Shown in pieces: positions 1-64,000 of a DNA stretch of 64,000 nucleotides. A model generated the notes under the pieces. The model saw nothing but the letters and a program-made list of their open reading frames with translations. It ran no database searches and was not told the origin of the DNA. Position numbers and translations under genes: made by a program. The number at the start of each line of letters is the position of its first letter. The stretch's first letter is position 1. The stretch comes from Ruminococcus sp. (lineage in GTDB: Bacteria > Bacillota > Clostridia > Oscillospirales > Ruminococcaceae). The stretch spans positions 62,001 to 126,000 of the forward strand of contig NZ_JAFYYT010000007.1 in the NCBI RefSeq assembly GCF_017549005.1, given 5' to 3'.

Positions 1-52
1 CTGTGACCCTCTGCTTGTAAGGCAGATGCTCTCCCAGCTGAGCTAAACCCCC
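1..52 (-). tRNA. tRNA-Val(TAC), 3' part cut by window edge
   Basis: Read on the minus strand, the 5' acceptor strand GGGGGTT, a D arm starting GCTCAG and an anticodon stem TCTGC/GCAGA enclosing loop CTTACAA are visible, giving anticodon TAC (Val, GUA codons). The variable loop and T arm start follow, and the rest lies outside the window. A consensus promoter sits 46 nt upstream. Identity is firm from the anticodon loop; the missing 3' half cannot be checked. Confidence 0.9.
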
Positions 53-97
53 ACGCTTTCTTCCGTTCATCGGTTAATCAGTTCCGACGACTTTAAT

Positions 98-126
98 ATT
101 ATACCACGACATTGATGACTTGTCAA
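98..126 (-). promoter_or_regulatory. Promoter of the tRNA-Val unit
   Basis: On the minus strand TTGACA (126-121) and TATAAT (103-98) are separated by exactly 17 nt, a perfect sigma-A type promoter reading into the tRNA. Confidence 0.85.
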
Positions 127-209
127 GCCTTTTTTTGAATTTTTTCAAAAAAATTTCTCCTCATTTTTTTAGCCGCGGTATTTCGGGCATAATAGCGCGA
201 AATATACTT

Positions 210-1166
210 TTAAATGATATAAAACCATGTCTCGTCAGGGTCAAGATCAGAACTGTGTACAAGATTTGACGAGTCAAAATTAAAGCGAAGCTCCTGATTT
301 TTTATGCTCACCTTTGCTCCGGCAGGAACTGAACGGGTAATAAATGCATTACCTCCGATAACAGCGTTTTTGCCGACAACCGTTTCACCGCCGAGGATAG
401 AAGCTCCTGAGTAGATAGTAACATTGTCCTCGATAGTAGGATGACGCTTCTTGTTGCGGAGAGACTGTCCCCCTCTTGTTGAAAGAGCACCGAGCGTAAC
501 TCCCTGATATACCTTGACATAGTCCCCTATCTCCGTCGTTTCACCGATAACTATGCCCGTACCGTGGTCTATAAAGAAATATTTTCCTATAGTAGCTCCA
601 GGGTGTATGTCGATACCCGTCTTACTGTGGGCATGCTCGGTCATTACACGTGGTATGAGCGGTACTCCAAGCAAAAAAAGCTCATGTGCAAGACGATTTA
701 CAAGTATAGCGTACAGTCCCGGATAAGAATAGATTATCTCATCCTTATTGTATGCGGCAGGATCCCCGTCGTATGCAGCCTGCACATCTGTTTCGATAAG
801 CGCTCTTATTTTCGGAATCTTGCCGAGAAACTCAAAAGTTATACGCTCGGCAGCTTCATTTACTTCATTTTCGCTGAGAGAAACATATTTTTCATCATAT
901 CGGAGCACAATGCTTATCTGTCTGATAAGCTTGAATATAACGTCCTCAAGTATCATGGAGATATTGTTTCTCACAGTGTAGACTCTATAGCTGCGGTTGC
1001 GGAAATAGCCCGGAAAAACTATACGTCTGAGGGCTTCGATTATTTCAACTATATCTTCATTGTCAGGGTGATCGAAGGTCTTGACCTCGTCGATAGTTCT
1101 GTTATCCTCATAATCCGCAAGTATCTCTTTAGTGAGTGAGTTTATATTTTCTTCAAGCTTATGCAT
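210..1166 (-). CDS. cysE: Serine O-acetyltransferase
   Basis: Transfers acetyl from acetyl-CoA to L-serine, the first step of cysteine synthesis, in the cytosol. The C-terminal half carries the left-handed beta-helix hexapeptide repeats with the family signature around IDIHPGATIGKYFFIDHGTG, and the preceding alpha-helical N-terminal domain (about 150 residues) fits the long EpsC/CysE form. An upstream GTG at 1175 would add three residues, but AGGTGGAG lies at the right distance from the ATG at 1166, so that start is preferred (318 aa). It is a single-gene unit with its own promoter. No cysK is adjacent, so the sulfhydrylase must be elsewhere. Confidence 0.93.
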   Translation of the reverse strand: MHKLEENINSLTKEILADYEDNRTIDEVKTFDHPDNEDIVEIIEALRRIVFPGYFRNRSYRVYTVRNNISMILEDVIFKLIRQISIVLRYDEKYVSLSENEVNEAAERITFEFLGKIPKIRALIETDVQAAYDGDPAAYNKDEIIYSYPGLYAILVNRLAHELFLLGVPLIPRVMTEHAHSKTGIDIHPGATIGKYFFIDHGTGIVIGETTEIGDYVKVYQGVTLGALSTRGGQSLRNKKRHPTIEDNVTIYSGASILGGETVVGKNAVIGGNAFITRSVPAGAKVSIKNQELRFNFDSSNLVHSSDLDPDETWFYII

Positions 1167-1203
1167 TAGCTCCACCTCATTTTTATTGTATTACTGCATA
1201 TTT

Positions 1204-1232
1204 ATTATACTGTATTTTTCATACATAGTCAA
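1204..1232 (-). promoter_or_regulatory. Promoter of cysE
   Basis: Minus strand TTGACT (1232-1227), 17-nt spacer, TATAAT (1209-1204), placed about 40 nt before the chosen cysE start. Confidence 0.8.
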
Positions 1233-1281
1233 TAGGCTTTATATGTAACTTGCCAAAATAGGGCTCTCCGTCTTGACATAC

Positions 1282-1312
1282 TTGATATTTCGCTGTATAT
1301 TTAGTATATAAT
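1282..1312 (+). promoter_or_regulatory. Promoter of the TtcA-like gene
   Basis: TTGATA at 1282-1287 is followed by TATATAAT at 1305-1312 (17 nt to TATATA, 19 nt to TATAAT). Transcription would begin near 1319, downstream of the ATG at 1313, which rules that ATG out as the start codon. Confidence 0.65.
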
Positions 1313-1333
1313 ATGAGTAAGGCGAGGATTATT

Positions 1334-2194
1334 ATGAACAACAGTATAGACGATTCGATCACTGGCGAGTTCAGCAAATGTATATGGTCTAAGTTCCGTA
1401 AGGGTATCGAGGAATACAGACTGATTGAAAACGGCGACAGGATCTCTGTCTGTATCTCTGGCGGCAAAGACTCGATGCTTATGGCTAAATGCATACAAAG
1501 GCTGCAAAAATACGGCGAAATAAGCTTTTCTGCCGAATATACCGTCATGGATCCGGGATATACAGCAGAAAACAGAGCAAAAATAATCAGTAATGCCGAA
1601 AAGTTAGGGATACCGATAAAAATATACAATACGCGCATTTTCGAGTCCGCCGCAAAAGAAAAGAAGCACCCCTGTTTCCTTTGCGCAAGGCTCAGGCGCG
1701 GCTGGCTGTACAAAAACGCTCAGGAGCTGGGCTGCAACAAGATAGCTCTCGGTCATCACTTTGACGACGTGATAGAAACGATACTTATGGGAATGCTCTA
1801 CGGCTCACAGATACAAACTATGATGCCTAAGCTCCACAGTGAGAATTACAATGTGCAGCTCATACGACCTCTGTATCTCATACGCGAGGCCGACATCATC
1901 AGGTGGACGGAATATAACAGTCTTTCTTTCATACAGTGTGCCTGCATGACTACAAAAGACGAGGGAAGCTCAAAAAGGGCGGAGATAAAGCAGCTTCTCA
2001 GGCAGCTCCGAGCGGTAAATCCCGCAGTGGATATGAACATTTTCAGAAGTGTTGAGAATGTTAATCTCCAGACACTCATATCATACCACAGAGGCGGAAA
2101 TAGTCATCACTTTCTTGACGATTTTGACGAGGGGCTCAGCATAAAAGGCACAAACAAGTTCTCTGACAAAACGCTAAAGGCTGATATTTTTTAA
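1334..2194 (+). CDS. TtcA/TilS-type PP-loop ATPase (tRNA thiolation family)
   Basis: The N-type ATP pyrophosphatase P-loop SGGKDS sits near residue 45. A CxxC followed by RLRRGWLY and the sequence GHHFDDVIETILMGMLY match the TtcA group, whose E. coli member makes 2-thiocytidine-32 in tRNA using an Fe-S cluster; a further Cys pair lies in FIQCACMTTKD. Firmicute homologues of this group often have unproven substrates, so 2-thiocytidine is inference. The start at 1334 (286 aa) is chosen over ATG 1313 because GGCGAGG precedes it at good spacing and the predicted promoter overlaps the upstream ATG. It is monocistronic and ends at a strong hairpin shared with glnN. Confidence 0.85.
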   Translation: MNNSIDDSITGEFSKCIWSKFRKGIEEYRLIENGDRISVCISGGKDSMLMAKCIQRLQKYGEISFSAEYTVMDPGYTAENRAKIISNAEKLGIPIKIYNTRIFESAAKEKKHPCFLCARLRRGWLYKNAQELGCNKIALGHHFDDVIETILMGMLYGSQIQTMMPKLHSENYNVQLIRPLYLIREADIIRWTEYNSLSFIQCACMTTKDEGSSKRAEIKQLLRQLRAVNPAVDMNIFRSVENVNLQTLISYHRGGNSHHFLDDFDEGLSIKGTNKFSDKTLKADIF

Positions 2195-2200
2195 AGAAAA

Positions 2201-2232
2201 GACCTGTGAGAGCACTTAATCTCTCACAGGTC
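2201..2232. terminator. Bidirectional terminator between the TtcA-like gene and glnN
   Basis: Perfect 12-bp stem (GACCTGTGAGAG and its complement) with an 8-nt loop. TTATTTT follows on the plus side and TTTTC on the minus side, so it can end both convergent genes. Confidence 0.85.
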
Positions 2233-2248
2233 CTTATTTTATCTGTTA

Positions 2249-4345
2249 TTATACATTGTAGATAATCTCGGAATATGCAGGTATAGGCCACTTAGCCGCA
2301 GGCATATTGAGCTCAATCTCGTCGGCAATGCTTCTCATTATATCCATTTCGGCAAGAACCACATCATGGAAGAACTCTGCCTGTTTCTGAATGCCTGAAA
2401 CTGAATTTGCTTCTGTAACACGAGTTTCAAGGCGCTCTATGGACTCATAGAAACGGTCCGCAAGCTCATTGAGCTTCTTTGCTATCTTTTCATCTGTATT
2501 GCAGGTAAAGCCTATCTGCTTCTTTGTGGCAATAGCCTCGCAGAGAGACTGAACATAGTCCATAGTTGCAGGAAGAAGCTGCTTCCTTGCCATTTCTATC
2601 ATGGTACGTGCCTCGATACGAACAGTCTTTGAGTACTTTTCAAGGTGTATCTCTGTTCTTGCTGCTACCTCATTCTGGTTGTATATCTCAAACTTGCGGA
2701 ATATACGTACATTTTTCTCGTCCATATAATGAGGCATACAGTCAACAGTTGAAGCATAGTTGGGAAGGCCTCTTCTCTCAGCTTCCTTTACCCACTCCTC
2801 GGAGTATCCGTCACCGTTGAATATGATCCTTCTGTGCTCCTTGATAACTGTCTTTAACAGCTTTCTTACCTCTGCGTCAAAGTTATCCTTGCCCTTGAAC
2901 GGTTCAAGTATCTCAGTGAACTGGCTGAGCTCCTCGCAGACGATAGTATTTAGAAGAACATTGGGGCAGGCAATATTATCGGAAGAACCAACCATTCTGA
3001 ACTCAAAGCGGTTTCCTGTGAATGCAAACGGCGATGTTCTGTTTCTGTCAGTTGAATCCTTCGGGAATGACGGCAGAGCGTCAACGCCTATCTTGAAGGC
3101 ACGAGCCTTTGTCTTGTATACTGCGTCGTCCTCAATAGCCTGAAGAACCGCTTCAAGCTCTTCGCCGAGGAACATAGAGACGATAGCAGGAGGAGCTTCG
3201 TCCGCACCGAGTCTGTGATCGTTTCCGGCTGAAGCTGCAGAAAGTCTCATAAGATCGGCATACTCGTCAACACCCTTGATAAGGGCACAGAGTATGGTAA
3301 GGAACTGTAGATTATCCATAGGAGTATCGCCGGGGTCGAGAAGGTTCTGTCCGTCATTTGTGGACATAGACCAGTTATTGTGCTTACCCGAGCCGTTTAC
3401 TCCCTCAAAAGGCTTTTCATGGAGCAGACAAACAAGACCGTGCTTGAGAGCGACCTTTTCCATGACCTCCATAGCAAGCTCGTTCTGATCTGTTCCGAGA
3501 TTGGAAGTAGTAAATATAGGAGCCATTTCATGCTGTGCGGGAGCAACTTCGTTATGTTTTGTCTTTGAATAGATGCCCAGTTTCCAGAGTTCCTCGTCGA
3601 GCTCTGCCATATATGCGGCAACTCTCGGACGAAGATTTGCAAAGTACTGATCGTCGAGATCCTGTCCCTTTGGCGGCTTTGCACCGAAAAGAGTTCTTCC
3701 CGTAAGAATAAGATCCTCACGCTGATCGTACATCTTCTTATCTATAAGGAAATATTCCTGTTCAGCTCCGACTGTTGAAGTGACTCTTGTTACTCTGTCG
3801 TTTCCGAAAAGCTTGAGGAAACGAACGGCAGTCTTGCTGAGTGCCTGCATTGAACGGAGAAGAGGAGTCTTTTTGTCAAGAACTTCTCCTGTATATGAAA
3901 CAAATACTGTAGGGATATAAAGGCTTCCCTCTTTTACGAAGCAGTAGGATGTAGGATCCCATGCCGTATAGCCTCTTGCGGAGCTTGTTCTTCTGAGTCC
4001 GCCTGATGGGAAGGATGAAGCGTCAGGCTCGCCCTTTACAAGCGCCTTGCCTGAAAATTCCATTATCGCCATACCGTTCGGCGCCGGACTTATGAAGCAG
4101 TCATGCTTCTCGGCTGTTGAGCCCGTCATAGGCTGGAACCAATGAGTATAATGAGTTGCGCCTCTTTCGATAGCCCATTCCTTAATGGTGTTGGCTACAA
4201 CATCGGCAGTTTCCATATCTGCCAAAGGCTCGTTGTTCTGCATAGTTCTCTTGAGAGCTCTGTAGACATTCTTCGGCAGTCTCGTCTTCATGACATCTTC
4301 ATTGAACACATTGCAGGCAAAAATCTCGGGAATATTTACTGACAT
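2249..4345 (-). CDS. glnN: Glutamine synthetase, type III
   Basis: ATP-dependent condensation of ammonia with glutamate; cytosolic entry point of nitrogen assimilation. The length (698 aa) and the opening N-terminal region are those of GSIII, about 250 residues longer than GSI. The catalytic core includes GAEQEYFLID, NEVAPAQHEMAPIF and NGSGKHNNWSM, the last being the ATP and glutamate binding part. The start ATG is preceded by GAGGAGG, and a perfect-spacer promoter lies 59 nt upstream. Ruminococcus species typically rely on GSIII. It is a single-gene unit; no nitrogen operator could be recognised. Confidence 0.97.
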   Translation of the reverse strand: MSVNIPEIFACNVFNEDVMKTRLPKNVYRALKRTMQNNEPLADMETADVVANTIKEWAIERGATHYTHWFQPMTGSTAEKHDCFISPAPNGMAIMEFSGKALVKGEPDASSFPSGGLRRTSSARGYTAWDPTSYCFVKEGSLYIPTVFVSYTGEVLDKKTPLLRSMQALSKTAVRFLKLFGNDRVTRVTSTVGAEQEYFLIDKKMYDQREDLILTGRTLFGAKPPKGQDLDDQYFANLRPRVAAYMAELDEELWKLGIYSKTKHNEVAPAQHEMAPIFTTSNLGTDQNELAMEVMEKVALKHGLVCLLHEKPFEGVNGSGKHNNWSMSTNDGQNLLDPGDTPMDNLQFLTILCALIKGVDEYADLMRLSAASAGNDHRLGADEAPPAIVSMFLGEELEAVLQAIEDDAVYKTKARAFKIGVDALPSFPKDSTDRNRTSPFAFTGNRFEFRMVGSSDNIACPNVLLNTIVCEELSQFTEILEPFKGKDNFDAEVRKLLKTVIKEHRRIIFNGDGYSEEWVKEAERRGLPNYASTVDCMPHYMDEKNVRIFRKFEIYNQNEVAARTEIHLEKYSKTVRIEARTMIEMARKQLLPATMDYVQSLCEAIATKKQIGFTCNTDEKIAKKLNELADRFYESIERLETRVTEANSVSGIQKQAEFFHDVVLAEMDIMRSIADEIELNMPAAKWPIPAYSEIIYNV

Positions 4346-4403
4346 ATATTTTCCTCCTCAGAGCTTATTAGCTCATATAAACAATACTCCATCATAATTC
4401 AAA

Positions 4404-4432
4404 ATTATACCACTGAGCCGCCGCTTTGTCAA
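4404..4432 (-). promoter_or_regulatory. Promoter of glnN
   Basis: Minus strand TTGACA (4432-4427), 17-nt GC-rich spacer, TATAAT (4409-4404): both boxes match consensus perfectly. Confidence 0.88.
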
Positions 4433-4531
4433 TATATACTCTCTGCACTGAAACGTATTTTTCATCTTGGTACAAAATATCACAGTTATAGTCAGTAAAA
4501 AGGTGTATTCTGACAACAGCGGACATAAAAC

Positions 4532-4557
4532 TGCTGCCGTTCAGATGAACGGCAGCA
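4532..4557 (-). terminator. Terminator of the UDP-sugar dehydratase gene
   Basis: On the minus strand TGCTGCCGTT and its complement form a 10-bp stem with a 6-nt loop, followed by GTTTTAT, 25 nt after the stop codon. Confidence 0.75.
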
Positions 4558-4581
4558 AACTGATATTTTTGTATTTTTTCA

Positions 4582-6519
4582 TTAAGCCGACTCAACAACA
4601 CTTTCGAGCTTTTCGTTTCTGAGCTCCTTGGTGTTGAACTCTTCGGGAGTCGTAAATGTAGGTACCATTGAATGAAGCGCAAATACTGCAAGGGCTTCGT
4701 CATTTTTCAATGCCGCGTTACGAAGGTCGTTCAGACGCATCGGGAATGAAGCTTCATCTATCTCAATCTGCTTACCGATAAAGATAAGCTTATTTGATGT
4801 CTTCTGAAGTCCTTCTTCATTCATTAGAAGCTCTTCCTTTATCTTTTCACCCGGACGAAGTCCTGTAAATACGATATCAACATCCTTGTAAGGCTCTTTT
4901 CCGTACATACGGATGAGATTTTCCGCAAGAGTAACTATCTTCACGGGCTTGCCCATGTCCAGTACGAATATCTCGCCGCCGTTTGCAATAGCAGCAGCTT
5001 CCATTACAAGATTGACCGCCTCAGGTATAGTCATAAAGTAACGGATTATATCAGGGTGAGTAACAGTTACAGGTCTTCCCTGCTCTATCTGCTTCTTGAA
5101 AAGCGGTATCACAGAGCCGTTTGAACCGAGAACATTGCCGAAACGTGTGGTCACAAACTCTGTTCTGCCCTCTTTCTGCTGTGCGAGATACTGAACTATC
5201 ATTTCGCAGCATCTCTTTGAAGCTCCCATGACATTTGTGGGATTTACAGCCTTATCCGTGGATATCATCACGAACTTCTCAACATTGTGGAACTGTGCAA
5301 GGGTCGCAACATTGAAAGTTCCGATGATATTATTCTTTATAGCCTCCATAGGCGAAGATTCCATAAGCGGAACGTGTTTATGAGCAGCTGCATGGAAAAC
5401 AACATCGGGCTTGTATGTACAGAATATCTGATTCATGCGGTAATAATCCCTTACCGAAGCAATGAGAGTCACAAGTGAAAGCTCGTCGCCGTACTCCATT
5501 CTGAGCTCCTGCTCGATATCGTAAGCATTATTCTCGTAGATATCCACAATTATAATGCGGCTCGGGTCGTACTTTGCTATCTGTCTCACAAGCTCGGAGC
5601 CTATACTTCCGCCGCCGCCTGTAACCATGCAGACCTTGCCGCCGATAAAGCTCCTGATATCCGTGTTATCAAACTTTATCGGATCACGGCCGAGAAGATC
5701 CTCGACCTTTATATCACGTATCTGATGGATTATAGTCTTGTTCTCGTCGTCAAACACAAGGTTTCCGATAAAAGGAACTACCTTTACGGGCACATCTGTT
5801 TCAGTACATATGTCAAGGATACGCTTGCGCTCGTCCTCAAGACATGACGGGATAGCAAACAATATCTGCTCAATTCTCTTGTCTTTGACGAATTTGCTGA
5901 TCTCAGCCGTAGTTCCGATGATCTCGACACCTTCTATTTCAGTGCCTATCTTATCGCGGTCATCGTCAATGATGCAAACAGGATCAAAGACAGTTACCTG
6001 CTTATCATCCGAATAGGGAGAATGCTTTGCATTGTATATCTCTTTCAGGATAGTCCTGCAGGCTTGTCCGCCGCCGATGACCATTGTGCGCTTGCCTTTC
6101 AGTGATTTACTGTCGGATATGGTTATCATCGTTCTCTTGAAAAGATAACGGAACAGGCAGATCGCACATATGAAGATCCCCATGTGGAACAGCGAGAATG
6201 CAGGATAGAATGATTCATCTATCATATAAACTATCGCAGACGAAGCAACAATACCTATTACTGCTCCGTACACACAGCTAAGATAATCCCTGCGGTTAAA
6301 ATATCTCCAGAGCTTGCTGTACGCGCCTGCTATCATCAGACCGCCGATACAGCACATCGAACTCACAGCGATCAGAATAACAAGAGCCGCTTCTTCAATG
6401 TCAAGTCCCCGGAAAGAGAGTATAAAATTAGCGATAAGTGCCGATACCCCAACAAAAAAAACGTCCGCTCCTGCAAGAATCAACTTTCTGATCTTAAAAA
6501 TACCGAGAAGTTTCTTCAT
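4582..6519 (-). CDS. Membrane UDP-N-acetylhexosamine 4,6-dehydratase (WbpM/PglF/CapD family)
   Basis: Makes a 4-keto-6-deoxy UDP-sugar for surface glycans. There are four predicted N-terminal membrane segments (about residues 13-35, 43-66, 83-100, 108-125), a first Rossmann fold of the CoA-binding type (VIGGGQACR near 148), and a catalytic SDR domain with TGGGGSIGSE at 300-309. The usual SDR YxxxK is MxxxK (Met431, Lys435, in NVMGASKR), which is the hallmark of the large WbpM/PglF dehydratases. The start is supported by GGAGGG. It stands alone, not in a polysaccharide cluster, suggesting a housekeeping sugar such as bacillosamine-type or QuiNAc precursors; the exact product is unknown. Confidence 0.92.
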   Translation of the reverse strand: MKKLLGIFKIRKLILAGADVFFVGVSALIANFILSFRGLDIEEAALVILIAVSSMCCIGGLMIAGAYSKLWRYFNRRDYLSCVYGAVIGIVASSAIVYMIDESFYPAFSLFHMGIFICAICLFRYLFKRTMITISDSKSLKGKRTMVIGGGQACRTILKEIYNAKHSPYSDDKQVTVFDPVCIIDDDRDKIGTEIEGVEIIGTTAEISKFVKDKRIEQILFAIPSCLEDERKRILDICTETDVPVKVVPFIGNLVFDDENKTIIHQIRDIKVEDLLGRDPIKFDNTDIRSFIGGKVCMVTGGGGSIGSELVRQIAKYDPSRIIIVDIYENNAYDIEQELRMEYGDELSLVTLIASVRDYYRMNQIFCTYKPDVVFHAAAHKHVPLMESSPMEAIKNNIIGTFNVATLAQFHNVEKFVMISTDKAVNPTNVMGASKRCCEMIVQYLAQQKEGRTEFVTTRFGNVLGSNGSVIPLFKKQIEQGRPVTVTHPDIIRYFMTIPEAVNLVMEAAAIANGGEIFVLDMGKPVKIVTLAENLIRMYGKEPYKDVDIVFTGLRPGEKIKEELLMNEEGLQKTSNKLIFIGKQIEIDEASFPMRLNDLRNAALKNDEALAVFALHSMVPTFTTPEEFNTKELRNEKLESVVESA

Positions 6520-7114
6520 AGTATAATCCCTCCAAAATCACAAAAATAAGTGATAAATAATACTTCGTATCAAGGAAAGACCATAGCTGCAAATAAGACC
6601 AAAATTTATAAGAAATATACGAAATATTTTATGCGTATATTACGCCCTTCTATGTTTATATGATTTTATTATACTTACTGTTTCTTTAAAAATCAATATA
6701 AAAAAAAGAATCCATAAAAATCGCAAACAAAAATCAGCAGAATAAACAAAACGCGCATATCATTTAAGTGGTTTATATATTAATATGTTCTATCACATTT
6801 TTATCACAAGTATAACACATTCAGCATTTTACGTTCTGTTATTATTTAAATATAAATCTTTAAGCATTCATATTACATAAAAAATTCTATATATATGCAA
6901 AACCATGTCATCTATTTACTATTATAGCATCTCACATTACTTATTTCAAGCTATATCGTTAAATTAACAGAAAGTACCAGCGCTCCTTAAATAAAAAAGT
7001 GACAAATGTCACTCCTAATGTGACAAATATCATCTATCAAATCATTCGATGAAGTGTTATTATGTAATCACAGTAAAGAAAAACAACATTGATCTCTTAG
7101 AAAGGATGATATAA
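6520..7114. other. AT-rich divergent intergenic region
   Basis: About 595 bp between divergent genes with no credible reading frame on either strand. It is strongly AT-rich. The only ordered element seen is the repeated GTGACAAATRTCAY at 6999-7033, just upstream of a weak promoter (TATCAA 7035-7040, 17 nt, TATTAT 7058-7063) for the 781-aa membrane protein. Confidence 0.6.
6999..7033. repeat. Tandem GTGACA-type operator, 21-bp period
   Basis: GTGACAAATGTCAC (6999-7012) is a perfect 6-bp-arm palindrome; an imperfect copy GTGACAAATATCAT starts exactly 21 bp later (7020-7033), that is, two helical turns. The pair ends immediately upstream of a poor -35 box, the usual place for an activator. The binding protein is unknown. 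Confidence 0.6.
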
Positions 7115-9460
7115 ATGTTACGCATAACCCTGTTGATCACATTCCTTATCGCTGTCCCTTTTGCAGTCCCGTTCATTGTTATCGGACTTGTAAAACAGTC
7201 TGATAAGCAGAAGAGCGCTCAGAACGGAGGTAATCCGCCTCAGGCACAGCAAAAACAGATCAAAAAGCACGACATGACTGTTTCCAATGTTCTCTTCCTT
7301 ATCGGCACTATATTTGTAGTTCTTTCGGGGCTTGCATTCGGAGTTGCCAGCTGGGTTCATACCACCCATACAGGCAGAGCAGCGATAATAGCTGCCGCAG
7401 CAGCTGTTTCATACATTCTCAGCGCTGTTATCGGAAAATTTCTCAAACTTTCGGGAACTTCCATTTCATTTTATATGCTCGGCACTGGTTTTACCGCAAC
7501 AACGCTCCTCACAGCAGGCTATTACAAGCTCATGGGCGAGTGGCTGTCATTCAGCGGCGGCGGACTTTACGCCCTCCTCGCTTTAGCTGCAGTTACCACG
7601 ACTATCCTGCTCCTTACCGGCTTCGCTGTATTCAAAAAGAACGGCCTTGTTTACGCAGCTCTTTCCACTGCTGCATATTCGGTATTCTGCGTAGTATTTC
7701 AGTTTTGCAGCACTTTTGAGAGCAAAGGCATGGCTTTCATTATAATTTCATCAGTAATACTTGCGCTCCTTTACGGAACCAAAACATTTAACGGCAGGAA
7801 GTTCGAGCTCCCGTTCAGAATAACCGGCTCCGTCACAGCATTTGTTTTCGGCTCGGTTTCTGTGCTTTACGTTTTCTCAAGTCTTCGCCATCCGACAGCT
7901 TCAAGCTTCATCATAGTTGCTCTCATAATCGCACAGCTCGTTATCTACGGCGTTAAATACCAAAATATCGTCCTTATCGCAAGCGAATCTATATCCGCAA
8001 TTCTACTGGCTTACATGATCACAATGAGCGTTCTCGAAACAGCAGATGACAGGTATGGTATCGTGATTTTTGCTGTCCTTTCTGTAATTATCTATCTCGC
8101 ACACCGCTTCACAAAGCTTTTAAACAATATCGCTACAGAGTCAATCACTCTCGCAAATATGGTAAGTTCAGCATTTATTGCAATTTTCTCAGTAACAAAA
8201 GCACATTTTGTACCCGAGATCATCATCGGTCTTGCAGTATCAGCTCTCATCACAGTCTATGTGTTCCACAAGAATATTATCGTACAGAGGATCGCAGGCA
8301 TCGCAGCTCCCTTATTTGCCTGCTGTAACGCTTTCTCGGCAATGAAGATAATGCCTTCCGGCATGAAGCATTCAGATTCGATAGTCGCTTCAGTATTTAT
8401 ATCCGTGATCCTTGCTGCAACAGCACTTTTCATCTTTCTTCCGAAGATTGCTTTCAACTTCCATGCAAAACACCCTCGCAGAAGCGACGCTATACTTTAT
8501 GCCAACCTTGTTGCAACAGGAATATTCCTCTATGAAATGGCAATGTACGATACTCTCTTCATAATCACTCTCCTTCTCTGCATTATTCATTTTGCTCTCT
8601 CAAACAGAGTAAAATCCAATATCACAGCTCTTATTCCTTCAATTTCGGTTATTATAACAGTTTATGAGGCACTCAGCCGCATCTGCGGCAGGGACAGCTT
8701 ACAGTTCGTTCTCGGACTTATGGCGCTGGCTATAGCTTATATGGCGATATCAAGATTTGTGTACCACGACGGTATATTCACAAAGAAAAACGACAAGTTC
8801 ATACTTGACCCCATGATAATGACTGTATGGCTTGCTATCGGATGTATGTACCAGCCCGTCAGAATGAACGCTTTCTTTGCCCTCATCGCAACTGCAGTAT
8901 ATGCAGCTTCATTCATCAAAAAGAACACCTCCAGGCCTATGGCTGCTATTCTCCTTACAGTTTCATCTGTACTCGCAGCAGCAGCTCTTATGACAAGGCC
9001 TTATCTCGTACCTGATTCAAAGGCAGTTTCAAGCAAGATAAACATCGCGATAATCGCTCTCCTTGGTATTGCCTGCCGCTATATATGGAGAGAGTTCAAA
9101 AACGCTTCAAGGTTTGCGTCCGAAAGCATATTCATCACATCGATAGCAGCTCTGCTTTTTGACACCCTCTACTTCGACACGGCAGCAAATACTATCTTCT
9201 CAATGTCGGTTATGCTGGTGATACTCATAATCTCCATCAGCACAAGGTCAAAGACCTGGTTTGCAGCGGCTTCAATCTCACTTTTCACAATCACCGTCTA
9301 TGCAACAAGAGAATACCTCATGGCTCTGAACTGGTGGATATACCTCTTTATTGCAGGAATAATCCTCATCGGTATCGCAGCAGGCAACGAATACTGCAAG
9401 AAGAACAACGAGACCATAAAATCATCGGTTGTAAAGAAATTCAGTGGCTGGACATGGTAA
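7115..9460 (+). CDS. Large polytopic membrane protein of unknown function
   Basis: 781 aa. One N-terminal membrane segment (residues 1-25) is followed by a short polar, Gln-rich cytosolic-looking stretch (30-55) and then some 20 or more hydrophobic segments to near the C-terminus, ending in a short Lys-rich tail. No transporter motif, ATP site or catalytic residues stand out; the general look recalls DUF2157-like proteins of Clostridia, but this is only an impression. AGAAAGGATG precedes the ATG. It is monocistronic, with a tandem operator upstream (6999-7033) and a weak terminator downstream. Confidence 0.7.
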   Translation: MLRITLLITFLIAVPFAVPFIVIGLVKQSDKQKSAQNGGNPPQAQQKQIKKHDMTVSNVLFLIGTIFVVLSGLAFGVASWVHTTHTGRAAIIAAAAAVSYILSAVIGKFLKLSGTSISFYMLGTGFTATTLLTAGYYKLMGEWLSFSGGGLYALLALAAVTTTILLLTGFAVFKKNGLVYAALSTAAYSVFCVVFQFCSTFESKGMAFIIISSVILALLYGTKTFNGRKFELPFRITGSVTAFVFGSVSVLYVFSSLRHPTASSFIIVALIIAQLVIYGVKYQNIVLIASESISAILLAYMITMSVLETADDRYGIVIFAVLSVIIYLAHRFTKLLNNIATESITLANMVSSAFIAIFSVTKAHFVPEIIIGLAVSALITVYVFHKNIIVQRIAGIAAPLFACCNAFSAMKIMPSGMKHSDSIVASVFISVILAATALFIFLPKIAFNFHAKHPRRSDAILYANLVATGIFLYEMAMYDTLFIITLLLCIIHFALSNRVKSNITALIPSISVIITVYEALSRICGRDSLQFVLGLMALAIAYMAISRFVYHDGIFTKKNDKFILDPMIMTVWLAIGCMYQPVRMNAFFALIATAVYAASFIKKNTSRPMAAILLTVSSVLAAAALMTRPYLVPDSKAVSSKINIAIIALLGIACRYIWREFKNASRFASESIFITSIAALLFDTLYFDTAANTIFSMSVMLVILIISISTRSKTWFAAASISLFTITVYATREYLMALNWWIYLFIAGIILIGIAAGNEYCKKNNETIKSSVVKKFSGWTW

Positions 9461-9467
9461 AAAATCG

Positions 9468-9489
9468 GCGCTCCGCAACAGTGGGGCGC
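9468..9489 (+). terminator. Weak hairpin after the 781-aa membrane protein gene
   Basis: GCGCTCC pairs with GGGGCGC (one G-U) around an 8-nt loop right after the stop, followed by only a short CTTTT; probably an inefficient terminator. Confidence 0.45.
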
Positions 9490-9552
9490 TGAACTTTTGC
9501 AGTTTTATATTGTTCAGTATTATTAATAACACGTTAATTTTTTATATTAATG

Positions 9553-9599
9553 TTGCAATCTTCCAATTTATGTGATATAATGTTCGTAAATCGAACATT
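9553..9599 (+). promoter_or_regulatory. Promoter with overlapping palindromic operator for the kinase-regulator pair
   Basis: TTGCAA (9553-9558), 17 nt, TATAAT (9576-9581). A perfect 8-bp inverted repeat AATGTTCG-N5-CGAACATT (9579-9599) overlaps the end of the -10 box and the expected start site, the position of a repressor or autoregulator site. Confidence 0.65.
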
Positions 9600-9706
9600 A
9601 TTTACAATTTCAACGTCACTACAGATATGCAGACCTTAGATCTGCTCCCTGCAATCGGACAATTATATCATATAATTTAAAGTCTGCCTATACTGCGAGG
9701 TGTATT

Positions 9707-11320
9707 ATGACTGCAAATATTATTTCGGCTGTATTTCTTACACTTGGTCTGTGCGGTATGCTTGGTTCCGTCACGTGGATACTGAGGCGCGGAAACAGGA
9801 ACAGACTCACTCACCTGTTTATTAGCTGTCAGCTTTCTATTGTACTGTGGCTTATTTCCGAGCTCCTTATCCTCTGGTCAGTCAATACCGAACAGCTGTG
9901 GGGAAGCTACCTTATAGGAAATATCGGCATAAGCTTTTTCGGACCTCTTTGGCTCATGCTTTCGGCAGAATATGTCAGCGCGAGCAAAAAGCTCAAACAC
10001 ATCATGCATATACTTCCTCTTGTCTCGCTCACCTCTATTGCCCTGATAATTGCAAATCCCCGCCATCATCTGTATTATGCCGAGTTTGACATAAGCAAGG
10101 TCACTTACGGACCGCTTTTCTACGTTTTCCAGGCAATATACTACATATGCATCATCACAGGAATTACCATGATATGTCTCAAACATACACGCAGACAGGA
10201 TCAGATCAGCAAACAATCATTTCTTCTTATATTGTCAGCGGCTATACCTCTTGGCATCAATACTCTTACACTTACAGGAGTTTTCAAGTCATCAATAACG
10301 CTTACTCCCCTGTTTTTTGTTTTTTCTAGCCTGCTGATACTCATTGCCCTGGGGAAATACGGGCTTCTCAATATAAACAGCATAGCTATCCGCGATACTA
10401 TACAGAATATCAACAGCGGAGTTGTTATTTTCGATATAAACGGAACTGTTTCATATAAAAACAAATTCGCGGAAGCTCTTCCGTTTCTCAGGAATATTCT
10501 TACTCTGAACGACTTCCTTAAAGAGATTGAAAAAATAACTAATGAGACATTCGACAACGACTTTGAGTCGATAGAGCTTGTCTACAAGGATGAATTCTAT
10601 AATCTTAAACAGTCCAACTGCGAAAACAAATCCGGAACCAAAGTTGCAAGAGTCGTGACTATCAGCAACGTCACAGAATACCACGAGCTTGCTTCTGCTG
10701 AAAAAAAGCTCAGTCTTGAACAGGAACGCAACAGAATAGCTCAGGAAATGCACGACTCGGCAGGTCATACCTTTACAATGATAAGTTCCCTTGCAAAGCT
10801 CTTAAAGCATGAGGCACAGCAGAAAAAGCCCTCTTTTGACAAGATGCTGGAAAACATTTCCGAGATAGACGGCTTGTCACGAAGCGGCGTTACCCAGCTT
10901 CGCTGTACTATTAACAATCTCCGCGACGATGAATTTATGACTTCTATAACAAAAGCCGTACAGACGGTTACTACAGCTGTAAGAGGCGTGGATATAGAGC
11001 TCTGCATACAGGGCGAAGAGGACAAACGCTATAAATTCTGTATAAAGGAAATGTATGATAACTGCCGCGAGACCGTCACCAACGCTCTGCGGTATTCCGA
11101 AGCTTCGAGAATAGATATCATACTGAAATTCCTTAACGACCGCGTTGAGCTATATATTCTCGACAACGGCAGGGGCTGCGGCCATATCTCCGAGCATAAC
11201 GGTCTCAGAGGCATACGTGAAAGAACAGAAGCTCTCGGCGGAACTGTAAGATTCAGCTCTATCGAGGGAGAAGGCTTCAATACCATGATAAAAATACCCG
11301 TAAAAGAGGTGCAGATATGA
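9707..11320 (+). CDS. Sensor histidine kinase, N-terminal 7TM type, NarL-pathway class
   Basis: 537 aa. Seven hydrophobic segments span about residues 1-220 (7TM histidine-kinase sensor fold). Next come a PAS-like region (230-325), a HisKA_3 dimerisation helix with phospho-acceptor His349 in QEMHDSAGH, and a HATPase domain with DNCRETVTNALRYS (N box) and LDNGRGCG (G1). The start follows GCGAGGTG. It overlaps the response regulator gene by 4 bp (ATGA), so the two are translationally coupled partners. The signal is unknown; the 7TM module usually senses small ligands or membrane state. Confidence 0.92.
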   Translation: MTANIISAVFLTLGLCGMLGSVTWILRRGNRNRLTHLFISCQLSIVLWLISELLILWSVNTEQLWGSYLIGNIGISFFGPLWLMLSAEYVSASKKLKHIMHILPLVSLTSIALIIANPRHHLYYAEFDISKVTYGPLFYVFQAIYYICIITGITMICLKHTRRQDQISKQSFLLILSAAIPLGINTLTLTGVFKSSITLTPLFFVFSSLLILIALGKYGLLNINSIAIRDTIQNINSGVVIFDINGTVSYKNKFAEALPFLRNILTLNDFLKEIEKITNETFDNDFESIELVYKDEFYNLKQSNCENKSGTKVARVVTISNVTEYHELASAEKKLSLEQERNRIAQEMHDSAGHTFTMISSLAKLLKHEAQQKKPSFDKMLENISEIDGLSRSGVTQLRCTINNLRDDEFMTSITKAVQTVTTAVRGVDIELCIQGEEDKRYKFCIKEMYDNCRETVTNALRYSEASRIDIILKFLNDRVELYILDNGRGCGHISEHNGLRGIRERTEALGGTVRFSSIEGEGFNTMIKIPVKEVQI

Positions 11321-11943
11321 TAAAGGTTATATTGGCAGACGACATTCAGATACTGCGCGCAGGTCTGAGTACAGTGCTTGAAAGCGACGATGATATCAAA
11401 GTGGTTGGTCAGGCTTCTGACGGCAAGGAGGCTTACGAAATGAGCGTAAGGCTAAAGCCCGATGTCGTTCTCATGGATATGAGAATGCCCGACTACGACG
11501 GCGGATACGGCACAAGGAAAATAAAGGATACTCTTCCCGATGTTAAAGTTCTTGTGCTGACCACATTCGACGATAAGGAAACTGTCGACAAAGCTATTGC
11601 CAGCGGTGCAGACGGCTACATACTGAAGGAAATGGACAACGACAAGATAATCGGCTCTATCAAGGCTGTTGCAGGCGGAATAAATGTTTTCTGCGATAAT
11701 ATCTTCAGATCCATAAAAAAAGACGTTTATATGCAGCAGGACGCCAGGAATTATGACCTTACAGAGCGCGAGATCGACCTGCTTCGGCTCATTTGTGACG
11801 GAGCCGACAATAAAGAGATCGCCTCAAAGCTTTTCCTCGCGGAAGGAACTGTAAGAAACGGGATCTCAAGGCTCCTTGAAAAGCTAGGCCTGAAAGACCG
11901 CACCCAGCTTGCAGTCTTTGCTATAAAAAACAACATATTATAA
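11317..11943 (+). CDS. Response regulator, NarL/LuxR family
   Basis: 208 aa. The receiver domain has acidic residues ADD near the start, phospho-acceptor Asp54 (LMDMRMPD), Thr in LTTFDD and Lys in ILKEMDND. The output is a LuxR-type HTH (LTEREIDLLRLICDGADNKEIASKLFLAEGTVRNGISRLLEKLGLKDRTQ). It pairs with the kinase immediately upstream. The palindrome at 9579-9599 is a natural candidate for autoregulation, since NarL-type proteins bind inverted repeats. Targets outside the pair are not visible. Confidence 0.94.
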   Translation: MIKVILADDIQILRAGLSTVLESDDDIKVVGQASDGKEAYEMSVRLKPDVVLMDMRMPDYDGGYGTRKIKDTLPDVKVLVLTTFDDKETVDKAIASGADGYILKEMDNDKIIGSIKAVAGGINVFCDNIFRSIKKDVYMQQDARNYDLTEREIDLLRLICDGADNKEIASKLFLAEGTVRNGISRLLEKLGLKDRTQLAVFAIKNNIL

Positions 11944-11945
11944 CG

Positions 11946-11973
11946 AAAAGCGGAAGCAATTGCTTCCGCTTTT
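11946..11973. terminator. Bidirectional terminator
   Basis: Perfect 28-bp palindrome (AAAAGCGGAAGCAA and complement) with A- and T-tracts at its ends, directly after the response regulator and 36 bp from the convergent membrane protein gene. Confidence 0.88.
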
Positions 11974-12008
11974 TCTATGTAATATCCCTTTTATCCCTGT
12001 TCATACAG

Positions 12009-12662
12009 TTAATAAGCTCCCAGATTCACAAAGCGTGACATCAGTAAAGCCAGTACCGCTCCTGCTGCGATGCCCGAAACTATCTGCTTCGTAGTTCTGT
12101 ACATAACAACAGCCGCAGCAATGAAGATTACGGTATTTACGGCACTCGTTAAGCCGAAGTATAACCAGCCCACTGAAAAACAGCCCTGCGTGAGAAATGC
12201 AAATATCAGCGCTGATATTGCAGAAGAGACTAAAGTCGGTCCCTTACCGTACCAGCATATTACCGCCAGCAGCGGCGAAACAAGTGTAAGCCCGTACCAT
12301 ATCATCATATAGCTGCCCGGGTCAAAGCCGCAGAAAAATATGGTATATACATGATATGCCAGGCACATTCCCGCGAAGAAAACAAAGGTATTAACTGCTG
12401 CTTTCAACGGCGTAAAACTATATACCGATATGATAAGCGCAATAAGTATCCATACAGGCAGGCATGACAAAACATTTCCGAGGTCAAGCCTGTCTATGAG
12501 TTTTCGCCACCATATATCCGAGCCGTATGGAAGCCCGTCCAGCCACTTGGCAATAAATCCCATAGCCAGACCAAAGATACCTATCAGTACTGTATTGCGT
12601 ACCGAAGCCGCTTTATTCGTTATTGCCAAAGGTTCTCTTACTTTTCTGAGCTTTTCTTTCAT
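12009..12662 (-). CDS. Small membrane protein of the ABC/two-component module
   Basis: 217 aa with about seven hydrophobic segments after a short basic N-terminus. No catalytic motif. It begins 32 bp after the permease stop with GGTGG ahead of the ATG and no terminator in between, so it is likely co-transcribed with the ABC pair. The segment pattern (WLDGLPYGSDIWW near the N-terminus, Gly/Ala-rich TM helices) resembles small membrane proteins of Clostridia whose role is unknown. It might assist the permease or provide resistance by itself; this is only inferred from position. Confidence 0.7.
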   Translation of the reverse strand: MKEKLRKVREPLAITNKAASVRNTVLIGIFGLAMGFIAKWLDGLPYGSDIWWRKLIDRLDLGNVLSCLPVWILIALIISVYSFTPLKAAVNTFVFFAGMCLAYHVYTIFFCGFDPGSYMMIWYGLTLVSPLLAVICWYGKGPTLVSSAISALIFAFLTQGCFSVGWLYFGLTSAVNTVIFIAAAVVMYRTTKQIVSGIAAGAVLALLMSRFVNLGAY

Positions 12663-12694
12663 TTTACCACCATTTTCTTTATCGGCACAGGATA

Positions 12695-15430
12695 TCAGAG
12701 ATTTTCATTTTTAAGAGCGTCGATAGTATTGTCCTTCCTGATCTTGCCCATAGAATACATCATCGTTACAAACACTACAAGGAAAACGCTAAGGACCGCG
12801 ATACCTACAGCCTTCCACGGCATTGTGAACGGAGTGTCTATTCCTCTGTTTATCGCACGGTAAATAAGGTATGTAACTCCTGCCGATGCAGGTATTCCGT
12901 ACAGAAGTGCCTTTGAACCATAGAGCAGACACTCGAAATTCAGCATTTTTCTCATACCCTTTCGTGTCATTCCCACTGATTTGAGCATTGCAAATTCTCT
13001 TCTGCGAAGATTGATATTCGTTGTGATAGTATTGAATACATTCGCAGCCGCAATAAGTGAGATAAGTACGATGAATCCATATGCGAACACCTTTATGATA
13101 AGCGTTGCATTCCTGTCATCTTCTATAGACTGTGCGTAATTGTACACGAATGTCTCATCTATCTTCATTTGTTTTATCAAATTTTGCAGTTCTTCATAGC
13201 CCTTATCTGTATCGTCGGACTTCATGAAATAGATAAGGCTGTAGGTCTCTTCAAAATTTCCGACCCTCATTTTTTCCCTGAAGCTGTACGGGTAAACCAG
13301 TGAATTATCGTATTCTCCTATAAAATAAGGTCTGTCGGGCAGGACCTTTCCTATATTGAGCTGAATGTCATGAACGCATTCTTCGGTCGGTACAACTTTT
13401 TCGTCAGTACCGTTGGAATATACAACATAATCACCTTCGTTACTCAAATATGGATATCCTTCCTGCTCATCAAATGCTTCGGTTATCAACGATACATTAT
13501 CCTTGTTGAAGATGTTGAGACGCACTACTCTTCCTGTTTTTTCGTCAAGCATCATACCGTTGTCAAATGCAACGCCGAGAGGAGCTTCAGCATTATAGAA
13601 CGCTTCTTCCGAAAGCCCGTACTGATGAAGCATATCGACATATGTTGCGTCATCTATGAATAAGATCGGTGTAAAGAACATCTTATATTCCTCACGCTCC
13701 TTATCTCTTTCTTCATAATTATTGAGTGCTTTCGGGTCTATATCATCTTCTGAGACATAGACATCCTGAAATGCTCTGAAAAGATACGACACATCTGTGA
13801 TATGCTCTGTATTTCTGATAGCTTTCAGAATATCTTCCTGATCTGTGCCATTGCTGACTCTGTTACTCGTATTCCAGTACAATTCATAATCAAAGCTCGC
13901 ACTGTCGAATGCGTCAGATGAAGCTGCCGTAAGGTAATTTGTGAATGCCGACGCCGAAACAAAAAGCAATATGCTCATAAAGAGGCTTATTATAGTTGCT
14001 CTGTACTTCTTTTTGCTACGCTTGAAGTACTTATGTGCGAGAACACCCGGAAGTCCGAAGAGCTTGTATATGAATTTGGGAGTCCTGATGTGCTTTGTCT
14101 GCTTTATGTCGGTATTCTGACGGATAGCATCAACCGCCGAGACCTTTGTCGCTCTTTTTGAGGGAATCCATGCAGATATCCTGATAGTTACAAAGGCTAT
14201 AACAGCCGCTGCGATAAGAGCTGCAGGTGAAATGCAAATACGCAGTTTCTCCGGATAAGAATCATCAGTAAATACCGAGAATCTGCTGCCGAGAGCAAGG
14301 AAAGTTATCCACATACCTGCGATTCCGAGGAGTATACCGAGCGGTATACCTACAATGCTTAGGGCTGTACCCTCGAACCTGACCATTTTGCGGAGCTGCT
14401 TTCTTGTAGCTCCTATAGAGGAAAGGAGTCCGAACTGCTTCGTTCTCTCGGAAACCGATATTGCAAAAGCGTTATAAATAAGCATTATCGAACCGAACAT
14501 GATAAGTCCTATAACTATGCAGAAAAGTGCCAATATCACGCCATAGAACGATTCATACCTTGAAACTCCCTTGAATAAGAGAAGCGATGTATTGTTCATG
14601 CCTTCAAGAGAATTTTCCTTCTTAAACCCGTAAAGCTCCTTTGGATTATTCATGCGGTAGTATAAATCAAATTCAGTATCATTGCCATATTCATCAGGAA
14701 CTGTAAATGCTGTATATCCCGGAGCGGAATAGTCTTCCAGGTTAAACGAACGCTTATAGATTCCGACTACAGTGTACTGTCTTTCTTCTCTTACATCAAG
14801 GTATTCGGCAGCGAGAACTTCACCGTCATCGCCGTCTGTCGCTCTGAAAGGATTGTTCTGTATGAGTTTAATTCCCTTTATCTCTGATATTCTGTCTCCA
14901 ACCTCTCCCGCAGTTGACATACCGTATTTTATAAGCTTGACTGGATCGAGCTTTCTGTCGCCGATACCAAGAGAGATACTGTCCCCTTCTTTTAGGTCCA
15001 CATCGCCGTTCTGTGAAAGATGATCCGGAATGATTATCTCCGTATTGTCCTTCGGCATTCTTCCCGAAATAAGATGAACAGGTATCATGCCGTCCTCATC
15101 CTCTTCAAATCCAGAAATATAGAGATATGGCTTGTATGCGTTGGAGCTTCCTATATCAGCATAACCGATATAGGAAAGGACGCCCATATCCTTGATCTTA
15201 TCTGAATCCTTCAGCTTCATATAAGTGGAATAGTCCGCACTGTCCTCGCGGCCATGCCACTTTCCCTCGGAATACTCCATAAAGCCGATAGCATACTGTC
15301 TTACTGAGGCAAAAGATGTGGTTACGGCACATATAAGCGCCGTTGAAAGCATTATGCCGATGATCGTGACAAGAGTCCGTATCTTGTTCTTTTTGAGCGA
15401 TTTGACCGTGACCTTATCGAATATGTTCAT
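12695..15430 (-). CDS. ABC transporter permease, FtsX/MacB type
   Basis: 911 aa. TM1 (about 16-38) is followed by a roughly 250-residue extracytoplasmic region, an FtsX core of three helices (about 300-425) containing the SERTKQFGLLSSIGATRKQL coupling segment, another TM near 480, a second large extracytoplasmic domain (500-770), and a second FtsX core (775-905) with LRRREFAMLKSVGMT. This is the fused two-FtsX layout seen in exporters or mechanotransmitters that handle peptides and lipids in Firmicutes, often regulated by a neighbouring two-component system. Its start overlaps the ATPase stop by 4 bp. Confidence 0.92.
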   Translation of the reverse strand: MNIFDKVTVKSLKKNKIRTLVTIIGIMLSTALICAVTTSFASVRQYAIGFMEYSEGKWHGREDSADYSTYMKLKDSDKIKDMGVLSYIGYADIGSSNAYKPYLYISGFEEDEDGMIPVHLISGRMPKDNTEIIIPDHLSQNGDVDLKEGDSISLGIGDRKLDPVKLIKYGMSTAGEVGDRISEIKGIKLIQNNPFRATDGDDGEVLAAEYLDVREERQYTVVGIYKRSFNLEDYSAPGYTAFTVPDEYGNDTEFDLYYRMNNPKELYGFKKENSLEGMNNTSLLLFKGVSRYESFYGVILALFCIVIGLIMFGSIMLIYNAFAISVSERTKQFGLLSSIGATRKQLRKMVRFEGTALSIVGIPLGILLGIAGMWITFLALGSRFSVFTDDSYPEKLRICISPAALIAAAVIAFVTIRISAWIPSKRATKVSAVDAIRQNTDIKQTKHIRTPKFIYKLFGLPGVLAHKYFKRSKKKYRATIISLFMSILLFVSASAFTNYLTAASSDAFDSASFDYELYWNTSNRVSNGTDQEDILKAIRNTEHITDVSYLFRAFQDVYVSEDDIDPKALNNYEERDKEREEYKMFFTPILFIDDATYVDMLHQYGLSEEAFYNAEAPLGVAFDNGMMLDEKTGRVVRLNIFNKDNVSLITEAFDEQEGYPYLSNEGDYVVYSNGTDEKVVPTEECVHDIQLNIGKVLPDRPYFIGEYDNSLVYPYSFREKMRVGNFEETYSLIYFMKSDDTDKGYEELQNLIKQMKIDETFVYNYAQSIEDDRNATLIIKVFAYGFIVLISLIAAANVFNTITTNINLRRREFAMLKSVGMTRKGMRKMLNFECLLYGSKALLYGIPASAGVTYLIYRAINRGIDTPFTMPWKAVGIAVLSVFLVVFVTMMYSMGKIRKDNTIDALKNENL

Positions 15431-16110
15431 TTGCGTATCACCTCGTCACGAATTATCCTTCCGTCCTCGATGGCAAGTATCCTGTCAGCCTGGAGAGCAA
15501 TGTTTTCATCATGTGTTATTATTATAAGAGTCTGATTGTACTTCTGATTTGAAAGCTTCAGCAGCTCAACTATCTCCTGACTGTTCCTGCTGTCGAGGTT
15601 TCCTGTGGGTTCGTCTGCGAGAACTATTGCAGGAGCATTCATAAGAGCTCTTCCGATAGAAACTCTCTGCTGCTGACCGCCCGAAAGCTGATTGGGAAGA
15701 TGTCCCTCGCGGCCTTTGAGTTTCAATGTTTCGAGCAGCTCGTTAAGTCTGTCATTATTCACCTGCTGACCGTCCATAAGCACGGGAAGTGTGATATTCT
15801 CCGTAACATTGAGCACGGGGATAAGATTATAGAACTGATATATCAAGCCGACCTGTCTGCGGCGGAAAATAGCAAGCTGATCGTCGTCCTGAGCGTAAAC
15901 GTCGCTGCCGTCCATATATACCTTGCCCGATGTAGGCTTGTCAACTCCGCCGAGAATATGCAGCAATGTGGACTTTCCCGAACCCGAAGGACCGATGATA
16001 GCTACAAATTCTCCCTTTGTGACAGAAAAACTCACATTGTCCAGAGCATGGACTTCATTTTCACCGCTGCCATATGTCTTGCATAAATTCTCAACTTTTA
16101 AGATCTCCAT
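15427..16110 (-). CDS. ABC transporter ATP-binding protein, MacB/LolD family
   Basis: 227 aa. Walker A GPSGSGKST (40-48), Q loop, signature LSGGQQQRVSIGRAL, Walker B IVLADEPTGNLD and an H loop in IIITHDE are all present. MacB/LolD/BceA-type ATPases drive FtsX-type permeases by mechanotransmission rather than ordinary transport. It is the first gene of the ABC unit, preceded by an extended -10 promoter with a tandem GTCA repeat over the -35 position (16143-16174), which suggests control by the response regulator encoded just upstream. Confidence 0.95.
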   Translation of the reverse strand: MEILKVENLCKTYGSGENEVHALDNVSFSVTKGEFVAIIGPSGSGKSTLLHILGGVDKPTSGKVYMDGSDVYAQDDDQLAIFRRRQVGLIYQFYNLIPVLNVTENITLPVLMDGQQVNNDRLNELLETLKLKGREGHLPNQLSGGQQQRVSIGRALMNAPAIVLADEPTGNLDSRNSQEIVELLKLSNQKYNQTLIIITHDENIALQADRILAIEDGRIIRDEVIRK

Positions 16111-16142
16111 AATAATTACTCCTTTTCTGAGTTTCTGTGTTT

Positions 16143-16174
16143 ATTCTACCATGTCAATATGACTTTACGGTGAC
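16143..16174 (-). promoter_or_regulatory. Activator-dependent promoter of the ABC genes with OmpR-type direct repeat
   Basis: Minus strand: TGG plus TAGAAT (16148-16143, extended -10) lacks a recognisable -35. In its place two GTCA half-sites lie exactly 11 bp apart (16174-16171 and 16163-16160), the spacing bound by OmpR-family dimers. Confidence 0.55.
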
Positions 16175-16200
16175 TCGAAAATAACAAAAATGTCACAAAA

Positions 16201-16226
16201 GAAAAAGCGGAGATATTTCTCCGCTT
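16201..16226 (-). terminator. Terminator between the two-component genes and the ABC genes
   Basis: Minus strand AAGCGGAGA and its complement form a 9-bp stem with a 4-nt loop directly at the kinase stop codon, followed by TTTCTTTTG. It uncouples the kinase gene from the ABC genes, consistent with the separate promoter. Confidence 0.85.
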
Positions 16227-17232
16227 ATACCGTGCTTTCGTAAAATCTTAAAGTGAACAGAGCACCTCCGTCGGGAGAATTCTCAGCCTTGAGAGTACCA
16301 TTCTGCTCGGTGATTATCGTTCTTGCAAGAGCAAGTCCGATACCGAATCCGCCTTTATCCTCGGAATCCTTGCCCTTATAGAACCTTTCAAAAATGTGCG
16401 GCAGATCCTCGCTTGCTATGCCGCTTCCGCTGTCGCTTATCCTTATTTCGGAATACAGCGGATTATGAGTGCCGACAACGGTTATTTTACCGCCTTCGGG
16501 AGTATGCTCCATACAGTTTTTTACGATATTTCCTATAGCCTCGCAGCTCCATGCGATATCGCAGGACAATTCGCCGTCAGACTCGATTTCGAGCTGCTGA
16601 CCGCGAAGCTCGATAGGAACGCGGACAGGCATACACGCTTTATCAAGAAGATCGTGCATGGCTATGTGTTCCCTGTTGAATCTTACCGTACCTGCGTCAA
16701 GCTTTGAAAGCTTGAGGAGCGCGGTTATGAGCCAGTCGATGCGTGAAAGCAGACCGTACAGCTTCTGAACTGTCTGCTCGCGCTTTTCATATGTCATATC
16801 AGGCTCTGACAGCATGGAAACAAGAATATTTATAGATGTCAGAGGAGTTCGTATCTGATGTGAGATATCCGCAAGAAGGTCCGCAAGATACATCTTGTCG
16901 TCCATGAGCTTTGATTTCTGCTCTCTCAGCATTACAGTCATTTTGTAGACCTCAGTGCTAAGAAGCGCAAGCTCCCCTTCGGAACAGTTTTCGATACTTA
17001 CGCCTTCATCGCCGTGAAGTATGCTGTTTATCTTCCCGGAAAGATCCGTTATCTTTTTATACCTGTACCAGACAGTGATAAAATGAGTAATGCAGAAAGC
17101 CAGACAGACGCAGAGAACAGCTATTACGAGCCGTTTATCATATATCCATGCTGCAATAATCGCGATAACTGATATAAGCACGAAAAATTTCAGTGAATTC
17201 AGTACTTCTTTGTTTCGTAAGAGCTTCATCAT
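16225..17232 (-). CDS. Sensor histidine kinase, intramembrane-sensing type
   Basis: 335 aa. Two membrane helices (about 13-30 and 34-54) are joined by only a few residues, so there is no extracellular sensor domain, as in BceS-like kinases that read out a partner ABC transporter. A HAMP-like linker follows, then HisKA with His125 (ADISHQIRTPLTS) and a HATPase domain with N box NIVKNCMEHTPEGG, G1 SDSGSGIASEDLPHIFERFYKG and G2 GGFGIGLALA. The gene overlaps its regulator by 4 bp. Context with an FtsX-type ABC pair points to a cell-envelope or peptide-antibiotic response. Confidence 0.92.
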   Translation of the reverse strand: MMKLLRNKEVLNSLKFFVLISVIAIIAAWIYDKRLVIAVLCVCLAFCITHFITVWYRYKKITDLSGKINSILHGDEGVSIENCSEGELALLSTEVYKMTVMLREQKSKLMDDKMYLADLLADISHQIRTPLTSINILVSMLSEPDMTYEKREQTVQKLYGLLSRIDWLITALLKLSKLDAGTVRFNREHIAMHDLLDKACMPVRVPIELRGQQLEIESDGELSCDIAWSCEAIGNIVKNCMEHTPEGGKITVVGTHNPLYSEIRISDSGSGIASEDLPHIFERFYKGKDSEDKGGFGIGLALARTIITEQNGTLKAENSPDGGALFTLRFYESTV

Positions 17233-17900
17233 GCGTCCACCTTATATCCAAGTCCCCTTACGGTCTTGATTATTTCGGGATTCTGAGGATCGTCCTCTAT
17301 TTTCTCACGAAGCCGCTTTATGTATACGGTAAGCGTATTATCATTGACAAAGTCCCCTGCAATGTCCCATATAGACTCAAGGAGCTTGGTCCTGGTCATA
17401 ACAGCGCCCCTGTTGTTGATAAATACAAGCAGCAGTCTGTACTCAAGGGCTGAGAGGAAAAGATCCTTTCCGTTCTTGCTTGCTGTTCCCTTTACGGTAT
17501 CAACCGTAACATCGCCGAGCTGAGTTATATTTCCGGCAGTTCCGGTTAGTCTTAGTACGTTCTTGATACGCGATATGAGTTCGCGCGGACGGAAAGGCTT
17601 GGCTATGTAGTCGTCAGCTCCGAGATCAAAACCTGTTACCGTACTGAACTCATCACCCGAGGCAGTCAGGAAAATAACAGGCAGACAGGTGCTTGACTTT
17701 ATTGCCGAGCATACCGCAAAACCGTTGCCGTCTGCAAGGGAAACATCGAGCAGTACAAGGTCAAAACTCTCCTTTTCAACGAGCTCTATTGCGGCAGTCT
17801 GTCCTTTGGCGTTTTTTACGCTGAATCCCTCTTTTGAGAGAAATTCTATGAGATTGTCAATTATTTCCTTATCGTCTTCTACAAGCAGTATCCTGTACAA
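17229..17900 (-). CDS. Response regulator, OmpR family
   Basis: 223 aa. Receiver domain with VEDD near the N-terminus, phospho-acceptor Asp52 (LLDVSLADG), LTASGDE and the Lys in IAKPF; winged-helix output with RTKLLESIWDIAGDFVNDNTLTVYIKRLREKIEDDP and the C-terminal hairpin TVRGLGYKVDA. It is first in the pair with the intramembrane kinase. The 11-bp tandem GTCA motif upstream of the ABC genes is a plausible binding site. Its own promoter is at 17956-17984. Confidence 0.94.
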   Translation of the reverse strand: MYRILLVEDDKEIIDNLIEFLSKEGFSVKNAKGQTAAIELVEKESFDLVLLDVSLADGNGFAVCSAIKSSTCLPVIFLTASGDEFSTVTGFDLGADDYIAKPFRPRELISRIKNVLRLTGTAGNITQLGDVTVDTVKGTASKNGKDLFLSALEYRLLLVFINNRGAVMTRTKLLESIWDIAGDFVNDNTLTVYIKRLREKIEDDPQNPEIIKTVRGLGYKVDA

Positions 17901-17955
17901 TTAAATTCAGCTCCGTTCAAAAAAAGTCTGACAGATTTCCCCTTATAATATGATA

Positions 17956-17984
17956 ATTATATCATAATTCAGGATAAAATGCAA
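17956..17984 (-). promoter_or_regulatory. Promoter of the regulator-kinase pair with palindrome
   Basis: Minus strand TTGCAT (17984-17979), 17 nt, TATAAT (17961-17956). An 18-bp inverted repeat TATGATA-N4-TATCATA (17949-17966) covers the -10 box and could be an operator, although its AT content makes chance possible. Confidence 0.6.
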
Positions 17985-18009
17985 CGAAAAAAGGTCTTTC
18001 CGCTGCAAT

Positions 18010-18525
18010 TCAGTATTCTATACCCTTTCTTGCGGTTATTCCCTTCTGATATGGGTGCTTTACAGCTGTCATTTCCGTGATATAGTCTGCGGTTGTCATG
18101 AAAAGCTCTGTCGGCTCCCTTCCGGTTATAACTATCTCGGCTCTGTCTGAAAAGCTCCTGATAAAGCTTTCCGCAAGTTCTGTATCTATGAGCTTTTTGC
18201 CGTATGCGTCGAGGAACTCATCAAGAACAACAAGCTGAACTTTTTCGGTTTCTACGAGTTCTGCAGCTTTTTTCAGCATATCGGTATGTACAGCCGTTAT
18301 CAGCTGCTTTTCCGCGCTGTTCATCTGAAAGGTAAACTTTGTACACTCTTTGCAGCAAAATACCGTATTATTCTCAAGCTTTTCAAGAACTTTTATCTCG
18401 GAAGATGAACCGTTTTTAAGGAACTGGAAAAAAGCAGTCTTCATACCCGAACCGCAGGCACGGACAGTCAGTCCGACAGCGGCAGTAGTCTTCCCTTTTC
18501 CGCTCCCATAATAAATATGAAGCAC
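18010..18525 (-). CDS. cobO: Cob(I)yrinic acid a,c-diamide adenosyltransferase
   Basis: CobA/CobO/BtuR family enzyme that transfers the 5'-deoxyadenosyl group of ATP to the cobalt of corrinoids; cytosolic. The P-loop GSGKGKTTAAVG opens the protein, followed by VVLDEFLDAYGKK and EIVITGREPTELF. The GTG at 18525 is chosen over GTG 18534 because GAGGTG lies at proper distance from it and the resulting N-terminus MLHIYYGSGKGK is the family norm. It fits functionally with the B12-riboswitch operon 3 kb away but is a separate unit without its own riboswitch. The 171-aa length is on the short side for the family. Confidence 0.92.
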   Translation of the reverse strand: MLHIYYGSGKGKTTAAVGLTVRACGSGMKTAFFQFLKNGSSSEIKVLEKLENNTVFCCKECTKFTFQMNSAEKQLITAVHTDMLKKAAELVETEKVQLVVLDEFLDAYGKKLIDTELAESFIRSFSDRAEIVITGREPTELFMTTADYITEMTAVKHPYQKGITARKGIEY

Positions 18526-18593
18526 TTCTGTCACCTCATTCTGTATTCAGATATCAAAATCATTATATCATGCTGAACAGGTTTTATCAAGGC

Positions 18594-18622
18594 TTGACAT
18601 TATTATCACAAGGTAATATAAT
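18594..18622 (+). promoter_or_regulatory. Promoter of the HAD phosphatase gene
   Basis: TTGACA (18594-18599), 17 nt, TATAAT (18617-18622): perfect consensus. The start site near 18629 excludes the upstream ATG at 18628. Confidence 0.88.
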
Positions 18623-18651
18623 GATTATTGTATGAAAAAAGGAGTGTTTTA

Positions 18652-19440
18652 ATGAGTTCGATCATATTTTTTGACATTGACGGAACTATCGCCACAGAGG
18701 ACGAAAGATCACTGATACCGCAGAGTACAAGGGAAGCAATAGCCCGGACGCGGAAGAACGGTAATCTTACATTTATAAACTCGGGCAGAACTGCGTTCAA
18801 TATCAGTCCTAAGATCAAGGAGCTTGGCTTTGACGGCTATATATGCGGCTGCGGTACTTATATCGAGTACGGCGGTAAGGTGCTCTTTTCACGTACCATC
18901 GAACAGAGCGAATGCAGAAGCATTGCCGCTCTTATGAGAAAATGCCGTGTCACACCTGTATACGAGCATACAGACGGATATTTCTTCGACGATAAGGCGC
19001 CTAATTGTGAAGGCCTGGAGTCATTCATGGAAGTCTTTGTGGACAGCGGTATCGACATCAGCGGCAGAGTCGAGGACGAGGATTTCGGCTTTGACAAGTT
19101 CGTAATATGGACAACCCCTGACAGCAATATGGAGCTTTTCAGGAGAGAAATAGGGAAAAACTTCTCAATTATCGACAGAGGCGGCGGTTTTTACGAAAAC
19201 GTCCCATCAGGCTACTCAAAAGCTACGGGTATTGAGTTTATACTTAAAAAGCTCGGGATACCTATGGAAAAAGCTTATGCTATCGGCGACAGCATGAACG
19301 ACCTGCCAATGCTCGAAGCTGTTCCGAACAGTATAGCAATGGGCGGCGCTGAAAGAATATATCCCTATGTTTCGTATATTACAACTCCCATTGAAGAGGA
19401 CGGCATAGCAAATGCCCTTAAACATTTCGGACTTATCTGA
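18652..19440 (+). CDS. Cof-type HAD-IIB family sugar or nucleotide phosphatase
   Basis: 262 aa. HAD motif I DIDGTIA with the nucleophile Asp near residue 9, motif II INSGRTAFN, type IIB cap in the middle and motif IV AIGDSMNDLPML with motif III Lys before it (GYSKATGIEFILKKLG). Cytosolic hydrolase of sugar phosphates or related molecules; substrate not predictable. Start chosen by AAAGGAG spacing and by the consensus promoter that overlaps the upstream ATG. A monocistronic gene; a candidate small RNA follows. Confidence 0.9.
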   Translation: MSSIIFFDIDGTIATEDERSLIPQSTREAIARTRKNGNLTFINSGRTAFNISPKIKELGFDGYICGCGTYIEYGGKVLFSRTIEQSECRSIAALMRKCRVTPVYEHTDGYFFDDKAPNCEGLESFMEVFVDSGIDISGRVEDEDFGFDKFVIWTTPDSNMELFRREIGKNFSIIDRGGGFYENVPSGYSKATGIEFILKKLGIPMEKAYAIGDSMNDLPMLEAVPNSIAMGGAERIYPYVSYITTPIEEDGIANALKHFGLI

Positions 19441-19530
19441 GTGACCAATAATTGCTGCTCGCTATGCATTTATTGCTCTTTTGTTCAAATATTGCGATTT
19501 TGACTTGAATTATTTTGGCGGTTCTAATTA

Positions 19531-19560
19531 TTGATTTAGCCGTTTCTTCTGTGATATAAT
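19531..19560 (+). promoter_or_regulatory. Promoter of the hairpin-rich RNA
   Basis: TTGATT (19531-19536), 18 nt, TATAAT (19555-19560). Expected start at about 19567, six nt before the first hairpin. Confidence 0.65.
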
Positions 19561-19566
19561 TAATGT

Positions 19567-19721
19567 GTACTCAATAACCGCCGTTAGGCGGTTATTGCCC
19601 TGAACTTTGTTCAGGGAGCGCAAATCCTTTTTAAATTTGGAATTTGCGCTGCACATTTCTTTATGTTATGCTCATTTTGCCCTTTCGGGCAAAACAAAGT
19701 TCAAGAAAAAATTCTTTTTTT
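19567..19721 (+). ncRNA. Candidate structured small RNA (four consecutive hairpins)
   Basis: About 155 nt between a promoter and a T-run (19715-19721). Four stems follow one another: 19573-19596 (10 bp, GTTA loop), 19598-19616 (8 bp, TTT loop), 19617-19650 (9 bp plus 2 bp beyond a bulge) and 19675-19694 (8 bp, TTTC loop). In addition, 19601-19611 is perfectly complementary over 11 nt to 19693-19703, so hairpin 2 competes with a long-range helix that would enclose hairpins 3 and 4. No coding frame fits. A separate promoter for pfp starts directly after it, so it looks like an independent RNA rather than only a leader. Family not recognised. Confidence 0.6.
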
Positions 19722-19726
19722 GCACT

Positions 19727-19755
19727 TTGACAACTTAAAATTGACTTTATTATAC
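19727..19755 (+). promoter_or_regulatory. Promoter of pfp
   Basis: TTGACA (19727-19732), 17 nt, TTATAC (19750-19755). The leader contains a small hairpin CAGCC-TGAA-GGCTG at 19801-19814. Confidence 0.6.
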
Positions 19756-19870
19756 ATTTTACAGTGAATTTTAATTGTTGAGCAAACATTAATTATATTA
19801 CAGCCTGAAGGCTGATCTTATGGGAGGAACGGCTGAGTTCGGGATATTACTCAGTCATGGAATTGAAAAT

Positions 19871-21088
19871 ATGAATATTGCTGTTGCACAATCAGGAGGT
19901 CCTACCTGCGCCATCAACGCTTCTCTTGCAGGAGTTTACAGCGCAGCACAGCGCATTGACGAGATCGGCAAGGTCTACGGCGTGCTGAATGGTATCGAGG
20001 GAGTTATCAACGATGAAATGGTAGATCTTTCCGAGAAGATCACAAGCGACGTAAGCTATCAGCTGCTTCTGAGAACTCCTTCCGCAGTTCTCGGGTCATG
20101 CAGGAGAAAGCTTCCCAATCATATGGAGAATTCCGGAATATTCGAGCGAATTACGGAAGTACTCAGGAAACGTGATATAGGAATGTTTTTCTATATCGGC
20201 GGCAATGACTCAATGGATACTGTAGCGAAGTATTCCGCATATCTCCGCGATAAAGGGATAGACGACATAAAAATGATAGGTATCCCCAAAACTATCGACA
20301 ACGACCTGTGCGAGACCGACCATTCCCCAGGATTCGGCTCTGCTGCGAAATATGTTGCGGCCACAGTTCAGGAGATAACCCGTGACAGCAATGTTTACAG
20401 CATACCATCTGTTACGGTTATCGAAACTATGGGACGTCACGCAGGCTGGCTTGCCGCAGCTTCCTGCTGTATCAGAGCCAACGGCGAAAGCGCTCCGCAT
20501 CTGATATACCTGCCTGAAACAACATTCAGCATCGAGGGATTTTTGTCCGACGTAAAGGAAGAAATGAAGAAGCACAGAGCCGTTATCGTCGTTGTTTCCG
20601 AGGGAGTAAAGACCGCAGAGGGCAAATTCGCCTCCGAGGAGTATCAGTCAGGTCTCAAGGACGTGTTCGGTCACAGCTATCTTTCGGGTATCGGCAAGTT
20701 CCTTGAAAAGCTTGTTGCTGCTGAAATAGGCTGTAAAGTGCGTTCTATCGAGCTTAATGTAATGCAGAGATGCAGCTCGCATATAGCTTCACTCGAGGAT
20801 ATCCAGTCCTCAGAGGCTATCGGAATGGCTGCTGTAAGAGCAGGACTTGAGGGTAAATCAGGCTGTATGATGACATTTGTCAGAGAGTCAAATATGCCTT
20901 ACAGCTACAGGATAGACACTGTAGACGCTGCGAAAGCCGCCAATTCCGAGAAATTTTTCCCGAGGGAGTGGATAAATGAGGTGGGAAACAACGTTCTTGC
21001 CCCTGCATATGACTATCTCATGCCTCTGATACAGGGCGAGCTCCACGCAATAATGAAAAACGGTATGCCTTTGAATTTTGTGATATAA
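19871..21088 (+). CDS. pfp: Pyrophosphate-dependent 6-phosphofructokinase
   Basis: Phosphorylates fructose 6-phosphate; cytosolic, reversible glycolytic step. Two positions tell PPi from ATP enzymes: GGNDS (ATP enzymes have GGDGS) and PKTIDND with Lys where ATP enzymes have Gly. Both favour PPi as phosphoryl donor. Other motifs: AQSGGPTCAINASL at the N-terminus, ETMGRHAGWLAAAS and NVMQRCSSHIASLED. The frame is open back to ATG 19820, but family proteins begin at MNIAVAQSGG, hence 19871 (405 aa); GGAA lies 8 nt ahead of it, and the ATG at 19820 has a comparable AAGG, so the start is not certain. Preceded by its own promoter and the hairpin-rich RNA. Confidence 0.93.
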   Translation: MNIAVAQSGGPTCAINASLAGVYSAAQRIDEIGKVYGVLNGIEGVINDEMVDLSEKITSDVSYQLLLRTPSAVLGSCRRKLPNHMENSGIFERITEVLRKRDIGMFFYIGGNDSMDTVAKYSAYLRDKGIDDIKMIGIPKTIDNDLCETDHSPGFGSAAKYVAATVQEITRDSNVYSIPSVTVIETMGRHAGWLAAASCCIRANGESAPHLIYLPETTFSIEGFLSDVKEEMKKHRAVIVVVSEGVKTAEGKFASEEYQSGLKDVFGHSYLSGIGKFLEKLVAAEIGCKVRSIELNVMQRCSSHIASLEDIQSSEAIGMAAVRAGLEGKSGCMMTFVRESNMPYSYRIDTVDAAKAANSEKFFPREWINEVGNNVLAPAYDYLMPLIQGELHAIMKNGMPLNFVI

Positions 21089-21136
21089 CACAAAATCTAC
21101 TATAAACAATGTTGTTCTCTAAAATCACATAAATCT

Positions 21137-21177
21137 GTAAAAAGAGCCACTTTTCAATGAAAAGCGGCTCTTTTTAC
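21137..21177. terminator. Bidirectional terminator between pfp and the EamA gene
   Basis: GTAAAAAGAGCC pairs perfectly with GGCTCTTTTTAC and, across one A-C mismatch, CTTTT with AAAAG around a CAATG-type loop; A- and T-tracts lie at both sides between two convergent genes. Confidence 0.88.
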
Positions 21178-22112
21178 GTATCGTTCAGTGTTTTCCTTAC
21201 AGGAAGATTTACAATGATTATTCCTGCCGCTACAAGCACAAGTGCAGCAGCTGTACCGAGAACGCCCGACGGACTTTTCTCGGAAAGTATGAGATATGAG
21301 AGTATAACTCCGAATACAGGGTTCATAAAGCCGAAAACCGATACCGTTGATACGTTATTGTACTTTATCAGCGTTCCCCATACGGAAAAAGCTGTTGCAG
21401 ACACAAATGCAAGGTAAATGAGCATTGAAACTCCCTCAGCGTTTATAACGTTTATCCTTCCGCCGAATACAAAACCGACAAGCGTCATAAAAGTTCCTCC
21501 TATAATGAACTGCCAGCCGCTGAGCAGAACAGGATCCTCGTCCTGAGAATATCGCTTTATCAGCGCAGATGAAAATGCATACGAAAGAGCTGACAGAAAA
21601 ACAAAGCCCTCACCTGTCAGTCTGAATCCGCCGCTCATTCCGCTCAGATTCATGAGAAGTATTCCAGAAAATCCTACTATACAGCCGCATATCTTGCGGA
21701 ATGCAAGCTTTTCAGTCCTGAATACAAGCGCTGCCACCATTATTGACATAAAAACATTTGAAGCCGTGATAACCGAGCTTTTCATGCCTGTACTCCGTGA
21801 TAATCCGATATAGAAAAAAGTATACTGCAGTATCGTCTGGAACAAAGAGAGCCTGAAAGCCTTATGCAGGGAGCTTTTCTTGATGAGCAGAGGCTTGCGC
21901 GCAGCAAAGCTCCCGATAACAAGAGCTAAAACGCCTGCCAGGATAAAACGCAGACCTGCATACAATATCTGCGAAAAAGTATCATCAGACGCTATATGCG
22001 AGAATCTGCAGCCAAGCTTTATGCAAGGAAAGGCGCTCCCCCACAGCAGACAGCAAAGCATTGCAAGCAAAAAGACTACGGCTCTGTTTTTCAGTAATTC
22101 CTTATTTTTCAT
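21174..22112 (-). CDS. EamA/DMT-family transporter
   Basis: 312 aa, ten hydrophobic segments in two EamA repeats (first starting with LLAMLCCLLWGSAFPCIKLG, second with GEGFVFLSALSYAFSSALIKRYSQ). Drug/metabolite transporter superfamily; usually exports amino acids or small metabolites, substrate unknown. The ATG at 22112 is preceded by GAAGGAG at ideal distance and overlaps the end of the ABC ATPase gene by 11 bp, so it is the last gene of the riboswitch-led operon. An upstream in-frame start at 22154 is rejected. A role in the corrinoid pathway is inferred only from the operon. Confidence 0.88.
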   Translation of the reverse strand: MKNKELLKNRAVVFLLAMLCCLLWGSAFPCIKLGCRFSHIASDDTFSQILYAGLRFILAGVLALVIGSFAARKPLLIKKSSLHKAFRLSLFQTILQYTFFYIGLSRSTGMKSSVITASNVFMSIMVAALVFRTEKLAFRKICGCIVGFSGILLMNLSGMSGGFRLTGEGFVFLSALSYAFSSALIKRYSQDEDPVLLSGWQFIIGGTFMTLVGFVFGGRINVINAEGVSMLIYLAFVSATAFSVWGTLIKYNNVSTVSVFGFMNPVFGVILSYLILSEKSPSGVLGTAAALVLVAAGIIIVNLPVRKTLNDT

Positions 22113-23217
22113 CAAATGCTCCTTCAATAAGCCTGCCGGCCCTTTCAGCTTCATTCAGAAGCTCACGGCATGGCTCGTTCATAGTACCGAAGCTCTCCGC
22201 GGCACATATGACAGACTCGCACTTGCTCATTATTTCAAATGCTTTCCTGTAACTCTCCTCCGAGATCAGCTCGAAAGCCCTTTCTGTGACGAGTTTTGCC
22301 GCAAGAGCTGAAGCTACGGGATATTCTATATCATTTTCGTGAATGATACCTGCGGCAAAAGGTATACCGAGCCGCCTGAGCTTCCTGTAAACAGCTATGC
22401 CGCTTCCTCCGCCTCCAATGACAAAAACTCTTGGCTCACCGTCGCACCCAAGAAGCTCGGGAGTTCCGTAATACTCGCATAAGCTTCCCTTTTCAATGCC
22501 GTAAAGCTCCTCTATATAGCCTCCTGTGAATATCTCCTCGGGACTTCCGAAACGTTCGGGACGGTCGCCTTTTATGCAAAGCAGCTTATCTGAAACGCGC
22601 TGTGCAAGGTCAAGCTCGTGAAGCGACATTATTATTGCAGTATTGTTCTCGGAAGCAAGCCTTTTCAGTATGTCCATGAGCTCAAGCTTGTACTTTATAT
22701 CGAGGAATGTTACAGGCTCGTCAAGTATCAGTACCTGCGGCTCTCGGCAGATAGCTCCTGCAATAAGTACTCTCTGACGCTGACCATCGCTTACTCTGTC
22801 AAAATCACAGTCGGCAATGCCTTCAATATCAACTTTTTTAATTGCTTCTTCAACCTTTTCCCTGTCGTGAGCGGATAAAACGCCAAGTCTGCCGGTATAA
22901 GGATATCTGCCCATTTCGACAACGTCCCTGCAACGCATATACTCAGTCCTAACCCTGCCTGTCAGCAGTACAGCAGCAGACCTTGCCAGTTCGTTGCCGC
23001 TGAGCTCCTCAAGCTTGTTTTCACCGATATACACAGTTCCACCGAGAGGTGCAAGCTGTCGGCAAAGTGTTTTCAGAACTGTGGATTTTCCTGCACCGTT
23101 AGGTCCTATGAGAGTGAGTATCTTTCCACGCTCGGCAGATATCTCTATTCCGCTTACGATAAGCTTTTTACCATAGCCTACAGAAAGTTCGCGTGTACTG
23201 AGTCCTGATTCAGCCAT
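22102..23217 (-). CDS. FecE/BtuD-type ABC ATPase with C-terminal Rossmann-like extension
   Basis: 371 aa. Residues 1-250 are a normal iron-siderophore/B12-type ATPase: Walker A GPNGAGKST, signature VSDGQRQRVLIAGA, Walker B VLILDEPVTFLD, H loop MSLHELDLA. After about residue 262 comes an extra domain of about 110 residues beginning RVFVIGGGGSGIAVYRKLRRLG, a beta-strand plus glycine-rich turn typical of a nucleotide-binding Rossmann start, and containing VICAAESFGTMNEPCRELLNEAE. It is not a CbiZ domain as found in some BtuD fusions. Overlaps the permease gene by 8 bp. It energises uptake with the permease and binding protein upstream; substrate probably a corrinoid or related metallo-tetrapyrrole. 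Confidence 0.9.
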   Translation of the reverse strand: MAESGLSTRELSVGYGKKLIVSGIEISAERGKILTLIGPNGAGKSTVLKTLCRQLAPLGGTVYIGENKLEELSGNELARSAAVLLTGRVRTEYMRCRDVVEMGRYPYTGRLGVLSAHDREKVEEAIKKVDIEGIADCDFDRVSDGQRQRVLIAGAICREPQVLILDEPVTFLDIKYKLELMDILKRLASENNTAIIMSLHELDLAQRVSDKLLCIKGDRPERFGSPEEIFTGGYIEELYGIEKGSLCEYYGTPELLGCDGEPRVFVIGGGGSGIAVYRKLRRLGIPFAAGIIHENDIEYPVASALAAKLVTERAFELISEESYRKAFEIMSKCESVICAAESFGTMNEPCRELLNEAERAGRLIEGAFDEK

Positions 23218-24232
23218 TTTCCTTCCACCTCTCTCTGTTCAGAAGCATATATATGACCACAGGAGCGCCGAAAACCGATGTGACCGTACTTATACTCAGC
23301 TCAGTCGGTGCAAAGAGCGTTCTTGTAACAAGGTCGCACATCAGACAGAAAACAGCTCCTCCAAGAAAGCTTGCAGGAATAACGATTACAGGCTTTGCTG
23401 TCCTGAAAGCGCTTTTTATAAGATGAGGAACGGCTACTCCAACGAACGAAACAGGTCCGGCAAACGCGGTAACGCACGCTGCAAGCAGACTTGAAAGGAG
23501 AATCAGGGCTATCCTGAATGCCTTTATATGGACTCCTGAATTACGGGCGTATTCCTCGCCGAGCTGATATGCGCTCATAGGCTTTGAAAGCATGAATGCA
23601 CACAGGCAGACAGGAATAATTATACAGGCTGCCGTTATCACTTCCGTGGAACCTATGCCTGAAAAGCTGCCCATTGACCAGTTGTGAAGATTGACGATGT
23701 TTGAATCGTCCGAAAAATTCACAACGAGATCGGTTATCGACGAGCATATGTAGCCGATCATTACTCCGCAGACGATGAGAACCGACATACGCCGTACCTT
23801 TGAAGAGATAAGCAGTATAAGTCCCATTGAAATAAGCGAACCTGCAAAAGCCGCCAATACCATTTCGGCGGAATTCGCGGCAAATCCGTGTGAAAGCGAA
23901 ATGACCATGAGCAAGGCTACTGTTAGCTTCGCCCCCGAGGATATTCCGAGGATATAAGGTCCTGCGATCGGATTCGCAAAGAAATTCTGAAGCAGAAATC
24001 CTGCAACGGCAAGCGCTCCGCCAAGTATCGCAGCCGCAGCTGTACGAGGGATACGCAGTCCCGTTACTATGTTATAAGCTACCTTATCGTTTTCGGGAAA
24101 ACGCAGGGCGTTCCACAGTCTTTGCGGCGGTATGTCAGCGCTTCCGACGCATATATTCAGGATGACAAGTGCGATAAGCAAAGCAATCAGTATGATATAG
24201 CCTATCGCAATACGTTGGCGCCTTGAATCCAT
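23210..24232 (-). CDS. FecCD/BtuC-family ABC permease
   Basis: 340 aa with about nine or ten membrane helices. Family landmarks: GLRIPRTAAAAILGGALAVAGFLLQNFFANPIAGPYILGISSGA after TM1-2 and GPVSFVGVAVPHLIK near residue 255, the ATPase coupling helix region. Imports siderophores, heme or corrinoids together with the adjacent binding protein and ATPase. The ATG overlaps the binding-protein stop (TAATG). Substrate inference rests on the cobalamin riboswitch at the head of the operon. Confidence 0.94.
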   Translation of the reverse strand: MDSRRQRIAIGYIILIALLIALVILNICVGSADIPPQRLWNALRFPENDKVAYNIVTGLRIPRTAAAAILGGALAVAGFLLQNFFANPIAGPYILGISSGAKLTVALLMVISLSHGFAANSAEMVLAAFAGSLISMGLILLISSKVRRMSVLIVCGVMIGYICSSITDLVVNFSDDSNIVNLHNWSMGSFSGIGSTEVITAACIIIPVCLCAFMLSKPMSAYQLGEEYARNSGVHIKAFRIALILLSSLLAACVTAFAGPVSFVGVAVPHLIKSAFRTAKPVIVIPASFLGGAVFCLMCDLVTRTLFAPTELSISTVTSVFGAPVVIYMLLNRERWKENG

Positions 24233-25344
24233 TACTGCTCCTCCAGACGGTAAATATAATCCATTTTATCCTCAGCTTCACCGGCAAATATTCTGTGAAA
24301 CTCCTCTATCATTTCGGCTGCTCCGGTAGTCTGCTGAAACATGTTCTTTTCTGTGCACCACACCTCGCCGTTTTTTACAGCTGTAAATTCCTTCAGCATA
24401 GGGTATTTTTCAATAAGCTCGGTAAGTGAAGCTATCTCGCCAAGGATAGTGCTGTTATAGATAAGAATGTCAGCGTCCCATGCCTTTTCGCAGAAAACCT
24501 CGGGCTGGATCGTCATTGTTGACAGGGAGTTTTCATCAACTCCGAGATCACCACTGGCGAATATATAGTCTCCGCCAGCCATTCTCATCATCTCGGGAAC
24601 ATAGTCGCCGGGCTTGCGTATAACTACTCCGCCGGAGGTGTTTATGTAAAAGAAGGCGGCTTTTTTATCAGTTTTATCTGCGGACAGAATGTTTTCAAGC
24701 TTAGATATCCTGCTGTCGAAAAGTTCGTTTGCCCTGTCCTCACAGCCGAAAAGGATACCATAAAGCTTTATCCATTCCATTCTTCCGAGAGGATCGCTTT
24801 CATAGCTCGAACGCTCCACAAGCACGGGTATCCCAAGTTCTTCAAGCTTTTCCTTGACCTCGGGGCTGTGATATATCATAGTCGATTCTATGGCAAGTGA
24901 ACAGTCAGCTTCCATAAGAGCTTCATAATCAGGAGCGCTGTACTTGCCGACATAGTATATTTCTCCGCTGTCCATAGCATTTTTTACCGAGGGAAGAGCC
25001 CAGTCATCATACTTTGTGGACGTCATCATTACCTTTCCAAGCGCGCCTGCGCCGTCAATGAGGTCCATTGCGGAAGATGCGGCGTTATAAACATTCTCCA
25101 GAGGCTGCTTTATCACTGTTGAATCCCCTGTATCGGAAGGCACTTCCGCATTTTCGGGAACAACAGTATAGCTGTCCGCACCGATAGTAACGAAAATACA
25201 GCCATTATCAAGGTATTCCGCAGAAAACTCCTTTGCGTATCTGAGTTCAAGTCTGTTTTCAGCGGTCTTATCTGTTTTTTCAGCGTCGAGTCTTGTACAG
25301 CCGCATAAAAATACGGCTGCAAAAGCAAATATTAGCCTCTTCAT
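24232..25344 (-). CDS. ABC substrate-binding lipoprotein (FecB/BtuF type)
   Basis: 370 aa. Signal peptide with lipobox LCGC (Cys16), so it is membrane-anchored outside. The mature part is a two-lobed helical-backbone binding protein: NVYNAASSAMDLIDGAGALGKVMMTSTKYDDWALPSV in the first lobe, SLAIESTMIYHSPEVKEKLEELGIPVLVERSSYESDPLGRMEWIKLYG in the hinge region and the second lobe ending YPMLKEFTAVKNGEVW. The DDWALPSVKNAMDSG stretch recalls corrinoid/cobalt-tetrapyrrole binding proteins in Firmicutes. Starts immediately after the stop of the upstream lipoprotein gene (TAA then ATG). Substrate predicted as corrinoid from the riboswitch. Confidence 0.9.
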   Translation of the reverse strand: MKRLIFAFAAVFLCGCTRLDAEKTDKTAENRLELRYAKEFSAEYLDNGCIFVTIGADSYTVVPENAEVPSDTGDSTVIKQPLENVYNAASSAMDLIDGAGALGKVMMTSTKYDDWALPSVKNAMDSGEIYYVGKYSAPDYEALMEADCSLAIESTMIYHSPEVKEKLEELGIPVLVERSSYESDPLGRMEWIKLYGILFGCEDRANELFDSRISKLENILSADKTDKKAAFFYINTSGGVVIRKPGDYVPEMMRMAGGDYIFASGDLGVDENSLSTMTIQPEVFCEKAWDADILIYNSTILGEIASLTELIEKYPMLKEFTAVKNGEVWCTEKNMFQQTTGAAEMIEEFHRIFAGEAEDKMDYIYRLEEQ

Positions 25345-26262
25345 TTACTTGTTTACGGACGATGAATCAAAGAAAAGCGTATACTCTATCTCATGCGGAG
25401 TGCTCATAGCCGTTGTATCAGCGGCAACGCTCATTTTATAGTCAAAACCGTCAACAGGTATCTCAAATACCGAAAACTCTTCCATGCTTACAGGCATTAT
25501 TTTTTCCCCGTCAACCACCATATAATCGTACTTGTTGCTGCTCCAGATGATTTCTGCAAAAGCCTTTCCGTCCTTTATCTCAAGTTTTGCAGGAGACTGC
25601 ACTGACGCCTTTCCCGAACCGCCCTCAAGCTTTACGTCCACCTTGTATTCTCCGTCCTCAAGTGAAAGCGAGTCAACTGTCACGAACATATCCCCGGAAA
25701 AAGCTTCTTTCGGAAGAGAATCCGCACGGAAAACCAGCTTTCTGCCGTACCACTGCTCCTTGCGCCTGCTGAATGCGGCACAGTCTGTCTCTTTATCAAG
25801 AGCTTCAACTGGTACAGTGAACTCAACTGCCTCACCTGCGTTTTCTGCAGCTATCCTGTCACTTTCCGCAGCTTTTGCAGCTTCTTCCTCCGTACCCATG
25901 TAAAGATATTCGTAACCGCTTCCGCTCATTGTCATTTTTGCAGTCATTTTGCCGTCTTCAACTATGAGCCTGCAGGCGGTTATCTTGAACATTGATGAGC
26001 TTGAATCAACTTTTATGTCGTATTCTCCCGGCTTTACAGACTCGGCCGGAACAGCTTTCATTCCCTCATATCCGACTTCAAGCTGAGCCGCTGTTACCTT
26101 TTCGGTCGCAGTTTCAGTTGTAAGCTCGCTTGTAGTTTCGGCAGCTGTTGTCTGCGGCGCTGTAGTAGTCTTGCTGTCGGAAACGTTCCCGGAATTGTCC
26201 GTACATGAGTAAAATACAGCAGAAAGAAGAACGGCGGCTGTAAATATTGCAACTTTTTTCAT
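25345..26262 (-). CDS. Surface lipoprotein with two NEAT-like beta-sandwich repeats
   Basis: 305 aa. Signal peptide ending VFYSC (Cys20), then a Thr/Ser/Glu-rich spacer (25-65). Two similar domains follow: the first around GEYDIKVDSSSSMFKITACRL to YEYLYMGTEEEAA, the second around DGEYKVDVKLEGGSG to NKYDYMVVDGEKI. The pattern Gly-Tyr/Thr-x-Val strand, LEIKDGKAFAEIIW strand and a YDYMVV tyrosine strand resembles NEAT-like heme-binding folds, but identity is low by eye and needs a profile search. Start ATG 26262 follows AAGGTGA; the longer frame to 26292 is rejected. Lies between cbiK and the binding protein, so it may capture a tetrapyrrole at the surface. Confidence 0.75.
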   Translation of the reverse strand: MKKVAIFTAAVLLSAVFYSCTDNSGNVSDSKTTTAPQTTAAETTSELTTETATEKVTAAQLEVGYEGMKAVPAESVKPGEYDIKVDSSSSMFKITACRLIVEDGKMTAKMTMSGSGYEYLYMGTEEEAAKAAESDRIAAENAGEAVEFTVPVEALDKETDCAAFSRRKEQWYGRKLVFRADSLPKEAFSGDMFVTVDSLSLEDGEYKVDVKLEGGSGKASVQSPAKLEIKDGKAFAEIIWSSNKYDYMVVDGEKIMPVSMEEFSVFEIPVDGFDYKMSVAADTTAMSTPHEIEYTLFFDSSSVNK

Positions 26263-26311
26263 ATTATCACCTTTTACAGAAGCAGCCGACACATGGTCGG
26301 CTGCATATTTA

Positions 26312-27352
26312 TTACTTTAATGAATCAATAGCTTTCTGAGTATGCTCTGTGTAAAGAGTTCTGATATTCTCATTCTCGCCAAGACCTCTGAGGAGGCACT
26401 TTACTTCAAAGCCCTCAGCTTCAAATGCTGACTTCCATGAATCCTCTTCGTCACCTGCCATGTCATTGTTTGCATGATCGCCTGCAACTACCATGAGAGG
26501 CTCAAGAACAACCTTCTTGTAGCCGCCCTCCTTTACCTTAGCGATAACATCGTCAAGTGAAGGCTCAGCTTCAACTGTACCTACATAATAGTTCTTGAAG
26601 CCGTCGTTTGCGAGAAGGTCCTGCATTTTCTGATAAACTGCATTTGAATCAGCCTCTGTACCGTGTCCCATGAAGCAGATAGCTGTCTCTCCGTCATCGT
26701 ACTCCTTTGTCCAGTCGGTTATAGCAGTTTCAACTCTCTTGAAATCATCATCGCTTGTGAGGAGAGGCTCGCCGATCACTACCTTTTCAAAAGCGTCAGA
26801 GTAATTAGCGACCTTGCTTGTGATCTCATCGTATTCAATACCATTCATAAGGTGTGTAGGCTGTACTACAAGATTCTTTACATTGTTGTCTACGGCTCTC
26901 TTGAGGGCTGCGTCGATATCATCGATAAGTATGCCGTCACGTCTGTTTACGTGATCTATAACGATATTTGCTGTGAAACCTCTGCGTACTGAGTAATCGG
27001 GAAATGCCTTCTCAACAGCGTCCTCGATAGCTCCTATCGTAAGTCTGCGGCTGTCATTGAAGCTTGTACCGAAGCTGACCACAAGTATCTCGTTATCGCC
27101 GATCTCGTCCTGATTACGGACATTATCGAGCGAAGCGTCGCCTGTTTCGTAGTTTTCCTCATCCTCTTCCTCCTCAGCCTCTGTTGTTGTCTCGGCTTCG
27201 GTAGTATTCTCCTCTGTAGTTGTTACCTCGGCAGTAGTTGCAGCTTCGGTAGCCTTTTCCGCAGTACTGTCCTTAGTTTCGGTTCCGCAAGAATAAGCAC
27301 AAGATGTAAGTACGAGTGCTGAAACAGCTGCAATAATTCTTTTCATATTCAT
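26312..27352 (-). CDS. cbiK: Sirohydrochlorin cobaltochelatase CbiK, predicted lipoprotein
   Basis: 346 aa. Signal peptide with lipobox LTSC (Cys18), a Thr/Glu-rich linker to about residue 75, then a class II chelatase of about 265 residues: VVSFGTSFNDSRRLTIGAIE, metal-site His in VVQPTHLMNGIEYDE, CFMGHGTEADSNAVY and VVAGDHANNDMAG. CbiK inserts Co2+ into sirohydrochlorin in the anaerobic B12 pathway and is normally cytosolic; an exported form is known from Desulfovibrio. Here it is predicted to sit outside the membrane, beside a tetrapyrrole-type importer. First gene after the cobalamin riboswitch; AGGAGG precedes the ATG. Confidence 0.93.
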   Translation of the reverse strand: MNMKRIIAAVSALVLTSCAYSCGTETKDSTAEKATEAATTAEVTTTEENTTEAETTTEAEEEEDEENYETGDASLDNVRNQDEIGDNEILVVSFGTSFNDSRRLTIGAIEDAVEKAFPDYSVRRGFTANIVIDHVNRRDGILIDDIDAALKRAVDNNVKNLVVQPTHLMNGIEYDEITSKVANYSDAFEKVVIGEPLLTSDDDFKRVETAITDWTKEYDDGETAICFMGHGTEADSNAVYQKMQDLLANDGFKNYYVGTVEAEPSLDDVIAKVKEGGYKKVVLEPLMVVAGDHANNDMAGDEEDSWKSAFEAEGFEVKCLLRGLGENENIRTLYTEHTQKAIDSLK

Positions 27353-27390
27353 TTTCTTTCCTCCTGAAATGTGGAGACATCATGTCGCGC

Positions 27391-27422
27391 ACAAAAAACA
27401 CCCTCCGCAGAACTTGCGGAAG
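27391..27422 (-). terminator. Second leader terminator of the cbiK operon
   Basis: Minus strand CCTTCCGCA and TGCGGAGGG form a 9-bp stem (one T-G) with a 5-nt loop, followed by GTGTTTTTTG. It lies between the riboswitch and cbiK, immediately after another terminator. Confidence 0.75.
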
Positions 27423-27428
27423 GCATGA

Positions 27429-27451
27429 CAAAAAAGCCCATACAGGGCTTT
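27429..27451 (-). terminator. First leader terminator (riboswitch expression platform)
   Basis: Minus strand AAAGCCC-TGTAT-GGGCTTT followed by TTTG, located about 45 nt after the aptamer. Together with the next hairpin it forms a tandem terminator, consistent with transcriptional attenuation by B12. Confidence 0.75.
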
Positions 27452-27495
27452 GGTACGATCAATGCCTCGTGATTCGAGCTTTCGCTCTGTACCGA

Positions 27496-27671
27496 TAAAC
27501 GGCAGGTTTCCTGACTAACGGATAGTAACGCTGTATTCCGCCTTCCCGATTTCTCAGTGGCTGCAACATATGCATGGATACCGCTCTCCGCTCACAGTGA
27601 CGAGATCGCGCGGGACTTTCACCCGCTTCCCTTTTAACTCCCCTGTACATAAGCACGAGGAGCACCGTTTA
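27496..27671 (-). promoter_or_regulatory. Cobalamin (B12) riboswitch aptamer
   Basis: The minus strand has the conserved elements in order: closing helix P1 (TAAACGG with CCGTTTA), GGGAAGCGGGTGAAAGTCCC, GCCACTG before the P6 region, the GGGAAGGC segment, and the B12 box core GTCAGGAAACCTGCC near the 3' end. It precedes cbiK and is followed by two terminators, so coenzyme B12 binding should switch off the six-gene operon. Confidence 0.95.
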
Positions 27672-27707
27672 CCTTATTTGATTATAATATTCATGAATAC
27701 ATGGACT

Positions 27708-27735
27708 ATTATAGCACAGTTTCCCGAAATTTCAA
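27708..27735 (-). promoter_or_regulatory. Promoter of the riboswitch operon
   Basis: Minus strand TTGAAA (27735-27730), 16 nt, TATAAT (27713-27708), about 30 nt upstream of the aptamer. Confidence 0.7.
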
Positions 27736-27879
27736 ATAGTTTGCCGTAAAATCGGAAAAATCCACAAATCAGCATTTACAAATGAGGACAAATATGTATA
27801 TATGAAAGTCAGCATATTACTGCCGACTGTTTTCTTCTCCGATTTTTTGACAAAAAACCAATTTGTAACCGCTTTTAAC

Positions 27880-27908
27880 TTGACATTCTCTTTTAAAATG
27901 TGTAAAAT
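27880..27908 (+). promoter_or_regulatory. Promoter of the C11 peptidase gene
   Basis: TTGACA (27880-27885), 17 nt, TAAAAT (27903-27908). Confidence 0.75.
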
Positions 27909-27961
27909 GTATTTGTATGCAGAAATAATGTCTGCGAAAATGAATATTAATGGAGGTTAAT

Positions 27962-30343
27962 ATGGATCCTAATCAGAACAGGCCGCAGGGCAGACGTAAA
28001 AACGTCACATCAGGCGGCAGCGGAGCACATAGAAGAGGCGACGGCCTCGGCACAGGCCCTGTCGGCTCGGGAAGTTATTCCGGAGGCCCTACAGGCGGCA
28101 GCGGCGGCGGAGCTAAAAGAGCAGCTGCAGGCGGCGGCGGTCTTATCACAATTATTATAATTGTCTTTCTTATAATGAAGTTTATGGGCGGCGGTGCCGG
28201 TCTCGGAGGTGCCGGAAACGGCAGCGGAAGTACAGGAGGCGGCCTCGGAGACCTTTTAGGTTCGTTCACGGGCGGTTCAGCGCCTGCGGGATTTGATTTC
28301 AGCCCCGCAGACACAGCAGAAGGCAGTGAAACAAGCGACAGCACAGTCGATACCTCAGTCGCTACAGGCTCACGCGAAAAGCGCACAGTTATCAAGGGAA
28401 ACGGCGAGGACGTTGTTACTCTTATGATATATATGTGCGGTACAGACCTTGAGTCAAAGTACGGCATGGCTTCTTCCGATATGCAGGAAATGGCAAGCGC
28501 CAAGTACGGCGATAACGTAAATGTTGTCATCTTTACGGGCGGCTGCTCGCAGTGGAAGATAAGCGACATAAGCACCAAGAAAAATCAGATCTATCAGATA
28601 AAGGACGGCAAACTCGCAAGACTTATAGAGGACGCCGGCAATAAGCCAATGACCGACCCGAGCAATCTTGCTTCATTTATCCAGTTCTGCTCAAAGAACT
28701 TCCCTGCCAACAGAAATGAACTCATTCTCTGGGATCACGGCGGCGGATCTGTAACAGGCTACGGCTACGACGAAAAGAACAGGAACAGCGGTTCAATGAC
28801 TCTTGCAGGAGTTAACGAAGCTCTTAAAGCGGGCGGCGTGAAGTTCGATTTCATAGGCTTTGATGCTTGTCTCATGGCAACTGCCGAAACAGCTCTCATG
28901 CTCAACGAGCACGCTGATTACATGATCGCTTCCGAGGAGACCGAACCCGGTATCGGCTGGTATTACACAAACTGGCTCTCAAAGCTTGGCAGCAACACTT
29001 CAACTCCTACTCTTGACATCGGCAAGAATATCGTTGACGATTTCGTTACAGAGTGTGCAAAGAAGTGCAGAGGTCAAAAGACAACGCTTTCCGTTATCGA
29101 CCTTGCAGAGTTTTCAAATACTGTTCCGAAAAATCTCTCTGCTTTCTCTAAGTCTATCAGCGACAAGATAGCAAAGGACGATTATAAAGACATATCAAAC
29201 GCAAGATATGCTACGCGCGAATTCGCTGAAAGCACACGCATAGATCAGGTAGACCTGGTAAACCTTGCTGAAAATGTAGGAACTCCCGAAGCTAAGGCTC
29301 TTGCCTCATCACTGAAGAACGCAATAAAGTACAACCGTACATCTTCAAATATGACGAACGCTTACGGTGTTTCCATCTACTTCCCGTATCAGCGCGCTTC
29401 ATACGTAGATAAGGCTTGCAGCACATACTCACAGATCGGTATGGACTCCGAGTATTCAAAGTGCATCAAGCAGTTTGCAAAGGTCGAGACAGGCGGTCAG
29501 ATTGCTGCCGGCGGTACAGGCTCAGTTCTCACTTCACTCTTCGGCGGCGGAGCTTCATCAGGCTCTTCAGGCAGCGCTGATATGATAGGCTCGCTCCTTA
29601 CAAGTTTCCTCGGCGGCGGTGGCAGAAGCATTGACGGCCTTGACAGTTCAAACACCGACTTCATGAAGGATACGGATGTAAGCGATACTGCCGAGTACCT
29701 TTCAACTCACTACTTCGACACGTCTAACCTTATCTGGGAAAATAACAACGGCACATATACCATGAAGCTCCCCGAGTCACAGTGGGAAATGGTGCATAAG
29801 CTCGACCTCAATATGTTCTACGATGACGGCTCGGGTTACATCGACCTCGGTCTCGACAATGTCTACTCATTTGACGACAACGGCGACCTTGTTGCAGATA
29901 CCGACAAAAACTGGCTCTCTATCAACGGAAATGTAGTTGCTTATTACCACACAGATACAATAAAGAGCGGAAATGATGTAATCATCACAGGTTATGTCCC
30001 TGCTTTCCTCAACGGTGAAAGGGTAAATCTCATAATCCAGTTCACAAACGATGATAACGGCGTTATCACAGGAGCTTCCACAGATTATGTCAACGGCGAA
30101 ACAGAAGCAGTTGCAAAGAACCTCACAGAGATCAAAAACGGCGATACTCTCGAGTTCATATGCGATTACTACACTTATGACATGGAGTATCAGGACAGCT
30201 ATCTCATCGGTGATAAGGTCACTGTTACAGACAATATGACTATCAGCAATACAGATGTTGGAACAGGCGAATGCCGCCTCCTCTACCGTTTCTCTGATAT
30301 CTACAATCAGAATTACTGGTCTGAACCGATAGTTGTTAAGTAA
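27962..30343 (+). CDS. Membrane-anchored clostripain-family (C11) cysteine peptidase
   Basis: 793 aa. An Arg/Gly-rich N-terminal tail (1-55) lies before a single membrane helix (about 60-78, LITIIIIVFLIMKF), then a Gly-rich stretch. The C11 caspase-like domain starts near residue 150 (VTLMIYMCGTDLESKYG) and has the His259/Cys303 dyad in LWDHGGGSVTG and GFDACLMAT. A second Gly/Ser-rich insert near 520-560 precedes a C-terminal domain of about 220 residues with beta-strand character. C11 peptidases cleave after Arg or Lys, often after self-processing. GGAGG precedes the ATG at 27962; the ATG at 27950 overlaps this ribosome site and is rejected. Monocistronic, substrate unknown. Confidence 0.9.
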   Translation: MDPNQNRPQGRRKNVTSGGSGAHRRGDGLGTGPVGSGSYSGGPTGGSGGGAKRAAAGGGGLITIIIIVFLIMKFMGGGAGLGGAGNGSGSTGGGLGDLLGSFTGGSAPAGFDFSPADTAEGSETSDSTVDTSVATGSREKRTVIKGNGEDVVTLMIYMCGTDLESKYGMASSDMQEMASAKYGDNVNVVIFTGGCSQWKISDISTKKNQIYQIKDGKLARLIEDAGNKPMTDPSNLASFIQFCSKNFPANRNELILWDHGGGSVTGYGYDEKNRNSGSMTLAGVNEALKAGGVKFDFIGFDACLMATAETALMLNEHADYMIASEETEPGIGWYYTNWLSKLGSNTSTPTLDIGKNIVDDFVTECAKKCRGQKTTLSVIDLAEFSNTVPKNLSAFSKSISDKIAKDDYKDISNARYATREFAESTRIDQVDLVNLAENVGTPEAKALASSLKNAIKYNRTSSNMTNAYGVSIYFPYQRASYVDKACSTYSQIGMDSEYSKCIKQFAKVETGGQIAAGGTGSVLTSLFGGGASSGSSGSADMIGSLLTSFLGGGGRSIDGLDSSNTDFMKDTDVSDTAEYLSTHYFDTSNLIWENNNGTYTMKLPESQWEMVHKLDLNMFYDDGSGYIDLGLDNVYSFDDNGDLVADTDKNWLSINGNVVAYYHTDTIKSGNDVIITGYVPAFLNGERVNLIIQFTNDDNGVITGASTDYVNGETEAVAKNLTEIKNGDTLEFICDYYTYDMEYQDSYLIGDKVTVTDNMTISNTDVGTGECRLLYRFSDIYNQNYWSEPIVVK

Positions 30344-30350
30344 TATCCCC

Positions 30351-30376
30351 AAGAGCAGCCTTCGGGCTGCTCTTTT
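30351..30376 (+). terminator. Terminator of the C11 peptidase gene
   Basis: AAGAGCAGCC-TTCG-GGCTGCTCTT, a 10-bp stem with UUCG tetraloop followed by TT, 7 nt after the stop codon. Confidence 0.9.
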
Positions 30377-30421
30377 ACTATAGTAAAAAAATAAAAATAC
30401 TTATATAAAAAATATTTACAC

Positions 30422-30450
30422 TTGACATTATCCCCCGTTTGTAGTATAAT
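30422..30450 (+). promoter_or_regulatory. Promoter of the tRNA-Pro/tRNA-Leu unit
   Basis: TTGACA (30422-30427), 17 nt, TATAAT (30445-30450): perfect consensus 12 nt before tRNA-Pro. Confidence 0.9.
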
Positions 30451-30461
30451 ATTATTGCTGT

Positions 30462-30538
30462 CGAGGTGTGGCTCAGTTTGGTAGAGTACTACGTTCGGGA
30501 CGTAGGGGCCGCAGGTTCAAATCCTGTCACCTCGACCA
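30462..30538 (+). tRNA. tRNA-Pro(CGG)
   Basis: Acceptor CGAGGTG pairs with CACCTCG; anticodon stem CTACG/CGTAG encloses TTCGGGA, giving anticodon CGG (codon CCG). T loop TTCAAAT is present, and the 3' end ACCA is encoded. Confidence 0.95.
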
Positions 30539-30541
30539 AAG

Positions 30542-30573
30542 GCGGTATACCGTCAATTCGGTATACCGCTTTT
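30542..30573 (+). terminator. Hairpin between tRNA-Pro and tRNA-Leu
   Basis: An 11-bp perfect stem (GCGGTATACCG and complement, loop TCAATT) followed by TTTTC. It looks like a terminator, yet no promoter is visible for the tRNA-Leu that starts 4 nt later, so read-through or processing seems likely. Confidence 0.6.
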
Positions 30574-30576
30574 CTT

Positions 30577-30660
30577 GCCGCTGTGGTGGAATTGGCAGAC
30601 ACAAGGGACTTAAAATCCCTCGGTAGCAATATCGTACCGGTTCAAGTCCGGTCAGCGGCA
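30577..30660 (+). tRNA. tRNA-Leu(TAA)
   Basis: Acceptor GCCGCTG pairs with CAGCGGC; anticodon stem GGGA/TCCC encloses CTTAAAA, anticodon TAA. The long variable arm CTCGGTAGCAATATCGT is typical of class II tRNAs; CCA is not encoded. Confidence 0.95.
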
Positions 30661-30675
30661 TTATAATGAAAGTTT

Positions 30676-30705
30676 ATCGGTTCAGTAATCCTGAGCCGAT
30701 TTTTT
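30676..30705 (+). terminator. Terminator of the tRNA unit
   Basis: ATCGGTTCAG pairs with CTGAGCCGAT (one T-G) around TAATC, followed by TTTTT, 15 nt after tRNA-Leu. Confidence 0.85.
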
Positions 30706-30775
30706 GTTTTCAGAAATGTTTGCTTCATATAACCACATATTTTTCTATTTTTAGCCGTTTATTGAAAAAAGACTA

Positions 30776-30804
30776 TTGACATTATTATAATAATATAGTA
30801 TAAT
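30776..30804 (+). promoter_or_regulatory. Promoter of the sodium:solute symporter gene
   Basis: TTGACA (30776-30781), 17 nt, TATAAT (30799-30804), an 85-nt leader before the start codon. Confidence 0.85.
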
Positions 30805-30889
30805 ATTACACGGTAATCACTTTATTCATTTAAAGCTTTACAAGTTTATGACATAAAAACTGTAAAGCATAAGAAAGGTCGCGATATCA

Positions 30890-32476
30890 ATGGAACCTAA
30901 AACCGCAACATTCATTATACTTGCCATCTATGTTGCTATAATGGTAAGTATAGGAATCTATATGTCAAGACGAACCAAATCCTCCGAGGACTTCATGCTC
31001 GGCGGCAGAAGCGTCGGTTCATGGCTGACTGCTTTCTCCTACGGTACTACCTACTTCTCGGCTGTTGTTTTCATCGGCTATGCAGGTCAGTTCGGATGGA
31101 TGTACGGTGCTTCCGCCTCATGGATTGGATTAGGCAATGCAATAATAGGAAGCCTTATCCCCTTCCTCCTCATCGGAAAGAGAACTCGTCTTATGACAAA
31201 TCACCTCGGCGCAAAGACAATGCCCGAGTACTTTGAGCACAGATTTGACTCCAGATCTCTTAAAACAATGTCAGCTCTCATCGTTTTCATCTTCCTTATC
31301 CCTTATACCGCTTCGGTTTATAACGGACTTTCACGTCTTTTCGGAATGGTATTCGATCTCGGAGATAACGGAGCGACCTACATAATCATCGCTATGGCTG
31401 TTCTTTCAGCTGTCTATGTAACTCTCGGAGGCTACAAGGCTACAGCTCTCAACGACTTCTTCCAGGGCATCATAATGCTTATCGGTATCGGTACAGTCGT
31501 AGCTCTTACTGTTCAGAAAAAGGACGGTCTTTCGGCTGCTATCGACGCTCTGAACAATATTTCCGACGCAAAAACTCCCACAGGCACACTCGGTTCGCTC
31601 TTCGGACCTGATCCTATAAACCTCCTCGGAGTTGTTATACTTACATCTCTCGGTACATGGGGACTTCCTCAGATGGTCCAGAAGTTCTACGCTATCAAGG
31701 ACGAACAGGCGATCAAAAAAGGTGCTGTTATTTCCACATTATTTGCTGTCGTAGTTGCAGGAGGCTCATATTTCATGGGCGGTTTCGTAAGACTTTACTG
31801 CACGCTCGGCGGAGACCTTGACAAGACTCACATTGAAGAAGTAAACGGTAAGCCGGTTTACGATACAATGGTCCCTGCACTTCTTCACCAGGCTCTTCCG
31901 AATATACTTATCGGACTTGTTGTAGTACTTGTTCTTTCAGCTTCACTTTCAACTCTTTCATCGCTCGTTCTCACATCAAGCTCAACCCTTACAAACGATC
32001 TTATCAAGCCTCGTATCAAGAACTTTGACGACAAGCACCAGGTTCTCTTCATGCGAATATTTATCGCAGTATTCCTTGTTATCTCAGTAATTATCGCCTG
32101 CAACAAGAACGCTTCCATCTCAACTCTTATGTCTTACTCATGGGGAGCTCTCTCAGGCGCATTCCTCGGACCTTTCCTCTATGGTCTCTTCATGAAGAAG
32201 GTCTCAAAAGCAGCCTGCTGGACAAGCTTTATCACGGGCGTTGGCATAAGCGTTGTACATATGCTTCTGTTCAGCCTTAATATCGAAGCTTTCAGCGGTA
32301 TCAGACAGTCGATCATTGACCTTAACTGTCCGCTTTCACTGTTATCGCCTATCAACGCAGGTGCATTCGCAATGATAATTTCACTTATCATTGTACCTAT
32401 CGTAAGCTTATTTACAAAGGCTCCCGATAAGAAGATCGTTGATAACGCATTCAGCAGTCTTACAGCAAACAAGTGA
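30890..32476 (+). CDS. Sodium:solute symporter (SSS/PutP family)
   Basis: 528 aa with about 13 membrane helices. Family landmarks: SRRTKSSEDFMLGGRSVGSWLTAFSYGTTYFSA at the N-terminus (TM2, Na+ site region), GFVRLYC after mid-protein and ASLSTLSSLVLTSSSTLTNDL in the TM8-9 signature, where the two Ser/Thr that bind Na2 lie. Couples inward Na+ flow to uptake of an organic solute such as proline, pantothenate or a sugar; the substrate cannot be named. AGAAAGG precedes the ATG. Monocistronic. A Na+ gradient use fits the Na+-type V-ATPase in the same window. Confidence 0.93.
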   Translation: MEPKTATFIILAIYVAIMVSIGIYMSRRTKSSEDFMLGGRSVGSWLTAFSYGTTYFSAVVFIGYAGQFGWMYGASASWIGLGNAIIGSLIPFLLIGKRTRLMTNHLGAKTMPEYFEHRFDSRSLKTMSALIVFIFLIPYTASVYNGLSRLFGMVFDLGDNGATYIIIAMAVLSAVYVTLGGYKATALNDFFQGIIMLIGIGTVVALTVQKKDGLSAAIDALNNISDAKTPTGTLGSLFGPDPINLLGVVILTSLGTWGLPQMVQKFYAIKDEQAIKKGAVISTLFAVVVAGGSYFMGGFVRLYCTLGGDLDKTHIEEVNGKPVYDTMVPALLHQALPNILIGLVVVLVLSASLSTLSSLVLTSSSTLTNDLIKPRIKNFDDKHQVLFMRIFIAVFLVISVIIACNKNASISTLMSYSWGALSGAFLGPFLYGLFMKKVSKAACWTSFITGVGISVVHMLLFSLNIEAFSGIRQSIIDLNCPLSLLSPINAGAFAMIISLIIVPIVSLFTKAPDKKIVDNAFSSLTANK

Positions 32477-32493
32477 TAAACGAATAAAAACTT

Positions 32494-32533
32494 ATCCCCT
32501 CATGCAGTGGGTTTCCGCATGAGGGGATTTTTT
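32494..32533 (+). terminator. Terminator of the symporter gene
   Basis: ATCCCCTCATGC pairs perfectly with GCATGAGGGGAT across an 11-nt loop, then TTTTT. It also lies just past the end of convergent htrA. Confidence 0.9.
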
Positions 32534-32544
32534 ATAATACTTAT

Positions 32545-34014
32545 TCAGTTTAAAGCGAACACTGATCTTTTGACATTTTGCTTCTGACTTCGGGGAATGA
32601 ACTTATCCTCCTGCAATGTCAGCTTCATTCGTATATCCTGACCGTTTCTCGAAACAGTTATGGAAACCGTATCCCCTGCTTTGAACTCGTTTTTGATATC
32701 GTTGAGCTCTTGGGCAGTAGATACAGCCTTTCCGTCGATGTCGATAATGATATCACCGATCTGCACTCCTGCAAGTGCAGCCGCACCGCCCTCCTGCAGT
32801 GACATTACATACACTCCCACAGGAACGTTCCAGTAACGTGCTTCTGCCTCAGTAATATCTCTTGTGCTTATAATACCGTGATTAGGCCTTCCGGTAACGT
32901 AACTGTAGTTTATAAGGTCGTCGATTATGACCTTCGCTTCTTTAATCGGTATTGCAAAGCATAAGCCCTCAATACTTGCAGAACTGCTGTAGCTTGATGA
33001 CATTTTCGCGGAATTGATACCGATAACTTGTCCGCAGCTGTTGAGCAGCGGTCCGCCTGAGTTTCCGTTGTTTATGGCAGCGTCTGTCTGGATAAGGTTC
33101 ATTTTCTTTTCGTTAATATCAATTTTTCTGTTAAGAGCGGATACGATACCGCTGGTAACAGTTCCGAAAAGGTCAAATCCGAGAGGGTTGCCGACAGCTA
33201 TTACGAGCTCTCCGACCCTGAGTTCATCGCTGTCACCGAGAACAGCAGGTTTAAGCTTTGTTTCGTCCACCTTTAAAACTGCAATATCAGTCTCAGGATC
33301 AAAAGCGATAATATTCGCTTCGTGCTCAGTCTCATCACTGAAAAGCACCTTTACTTCAACAGCTTCTCCCGAGTCATAGGACTCGTCATAGACAACATGG
33401 GCATTAGTAACTATATATCCGTCATCGGTTATAATAAATCCCGTACCTGTTTTTCGTATCAGTTCGGTCTGCGGCTCTTCGCTCCAGCCCCATATACTGA
33501 AAGTCTGACGAGGAGTATACTCAAAGGAAGAGGCAACTCCCACGACTGAGGGCATGATAGAATCCACGATATCGGGTATCGGCTTTGCGTCCGACCTTGC
33601 AGCAAGCTCGATAAGACTCGGAAGCTCGTCGTCTATTGGTTCAGTGCTTTTTTCATCAGGAGGGTCGGGAATATTCCTTGCAACGCTTTTTACGTTGTCG
33701 CCCGAGAACTCAATAAGCTCATTCTTCGACGCATTTAGGAACTTATAGACCTTGACCACACCTGCGCCAATAACAGCAATTGCAAGAGCTGCAACTGTAC
33801 ATTTCAGCAGCAAATTCGCTTTGCCCTTATGTCCTGACTTGCTTGACGCTTCAGAAGCAAACGAATACGAATTTGAATCATATCTTTTTTCGTTGTCCGC
33901 CGAATACTCAGACCTGCCTTCATCAGTGTAAGAAGTACTTGTCTCACGGCCGTTGTTTTCGCCGAAAAGCTCGTCTGAGCGATAATTATCATTGTTATTG
34001 TAATTATCCTTCAT
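32545..34014 (-). CDS. htrA: HtrA/DegP-type membrane-anchored serine protease with PDZ domain
   Basis: 489 aa. A long Asn/Ser/Asp-rich cytosolic tail (1-65) precedes one membrane helix (about 67-89), then an acidic linker, a trypsin-like domain with His206 (TNAHVV), Asp243 (PETDIAVL) and Ser319 (NNGNSGGP), and one C-terminal PDZ domain (GVYVMSLQEGGAAALAGVQIGDIIIDIDG). Degrades or refolds misfolded exported proteins. Start ATG 34014 is favoured since AAAGGA lies 8 nt before it, while the ATG at 34023 overlaps that ribosome site. Monocistronic; TATAAT-like sequence about 25-45 nt upstream. Confidence 0.94.
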   Translation of the reverse strand: MKDNYNNNDNYRSDELFGENNGRETSTSYTDEGRSEYSADNEKRYDSNSYSFASEASSKSGHKGKANLLLKCTVAALAIAVIGAGVVKVYKFLNASKNELIEFSGDNVKSVARNIPDPPDEKSTEPIDDELPSLIELAARSDAKPIPDIVDSIMPSVVGVASSFEYTPRQTFSIWGWSEEPQTELIRKTGTGFIITDDGYIVTNAHVVYDESYDSGEAVEVKVLFSDETEHEANIIAFDPETDIAVLKVDETKLKPAVLGDSDELRVGELVIAVGNPLGFDLFGTVTSGIVSALNRKIDINEKKMNLIQTDAAINNGNSGGPLLNSCGQVIGINSAKMSSSYSSSASIEGLCFAIPIKEAKVIIDDLINYSYVTGRPNHGIISTRDITEAEARYWNVPVGVYVMSLQEGGAAALAGVQIGDIIIDIDGKAVSTAQELNDIKNEFKAGDTVSITVSRNGQDIRMKLTLQEDKFIPRSQKQNVKRSVFALN

Positions 34015-34120
34015 TCTGTTCATCCTTTCAGATATGATTCACTATATTATATTATAAGCATTTTTGTGATAATTATATGATAAAGCAGGGAAAAATATAT
34101 TTTCCTTTACATTTTTCTCC

Positions 34121-34150
34121 TAAAAACAAAGCCCCGACTCACGTCGGGGC
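34121..34150 (-). terminator. Terminator of the large structured RNA
   Basis: Minus strand GCCCCGAC-GTGA-GTCGGGGC (34150-34131, GNRA loop) followed by TTTGTTTTT. No coding gene ends before it, which points to a non-coding transcript. Confidence 0.8.
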
Positions 34151-34740
34151 AGTTTGTCATTATTTAATTTTTAAAGCGACTTTCATCACTTAGCTAAATT
34201 ACCCTTTGGACTCACCCTTTCGGATCAGATTTTAAATGTGTACCTCGTTTTCACTGTACATCATTCCTTTATATAAAGTAATCAAGCAATTCAAAAATTA
34301 CTCCATCGGAATCACCTATAAAATTGTATTTGTCCGAAATCTCGAACATCATGCAAGTTCATAAAGCAATAACCTATTTTCTCATTGGACTCAACCTTTA
34401 CTAAAGAATTTTTCGCAATATATCTAAAGACTTATTGTCGAAATTTCAGATAACTCTGTATCCAAATTTTCTTCGCATGAAGCCGTTTAGATCAGCAAAC
34501 GTCAGCCTCATAATTGAATTGCCAAGCCTTTTTGAGCTCTTTTCAATGGAACAAGCCCGAAGCCTATATTCCCTCTTAATGAAATCCAATTACTCAGCAA
34601 GCCCGCCGGCTTCACGCTGCTGTGCGAACTTTCCTTCCATTGGACTCACTCTCCCTTCCGCGTATATTCATTTACATTGAGGTCACCCTCAGTCCAAGTA
34701 AATGCAGCTCGGATTGCTCTCATGAGCTTTCCTTTTCCTT
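34126..34740 (-). ncRNA. Candidate large structured RNA, about 610 nt
   Basis: The stretch has a minus-strand promoter and an intrinsic terminator but no conserved coding frame. Local hairpins are dense: TGAGG-GTGA-CCTCA inside CATTTAC...GTAAATG (about 34703-34669), AAGCC-GGCG-GGCTT with flanking CAGC/GCTG (34619-34593), CGTTT...AAACG, CTTC-ATGC-GAAG, AAATTTGGATA...TATCTGAAATTT, GAAC...GTTC, GTAAT...ATTAC, TGTAC...GTACA and ATCC-GAAA-GGGT. A 15-nt motif like AGGGTGAGTCCAATGG recurs about four times, and its AGTCCAA can pair with a single TTGGACT near the 5' end. Size and style recall ornate large RNAs such as ROOL or GOLLD, but I cannot confirm membership. Alternative: remains of decayed small genes, since short frames such as the one at 34352-34269 look partly protein-like. 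Confidence 0.55.
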
Positions 34741-34746
34741 GATTAT

Positions 34747-34775
34747 ATATTACCATACTTTGTGTGAAAAGTCAA
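34747..34775 (-). promoter_or_regulatory. Promoter of the large structured RNA
   Basis: Minus strand TTGACT (34775-34770), 17 nt, TAATAT (34752-34747). Confidence 0.7.
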
Positions 34776-34883
34776 TAGAAATAATCGCTCTATCACAATA
34801 TTTTCATGCAAATCGGTATATCTAACAAAGAATCAAGCTATCAATTGTTTAATATCACAATAATATCTTCATGTATATTCCTC

Positions 34884-34912
34884 TTGATTTTTGAGCGGCT
34901 TTAGTGTATAAT
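34884..34912 (+). promoter_or_regulatory. Promoter of the DUF1292 gene
   Basis: TTGATT (34884-34889), 17 nt, TATAAT (34907-34912). Confidence 0.75.
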
Positions 34913-34952
34913 ATAGCTATAGAAAAGGCTTTTGCCGGATTGGAGAATGAAT

Positions 34953-35255
34953 ATGTCCGAAATGAATGAATATACTCCCGACTTATTTGAACTGATAGAC
35001 GAGGAAGGCAACAAGAAGCAGTTTGAGCTTTTCGACGCAGCAGAAATTGAGGGCGAGCAGTATTATGCCATGCTCCCTGCTGTTGAGGATGAAGATTTTC
35101 TCGATTCAGACTGCGACCTTGTTATACTCAAATCTATAGAAGAAGACGGTGAAGAGATACTTGCATCAATAGATGACGATGACGAGTTTGAAATGGTATC
35201 GAAATTCTTCCTTGAACGCCTTGACGGCATCATGGACGACAGCTTTGACGACTAA
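34953..35255 (+). CDS. DUF1292 (YrzB-like) family protein
   Basis: 100 aa, very acidic (Asp/Glu-rich, C-terminus DGIMDDSFDD). The pattern LFELIDEEGNKKQFELFDAAEIEGEQYYAMLPA followed by LVILKSIEEDGEEILASIDDDDEFEMVSKFF is that of DUF1292, a small cytosolic Firmicute family of unknown function often found near the yrrK/mltG region. Start 34953 is chosen because TTGGAG lies 7 nt ahead; the ATG at 34947 is too near that site. It is followed by a possible 6S RNA unit. Confidence 0.88.
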   Translation: MSEMNEYTPDLFELIDEEGNKKQFELFDAAEIEGEQYYAMLPAVEDEDFLDSDCDLVILKSIEEDGEEILASIDDDDEFEMVSKFFLERLDGIMDDSFDD

Positions 35256-35293
35256 TTTTTTCCAATTTTATACCATTTTACATAATTTTGCTA

Positions 35294-35322
35294 TTGATTT
35301 TTCCGAATGATTGTGCTATAAT
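35294..35322 (+). promoter_or_regulatory. Promoter of the 6S-like RNA
   Basis: TTGATT (35294-35299), 17 nt, TATAAT (35317-35322). Confidence 0.75.
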
Positions 35323-35328
35323 ATATAT

Positions 35329-35541
35329 AGAAAAGAAAAAAAGCAAAATTTCTGCCTTGTGCGGGTAATTATAGTTTTTATAATCCAACACATAATTCAA
35401 GGGAATTCGTCTCCGTATGTGGACTGCAGACCTCCCGCCCTGCGGAAGAAGGGAGCGAGAAGCATAAGGGCGTTTACCCACCTGCTTAGTGCGGGTTTTA
35501 TGCACTATATGACGGCAAGGCGGATTTTTATACTCAAATGG
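35329..35541 (+). ncRNA. Candidate 6S RNA (SsrS-like)
   Basis: About 200 nt between a promoter and a terminator with no coding frame. The ends form a closing helix: 35351-35359 (TCTGCCTTG) pairs with 35516-35524 (CAAGGCGGA), extended by AAAA/TTTT. Inside are CACATA...TATGTG, CTCCC...GGGAG with CCGC-CCT-GCGG on top, and GCATAA...TTATGC. The overall plan and the stretch GAGCGAGAAGC resemble the 6S RNA that sequesters sigma-A RNA polymerase, but several local hairpins are stronger than expected for the simple rod with a bubble, so another family (for example raiA-type) is possible. Confidence 0.5.
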
Positions 35542-35574
35542 AAAACGGTCTCCGATTTCGGAGACCGTTTTTTT
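35542..35574. terminator. Bidirectional terminator (small RNA / V-ATPase operon)
   Basis: AAAACGGTCTCCGA pairs perfectly with TCGGAGACCGTTTT with a 2-nt loop and ends in TTTT on the plus strand; on the minus strand it follows ntpD. Confidence 0.9.
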
Positions 35575-35577
35575 CTT

Positions 35578-36231
35578 TTATTGCTGATAGTGATGGCTCT
35601 GTTTCAAAACCATGTCCTTGACCTTCATAAGTGAGGTCGTTGTACTTCTCTCGTTTTCAGAAAGCTTCATGGTTATGAACTTGATAGTTTCCTCATAATC
35701 AGGGATCATTATATGCTCAAGCGCATTTACACGGCGACGGGTCTTTTCGATCTCGTCAGCCATGAGCTGACACGACTTCTCTATCTCAGCAAGGCGTATC
35801 ATCTTCGGAAAGACCGCGCTGAGAGAGCTTACAGCTCCGTCCAGATCTATAGACGTGAACGCCATGCCGTATGAATAGATGTCATTGGAATCACCCGAAC
35901 GGTATTTCGTCTTGAACTCGGGAATATACACGCTCATCACGTTTTTTTCGCTCACTTCCAGCTCTACCTCCTGCTTAGGGAGCATAAGAGCCGTTTCAAG
36001 CACCTCACGCTGCATTACAGAACCTGCAACTGCCATATATCTGTTTGCTTCCTTTATTGCAGCTTCAACTTCGGTGCGGAGCTGACGGTTCTCCCTTATA
36101 AGGTTCATGAACTGTCTCATGAGCTCGTCACGCTTGTCTTTAAGCAGTTTATGGCCTCTCCGTGCGGAAACAAGCTTCTTTTTCAGCTTGCTGAGTTCCA
36201 TTCTGGTCGGATTAACATTCAGTCTTGCCAA
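35578..36231 (-). CDS. ntpD: V-type ATP synthase subunit D
   Basis: 217 aa. Central-stalk (rotor) subunit that turns inside the A3B3 head. The N-terminus LNVNPTRMELSKLKKKLVSARRGHKLLKDKRDELMRQFM and a C-terminal coiled coil (RRVNALEHIMIPDYEETIKFI) are family hallmarks; the middle is a variable loop. Last gene of the operon, 10 bp after ntpB, ending at the shared terminator. Confidence 0.96.
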   Translation of the reverse strand: MARLNVNPTRMELSKLKKKLVSARRGHKLLKDKRDELMRQFMNLIRENRQLRTEVEAAIKEANRYMAVAGSVMQREVLETALMLPKQEVELEVSEKNVMSVYIPEFKTKYRSGDSNDIYSYGMAFTSIDLDGAVSSLSAVFPKMIRLAEIEKSCQLMADEIEKTRRRVNALEHIMIPDYEETIKFITMKLSENERSTTTSLMKVKDMVLKQSHHYQQ

Positions 36232-36241
36232 TCAGCCCACC

Positions 36242-37618
36242 TCATTTCTGAGTATCATAATACTTAACAAGGTATTCCTCACGGATTCTTCTGAGCTCGC
36301 TCCTCGGAAGCATTTTCAGCAGCTCCCAGCCTATTGCAAGGGTATCCTCGATGCTTCTGTTGTTCTCGAAGCCCTGAGAAACATACTTTTTCTCAAATTC
36401 GTCCGCAAATTTAGCATAAATAAGGTCCGTAGGAGTAAGAGCCGCTTCGCCGAGGACTACCATGAGTTCCTTTGCGTCCTTTCCTCTTGCGTATGCGGAG
36501 AAGAGCTGGTTCATGGTGTCGGAATGATCTGCACGGGTCTTGCCCTCGCCTATACCCTTATCCTTAAGACGTGAAAGTGAAGGAAGTACGTCAACAGGTG
36601 GATTTATTCCCTTTCTGTAGAGCTCACGGGAAAGAATTATCTGTCCCTCTGTGATATAGCCTGTAAGATCGGGGATAGGGTGAGTTTTATCGTCTTCCGG
36701 CATGGTAAGGATAGGTATCATTGTGATACTACCCTCCTTGCCGTTCTGACGGCCTGCACGCTCATATATAGTCGCAAGGTCGGTATACATATATCCAGGA
36801 TAGCCTCTTCGTCCCGGAACTTCCTTACGCGCTGCCGATACCTCACGAAGAGCGTCGGCGTAGTTGGTGATATCGGTAAGGATAACAAGAACGTGCATAC
36901 CTTTTTCAAATGCGAGGTATTCTGCGGCTGTAAGAGCCATTTTAGGAGTTGCAAGGCGCTCGATAGCCGAATCGTTTGCAAGATTTATGAAAAGTACCGT
37001 TCTGTCAAGAGAGCCTGTGCTGCGGAAACTCTGTACAAAGTACTCGGATTCCTCAAAGGTGATACCCATTGCCGCAAATACAACGGCAAACTGCTCGTTC
37101 TTGCCGCGTACCTTTGCCTGACGGGCTATCTGAGCCGCAAGCTGTGCATGAGGAAGTCCGCTGGCAGAGAAGATAGGCAGCTTCTGGCCTCTTACAAGGG
37201 TGTTGAGTCCGTCTATAGCGGATACGCCTGTCTGAATGAACTCCTGAGGATATCTTCTTGCAACAGGATTCATAGGAAGTCCGTTTACGTCAAGACGCAT
37301 TTCGGGGATTATCTCGGGACCGTCGTCTATAGGTCTGCCGAGTCCGTCAAAAACTCGTCCCAGCATATCCTCTGACACGCCAAGTTCCATCTGATGTCCC
37401 GAGAAAACAACGCTGCTGTCCTGTAAATTTATACCTGCTGCATTCTCAAAAAGCTGAACGAGAGCGTTCGTGCCGTTTATCTCAAGTACACGGCAGCGTC
37501 TTTTCTCACCGTTTTTTAGTCTTATCTCAGCAAGCTCGCCGTACGTTACGTTCTCAACGTCCTTTACAAGCAGCAGAGGACCTGCCGCTTCTTCGATAGT
37601 TCTGTATTCTCTTGGCAT
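36242..37618 (-). CDS. ntpB: V-type ATP synthase subunit B
   Basis: 458 aa, non-catalytic nucleotide-binding-fold subunit of the peripheral head. Family motifs: [60 protein letters not shown] (no intact P-loop, as expected) and [16 protein letters not shown]. Its ATG overlaps the last base of the ntpA stop codon. Works with ntpA in the A3B3 hexamer. Confidence 0.97.
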
Positions 37619-39387
37619 CAGTCTTCCTCCTTGTCAAGCAGCTCATTGAGCTCTGAGGAGATCTCCACTGAGAGCTTTTCAAATTCTGCGTCTGTATTTT
37701 TTTCTTCGATATACTTGAAACGTCCTATCTTTTCCCTGACTGTCAGGTTTGCGACGGCTTCGATATCTGCACCCTTCTTGATGCTTTCATAAGCTTCGTC
37801 GTTGAAATTAAGGATAAGCTTCATCATATAAAGCTGTTTTTTCAGGCTCGTATAGGTATCCACCTCGTGGAAAGCCAGCTGGTGCAGGAAGTCCTCACGT
37901 ATGGAACGTGCAGTCTCCATTTTCAGTCTGTCATTGGGCGAAAGTGCGTCCATACCAACGAGCTTCACTATTTCCTTGAGCTCAGCCTCGTCATGAAGGA
38001 TCTCCATAAAGCGGGCTCTGCACTTCATCCAGTCCTTGGATACATTGTTATTGTACCAGTCTGCAAGCGAATCAGCATAAAGCGAGTAACTCGTAAGCCA
38101 GTTTATTGCAGGGAAATGTCTCTGGTATGCAAGATTGGAATCAAGTCCCCAGAAAACCTTTACGATACGGAGCGTTGCCTGGGATACAGGCTCGGATATA
38201 TCACCTCCGGGAGGCGAAACTGCTCCGATGACTGAAAGAGCACCCTCTCTTCCGTCAGAGCCGTTGGATATAACTCTTCCTGCACGCTCATAGAACTGTG
38301 CAAGACGGCTTCCGAGGTATGCAGGATATCCCTCATCACCGGGCATTTCCTCAAGACGTCCGGACATCTCACGGAGAGCCTCTGCCCAACGCGATGTGGA
38401 GTCAGCCATAAGAGCTACGGAATAGCCCATATCACGGTAATATTCTGCAATGGTGATACCTGTGTAAACAGAAGCTTCACGGGCTGCAACAGGCATATCA
38501 GATGTATTTGCTATAAGAACTGTACGCTCCATAAGTGATTTGCCTGTATTCGGGTCTATAAGCTCGGGAAACTCGTTAAGAACGTCCGTCATTTCGTTTC
38601 CGCGCTCTCCGCAGCCGATATATACGATAATATCAGCCTCCGCCCACTTTGCAAGCTGGTGCTGAGTTACAGTCTTGCCGCTTCCGAAAGGTCCGGGGAT
38701 AGCCGCCACACCGCCCTTTGCAATCGGGAAGAGACAGTCAACTACTCTCTGACCTGTTACAAGAGGCATTTCGGGCGATAACTTCTTCTGATACGGTCTG
38801 CCTCGGCGGACAGGCCATTTCTGGATAAGAGAAAGCTCCTTGTCGCCCTTTGCGGTCTCAACTACGCAAACTGTATCGTCTGCATGGAACTCACCCTCGG
38901 ATATGGATTTAACAGTTCCCTCAATGCCGTTGGGCACCATTATCTTGTGGGTAACGATGTCTGTTTCGGGAACGGTTCCGATGATATCCCCGCCGATGAC
39001 CTTATCTCCCTTTTTGACCGAGGGAGTGAACTTCCAAAGCGGTTCTCTTTTAAGCGACGGAACTTCAACGCCTCTTTGCAGATTGTTTCCGCAGACCTTT
39101 CTTATGTCATCGAGCGGACGCTGTATACCGTCGAAAATGCTTCCGATAAGTCCGGGACCGAGCTCAACGCTCATAGGTTCGCCTGTTGATTCAACGCCCT
39201 CGCCTGTTCCGAGACCAGAAGTCTCCTCATATACCTGTATTGAAGCACGGTCACCGTGCATTTCGATTATCTCGCCTATAAGACGTTTATCACTAACACG
39301 GACAACGTCGAACATATTGGCGTCTCTCATACCTTCAGCAACTACAAGAGGTCCTGATATTTTTACGATAGTACCTTTACTGTTCAT
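37618..39387 (-). CDS. ntpA: V-type ATP synthase subunit A (catalytic)
   Basis: 589 aa. Catalytic ATPase subunit with Walker A GPFGSGKT (in [21 protein letters not shown]), catalytic Glu in [15 protein letters not shown], Walker B in [35 protein letters not shown] and the long non-homologous region of A-type subunits after residue 110. ATP hydrolysis drives ion export, or the reverse. Lies between ntpG (22 bp) and ntpB (1-bp overlap). Confidence 0.97.
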
Positions 39388-39408
39388 TTCTGCTTATCCG
39401 CCTCTTTC

Positions 39409-39720
39409 TTAATTTAATATATCTGAGCCGACAGCCTTTTCAACTGCCTCGTGGAGCGCTCTCATACCGTCTCCCGTATTGCCCTCTATTGCAGGGATAA
39501 GGACGATGGACGGCAGCTTGCTGCTCCTGTATTTATTTATTGTATCCTTTACAAGCGCCGCAGCAGGCTCTGTGATGTATATCACAGCAAAATCATTGGC
39601 TGCGAGTCTTGAAATGAGCTTTGTTATCTTTTCGGGCTCTGTCTCACGGAAAACGGAAAGCCCGAGAGCTGCAAAGCCTGAAACGCTTGCACTGTCGCCT
39701 ATTACAGCAGCCTTATACAT
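39409..39720 (-). CDS. ntpG: V-type ATP synthase subunit F (NtpG)
   Basis: 103 aa. Small Rossmann-like rotor subunit bound to D: AVIGDSASVSGFAALGLSVF at the start, FAVIYITEPAAALV in the middle and PSIVLIPAIEGNTGDGMRALHEAVEKAVG at the end. Overlaps ntpC by 8 bp. Position between C and A equals ntpG of Enterococcus hirae. Confidence 0.93.
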   Translation of the reverse strand: MYKAAVIGDSASVSGFAALGLSVFRETEPEKITKLISRLAANDFAVIYITEPAAALVKDTINKYRSSKLPSIVLIPAIEGNTGDGMRALHEAVEKAVGSDILN

Positions 39721-40654
39721 ACAGCTTTCTCATCCTTTCCGTGATAGTTTCCTTGTCTGCGCCAAATTCCTTGCATACAGAAAGTATCCTGAGATTCTTT
39801 ATCTCAGCTTCCTTTGCGATAAAATATGCAGCTAACGGCTCAGAGCCGAAAGCCTGCATTCTTGCGGTCTCGGCAAGCTCCATTATAACGTCGTCGCACC
39901 ACTTTTCATACTGTGCAGCCGACTCTTTGAGAAATGCCGCACCATTGCTGTAGGGTGTAATTTCAAGGAAGGCAAAAAGCGATTCTGTACCGCCAAGCGC
40001 AGCTTTGACGAGCTGCTCCTTATCAAGGTCACTGCTTCCGCAAATAGCATTTTCCATGAACTGTGCCGATTTATTCAGCAGGCTGCACCTATAGGCAGTC
40101 TTTATGTCGGCACAGGCTGTTATGAGCTGAGAATATTTCTGCATGAATTCGCCGCCAAACTCAGCGGAGCTTTTCTGCATTGCCTCCATTGAAGCCTTGT
40201 CTATGAGTGAATCCGACAGCTGACCGTCAAGGGTGTTCGTTACGAGCTCATAGGCTTCTTCAGCCGCTTTCTGCATATATTCCGGCAGAAGGCTGTAATC
40301 CTTCCTGCTTATGGCGTCAACGAGCACGGAAAGCTCTGCATTTGACGGTGAAATATAGTACTGTGACGGTTCTCTGTTGGATATGACCGCTTTCAGAACA
40401 GCTTTAAGGTTATGAAAATCATTCCTGTAAAGGAGTATTTCCAGTTCCTTGCAGTCAGGGGCATATTCATGGAGCATTTCCCATACCGATACCAGCGTTT
40501 CACCGCTTGATGAACCGCTTTTTGAAGCGATTATGGACTCTCTCTCCGCCCTGCCCTTTGAATTGATGAGCTGTTCGATATCGTTTTTTGAGAGAAGAGT
40601 GTTCTCCATAACTCTTACAGCTCCGACAGCATTTGCATACTTTGTTCCGTTCAT
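39713..40654 (-). CDS. ntpC: V-type ATP synthase subunit C
   Basis: 313 aa, helical subunit linking the central rotor to the membrane ring. Characteristic: Y-ANAVGAVRVMENTLLSKNDIEQLI at the N-terminus, LEILLYRNDFHNLKAVLKAVI, and EPLAAYFIAKEAEIKNLRILSVCKEFG near the end. Starts 8 bp after ntpE, overlaps ntpG. Confidence 0.94.
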   Translation of the reverse strand: MNGTKYANAVGAVRVMENTLLSKNDIEQLINSKGRAERESIIASKSGSSSGETLVSVWEMLHEYAPDCKELEILLYRNDFHNLKAVLKAVISNREPSQYYISPSNAELSVLVDAISRKDYSLLPEYMQKAAEEAYELVTNTLDGQLSDSLIDKASMEAMQKSSAEFGGEFMQKYSQLITACADIKTAYRCSLLNKSAQFMENAICGSSDLDKEQLVKAALGGTESLFAFLEITPYSNGAAFLKESAAQYEKWCDDVIMELAETARMQAFGSEPLAAYFIAKEAEIKNLRILSVCKEFGADKETITERMRKLYV

Positions 40655-40662
40655 AGTATCAC

Positions 40663-41256
40663 CTACCCGAACAGTACTCTTGCAGCCGTATCGCGTACAG
40701 CTTCTTTTTCGGATTCAATAATGGAGCGGAAGCTGCAGTTTTCGGATATAAGTCCGTATGTCAGAATGAAGCCGTCGTCTATATCAGCTGCTTCCTTTGA
40801 CAATGCGATCTCTCCGCCCTTTTTCTTTGCAAGGTCATTCAGTCTGCTTTCAAAATCGGCAGGCAGTCTGGCAATATCCTTGCCGCCGAATGAGATAACG
40901 CCCTTGCCTGACTGAATGTGACTCTCCGTAAGCTTTGCAATCAGCTCAAAATACTCCTTATCGGGAAGCTCCCTGAGCTTGCTTACGGTCTTTTCCACAG
41001 CCTGATCTATGAGCTCCACCTTGCAGGCGAGTATACGGCGCTTCATCGCAGCGTCAGCGGAATTGCAGGAGTTTTCGTAATCCTTTTCCGCCTGAGCTGT
41101 TGATTTTTTCATAAAATCGTCGTATGCTTTCTGAGCTTTCTTGTCGCCCTCTGCTTTTATAGCATTGGCTTTGTTTACAGCTGCCTTTATAAGAGAATCT
41201 TCCGTTTGTTTCTGCTGAGCTTCAATGAGGTTAAGGATCTCGTCAAGTCCTGACAT
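40663..41256 (-). CDS. ntpE: V-type ATP synthase subunit E
   Basis: 197 aa. Peripheral stalk subunit: an N-terminal Lys/Ala/Glu-rich coiled coil (10-75) followed by a globular domain (VELIDQAVEKTVSKLRELPDKEYFELIAKL and DDGFILTYGLISENCSFRSIIES). Forms the stator with the small subunit NtpF. Sits between ntpK and ntpC. Confidence 0.93.
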   Translation of the reverse strand: MSGLDEILNLIEAQQKQTEDSLIKAAVNKANAIKAEGDKKAQKAYDDFMKKSTAQAEKDYENSCNSADAAMKRRILACKVELIDQAVEKTVSKLRELPDKEYFELIAKLTESHIQSGKGVISFGGKDIARLPADFESRLNDLAKKKGGEIALSKEAADIDDGFILTYGLISENCSFRSIIESEKEAVRDTAARVLFG

Positions 41257-41269
41257 ATCTCCACCCCCA

Positions 41270-43709
<2,440 letters not shown>

Positions 43710-43742
43710 TTATTACATCACTCTCCTTTACAAGGTCGGATT

Positions 43743-44051
43743 TCAGAAATAGCGGTTGATTATCTCGTCAACAGCCTTACCCATATTTTTTTCGGCTTGC
43801 TGTCTGATACTGTCGATCTTTTTCTGACACTCGGCTTCGGCATTTTTCTTGTATTCCTCAAGCTTTTTATCGTATTCCGATTTTAGCTTTGAAAGCTCCG
43901 AATGCGCGTCACTGAGCTTTTTCTGTATAGCAAGCGACGATTTCCCCGAAGCAGAGCTGATTATATCGTCACGCTGCTTACGTGCTTCGGCATTCTTTTT
44001 GTCAGAAAGAGCCTCAGCTTCAAGGATCTTTTTTACAGCTTCCGACGCCAT
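43743..44051 (-). CDS. ntpF: V-type ATP synthase small stalk subunit (NtpF, G/H-like)
   Basis: 102 aa, almost entirely a charged coiled coil (KKILEAEALSDKKNAEARKQRDD onwards), the peripheral-stalk partner of subunit E. First gene of an operon whose order F-I-K-E-C-G-A-B-D matches E. hirae ntp exactly, without the Trk-type ntpJ at the end. Reads from the promoter at 44096-44124; an inverted repeat lies in its leader. Confidence 0.88.
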   Translation of the reverse strand: MASEAVKKILEAEALSDKKNAEARKQRDDIISSASGKSSLAIQKKLSDAHSELSKLKSEYDKKLEEYKKNAEAECQKKIDSIRQQAEKNMGKAVDEIINRYF

Positions 44052-44067
44052 AGATACGCCTCCTTAA

Positions 44068-44086
44068 AAATGACCAGCGGTCATTT
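44068..44086. promoter_or_regulatory. Palindromic operator candidate in the V-ATPase leader
   Basis: AAATGACC-N3-GGTCATTT, perfect 8-bp arms, spans roughly +3 to +21 of the predicted ntp transcript. Short spacer and position suit a dimeric repressor (TetR/GntR style) better than a terminator. Confidence 0.55.
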
Positions 44087-44095
44087 GATGATTTG

Positions 44096-44124
44096 ATTAT
44101 AGCATTCTTTCTGTGAATAGTCAA
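44096..44124 (-). promoter_or_regulatory. Promoter of the V-ATPase operon
   Basis: Minus strand TTGACT (44124-44119), 17 nt, TATAAT (44101-44096). Confidence 0.82.
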
Positions 44125-44162
44125 TAGCTATCCGGTTAATAAAGCCTAACAATAAAGACAAA

Positions 44163-44189
44163 GGGAGCTAACCTACAGACAGCTCCCTA
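44163..44189 (-). terminator. Terminator after the NUDIX gene
   Basis: Minus strand AGGGAGCT and its complement with an 11-nt loop, followed by TTGTCTTTATT, about 90 nt after the NUDIX stop. Confidence 0.65.
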
Positions 44190-44279
44190 CAAAATTATTA
44201 AACCTATAGTTAATATTATACTACTATTCAAGAAAAAAGTCAATAAAAATCTTTGAAATATTTTGTTTTTTTAGGCTGA

Positions 44280-44738
44280 TTAAACCCCGAATATCTCATA
44301 TTCCCCTGCTTTAAGGGAAATAGACTTATAGTCACCTTTTTCGAGAGTATTTTCACAGTCGTTTATATACGCATTAAGTATAGCACGACTCATATTGGTT
44401 ATATCGCTGCGTTTTACAGCCTCCTCAGGAGTGAGGAGAAGTACCTCGCTGTTTTCATATCCGTCGGAATGAGGCTCGCCCGATATATATTTGAGACGAA
44501 AAACGATTATCCACTGCTCTGCGCGGAACTGAACTGCAAAAACAGACTCAGCAACTGCATTTACGCCTGTTTCCTCAAGAAATTCTCTTTTGACCGCGTC
44601 AGACGGCAGCTCGCCTTCTTTCAGATATCCGCCGGGAATAAGGATACGCTCCTTTGCAGCGCCGTATGTATGCCTTACAAAAAGTATCTTCCCATCGATA
44701 TCGAGTATTCCGCAGACAGCGTAATAGCGGTTACTCAT
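44280..44738 (-). CDS. NUDIX hydrolase
   Basis: 152 aa. Complete Nudix box GGYLKEGELPSDAVKREFLEETGV (G-x5-E-x7-REF-x-EE-x-G) at about residues 32-54, preceded by LFVRHTYGAAKERILIPGG. Cytosolic hydrolase of a nucleoside-diphosphate-linked compound; substrate unknown, general layout like ADP-ribose or (d)NTP pyrophosphatases. Its start overlaps the aspS end by 8 bp, so it is translated from the hisS-aspS transcript. Confidence 0.92.
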   Translation of the reverse strand: MSNRYYAVCGILDIDGKILFVRHTYGAAKERILIPGGYLKEGELPSDAVKREFLEETGVNAVAESVFAVQFRAEQWIIVFRLKYISGEPHSDGYENSEVLLLTPEEAVKRSDITNMSRAILNAYINDCENTLEKGDYKSISLKAGEYEIFGV

Positions 44739-46509
44739 CTTCTTTTTTCACAACGCTTATGCCGAGGACCTCAAGGCTTTCGTCGTCAACAGCAGACGGA
44801 CATTCTGACATAAGCTCGCTTGCGTTCTGTACCTTCGGGAATGCAGTTACATCCCTGAGGCTGTCAGCCTTGCACATTATCATTGCAAGACGGTCAAGAC
44901 CGATTCCCATACCACCGTGAGGCGGAGCGCCGTAGCGATATGCGTCAACAAGGAATCCGAACTTTGCCTGTATCTCCTCGTCTGTCATGCCGAGAGCTTC
45001 AAACATCTTCTGCTGGAGCTCGAAATCGGTGATACGCATAGATCCGCTTGAAAGCTCTGTTCCGTTGAGAACGAGGTCCCACGCCTTAGCACGTACATTT
45101 GCAGGATCGGTGTCAAGATATCCGAGACACTCCTCCATCGGCATAGTAAACGGGTGATGTGCGGCAACCCAGGTATTGTTTTCATCGTCGTGCTCAAAGA
45201 ACGGCATTTCTGTGATCCAGAGGAAATTATACTGATCCTCGGGGATAACTTCCATTCTCTTGCCGCAGATAAGTCTTATTGCACCGAGAGTTGCAAGGAC
45301 GGTCTTTGTCTTGTCAGCACAGATAAGAACAAGGTCGCCCTCATGTGCATCAACGGCAGCGCATATCTTTTCAAGGTCGCCGTCAGCAAGGAACTTCTTG
45401 AACGAGCAGTTAGGCTCTTCAGCCCAGCGTATATAGGCAAGTCCCTTTGCTCCGATACCCTTTGCGTGTTCGACGAGCTTGTCGATCTCCTTACGTGTAT
45501 ATGTAGCAGCACCGTTCTTTACATTTATAGCACGTACAGAACCGCCTTCTTCGATAGCATTCCTGAACACAACAAAGTCAATATCCTTTACGGTATCTGT
45601 GATATCCTGTATCTCAAAGCCGAAGCGCGTATCAGGTTTGTCGGAGCCGTAACGGTTCATAGCGTCCGCAAATGTAAGTCTCGGGAGCGGAGTGGGAACA
45701 TCAACATTTATGACTTCCTTGAATACTCTCTGAATGAAGCCCTCAACACACTCCTGGATATCCTCTGCGTCAACAAATGACATCTCAAGGTCTATCTGAG
45801 TGAATTCGGGCTGACGGTCTGCTCTGAGGTCTTCATCGCGGAAGCAGCGTGCAAGCTGGATATATCTGTCATATCCAGATACCATAAGAAGCTGCTTGTA
45901 GATCTGAGGCGACTGAGGCAGAGCATAGAACTTGCCCTGATGAACTCTTGAAGGGATAAGATAGTCTCTTGCGCCCTCGGGAGTTGACTTCATCATCATA
46001 GGGGTCTCTATCTCAAGGAATCCGTTCTCATAGAAGTACTCACGTGTCACCTTTGCGATCTCATGGCGCATGATGATATTCTGCTGGAGCGGTGCGCGTC
46101 TGAGGTCAAGGTAACGGTACTTGAGACGGAGCTCGTCGTTTACCTTTGTTTCGTTTACTATCTCGAAAGGAGGGGTCTGAGCCTTTGCAAGTATCCTGAG
46201 GTCGCTGACAAATATTTCAACATTGCCCGTCTTCAGCTTGTCGTTCTTGCTTTCACGCTCACGGACCACGCCCTTAGCCATAAGAACATACTCGCTCTTG
46301 CAGGTCGCTGCCTTATCGAACAGTTCGCGGTCTGTCTCATCGTTGAACAGAAGCTGTACAACGCCTGTCCTGTCTCTGAGGACGATGAAGATAACGCCGC
46401 CCTTGTCCCTTATTCTGTCAACAAAGCCGCCTACTACGACTTCTTTTCCTATTTCGGTCACATCTCCGCAATAATGTGTGCGCTTGAGACCTTTCATACT
46501 ATCTGCCAT
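44731..46509 (-). CDS. aspS: Aspartate-tRNA ligase
   Basis: 592 aa, class II bacterial-type enzyme. N-terminal OB anticodon-binding domain (GFVDRIRDKGGVIFIVLRDRTGVVQLLF), class II motif 2 (RCFRDEDLRADRQPEFTQIDLEMSF), the bacterial GAD insertion domain in the middle and motif 3 (GGMGIGLDRLAMIM). The start ATG 46509 is preceded by GGGGAGGA; the frame extends far upstream over hisS but that part is spurious. It begins two bases after the hisS stop codon, an obvious operon. Whether it is discriminating (Asp only) was not determined. Confidence 0.97.
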   Translation of the reverse strand: MADSMKGLKRTHYCGDVTEIGKEVVVGGFVDRIRDKGGVIFIVLRDRTGVVQLLFNDETDRELFDKAATCKSEYVLMAKGVVRERESKNDKLKTGNVEIFVSDLRILAKAQTPPFEIVNETKVNDELRLKYRYLDLRRAPLQQNIIMRHEIAKVTREYFYENGFLEIETPMMMKSTPEGARDYLIPSRVHQGKFYALPQSPQIYKQLLMVSGYDRYIQLARCFRDEDLRADRQPEFTQIDLEMSFVDAEDIQECVEGFIQRVFKEVINVDVPTPLPRLTFADAMNRYGSDKPDTRFGFEIQDITDTVKDIDFVVFRNAIEEGGSVRAINVKNGAATYTRKEIDKLVEHAKGIGAKGLAYIRWAEEPNCSFKKFLADGDLEKICAAVDAHEGDLVLICADKTKTVLATLGAIRLICGKRMEVIPEDQYNFLWITEMPFFEHDDENNTWVAAHHPFTMPMEECLGYLDTDPANVRAKAWDLVLNGTELSSGSMRITDFELQQKMFEALGMTDEEIQAKFGFLVDAYRYGAPPHGGMGIGLDRLAMIMCKADSLRDVTAFPKVQNASELMSECPSAVDDESLEVLGISVVKKEDE

Positions 46510-46510
46510 T

Positions 46511-47845
46511 TTATTTGTCCTCCCCTGCGAATGAAAACAACGAACCTGATTCATCGTCCATTGTATCGAGCATTTTATTAAAGTATTCGTTTTCAAAATT
46601 AGCGGTAAATTTATCATTGAGAAGAAGCTCTGTTTCATTGCCGCTTTCCATTTCCTTCAGCTTGGCCTTTCCGCTTGCAAGCTCGTCATCGCCGATGACC
46701 ATAGTATAAACAGCGCCGATCTTGTTAGCGTACTTCATCTGAGGCTTTATTCCTCTGCCCATAAGGTCAAATTCTGCACGGTAGCCGAATTCGCGGAGTC
46801 CCTTTACAAGCTCCATAGCCTTAGTAAGTGCAGCCTCGCCCATAGTTGCGAAATAGATATCGCAGGTCTTGGGTGTAAGGAAATCACACTCCTGCTTGTC
46901 CATAACGAGAAGTATCCTCTCAAAGCCCATACCGAAGCCCAGTGCTGGAACGTGCTGTCCGCCAAGCTGTTCGATAAGGCCGTCATATCTTCCGCCTGCA
47001 CAGACAGTTCCCTGTGCGCCGATCTCGGTGGTTATGAACTCAAATACCGACTTTGTATAATAATCAAGTCCGCGGACTATTTTCGGATCGACGATATACT
47101 CGATACCGAAGCCCGAAAGGTATTTCTTGAAAGCTTCAAAGTGCTCCCTGCATTCATCACAGAGGTAATCCAGTATGAGCGGAGCGTTCTTGCCTATCTC
47201 CTTGCATATCGGGCTCTTGCAGTCAAGCAGTCTCATAGGGTTCTTGACGAGTCTTTCCTTGCAGGTATCGCAGAGCTCTTCCTTATGGGGCTCAAAGTAA
47301 GCGCGGAGCGCCTCGTGATACTTTGCACGGCAGGCAGGACAGCCTATAGAGTTTATGTGGAGTTCGATATTCCTGAGTCCGAGCCTGTCAAGTATAGTCT
47401 TGGCAAGAAGGATGACCTCAGCGTCTGCGGACGGAGCGGCGCTTCCTGCCATTTCGATTCCGAACTGGTGAAACTCGCGGAGTCTGCCTGCCTGAGGGCG
47501 CTCATGACGGAAGCATGAGAGCATATAGTATACCTTCTGCGGCAGAGCCTCGTTGAGAAGTCCGTTCTGGAGCATAGCACGGATAGTGCCTGCCGTACCC
47601 TCGGGACGGAGCGTAAATTCGGTCTCCTTAGCCTTAACGGTGTACATTTCCTTCTGAACGACATCGGTAGTTTCGCCGACAGAACGCAGGAAAAGATCCG
47701 TATTTTCAAAGGTAGGAATCCTTATCTCGGAAAATCCGAAGCTTTCAGCAGTCTCACGGGCTATTTTTTCAACGGTGTGCCATTTATAGACATCCTTTGG
47801 CAGAACGTCCTCTGTTCCGTTTGGGCGTTTGATATTATTTGCCAT
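46511..47845 (-). CDS. hisS: Histidine-tRNA ligase
   Basis: 444 aa, class II. MANNIKRPNGTEDVLPKDVYKWHTVE at the N-terminus, motif 2 with FRHERPQAGRLREFHQFGIE, the histidine-specific stretch RGLDYYTKSVFEF, and motif 3 AGGRYDGLIEQLGGQHVPALGFGMGFERI. It contains an unusual Cys-rich segment (CPACRAKYHEAL to LCDTCKERL to LLDCKSPICKE to YLCDECREHF) that may bind zinc and occurs in a Firmicute subgroup. Start 47845 preferred over an upstream in-frame TTG; AAAGG lies 9 nt before. First of the hisS-aspS-NUDIX unit. Confidence 0.96.
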   Translation of the reverse strand: MANNIKRPNGTEDVLPKDVYKWHTVEKIARETAESFGFSEIRIPTFENTDLFLRSVGETTDVVQKEMYTVKAKETEFTLRPEGTAGTIRAMLQNGLLNEALPQKVYYMLSCFRHERPQAGRLREFHQFGIEMAGSAAPSADAEVILLAKTILDRLGLRNIELHINSIGCPACRAKYHEALRAYFEPHKEELCDTCKERLVKNPMRLLDCKSPICKEIGKNAPLILDYLCDECREHFEAFKKYLSGFGIEYIVDPKIVRGLDYYTKSVFEFITTEIGAQGTVCAGGRYDGLIEQLGGQHVPALGFGMGFERILLVMDKQECDFLTPKTCDIYFATMGEAALTKAMELVKGLREFGYRAEFDLMGRGIKPQMKYANKIGAVYTMVIGDDELASGKAKLKEMESGNETELLLNDKFTANFENEYFNKMLDTMDDESGSLFSFAGEDK

Positions 47846-47880
47846 ATATTTCAAGCCTTTCCTGTTTGTTTTTACATGAA

Positions 47881-47905
47881 AATTGTCCCTTTAAAAGGGA
47901 CAATT
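47881..47905. terminator. Terminator after mgsA
   Basis: 25-bp near-perfect palindrome (AATTGTCCCTTT, one central A, complement). On the minus strand ATTTTC follows, 7 nt past the mgsA stop codon. Confidence 0.75.
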
Positions 47906-47911
47906 GAAGTT

Positions 47912-48313
47912 TTAGATACTCGGATTACCGACTTCACGCCAATCCAGGTCGCCTCTTTCGAGGGCAAGGATGAGCGCTTCTGCGGTAGCGATGTTTGTTG
48001 CAACAGGCACGTTATGAACATCACAGAGTCTGAGAAGATTCATTCCGTGAACGTCTGCTGCCTTCGGATTTATAGGATCGCGGAAGAAGAGAAGAACGTC
48101 AACTTCGTTGCAGGAAAGAAGCGCGAGTATCTGCTCAGCTCCTCCCTGACCGCTGAGATATCTCTTGATGGGAAGTCCTGTAGCTTCGCTTACCTGCTTG
48201 CCTGTTGTATTTGTAGCAATGAGAGTATGCTTTGAAAGGATTCCGCAGTAAGCGCTGCAGAATTGTACCATAAGCTCTTTTTTCGCATCATGTGCTATAA
48301 TTGCGATTTTCAT
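47912..48313 (-). CDS. mgsA: Methylglyoxal synthase
   Basis: 133 aa. Converts dihydroxyacetone phosphate to methylglyoxal and phosphate, a glycolytic overflow path active at low phosphate. Seen: IAIIAHDAKKELMVQFC at the start, TNTTGKQVSEATGLPIKRYLSGQGGAEQI (phosphate binding), catalytic Asp in LLFFRDPINPK, and HNVPVATNIATAEALI. Located behind minD, a pairing often seen in Clostridia. Full length. Confidence 0.96.
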   Translation of the reverse strand: MKIAIIAHDAKKELMVQFCSAYCGILSKHTLIATNTTGKQVSEATGLPIKRYLSGQGGAEQILALLSCNEVDVLLFFRDPINPKAADVHGMNLLRLCDVHNVPVATNIATAEALILALERGDLDWREVGNPSI

Positions 48314-48353
48314 TTTTATACCCTTTCCCCGCTGAGCGGAATTATTTCATGTT

Positions 48354-49091
48354 TTAGACTGTCTTTACTGTAAGCGGAACAAATTCTCCGCCGAGACGTT
48401 TGGATATAGCGTCGAAAGCCTTGAGTGCTTCACTGTCTGTCGGTATCGGATTGCCCTTTCCCGTAGCGACTGTCATCTTGAAGTCGTCGGGGATCACGCC
48501 GATAAGCTGAACTCCCACCTTATCAATGATCTCGTCGAGGTTGGAGATAAGCTCTGCGCCGATTATCTTCTTGCTGATCTTGTTTATGATAAGACGCTGG
48601 CTCTTGTTTCCTCTGTTATAGAACTCGTCGGACATCAGACTTGCATCTCTGATACAAACAGGATCGGGAGTAGATATCACAAGGATAAGATTTGCCTGTT
48701 CAACAATATCGAATACGTGTGAGTTGATACCCGCACCTGTATCGATAATGATATACTCGAAATATTTCTTTACAGAACGGCATATCTCTACGATCTGCTC
48801 AGCGCTTACGGCGGTAAGCGTTTTGGGAGCGCAGAGGATATTAAGGTTTGAAGCCATAGGAATCTGGGCAACAGCTTCAAGGGCAGTCTTTTTGCCGCTG
48901 AGCACGTCGCCAAGATCATATCTGATATTCTCTTCGACGCCGAAGATGATATCGAGACATCTCAAACCGAAGTCCAGCTCGATAATGAGCGTTCTGTGTC
49001 CCTGTTTTGCAAGAGTGTAACCAATTCCTGCACAGACGGTAGATTTACCTGTTCCGCCTTTTCCTGAAGTAACAGCAATTATTTTAGACAT
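48354..49091 (-). CDS. minD: MinD/ParA-family ATPase
   Basis: 245 aa. Deviant Walker A KGGTGKST (residues 11-18) with signature Lys, switch I DFGLRCLDIIFG, switch II DTGAGI. Closest in look to the division-site protein MinD (NIRYDLGDVLSG, VSTPDPVCIRDA), but minC and minE are not adjacent, the DTGAG motif replaces DxPAG, and the C-terminal amphipathic membrane helix typical of MinD is not evident (ends LTVKTV). It could therefore be a MinD-like orphan (for instance a FlhG- or CpaE-like positioner). Own promoter; mgsA follows 40 bp later. Confidence 0.8.
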   Translation of the reverse strand: MSKIIAVTSGKGGTGKSTVCAGIGYTLAKQGHRTLIIELDFGLRCLDIIFGVEENIRYDLGDVLSGKKTALEAVAQIPMASNLNILCAPKTLTAVSAEQIVEICRSVKKYFEYIIIDTGAGINSHVFDIVEQANLILVISTPDPVCIRDASLMSDEFYNRGNKSQRLIINKISKKIIGAELISNLDEIIDKVGVQLIGVIPDDFKMTVATGKGNPIPTDSEALKAFDAISKRLGGEFVPLTVKTV

Positions 49092-49186
49092 TTTGATTCC
49101 TTTCCGATATCCGAAAGCCAGAGCAGCACAGCTGCACAGAGGGCGCGGAAGTCTTATAATTACTTATAATATTAATCCTATTGTAC

Positions 49187-49215
49187 ATTATAACACACAA
49201 TCTACTAAAAGTCAA
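49187..49215 (-). promoter_or_regulatory. Promoter of minD-mgsA
   Basis: Minus strand TTGACT (49215-49210), 17 nt, TATAAT (49192-49187). Confidence 0.78.
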
Positions 49216-49284
49216 AGCCATTTTTAAAGCAAAATATAAAATTGTGCAAAAAGGACTTTTTATCAGTCGTTGATTATGCATTGT

Positions 49285-49791
49285 TCACAAATAATTATGA
49301 AGTTCATTGATAATTTTATTTATTGTTTTCTCAACATTGCAGCCGTTTTCGTCAATGATAATATCGGAATATTTCTCATATAAAGGGACACGTTCCTTGT
49401 AAAGACCGCTGAGGGACTGTCCCTCTCTTATGACTACTCCCCTGTTTTTTATGTTTCCGAGCCTGTATTTCAGCTTACCGTAATCAAGCTTCAGATAAAC
49501 GATAATACCGTTTCCGGAGAGATTTTTCATAGCTTCGCCGCCATAAACGACGCTACCGCCAGTGGCAATAACAGCTTTTTCGGCTTTAAGTCCGCTCAGA
49601 ATGTGGTTTTCGGTTTCTATGAAGCCGTCTATTCCCTTTTCGGCGATGATCTCCTTCAGAAGCTTCTTTTCATGCTCCTGAATGACGATATCGGTATCTA
49701 TAAATCTGCAGCCCAGAAGCTTTGCAAGGATAACTCCCACCGTGCTTTTACCTACTCCGGGCATACCGATAAGTACAATATTTTTATCCAC
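49285..49791 (-). CDS. aroK: Shikimate kinase
   Basis: 168 aa. Phosphorylates shikimate at O3 in aromatic amino acid synthesis. Walker A GMPGVGKST near residue 9, shikimate-binding DTD (FIDTDIVIQ), FIETENHIL in the SB domain and the GGS motif (ATGGSVV); LID region RGVVIREG. The gene stands alone with its own promoter, away from other aro genes. Confidence 0.94.
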   Translation of the reverse strand: MDKNIVLIGMPGVGKSTVGVILAKLLGCRFIDTDIVIQEHEKKLLKEIIAEKGIDGFIETENHILSGLKAEKAVIATGGSVVYGGEAMKNLSGNGIIVYLKLDYGKLKYRLGNIKNRGVVIREGQSLSGLYKERVPLYEKYSDIIIDENGCNVEKTINKIINELHNYL

Positions 49792-49821
49792 AGCTTTTTA
49801 CCTCTTTTTTGATACTCTTTT

Positions 49822-49850
49822 ATTTTAACTCACTTTGTGCAAAATGTCAA
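49822..49850 (-). promoter_or_regulatory. Promoter of aroK
   Basis: Minus strand TTGACA (49850-49845), 17 nt, TAAAAT (49827-49822). Confidence 0.75.
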
Positions 49851-49898
49851 TAGATAAACAAGCCATATATTGCGATATTATTTTTTGTACACTAATTA

Positions 49899-49927
49899 TT
49901 GACAATTATTAATGAATATGATAACAT
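49899..49927 (+). promoter_or_regulatory. Promoter of the YhcC-like gene
   Basis: TTGACA (49899-49904), 17 nt, TAACAT (49922-49927). Confidence 0.6.
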
Positions 49928-49948
49928 AATTTCACAAGGAGAGATAAT

Positions 49949-50896
49949 ATGAAAAGGAGTCCATTTGAATTTTCCGACGACAACAAGCGTTATCATACAC
50001 TTAATTATTACAACAGATCTCATTATGGTCATAAAATATATAAAGCCGTCCTTGACTGCGGCTTTTCATGCCCGAATATCGACGGAACAAAGGGTACAGG
50101 CGGCTGTATTTTCTGCGACGGCGGAAGCGGATATTTCACACACGGCGGCTGCGATATAATCTCACAGCTCGCAAGGGAAAAGGAAAGGATATGCGGCAAA
50201 TACGGCGAAAGCGCACGATTTGTAGCATATTTTCAGGCAAATACAAACACCTACGCTCCTGCCGAGGTCCTGCGTAAGCTGTATTACTCAGTACTGGATT
50301 TCCCGAACGTATGCGGTATCTCCATAGGAACACGCGCAGACTGCCTTTCCGACGAAATAGTCGGATTACTTGCGGAATTAAGCTCAAAGACCGACCTCAC
50401 CGTCGAGCTTGGTATGCAAAGCTGCCACGAAAGTACAATAAAGCTGATAAACCGCTGCTACACTCATGAGGAGTTCTGCGAAGGCTTTTACAAGCTCAGA
50501 CGCAGAAAGATACGAACCTGTATACACATTATCAACGGGCTCCCATTTGAAACTCCCGAAATGATGCTAAAAACCGCAGCAGAAGCTGTAAGGCTCGCTC
50601 CCGAAGCAGTAAAGCTGCAAATGCTTCATGTAATAAAAGGTACAGTTCTTGCCGAAATGTATGAAAGAAACGAATTCGAGCTCCTTGAAAGAGACGAATA
50701 TATCGGCATTATCGCAAAACAGCTCGAAATACTTCCTCCCGAAACGGTGATCGAACGTATTACCGGCGACGGAGACAAGTCAAAGCTCATAGCTCCCATG
50801 TGGAGCGCAGACAAGATAGCCGTTCTCGGGGGTATCGACAAAAGACTTGCCGAGCTCGATACATGGCAGGGAAAAAAATACGAAAAAAAGGCATGA
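49949..50896 (+). CDS. Radical SAM protein, YhcC family (TIGR01212)
   Basis: 315 aa. The iron-sulfur cysteines are spaced Cx11CxxC (Cys41, Cys53, Cys56 in CPNIDGTKGTGGCIFC), the atypical spacing of this family. GIDKRL-, SIGTRADCLSDEIVGLLAEL and VELGMQSCHESTIKLINRCYTHEEF follow, with LPFETPEMMLKTA. Proposed to act in tRNA or cofactor modification, but no reaction is established. AAGGAGAG precedes the ATG. Monocistronic and convergent with lysA. Confidence 0.92.
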   Translation: MKRSPFEFSDDNKRYHTLNYYNRSHYGHKIYKAVLDCGFSCPNIDGTKGTGGCIFCDGGSGYFTHGGCDIISQLAREKERICGKYGESARFVAYFQANTNTYAPAEVLRKLYYSVLDFPNVCGISIGTRADCLSDEIVGLLAELSSKTDLTVELGMQSCHESTIKLINRCYTHEEFCEGFYKLRRRKIRTCIHIINGLPFETPEMMLKTAAEAVRLAPEAVKLQMLHVIKGTVLAEMYERNEFELLERDEYIGIIAKQLEILPPETVIERITGDGDKSKLIAPMWSADKIAVLGGIDKRLAELDTWQGKKYEKKA

Positions 50897-50929
50897 AAGA
50901 AGGATAATCACTTCTTTCACGCCTTGTTT
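50889..50929. terminator. Bidirectional terminator of the YhcC-like gene and lysA
   Basis: AGGC and TGAAAGAAG pair with CTTCTTTCA and GCCT across one mismatch, 8-nt loop, followed by TTGTTTTT. It overlaps the stop codon of the radical SAM gene. Confidence 0.8.
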
Positions 50930-52228
50930 TTATATATCGTTGCGGATAATGTCGTCAAGAGTTTCTCTCTTGACCGCTATCCTCGATTTTCCGTTGTTAA
51001 CGAAAACTATCGCAGGCTTCTGGAGCCTGTTGTAATTGGAGGACATTGAATAATTATAAGCTCCTGTTGCACAAACAGCGATGATATCGCCCGATTCAGC
51101 GTGCTGGAGCGGCATATTCTCACCGATAAGATCACCGCTCTCGCAGCACCTTCCGGCAATTGTGACTCTTTCGGTTCTTTCCTCCCCTGCTTTATTGGCA
51201 ACAACAGCGTCGTACTCGGAGCCGTAAAGGATATATCTCGGATTGTCAGCCATACCGCCGTCTACAGAGACATAAGTCCTTATATCCGGTATTTCCTTGC
51301 GTGCGCCGACAGTATAAAGAGTTATACCGGCAGGTCCTGCGATGGAACGTCCCGGCTCGATAAACATCTTAGGAAGGTCGATACCGAGAGACTTGCATTC
51401 GTTTTTTACGACTTCCGAGACTTTTTCGAGATACAGCTCAAACGGCTTGGGGTCGTTATCGTCAACGTACTTGATCCCGAAACCGCCGCCGAGGTTGAGT
51501 CCCTCGATCTTATAGCCGAGCTCATTCTTTATTTTTGCGATAAATCTGAGCATTACCTTTGCAGCTTCCTCAAAGGGAGCGATATCGAATATCTGTGAAC
51601 CGATATGGCAGTGAAGTCCCACAAGCTTTACATTCTTGCAGCTTACCGCCTCTTTTACAGCTTCAAAAGCTTCGCCTGTTTCAAGAGCGAAACCGAATTT
51701 ACTGTCGATCTGTCCTGTTTTTACAAAATCATGGGTATGGGCGTCAATGCCGGGCTTGATACGGAACATTATCTTTGGCTGAGAATTGCTCTTCTCGGCT
51801 ATTATTTCGAGCCTGTGAAGCTCGCTTATATTGTCGACGATAATATGTCCCACACCGACCTTTAAAGCGTATTCAAGCTCCTCGTCGGTCTTGTTGTTGC
51901 CGTGGAAACCCACTTTTTCCATTGGAAAGCCTGCCTTGACTGCTGTGTAGAGCTCGCCTATGGATACAACGTCAAGTCCGTCGCCCTCGCTTGCGACTAT
52001 CCTGCACATCTCCATGCAGGAAAATGCCTTGCTGGCGTAGTGGACTTCACCTTTGCCGTCGTAGTATTTGTTCATACTGTCATGGAAACGTCTCAGGCTG
52101 GTTCTGACTACCTGCTCGTCCATGACATAGAGCGGAGTGCCGTATTCTTTGGCAAGCTCCACCGTGTCAGCTCCGCCGACAGTGAGATGTCCTGCGGAAT
52201 TGACGCTCAAATTTTCGGATACAAACAT
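50930..52228 (-). CDS. lysA: Diaminopimelate decarboxylase
   Basis: 432 aa. PLP enzyme making lysine from meso-diaminopimelate. PLP-Lys in EVHYASKAFSC, GLHCHIGSQIFD, GLNLGGGFGIKY, EPGRSIAGPAGIT and the C-terminal CESGDLIGENMPLQHAESGD with YNYSMSSNYN. Start 52228 (MFVSEN) is chosen because AAAGGA is 8 nt upstream. Third gene of lon-ysxC-lysA, 27 bp after ysxC. Confidence 0.96.
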   Translation of the reverse strand: MFVSENLSVNSAGHLTVGGADTVELAKEYGTPLYVMDEQVVRTSLRRFHDSMNKYYDGKGEVHYASKAFSCMEMCRIVASEGDGLDVVSIGELYTAVKAGFPMEKVGFHGNNKTDEELEYALKVGVGHIIVDNISELHRLEIIAEKSNSQPKIMFRIKPGIDAHTHDFVKTGQIDSKFGFALETGEAFEAVKEAVSCKNVKLVGLHCHIGSQIFDIAPFEEAAKVMLRFIAKIKNELGYKIEGLNLGGGFGIKYVDDNDPKPFELYLEKVSEVVKNECKSLGIDLPKMFIEPGRSIAGPAGITLYTVGARKEIPDIRTYVSVDGGMADNPRYILYGSEYDAVVANKAGEERTERVTIAGRCCESGDLIGENMPLQHAESGDIIAVCATGAYNYSMSSNYNRLQKPAIVFVNNGKSRIAVKRETLDDIIRNDI

Positions 52229-52255
52229 TTTTAACATCCTTTCAGGTTTGTTTTA

Positions 52256-52861
52256 TTATGCAACGACGTCATTGTCGTCAGCAATGTCTTCAACTATCTG
52301 CCTGAGTTCTTCCACTCCCTCAAAGGTCTGTGATGAAAACGGTATGGTATGGATATCCTCAAAGCAGGGTATCTCGCTCCTGAAAGCCTCCATGCGCTTT
52401 TCGCGCTCGGTCTTGCCGAGCTTGTCGGCTTTTGTAAGCACAAGAACGAAAGGCATTTCCGTATCAATAAGGAAATTTATCATATGTACGTCATCAGCTG
52501 TTGGAGCATGGCGCATATCTATGAGCATGAAAACAAGTCTTATATCCCTGTCAGAGCCGAGATAACCCTCGATAAGTCCGGCCCATCGTTCCTTTTCAGA
52601 CTTTGCCACCTTTGCGTAGCCATATCCCGGAAGATCGACAAAATATATATTATCGAGCCCGTAAAAGTTTATTGTAGCTGTTTTGCCCGGGACAGAGCTC
52701 ACTCTTGCAAGGTTTTTACGGTTAAAAAGCTTGTTTATCAGCGTTGACTTGCCCACATTGGAATGTCCCGCAAAAGCTATCTCTATCCTGTCGGAGGAGG
52801 GTATCTGCGAAAACTTTCCGTATGCAGCCGTAAATTCAGCCTTATTGTAATTAAGCTTCAC
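52256..52861 (-). CDS. ysxC: Ribosome-biogenesis GTPase YsxC/EngB
   Basis: 201 aa. G1 GHSNVGKSTLINKL, G2 TTx region PGKTATIN, G3 DLPGYGYAKV, G4 TKADKL; essential 50S assembly GTPase. The GTG at 52861 (preceded by GGGAGG) gives MKLNYNKAEF, the family-typical start, and is preferred to the GTG at 52882 that overlaps the lon stop codon. Pairing of lon with ysxC is common in Firmicutes. Confidence 0.94.
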   Translation of the reverse strand: MKLNYNKAEFTAAYGKFSQIPSSDRIEIAFAGHSNVGKSTLINKLFNRKNLARVSSVPGKTATINFYGLDNIYFVDLPGYGYAKVAKSEKERWAGLIEGYLGSDRDIRLVFMLIDMRHAPTADDVHMINFLIDTEMPFVLVLTKADKLGKTEREKRMEAFRSEIPCFEDIHTIPFSSQTFEGVEELRQIVEDIADDNDVVA

Positions 52862-52878
52862 TTGGACTTCCTCCCTGG

Positions 52879-55221
52879 TCACTTGATAAGAGCCGCGTCA
52901 AAAACGTCCTTGAGGTCGGACGCAAAAACAAATTCTATTGCGTCCTTGACGACCTGATCAACTTCTTCAAGATCAGGCTTGTTCTCCACGGGGATTATCA
53001 CTCTCTTTATGCCTGCCTTGTAAGCAGCCATCGTCTTTTCACGCAGACCGCCTATGGGAAGCACCTTTCCGTGAAGTGTTATCTCGCCTGTCATAGCCAC
53101 ATCGGACCTTACCTTTATGCCAGAAAGCGCCGATAAAAGCGCTGTTGTCATGGTAACGCCCGCCGACGGACCGTCCTTCGGAACAGCTCCCTCGGGAGCG
53201 TGTATGTGTATATCCTTATCCTTGTAGAAATCAGGATCTATCTTGTACTTTTCCGCGATACTTCTTACGAAGCTCACAGCTATCTTCGAGCTTTCCTTCA
53301 TAACGTCGCCCAGTGAGCCCGTTACCTCTATCTTGCCCGTTCCTTTCATTATCAGAACTTCTATGGGCATGAGAACTCCGCCTACGGAAGTCCATGCAAG
53401 ACCGTTTACAACACCGACCTGATCTTTTTTCGACGAAAGATCGCCTGTATACTTTCTTATTCCGAGGAGCCCGTTGAGGTCCTTTGCTTTTATAGTAGTT
53501 CTCTTTATCTCATCGGCAGCTATCTTCTTCGCAGTCTTCCTGCAAAGGGAAGCTATGCATCTTTCAAGGGAACGCACGCCCGCTTCCTTTGTGTAGTACT
53601 GTATGAGCTCGTTTATAGCGTCATCAGCTATTTTCAGCTGTGAAGCCTTAAGACCGTGCTCCTTGAGCTGCTTTGGCACAAGATGTTCCTTTGCGATGTG
53701 GAACTTTTCTTCCGCAGTATAGCTCGGGAGCTCTATTACCTCCATTCTGTCCAGCAGAGGTGCAGGTATAGCGCTGACATTATTGGCTGTAGTTATGAAA
53801 ACCGCCTTGCTCAGGTCAAAGGGAACTTCTATGAAGTGGTCTCTGAAAGCATAGTTCTGCTCCGAGTCGAGGACTTCAAGCATTGCTGACGAGGGATCAC
53901 CCTTTATATCGCTGCAGAGCTTGTCGATCTCATCGAAAAGTATCAGCGGATTTGCGGAGCCAGCCTGTGTTATGGCAGTGATCACACGACCCGGCATAGC
54001 TCCTACGTATGTCTTTCTGTGGCCTCTTATATCGGCTTCATCACGAACGCCGCCGAGAGAGACCCTTGCATACTTTCTGCCCATAGCCTTCGCAATAGAT
54101 TTTGCTATCGAAGTCTTTCCTATACCTGGAGGGCCTGCAAGACAGATTATCTGTCCCTTTATCTCGGGATTGAGCATATGTACGGCAAGGAACTCGAGTA
54201 TGCGCTCCTTGACTTTTTTCAAGCCGTAGTGGTCTTTTTCGAGTACAGCTTCCGCCTTGTCCATGGAAAGCTTCGCCTTTGTGTACTTTCCCCACGGAAG
54301 ATCGAGGACTGTATCGAGGTAATTCTTGATAACAAATGCCTCCTGTGACGCAGGGGGCAGCTTTGTAAGCTTGTCAGCTTCTTTAAGCAGCTTTTCCTTG
54401 CTCTTTTCGTCCAGTTTGAGGTCCATTATATCGTTGATATAGCCGAATGCTTCTTCGCCTTCGTCCTCGCCGAGCTGCTCCTGGATAACTCTAAGCTGCT
54501 CACGGAGATAGAACTCTTTCTGACCCTTGTCTATGCTGTTTTTCGTCTGTTCGTTGATAAGATTTTCAAGCTCGAGTATCTCCACCTCTGATGTAAGACA
54601 GGCGAAGAGCACGGAAAGCTTGTTTATTATATTAGTCTCCTCAAGGAGAGTCTGCTTATCACGATAATTGAGATTGCAGTTGAAGGTCACTGTCTCAAAA
54701 AGCTTCAAAGGAGAATCCTGAGTCATTATGGAGCTTAGCAGTTCCTTTGGCATTTTCGGGAAAAATGAAGCATATCTCTCAAAAACGTCCTTGATAGAGC
54801 GCATGAGCGCCTCAGCTTCCACCTCGTCGAACTTTGCCCTTGAATACGTGGGAGTATGCTTTACCTCCGCTTTCAGAACTTCCCCGTCGTCGATGAGTCT
54901 TACAAGGTTAGCTTTGTAGATTCCCTCAACAAGAACTTTCATCACATTGTCGGGCAGCTTCAGAACCTGCTTTATCTCAGCGACAACGCCTACCTTGTAA
55001 AGGTCTGAAGCTTTTGGATTGTCAATGTAAGCCTCATGCTGAGTAACAAGGAAAAGCTTGCCGCCCTCCTTCAGTGAGCGCTCGACAGCCGCCATTGACT
55101 TGCTGCGCGAAACGTCAAAATGCATTACCATTTTCGGGAATGCAACAAGACCTCTCATGGCAACCGTATAAAGAATATTGGCTTCCTCTATATTTTTATC
55201 ACTTTTAATGGTTTGTTCCAT
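52879..55221 (-). CDS. lon: ATP-dependent protease La (Lon)
   Basis: 780 aa. N-terminal LON substrate domain (1-200) with coiled coil (190-260), AAA+ module with Walker [10 protein letters not shown] (363-371), Walker [10 protein letters not shown], sensor region, and C-terminal protease with Ser in [15 protein letters not shown] and the catalytic Lys in [19 protein letters not shown]. Degrades damaged and regulatory proteins. Leads the lon-ysxC-lysA operon from a promoter overlapped by an inverted repeat; neither CIRCE nor a CtsR heptad pair was found. Confidence 0.97.
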
Positions 55222-55667
55222 AAAATCACCGCATTTCTTCTTGTATCATATCCTCGTGAACAAAAGTGTTCTAAATCATTATACTATAAAACAAACAAAA
55301 ATTCAACCCCTGTATTACAGAGATAAAATGAATTTATCATATTAAACAACATCTGATTAAATGCTCATACAAATTATACGCTTTAACAGTTAATTGACGT
55401 GAATTATTGTTGAAATACACGAAAAGTTGTTATTATTTGGTATGTAACGCCAAATTTTTTAAAAATGAGAAATATGTCTTTACTTTTTGTTAAGAATGTG
55501 GTATGATATACACAAAGGTGTAATTTACTTCTTATTATATATTTATTCAAGTTCCGGGTAAATTCTTTTAAACAAAAATTAGGACTTTACTTTTACGGAA
55601 TAATGTGTTAAAATGTAAAGTAAGAAATTGTCAGATTATGCCTTTGAGGCAGATTGGAGTATTAATT
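55222..55667. other. AT-rich region between divergent lon and yerC
   Basis: No credible gene. It contains the lon promoter at its left end and, toward yerC, TATGATAT-like boxes (about 55503-55510) without a clear -35, plus a small hairpin TGCC-TTTGA-GGCA near 55638-55651 in the yerC leader. Confidence 0.5.
55258..55306 (-). promoter_or_regulatory. Promoter of lon with inverted repeat at the start site
   Basis: Minus strand TTGAAT (55306-55301), 17 nt, TATAAT (55283-55278). GAACA-N4-TGTTC (55271-55258) covers about +1 to +14, a possible operator. Confidence 0.6.
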
Positions 55668-55970
55668 ATGATCGGTAAAATAAAATCTGAAAGCATGGAT
55701 CTGCTTTTTGAAGCTATCCTCACACTCGAATCAGTTGACGACTGCTATAAGTTCTTCGACGATCTCTGCACAAGCATCGAGCTCAAATCATTTGCTCAGA
55801 GGCTTCATGTTGCAAGACTTCTCGACGAGCACCGCGTTTACAACAGTATCGTAACCGAAACAGGCGCGAGCACAGCTACCATAAGCAGAGTCAACCGTTC
55901 TCTCAAGGACGGAAATGACGGATACAATATTGTTTTTGACAGACTTAAGGGGAAGAATCTGCTCAAATAA
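55668..55970 (+). CDS. yerC: TrpR-like regulator YerC/YecD family
   Basis: 100 aa. Helical TrpR-like protein: TLESVDDCYKFFDDLCTSIELKSFAQRLHVARLL then the HTH core IVTETGASTATISRVNRSLKDGNDGY, which is nearly invariant in the family. Ligand and targets are unknown. Start 55668 is set by GGAG 8 nt ahead; the frame extends upstream without ribosome site. The cellulase start lies 70 nt downstream, with a hairpin (55982-56009) but no T-run between, so the two may share transcripts. Confidence 0.93.
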   Translation: MIGKIKSESMDLLFEAILTLESVDDCYKFFDDLCTSIELKSFAQRLHVARLLDEHRVYNSIVTETGASTATISRVNRSLKDGNDGYNIVFDRLKGKNLLK

Positions 55971-56039
55971 AACGTGAAAAAGAACTTTGTCCCAGGCAGG
56001 ACGGAGTTCAAAAAAATTACTCTTGAAAGGAAGATTTTA

Positions 56040-59003
56040 ATGGACAAGGCGAAGATACTCAAAAAATCATTAGCCTGCCTGTCTGCTGCTGCAACTCTTA
56101 TGACGAGCAGTATAGCAACAGGCGCAAACGCCGAGGTTATCACCGAGGGCAAGACAAACAATTACCACAACTACGCAGAAGCTCTGCAGCTTGCACTGTG
56201 CTTCTACGACGCAAACAAGTGTGGTGATGAGGTCGCTGACGACGGCTACTACTCATGGCGTTCAAACTGTCACGTTATCGACGCTGAGATTCCGCTCCAG
56301 CCAATGAGCCCGATGCCTACAGTCGGCAAGGGCAAGACTGACGATCAGCTCAAGGAAGATCAGGGTCTCGGACAGGGCGACAGCGGTAAGGCTAAGCCAA
56401 ATCTCGGCGACGACGATCCCGACCTCTACGTCGGCGTAAACATGAGCTCTTCATTCATCGAGAAGAACAAGAAATATCTCGATCCCGACGGAAACGGCAC
56501 TCTCGACCTCACAGGCGGCTGGCACGACGCAGGTGACCACGTAAAGTTCGGTCTCCCCGGAAGCTACTCTGCTTCTACAGTAGGCTGGGGTTATTATGAG
56601 TTCCGCGATTCTTATATTGACCTCGGACTTCAGAAGCACGTTGAAGACGAGCTCCGCTGGATCAACGACTATTTCATGAAGGCAACATTCCTTGATGACG
56701 ACGGAAACGTAGTTGCTTACTGCTATCAGGTCGGAGAGGGTAACAACGACCACAACTACTGGTGTCCGCCTGAGCTTCAGCAGGATAATACAATGGTTGC
56801 TTCCTCATCATGCGCTGTTAAGCGTCCTGCTTACTTCGCTACAACGGAAATGCCCGCTTCAGACCAGTGTGCAGGCGCTTCTGCTTCACTTGCTATAAAT
56901 TACCTCAACTTCAAGGATACTGATCCTGACTACGCTGATGAGTGTCTCAAGTACGCAAAGGCTCTCTATGACTTTGCTGTAGAGACTCACGTTGAGGAGT
57001 GGAAGCCCGGTATGGTTCCCAGCAACTCAAGCCTTGGTTACGATGGCGGCTTCTATACATCCAGCTATGACTACGATGAACTTGCATGGGCTGCTGTATG
57101 GCTCTACTACTGTACCGAAAACTATGATTATATAGACGATATTATCGCAGTTGATACTTCCAAGCCGATTTCTGACAGCGGTTCATATGATGAACAGGCT
57201 CAAACCGGTCAGCAGCCTTCTTACGCTTACACAGGCTATATGAAGCGTATCATTACTGATACAGGTAACTGCTGGCAGAATATCTGGGTTCACTGCTGGG
57301 ATACTGTTTGGGGCGGAGTTTTCGCAAAGCTCGCTCCTGTAACAAACCTCGCACGTGACTGGTACATCTTCCGTTACAATCTCGAGTTCTGGTCAGGCTG
57401 TTCAAAGACAGAAGACTGCTCAAACTGGGGTTATGAGCCTGTACACAGTCATAAGTATTTCGGCAGAGACGATTATCTCTGGAATATGCCGATGACCTGC
57501 GATAAGATCCCTGATCTTCCTGACAGCGAAACAAGCGGCGACTTCATCGCTAAGTCTCCTTACGGCTGGGCAGTTGTTTCAGGCTATGGTTCAGCTCGTT
57601 ACAATACAGCTGCAGGACTCTGTGCATGCGTATATGCAAAGACCACAGGCGACGATACATTCCTCCCCTGGGCAAAGGCTCAGATGGAATACATCCTCGG
57701 AAACAACCCGATGGGTTACTCTTACGAAGTAGGTTATGAGTACAACTTCGCTTCACATCCGCATCACCGTTCATCACACTGCTCAGCTACACAGAGCATG
57801 GATGATCCGATAATCCAAGTACACACCCTCTGGGGCGCTCTCGTTGGCGGTCCTGACCTCAAGGACAATCACGTTGACGAAACAAAGGACTACATCTACA
57901 ACGAGGTTACTGACGACTATAACGCAGGCTTCTGCGGAGACCTTGCAGGACTTTATCACTACTACGGTGCAGAGGGCAAGGAGTACGAAAAGGAAAACTA
58001 CATCATCGAAGATTTCAATATGTCTGAGAACGCTATCGGCTACGATCAGGTAGACGAAGACGGCGATCCACTTCCTGTTGGCTACTTCGTATCAGGCGGT
58101 AAGGCACAGGAGAAGGCAGACGGTATCCAGCTCAAGCTCGTTCTCCACAACAGAACGATCAATCCTCCGAGATTCGAGTGTGATGTCAAGGCAAGATACT
58201 TCTTCAACATCTCAGAGCTTCTTGAAAACGGATACGATGTTGACTATCTTGTTCCGCGTATCGACTACGATCAGGAAGCAGGATACACAAACAACAAGTC
58301 ACACGCCACACTTTCCGATCCTGTCAAGTATGACGACAAGGGTACATACTATGTAGACGTTACATGGAAGGACTGCAAGTTCTACGGCAGCCGTGTATAC
58401 CAGTTCGCTCTTACAACAAAAATGGATCCTGAGACAAATACTTACCCTGAGTGGGATTCTTCAAACGACTACAGCTACGCAGACCTTGTAAGCTTTGAAG
58501 ACGATAACTCAGCTGCTGCTATCACTGATAAGGTAACACTTTACGCAGGTGATAAGCTCATATGGGGTACAGAACCTGACGGAACTACAGCAGGCGGCAG
58601 CGAGTATGTTGTTGAAAAGGACAAGGATAAAGAAAAAACAACTACTACCACAACAAAGCCTTCTGTAACAACTACAACTACAACAAAGGACAAGACTGTC
58701 ACAACAACAACTACTGACAAGACGGGTCAGAGCTCAAACGGCAACGGCGCTGCTGCTTCTAACGATAATATCGTTTACGGCGACGCTAACTGCGACGGTC
58801 AGGTAGATATGTCTGACGCTGTTCTTATCATGCAGTCGCTTGCAAATCCGAACAAGTTCGGTATTGACGGTACAAGCACAAACTGCATAACTAAGCAGGG
58901 CAAGCTCAACGCAGACTGTGATTCAACTGAGGGCGTTACAACAAATGACGCACTTACGATCCAGCTCTTCTTATTGAAAAAAGGCACAATGCCTGCTAAG
59001 TAA
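56040..59003 (+). CDS. Cellulosomal GH9 endoglucanase with CBM3c-like module and dockerin
   Basis: 987 aa. Signal peptide (1 to about 31, SSIATGANA cleavage). GH9 domain about 40-640: catalytic Asp163/Asp166 in WHDAGDHVKF, HPHHRSSH, and acid Glu622 in NEVTDDYNAGFCGDLAGLYHYY. A CBM3c-like module (about 655-830, LHNRTINPPRFECDVKARYFFNISELLENG) gives the theme-B layout of processive endoglucanases. Then a Thr/Lys-rich linker (about 860-905) and a dockerin: first calcium loop DANCDGQVDMSDA, second degenerate NADCDSTEGVTTNDA. The start follows GAAAGGAAG; an upstream GTG is rejected. A 75-residue insert in the catalytic domain is unusual (see findings). Confidence 0.95.
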   Translation: MDKAKILKKSLACLSAAATLMTSSIATGANAEVITEGKTNNYHNYAEALQLALCFYDANKCGDEVADDGYYSWRSNCHVIDAEIPLQPMSPMPTVGKGKTDDQLKEDQGLGQGDSGKAKPNLGDDDPDLYVGVNMSSSFIEKNKKYLDPDGNGTLDLTGGWHDAGDHVKFGLPGSYSASTVGWGYYEFRDSYIDLGLQKHVEDELRWINDYFMKATFLDDDGNVVAYCYQVGEGNNDHNYWCPPELQQDNTMVASSSCAVKRPAYFATTEMPASDQCAGASASLAINYLNFKDTDPDYADECLKYAKALYDFAVETHVEEWKPGMVPSNSSLGYDGGFYTSSYDYDELAWAAVWLYYCTENYDYIDDIIAVDTSKPISDSGSYDEQAQTGQQPSYAYTGYMKRIITDTGNCWQNIWVHCWDTVWGGVFAKLAPVTNLARDWYIFRYNLEFWSGCSKTEDCSNWGYEPVHSHKYFGRDDYLWNMPMTCDKIPDLPDSETSGDFIAKSPYGWAVVSGYGSARYNTAAGLCACVYAKTTGDDTFLPWAKAQMEYILGNNPMGYSYEVGYEYNFASHPHHRSSHCSATQSMDDPIIQVHTLWGALVGGPDLKDNHVDETKDYIYNEVTDDYNAGFCGDLAGLYHYYGAEGKEYEKENYIIEDFNMSENAIGYDQVDEDGDPLPVGYFVSGGKAQEKADGIQLKLVLHNRTINPPRFECDVKARYFFNISELLENGYDVDYLVPRIDYDQEAGYTNNKSHATLSDPVKYDDKGTYYVDVTWKDCKFYGSRVYQFALTTKMDPETNTYPEWDSSNDYSYADLVSFEDDNSAAAITDKVTLYAGDKLIWGTEPDGTTAGGSEYVVEKDKDKEKTTTTTTKPSVTTTTTTKDKTVTTTTTDKTGQSSNGNGAAASNDNIVYGDANCDGQVDMSDAVLIMQSLANPNKFGIDGTSTNCITKQGKLNADCDSTEGVTTNDALTIQLFLLKKGTMPAK

Positions 59004-59008
59004 TAACA

Positions 59009-59044
59009 TAAAAACGGAGAACTTATAAAAGTTCTCCGTTTTTT
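59009..59044. terminator. Bidirectional terminator after the cellulase
   Basis: AAAAACGGAGAACTT pairs with AAGTTCTCCGTTTTT around ATAA; A- and T-tracts on both sides serve the cellulase and the convergent small gene. Confidence 0.88.
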
Positions 59045-59062
59045 ATTTATGGTATAAATTTA

Positions 59063-59284
59063 TCACACTAAATCCTTCAGCTCATTCACAAGAGCGATAT
59101 CCTCGGAATTCACCCTGAAATTTGTAACGATAGTCTTGTTTTCGGGGGATATAACCTTGATCTCGATAACGCTCCCCTCCCGTACAGTTCCTGCCGCTGC
59201 CTTGAAGAAAAGCGGCACCTTCGGATGATTATCCTTGAATCTGTCAAGAAGTCCCTTGAGCTTAAAAACATTCATCGGATTCAT
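59063..59284 (-). CDS. Small conserved protein of unknown function
   Basis: 73 aa, MNPMNVFKLKGLLDRFKDNHPKV at the start, then a compact beta-rich part (GTVREGSVIEIKVISPENKTIVTNFRVNSEDIALVNELKDLV). No recognised motif; size and pattern look like a small folded cytosolic protein. 22 bp after the HepS-like gene in the same direction, so probably the last gene of the apbE operon. Confidence 0.65.
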   Translation of the reverse strand: MNPMNVFKLKGLLDRFKDNHPKVPLFFKAAAGTVREGSVIEIKVISPENKTIVTNFRVNSEDIALVNELKDLV

Positions 59285-59306
59285 TATTTCACCTCTTTAA
59301 TGGTAT

Positions 59307-59813
59307 TCAAACATCGGAACGCTTTTCAGGCAGGTCGCGCTTTAACAGCAGCTGAGCACATATACCTGTAAAAGCTCCGGCAATACAGCCCGAAATGATA
59401 AGTATGGGATAATACGAAACTACTGCAAAAGAACCGACGACCAATACTGCAACTATTATCTGTCCTGTGTTGTGCAGGATCGCTCCGACCACGCTGCTGA
59501 GCCATATGTATCTGTATGGTATCACCTTTTTAATAAGCAGCATACCAGCAAGACAAAGCGCCGCACCTGCGCCGCTGTACATCAATGCCGAGACATTTCC
59601 GCCGAAAAAAGCGCCGAGAATCAGTCGTGCAGCAACTATAAGAGCAACTTCCTTAGGGCTGTACTTGTACACCGCATAGACCGTTATAATATTGGCAAGT
59701 CCAAGCTTGACTCCGGGAAGCGGTATCAGATTCGGAAAATGCAGCTCAACTATAAATATTATTAGCGCCAAAGCTGTAAGAAGAGCTAATCTCGTAAGTT
59801 TTCCTGCTTTCAT
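59307..59813 (-). CDS. HepS-like / Gx transporter family membrane protein
   Basis: 168 aa with about five or six membrane helices. LHFPNLIPLPGVKLGLANIITVYAVY and AARLILGAFFGGNVSALMYSGAGAALCLAGM match the family annotated as heptaprenyl diphosphate synthase component I or Gx transporter, now thought to be an ECF-like substrate-binding membrane protein. It usually lies beside NusG-II and ApbE genes, as here (1 bp after the upstream gene), which suggests a part in flavin or quinone-linked electron transfer. Confidence 0.87.
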   Translation of the reverse strand: MKAGKLTRLALLTALALIIFIVELHFPNLIPLPGVKLGLANIITVYAVYKYSPKEVALIVAARLILGAFFGGNVSALMYSGAGAALCLAGMLLIKKVIPYRYIWLSSVVGAILHNTGQIIVAVLVVGSFAVVSYYPILIISGCIAGAFTGICAQLLLKRDLPEKRSDV

Positions 59814-59814
59814 G

Positions 59815-60171
59815 TCAGCTGCTCTCCTTATCCGAGAACCTTATAACAAGCTTATGAGGCAGGCATACGATAGGAACTCCCTCAGAGCGAAGATATCCCG
59901 TATGGACACAGGTCTTGTCAGGGCAGTCTGCATCGACAATACATATTCTGCCGTCCTCTATCTTTACATCATTCCAGCCGCCCTGAGGAGATTCGATACG
60001 AAATGTCCTGTCCTCTTCCTCAGAGAGGTCAAATGAGTATATGACCTCGTTATTCTGCAATATACTGACATACGTATTATCCGACTCCCTGAAATTAAGT
60101 AGCATAGCTATAACAGAGCCTATAAGCAGCAACAGGACAACTGCTCCTATTATCTTTACACCTTTAGTCAA
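59815..60171 (-). CDS. NusG domain II (DUF1312) membrane-anchored protein
   Basis: 118 aa. An N-terminal membrane anchor (about 5-26) is followed by an extracytoplasmic NusG-KOW-like domain with the family pattern ADCPDKTCVHTGYLRSEGVPIVCLPHKLVI. Function unknown; always close to ApbE/HepS-like genes in Firmicutes. Overlaps apbE by 8 bp. Confidence 0.9.
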   Translation of the reverse strand: MTKGVKIIGAVVLLLLIGSVIAMLLNFRESDNTYVSILQNNEVIYSFDLSEEEDRTFRIESPQGGWNDVKIEDGRICIVDADCPDKTCVHTGYLRSEGVPIVCLPHKLVIRFSDKESS

Positions 60172-61210
60172 ACGCTATCACCTCGGCAGGCATTGAGCTT
60201 ATATTCTTAAAATGCTCTGAAATTCCCTGTGTAAAATGTATTTTTTCATCGTCCGTTACGACAATGAACTCATAATCCGCAAAATCTCTCATTATTTCGG
60301 GAGCTTTTTCCGTTCCCGCAACAAAAACAGCAGTTGAAAGCGCGTCGCATACGATGCCGCTGCTGCCAATGACCGTAACAGAAACATAACCGTTATCAGC
60401 AGGATAGCCGTCAACAGGGTCAATGATATGGCAGTACCTCTTGCCGTCATCGCCAATAAAAAAGCGTTCATAGTTTCCCGAGGTTATTACCGACCTGTCT
60501 GAGGTCTCCACAACGCACATATCTGTTTCGGGTTGAAACGGGTCGCGTACAGCTATCTTCCAGTCAGAACCGTCAGGCTTTTTCCCGAGAGTCTGAACAT
60601 TGCCGCCGAGATTTATTATCGCCGACCTTACATCGTAAGAACGCATTATATCGAGTATCTCATCACTGGTGTAGCCCTTTGCGACTGCGCCCAGGTCTAT
60701 CTGCACATCCTCGGGGAGCTTTATGCTTTTTCCCTCTTTTTTGACATTAGTATAGCCAACTTTGCTTAACAGTTCATCAATTTTGGCTTTTTCAGGGATC
60801 CTGTACTCCCCTGTTGTAAATCCCCACTCCTTAAGGATGGGGTAGACAGTGATATCAAGGCAGCCATAAGTCTTTCCGCACATATCAAGCGCTTCTCCTA
60901 TAAGTTCGGCTGTATCCTCGCTCATTTCAACCGCTTTTCCGTCTGAATGGTCAAGCTTCCATATCTCGCTTGTATCAGATGTGGCTGAAAGCTCCGATTC
61001 AAGCTTAAAAATGCGCTTTTCGGCTTCGTCAAGAGCTTTTTCGGCATTTGCACCATATACTGTCATATTCATATATGTGTCCATTGCAAACACATCACGG
61101 GTACCCGACACAACATTTTCCTGTTTTGAAATTGTTTTCTCTGCTTTACAGCCGCCAAAAGGCAGCAAAACACATATCAAGGCTGCAATTTTGATTCCTT
61201 TGTAAGACAT
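60164..61210 (-). CDS. apbE: FAD:protein FMN transferase, lipoprotein
   Basis: 348 aa. Lipobox FGGC (Cys21) places it outside the membrane. ApbE domain: FAMDTYMNMTVYG, VQIDLGAVAKGYTSDEI (FAD binding), AIINLGGNVQTLG and VTVIGSSGIVCDALSTAVFVAGTE with the Mg-binding Asp/Thr. It attaches FMN to Thr of target proteins, for example RnfG/D or extracellular electron-transfer flavoproteins; no such target is within the window. Confidence 0.95.
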   Translation of the reverse strand: MSYKGIKIAALICVLLPFGGCKAEKTISKQENVVSGTRDVFAMDTYMNMTVYGANAEKALDEAEKRIFKLESELSATSDTSEIWKLDHSDGKAVEMSEDTAELIGEALDMCGKTYGCLDITVYPILKEWGFTTGEYRIPEKAKIDELLSKVGYTNVKKEGKSIKLPEDVQIDLGAVAKGYTSDEILDIMRSYDVRSAIINLGGNVQTLGKKPDGSDWKIAVRDPFQPETDMCVVETSDRSVITSGNYERFFIGDDGKRYCHIIDPVDGYPADNGYVSVTVIGSSGIVCDALSTAVFVAGTEKAPEIMRDFADYEFIVVTDDEKIHFTQGISEHFKNISSMPAEVIAFD

Positions 61211-61293
61211 ATCTTATCTCCTATGACAAACTTTAATCATTATAGCATATTCTGTTAGTATTTGCAACCATTGAAGTTAACCTTATGTAACAG

Positions 61294-61319
61294 AAAAGCG
61301 GATCAGCTGATCCGCTTTT
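61294..61319. terminator. Terminator after gpmI
   Basis: Perfect 26-bp palindrome AAAAGCGGATCA-GC-complement; on the minus strand T-tract follows the gpmI stop. Confidence 0.85.
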
Positions 61320-61322
61320 TTA

Positions 61323-62843
61323 TTATTTCTTCAGCAAGCTCTTTCCTGTCATTTCAGCAGGCTGTGGAACTCCCATTATATCAAGCATTGTAGGTGCAAG
61401 ATCTGCAAGTACGCCGCCTTCGATAAGCTCTCCCTCAACGCCTACGGCAATAAGCGGAACCGGATTCGTTGTATGAGCTGTGAACGGGCTTCCGTCGGGC
61501 TCCATCATCTTGTCGGCATTACCATGATCGGCTGTGATAAGAGCTGCACCGCCCTTTGCAAGAATCTTTTCTACCATGCGTCCAACGCAGGTATCTGTTG
61601 CTTCAACAGCCTTTACAGCTGCGTCGAAAATACCAGTATGACCTACCATGTCGCAGTTTGCATAGTTGAGTATGATAACATCATACTTATCAGAATCGAT
61701 AGCCTCGCATACAGCGTCGCAAACCTCATATGCGCTCATTTCAGGCTTGAGGTCAAATGTAGGAACATCAGGCGACTTTATAAGTATCCTGTCCTCGCCC
61801 TCGAACTGCTTCTCCTCGCCGCCGTTGAAGAAGAAAGTAACATGAGCGTACTTCTGTGTTTCTGCGATACGAAGCTGTGTCTTGCCGAGCTTTGAAAGAT
61901 ACTCGCCCATTGTCATTGTAAGCTGCTCCGGAGGATATGCAACTGTTACATTTGGCATTGTTGCGTCATACTGAGCCATGCACACAAAGTTTACAGGGAA
62001 GAAGCCATTTCTTCTCTCAAATCCGCTGAAATCGGGATCAACAAAAGAACGTGTGATCTGTCTTGCTCTGTCAGGACGGAAATTGAAGAATATAACGCTG
62101 TCGTCAGCCTTTATCTGAGCTCCGCCGTCAATAACGGTAGGAAGCATGAACTCGTCAGTAACTTCATTAGCGTATGAGTTCTTTATAGCCTGAACAGGAT
62201 CGGACTCCTTAACACCCTCGCCGTAAACGAGTGCAGCATAAGCCTTTTCTACCCTGTCCCAAGCATTGTCTCTGTCCATAGCGTAGAAACGGCCTGAAAT
62301 GGTAGCAACCCTGCCGAGACCGATCTTTTTGAGCTCTGCAACCGCCTCTTCCATATACTCAGCAGCCGATGAAGGCGGAACGTCTCTTCCGTCAAGGAAT
62401 GCATGGATATATACCTTGTCGAGACCGTTCTTCTTAGCCATTTCAACGATACCATACATATGCTCCATATGGCTGTGAACGCCGCCAGGCGAAAGAAGTC
62501 CCATAAGGTGAAGAGCGCTGCCCTTTTCTTTGCAGTTGTTCATAGCGCCGAGAATAGCTTTGTTATTGAAAAATGTTCCGTCCTTGATATCCTTGGATAT
62601 CTTAACGAGCATCTGATAAACAATGCGTCCCGCACCGATATTTGTGTGACCTACTTCTGAGTTTCCCATCTGTCCGTCAGGCAGACCTACATCAAGTCCG
62701 CTGGCACCGATGATAGTATTGGGGCACTCAGCCATGTATTTGTCAATGTTAGGCTTCTTTGCGGCAGCTATAGCGTTGCCGTATGTATCGGGATTGTAAC
62801 CGAAGCCGTCCATGATAATAAGTGCTACAGGTTTTTTTGACAT
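61323..62843 (-). CDS. gpmI: 2,3-bisphosphoglycerate-independent phosphoglycerate mutase
   Basis: 506 aa, Mn-dependent, alkaline-phosphatase fold. IMDGFGYN (first metal Asp), LPDGQMGNSEVGHTNIGAGR with the phosphorylated Ser, HAFLDGRDVPPSSA, RFYAMDRDNAWDR and GALITADHGNADKM-type C-terminal metal site. The ATG at 62843 is preceded by AGGAGG that lies at the very end of the upstream small gene; the longer frame is rejected. Confidence 0.97.
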   Translation of the reverse strand: MSKKPVALIIMDGFGYNPDTYGNAIAAAKKPNIDKYMAECPNTIIGASGLDVGLPDGQMGNSEVGHTNIGAGRIVYQMLVKISKDIKDGTFFNNKAILGAMNNCKEKGSALHLMGLLSPGGVHSHMEHMYGIVEMAKKNGLDKVYIHAFLDGRDVPPSSAAEYMEEAVAELKKIGLGRVATISGRFYAMDRDNAWDRVEKAYAALVYGEGVKESDPVQAIKNSYANEVTDEFMLPTVIDGGAQIKADDSVIFFNFRPDRARQITRSFVDPDFSGFERRNGFFPVNFVCMAQYDATMPNVTVAYPPEQLTMTMGEYLSKLGKTQLRIAETQKYAHVTFFFNGGEEKQFEGEDRILIKSPDVPTFDLKPEMSAYEVCDAVCEAIDSDKYDVIILNYANCDMVGHTGIFDAAVKAVEATDTCVGRMVEKILAKGGAALITADHGNADKMMEPDGSPFTAHTTNPVPLIAVGVEGELIEGGVLADLAPTMLDIMGVPQPAEMTGKSLLKK

Positions 62844-62845
62844 AT

Positions 62846-63253
62846 TTATCCTCCTATAAAACTTTTTAAATACCAATCGCTTTTATCAACATAATAATTT
62901 ATGCCGTTTTTTTCACACCAGTCAATGATCTTCTTCAAGGAGTATTTATCCTCGAATATACGATAATCCGTAAGATTCTGTCCGCCGTCATCGACAGTTC
63001 CCCAGAACCAGTTCAGAAATTCCTTTTCATCTGTTATACTTTCAAAAAACTGTGCCGGCTTTTTACCGAATGTCTTAGTATATGCTTTTTCGGCTTCGTT
63101 TTTTTCAGTGAACGGAAACGGTATGGGATCTTCTATAAACTCGGCCTCATCACTGTCCTTATCAACGATAAGGTAAGTATATGGATCAAACCAAAACTGT
63201 TCAGACTCAGCTCGGACAAGTTTAAAAACTTCATAATCTATTTTCAGTATCAT
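62846..63253 (-). CDS. Unknown protein inside the tpiA-gpmI operon
   Basis: 135 aa, cytosolic, acidic and aromatic-rich (FWFDPYTYLIVDKDSDEAEFIEDPIPFPFTEKNEAEKAYTKTFG). No metal, catalytic or membrane motif seen. The reading frame is well placed: its stop is directly before gpmI and its last codons form the gpmI ribosome site, so the two are translationally linked. Not part of the usual glycolytic set; an SMI1-like or DUF fold is possible but unsupported. Confidence 0.7.
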   Translation of the reverse strand: MILKIDYEVFKLVRAESEQFWFDPYTYLIVDKDSDEAEFIEDPIPFPFTEKNEAEKAYTKTFGKKPAQFFESITDEKEFLNWFWGTVDDGGQNLTDYRIFEDKYSLKKIIDWCEKNGINYYVDKSDWYLKSFIGG

Positions 63254-63276
63254 ATCATAATGCGAAGTTAAAATAG

Positions 63277-63295
63277 GGGCGGATAAAATCCGCCC
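63277..63295 (-). terminator. Hairpin after tpiA (weak terminator or attenuator)
   Basis: GGGCGGAT-AAA-ATCCGCCC; minus-strand tail CTATTTTAAC is only partly T-rich, so some transcripts probably continue into the downstream genes. Confidence 0.6.
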
Positions 63296-63306
63296 TTCAG
63301 TTTATC

Positions 63307-63999
63307 TTAGCCGTTTACAGCAGCCTGAACGATCACGTTGAAGTCTTCAGCCTTGAGTGAAGCTCCGCCGATGAGACCTCCGTCGATGTTGGGCTTTGCA
63401 AGAAGCTCTGCTGCATTCTTAGCATTCATAGAACCGCCGTACTGGATAGTAACAGCATCAGCTGTAGCCTTGTCAAAGAGCTTTGCAAGCTGTGCACGGA
63501 TAAATCCGCAAACCTCTTCTGCCTGATCGGGAGTAGCTGTAAGACCTGTACCGATAGCCCATACAGGCTCGTAAGCGATAACTACGTTCTTTACCTGCTC
63601 TGCTGTGAGTGACCAGAGGTCAAGCTTGATCTGACGAGCGATAACTTCCTCTGTGATGTTGCACTCGCGCTCCCACTTGAGCTCACCAACGCAAACGATA
63701 GGCTTGAGACCTGCCTCGAGAGCTGCAATAGTTCTCTTGTTTACAGTCTCGTCTGTCTCGCCGAAGTACTGTCTTCTCTCGCTGTGACCGATAACAACGT
63801 ACTCAACACCGAGCTCTGTGAGCATATCAGCAGAAATTTCGCCTGTGAAAGCGCCGCTCTTTTCAAAGTGAACGTTCTCAGCACCAATCTTTACGTTGCT
63901 GCCAGCTGTTGTATTGATAGCTGTCTCGAGGTTTGTGAAAGGAACACAAGCAATTACCTCGATCTTGCCCTCTGCATTAGCTACGAGAGGCTTGATAGC
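63307..63999 (-). CDS. tpiA: Triose-phosphate isomerase, 5' end cut by window edge
   Basis: About 230 residues are visible, lacking only some 20 N-terminal residues. The frame stays open from the window edge through NVHFEKSGAFTGEISADMLTELGVEYVVIGHSERRQYFGE (catalytic His) and AYEPVWAIGTGLTATPDQA (catalytic Glu) to GGSMNAKNAAELLAKPNIDGGLIGGASLKAEDF. The ATG at 63825 is internal. Glycolytic partner of gpmI in the same transcript direction. Confidence 0.97.
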   Translation of the reverse strand, partial: AIKPLVANAEGKIEVIACVPFTNLETAINTTAGSNVKIGAENVHFEKSGAFTGEISADMLTELGVEYVVIGHSERRQYFGETDETVNKRTIAALEAGLKPIVCVGELKWERECNITEEVIARQIKLDLWSLTAEQVKNVVIAYEPVWAIGTGLTATPDQAEEVCGFIRAQLAKLFDKATADAVTIQYGGSMNAKNAAELLAKPNIDGGLIGGASLKAEDFNVIVQAAVNG

Positions 64000-64000
64000 C

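Follow-up and report, generated by a model that had tools for sequence, protein, structure and literature searches.

What is encoded on the minus strand of a Ruminococcus sp. contig (NZ_JAFYYT010000007.1), in a stretch of slightly more than 600 bases where the original prediction saw a large, ornate, free-standing RNA? The prediction itself was borne out, since promoter, terminator, and fold are all conserved in relatives, and the question thus becomes what such an RNA would do. The features of the locus are collected in Table 1, with coordinates that refer to the window, i.e., the whole stretch of 64,000 nucleotides that was analyzed. Comparison with related genomes suggests that the role of this conserved, folded RNA is to catch or sense ribosomes rather than to encode a protein.

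Table 1. Features of the RNA locus and its surroundings, in window coordinates.
Feature	Position	Strand	Basis or remark
RNA gene, ~610-620 nt	34121..34740	-	conserved promoter and terminator; 5′ end inferred from −10 box
Promoter TTGACT-17 nt-TAATAT, extended −10 (TG)	34747..34775	-	sequence; conserved in relatives
Conserved element TTgt...cgAAaT..Ac.AAAa, 5′ of −35 box	34801..34828	-	information content, 97 regions aligned on −35 box
P1 hairpin, near-invariant TTGG in internal loop	34660..34708	-	distal stem: 13 double events, null maximum 5
Motif copy 1, AGGGAGAGTGAGTCCAATG, Shine-Dalgarno-like plus start codon	34638..34656	-	sequence
ORF1, 16 codons, MEGKFAQQREAGGLAE	34590..34640	-	exactly 16 codons in 65/92 rows
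Central long-range domain	34478..34614	-	34614-34607/34485-34478, 34606-34596/34507-34495, 34593-34583/34520-34510
Hairpin GGGAATATAGGC...GCTTGTTCC	34549..34571	-	18 double events, null maximum 4
Motif copy 2, GTAAAGGTTGAGTCCAATG	34383..34401	-	sequence
ORF2, ATG AGA AAA TAG (MRK stop)	34374..34385	-	stop position mostly kept in relatives, stop type changing
Motif copy 3, TTTATAGGTGATTCCGATG	34304..34322	-	sequence
ORF3, ATG GAG TAA (ME stop)	34298..34306	-	sequence
ORF4, GTG start, VKTRYTFKI stop	34225..34254	-	AAAGGA at 34270-34265 is a different, weaker site
Last motif copy, CGAAAGGGTGAGTCCAAAG, without start codon	34204..34222	-	sequence
GAAA-loop hairpin AAGTGAT-GAAA-GTCGCTT	34174..34191	-	8 double events, null maximum 3
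Intrinsic terminator, GTGA loop and T tract	34121..34151	-	sequence; covariation
DUF1292 gene, divergent neighbor	34947..35255	+	Pfam PF06949
6S RNA gene, in syntenic block	35346..35530	+	Rfam RF00013, 68.3 bits

Judged from its sequence, the region is an independent RNA gene, complete with promoter and terminator, and we infer that it is transcribed. The promoter with a 17-nt spacer was confirmed: on the minus strand the −35 box, TTGACT, occupies 34775-34770 and TAATAT, preceded by TG, ends at 34747, while a second promoter match, likewise with a 17-nt spacer, overlaps the first. All 92 aligned rows carry a TTGAC box where expected, TTGAC being what the script searched for. In an alignment of 97 upstream regions, which was built by finding the −35 and −10 boxes so that those letters are fixed by construction, the CTA before the −35 box and the G of the TG before the −10 box were not fixed by the search and are highly conserved. 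The same regions share the element TTgt...cgAAaT..Ac.AAAa some 25-50 bases 5′ of the −35 box, between the RNA promoter and the divergent DUF1292 gene, and it may be a regulator site common to both genes. At the other end, the terminator with its GTGA loop proved to be as predicted (GCCCCGAC-GTGA-GTCGGGGC, then TTTGTTTTT), and its stem covaries (26 double substitutions in a tree-aware test, null maximum 4).

The minimum free energy of the RNA is −175.6 kcal/mol (z = −4.2), and none of 20 dinucleotide shuffles was equally stable. Covariation had been proposed as a check on the prediction, and we performed it in a tree-aware manner, with substitutions placed on the tree and double substitutions that keep pairing being counted, also for the null. 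The alignment comprised 92 rows, ten fragmentary, expanded, or weak ones (L054, L060, L076, L082, L098, L106, L107, L102, L053, and L046) having been left out. Several helices covary, and the fold is supported accordingly. In addition to the hairpins in Table 1, this applies to the outer (34614-34607/34485-34478; 13 double events, null maximum 4) and inner (34593-34583/34520-34510; 37 and 11) helices of the central domain, whereas the middle one (34606-34596/34507-34495; 3 and 5) has no covariation support. Pairing at 34477-34470/34428-34421 (listed in trimmed-column numbers: 301-359) is marginal, with 2 double events and a null maximum of 2, and the helices 171-281, 158-388, 322-333, and 341-351 (trimmed-column numbers) display no excess of double events. 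In the alignment that the tool itself produced, pairing holds in 91.1% of cells, compared to 30-43% with the 3′ strand slid, for a structure that was itself derived from the same RNA family. A stricter all-pairs covariation test left just two pairs below the cut, with E = 0.00 and 0.17.

Its neighbors mark the RNA as a unit of its own. They were counted in 80 longer loci of the genus, some of which are cut by contig ends; the shorter loci to which most of L009-L037, the nearest relatives of the window, belong fall outside this count. The DUF1292 gene is present in 54 of the 80 loci, typically divergent and directly 5′ of the RNA, and in 44 of 59 further, partly overlapping loci, whereas a gene of the MgsA/RarA family occurs in 44 of the 80, on the opposite strand in 43 of them and typically directly downstream. 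No conserved downstream gene on the same strand was seen in most of the 80 loci. With divergent and convergent neighbors, the RNA is thus not a leader. The location upstream of htrA that was originally reported is shared by some relatives only, htrA lying downstream in just 5 of the 80 loci; a leader of htrA, or any cis-regulatory leader or riboswitch, was therefore rejected, given the differing synteny, the conserved terminator, and a downstream gene that is mostly on the opposite strand. 6S RNA was found in 5 of 7 genus loci scanned and in 7/15, 6/17, and 6/20 further loci, many of which span ~3 kb or less, so that 6S may sit past their ends. Pairing between the two RNAs was considered and discarded, the 6S RNA of the window lacking GGACTC and containing GGACT once.

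We then compared the RNA with known families. At gathering scores, Rfam reports for the whole window just a cobalamin riboswitch (27484-27684, minus strand, 107 bits), 6S RNA, and tRNAs. Between 33900 and 35000, six matches were obtained at E ≤ 5, all below gathering scores and none credible, and the relatives L245 and L206 yielded just 6S RNA and sub-threshold matches to other families at E ≤ 1. The RNA is not itself a 6S member, as the sole RF00013 match in the window is the neighbor. The initial likeness to ROOL and GOLLD is one of size only: the Rfam check, which included ROOL, GOLLD, OLE, and HEARO, matched none of these families in the window or in the two relatives, and membership was rejected. 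We are therefore dealing with a large conserved RNA family that no Rfam 15 model recognizes here. A covariance model of the 5′ third (R1), for which 47 relatives supplied the sequences, matched 99 of 125 genus genomes and 65 of the 68 near-complete ones at E ≤ 0.001, up to 47 of the 99 matches being expected by construction. BLASTN matched 123 of the 125 genomes at E ≤ 1, many of them trivially.

The four copies of the repeated motif lie where they had been reported. Their consensus is AGGnTGAGTCCRATG, with a core of TGAGTCC or TGATTCC after AGG or AAAGG, and RATG comes next in all copies but the last; in copy 1, GTCC does not vary at any of its letters over 47 rows. The idea that the copies compete, through AGTCCAA, for a single TTGGACT did not hold. 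That partner is found at 34697-34691, ahead of all copies, but just its TTGG is nearly constant (45 of 47 aligned rows, two reading AAGG), with ACT, TCT, CTT, TTT, and others as the next letters, while the motif itself stays nearly fixed. Instead, the repeats look like a Shine-Dalgarno (SD) sequence with an AUG that opens a very short reading frame. For 289 motif copies, the mean pairing energy with the 3′ tail of 16S rRNA, for which an assumed sequence was used rather than the host's own, is −14.8 kcal/mol, whereas random places give −6.0 and 33 long ORFs in the window, taken at their best start, −11.1. The host's own tail was sought in the assemblies by rRNA searches and not found. Within the window, copy 1 (−22.5) and the last copy (−15.5) pair most strongly, copy 3 (−12.7) is middling, and copy 2 (−9.5 kcal/mol) falls below the gene average. 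TGAGTCCRATG occurs three times in the genome, two of them in the RNA, and is therefore not the organism's common ribosome site. The predicted accessibility of the motif does not exceed background (0.39 vs. 0.40, p = 0.47).

If the repeats were a plain RNA motif, there would be no reason for a stop to be kept in one frame while the letters change, yet that is what is observed. Among 104 distinct 15-base contexts of non-first copies from the genus, 67 hold an ORF of at most three codons, compared to 6 and 11 in the other frames. The 38 distinct contexts from other genera comprise 33 two-codon ORFs (0 and 0 in the other frames), or 35 when up to three codons are allowed (0 and 3). Both sets were retrieved independently of the stop codon and constitute the unbiased test, because a larger set, in which 65 of 75 contexts are two-codon ORFs (0 and 2 in the other frames), contains loci fetched by a pattern requiring a stop-like codon. 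Kinship is handled in these frame counts through distinct contexts only, whereas the double-event counts and the stop counts at copy 2 use the tree. When the sequence downstream of the copies after the first was shuffled, the share with an ORF of at most four codons fell from 72% of 138 to 31% (maximum 40% in 200 runs). At copy 2, ATG AGA is present in 72 of the 92 rows and missing from 20. Three-codon ORFs account for 53 of the 72, ending in TAG (22), TGA (16), or TAA (15), and the remainder are 7 seven-codon, 7 two-codon, and 1 four-codon ORFs, plus 4 rows without a stop within nine codons. On the tree, the stop type changed at least 12 times and codon 3 at least 18 times, and TGG does not occur as codon 4 in any of the 77 distinct ATG-AGA contexts. 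All three stop codons interchange after motif copies. The early stop is thus conserved in frame, and frame-specifically so. In the window, two of the four start-codon sites are such start-stop ORFs (MRK and ME), ORF1 and ORF4 having 16 and nine codons, and it is these two that have the makeup of a two-codon minigene, i.e., SD, AUG, one to three further codons, and an in-frame stop.

Individual genus loci depart from this arrangement. At L053 (G013), positions 3974-5439 hold a version of ~1.5 kb in which the last motif and its 3′ surroundings occur four times, with spacings of 183, 183, and 368 bases. L099 and L100 contain four start-stop units (MER, MR, MR, and MGKN) with 52-53-base spacing at extracted-row positions 432-589, which is a local expansion of the start-stop array. 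L077 (G116:C117) carries the RNA twice on one contig, 3.8 kb apart and with identical scores, due to either a duplication or an assembly artefact.

Beyond the genus, relatives exist in other genera and, apparently, in one additional family, many of the loci having 6S RNA and a DUF1292 gene nearby. In 388 non-genus genomes of the family, the R1 model found 15 further matches at E ≤ 0.01, where the threshold lets ~4 be expected by chance, and 7 of these 15 loci have 6S RNA. A pattern resembling SD-AUG-one codon-stop is present in 23 of 396 family genomes, representing 9 of 126 genera, and 9 of the 23 have two to three copies per locus; the reversed pattern, used as a control, gave 0 matches in the same 396 genomes, and none of the 8 genus genomes among them matches this start-stop form from other genera. 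In the order, the motif-1 pattern (at most one mismatch) occurs in 10 of 394 genomes. Tandem copies such as GGAGTGAGTCCAATGGCATAA (AUG-GCA-stop) extend over a longer stretch in several family loci and in motif-1-pattern loci. At three of the ten matches in the order (L243, L244, and L245), which come from another family, 6S RNA and DUF1292 adjoin the motif, with one start-stop site at most, and the motif-1 match at L246 lies ahead of a protein-coding frame. A phylum sample gave 2 matches in 398, the own genome and a site that by eye is an ordinary gene start. By eye, L143 and L196 encode a different RNA of ~370 bases that has its own promoter and carries the motif, with ATG GGC TAG, at its start; neither of these 8-kb loci yielded a 6S match, and the gene after the L143 RNA resembles dihydrofolate reductase. 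A scan of viral contigs, limited to the motif form of other genera, returned 3 matches, which a rough manual calculation, for which the collection size was assumed, places no higher than chance; as a weak test, it disfavors a phage origin.

The reading that we favor, with a confidence somewhat short of even, is that of a free-standing folded RNA with several translation initiation sites, the later copies of which mostly stop after two to four codons, so that it would hold or sense initiating ribosomes. In such a scheme, 30S or 70S ribosomes would initiate at the SD-AUG sites, terminate almost at once, and tend to re-engage wherever SD pairing is strong. The RNA would thereby keep ribosomes idling, and its job would be to withdraw, or report on, initiating ribosomes upon changed conditions, acting as a decoy of translation start sites as 6S RNA does for promoters. 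Ribosome passage through ORF1 would, moreover, open the central long-range helix, providing a fold switch set by ribosome supply. More tentatively, we propose a new regulatory RNA class, which would trap or gauge ribosomes through a structured scaffold showing several start-stop ORFs behind SD sites; with 6S RNA beside it, decoys for RNA polymerase and for the ribosome would be found at one locus. The connection to the 6S decoy is one of position and analogy, and the RNA is perhaps the translational counterpart of its neighbor. Several observations weigh against ribosome holding, namely the background level of predicted accessibility, the pairing of copy 2 below the gene average, the single site at most in L243-L245, the lack of a 6S match in some of the loci scanned, the last window copy lacking an AUG, and the presence of start-stop ORFs at just two of the four start-codon sites.

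The same ORFs could instead belong to a polycistronic mRNA for tiny peptides, with ORF1 (16 amino acids) and ORF4 (~9 amino acids, MKMRYTFKI-like) as the products and the start-stop ORFs as translational couplers. The constant length of ORF1 (Table 1) fits this idea, but its changes do not: they are distributed over the codon positions as 43, 74, and 69 in codons 2-8, without a third-position excess, and as 22, 29, and 36 in codons 9-16, and several relatives keep the nucleotides while reading them in another frame. We therefore rejected ORF1 as a selected peptide, and read the selected feature as the act of initiating and stopping. ORF4 is more peptide-like and possibly an exception. K2 is frequently retained, as is a hydrophobic end, the start codon (ATG in 32 rows, GTG in 6, TTG in 2) varies at position 1 only, with 5, 0, and 0 changes at the three positions, and ORFs similar to MKxVRSYLKI or MKMFLSKLKI read cleanly in 7 of 8 checked loci from other genera. 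On the other hand, its changes by codon position are 31, 28, and 42, and the nine-codon form is found in just 40 of the 92 rows (40 of 100 by pattern), 4 of these apparently being chance frames. As products of two or three codons are also unlikely to be the purpose of the RNA, we regard a peptide-coding mRNA as unlikely.

A purely structural RNA in the manner of OLE, ROOL, or GOLLD, possibly multimeric or protein-binding and with the repeats as docking or kissing elements, would account for the size, fold, and covariation, and OLE RNA is reported to bind ribosomal protein bS21 via a mimic of the SD/anti-SD duplex (PMC12054373). The CCAATGG core of the repeats is nearly self-complementary, and pairs between copies 1 and 2 are kept after 73% of 44 changes (null maximum 55%), but with 0 double events in the tree-aware test. 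No Rfam family was matched, and the frame-specific stops after the repeats would be left unexplained; we consider this alternative slightly less probable than the peptide mRNA. We consider a ribosome-dependent cis sensor improbable, in which occupancy of the mini-ORFs would set RNA decay or folding while another part acts as the effector, e.g., by base pairing with mRNAs. For ORF1 (34640-34590), ribosome occupancy would unwind a large part of the 5′ strands of the central helices (34614-34583), and a two-codon mini-ORF is reported to act in cis (PMC8708949), but no effector segment was found, and in most of the 80 longer loci no conserved same-strand downstream gene was seen. A sponge for a CsrA-type protein, as in CsrB or RsmZ, is largely refuted and very improbable: GGA occurs within several copies (ATGGA) but is missing from copy 2 and the last copy of the window, and CsrA (PF02599) was found in 0 of 12 genus genomes searched, including the own genome. 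Finally, the decayed small genes that were initially offered as an alternative are refuted, since the frames 34431-34312 and 34352-34269, which seemed protein-like at first reading, match no Pfam or NCBIfam family (E ≤ 0.1) and the structure is conserved genus-wide with covariation.

If ribosome holding is correct, the RNA would act on the ribosome through initiation and immediate termination, a mode that we did not meet in the papers found, and gut and rumen bacteria would gain a translation-side partner of 6S RNA with a built-in reporter of initiating ribosomes. Regardless of mechanism, the RNA represents a large conserved family that the Rfam 15 models did not recognize here, and its in-frame stops simplify a functional test. 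Passages in PMC7580957 and PMC8632094 do not describe it, and a full-text literature search, which covers neither subscription papers nor preprints, gave no description of the RNA or of stand-alone tandem start-stop arrays among the titles and abstract openings listed.

Among known systems, ROOL and GOLLD are likewise large, ornate, and free-standing, but the RNA presented here has no Rfam match and lies in chromosomal synteny with 6S RNA and DUF1292. Lambda bar is of the two-codon minigene type. Other such minigenes, axe-txe mg2 and EHEC LEE1, share the SD, the AUG, one or two more codons, and the stop (PMC8708949). As reported there, ribosomes reinitiate without dissociating on two-codon minigenes with a strong SD, tRNA is depleted via peptidyl-tRNA release, and a mini-ORF can act in cis, possibly by stabilizing the RNA. 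The minigenes described in that paper precede a protein cistron, as part of a leader or a gene, whereas here they are part of a structured RNA without a downstream cistron and, in other genera, are often in tandem. OLE RNA resembles the present RNA in its size of ~600 nt and its occurrence in Bacillota, and is physically tied to the SD/anti-SD event of initiation through the duplex mimic noted above; according to PMC12054373, it binds a protein by way of an anti-SD mimic, whereas the RNA here displays SD-like sites together with start and stop codons. A further parallel is the neighbor itself, also a free-standing structured RNA, which is found next to the RNA in the window and in many relatives. 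6S RNA mimics promoters and serves as a decoy for RNA polymerase. The RNA described here, which has no match to the 6S model, would work alike if the decoy hypothesis holds, except that it would mimic start sites instead of promoters, and that its target would be the ribosome rather than RNA polymerase.
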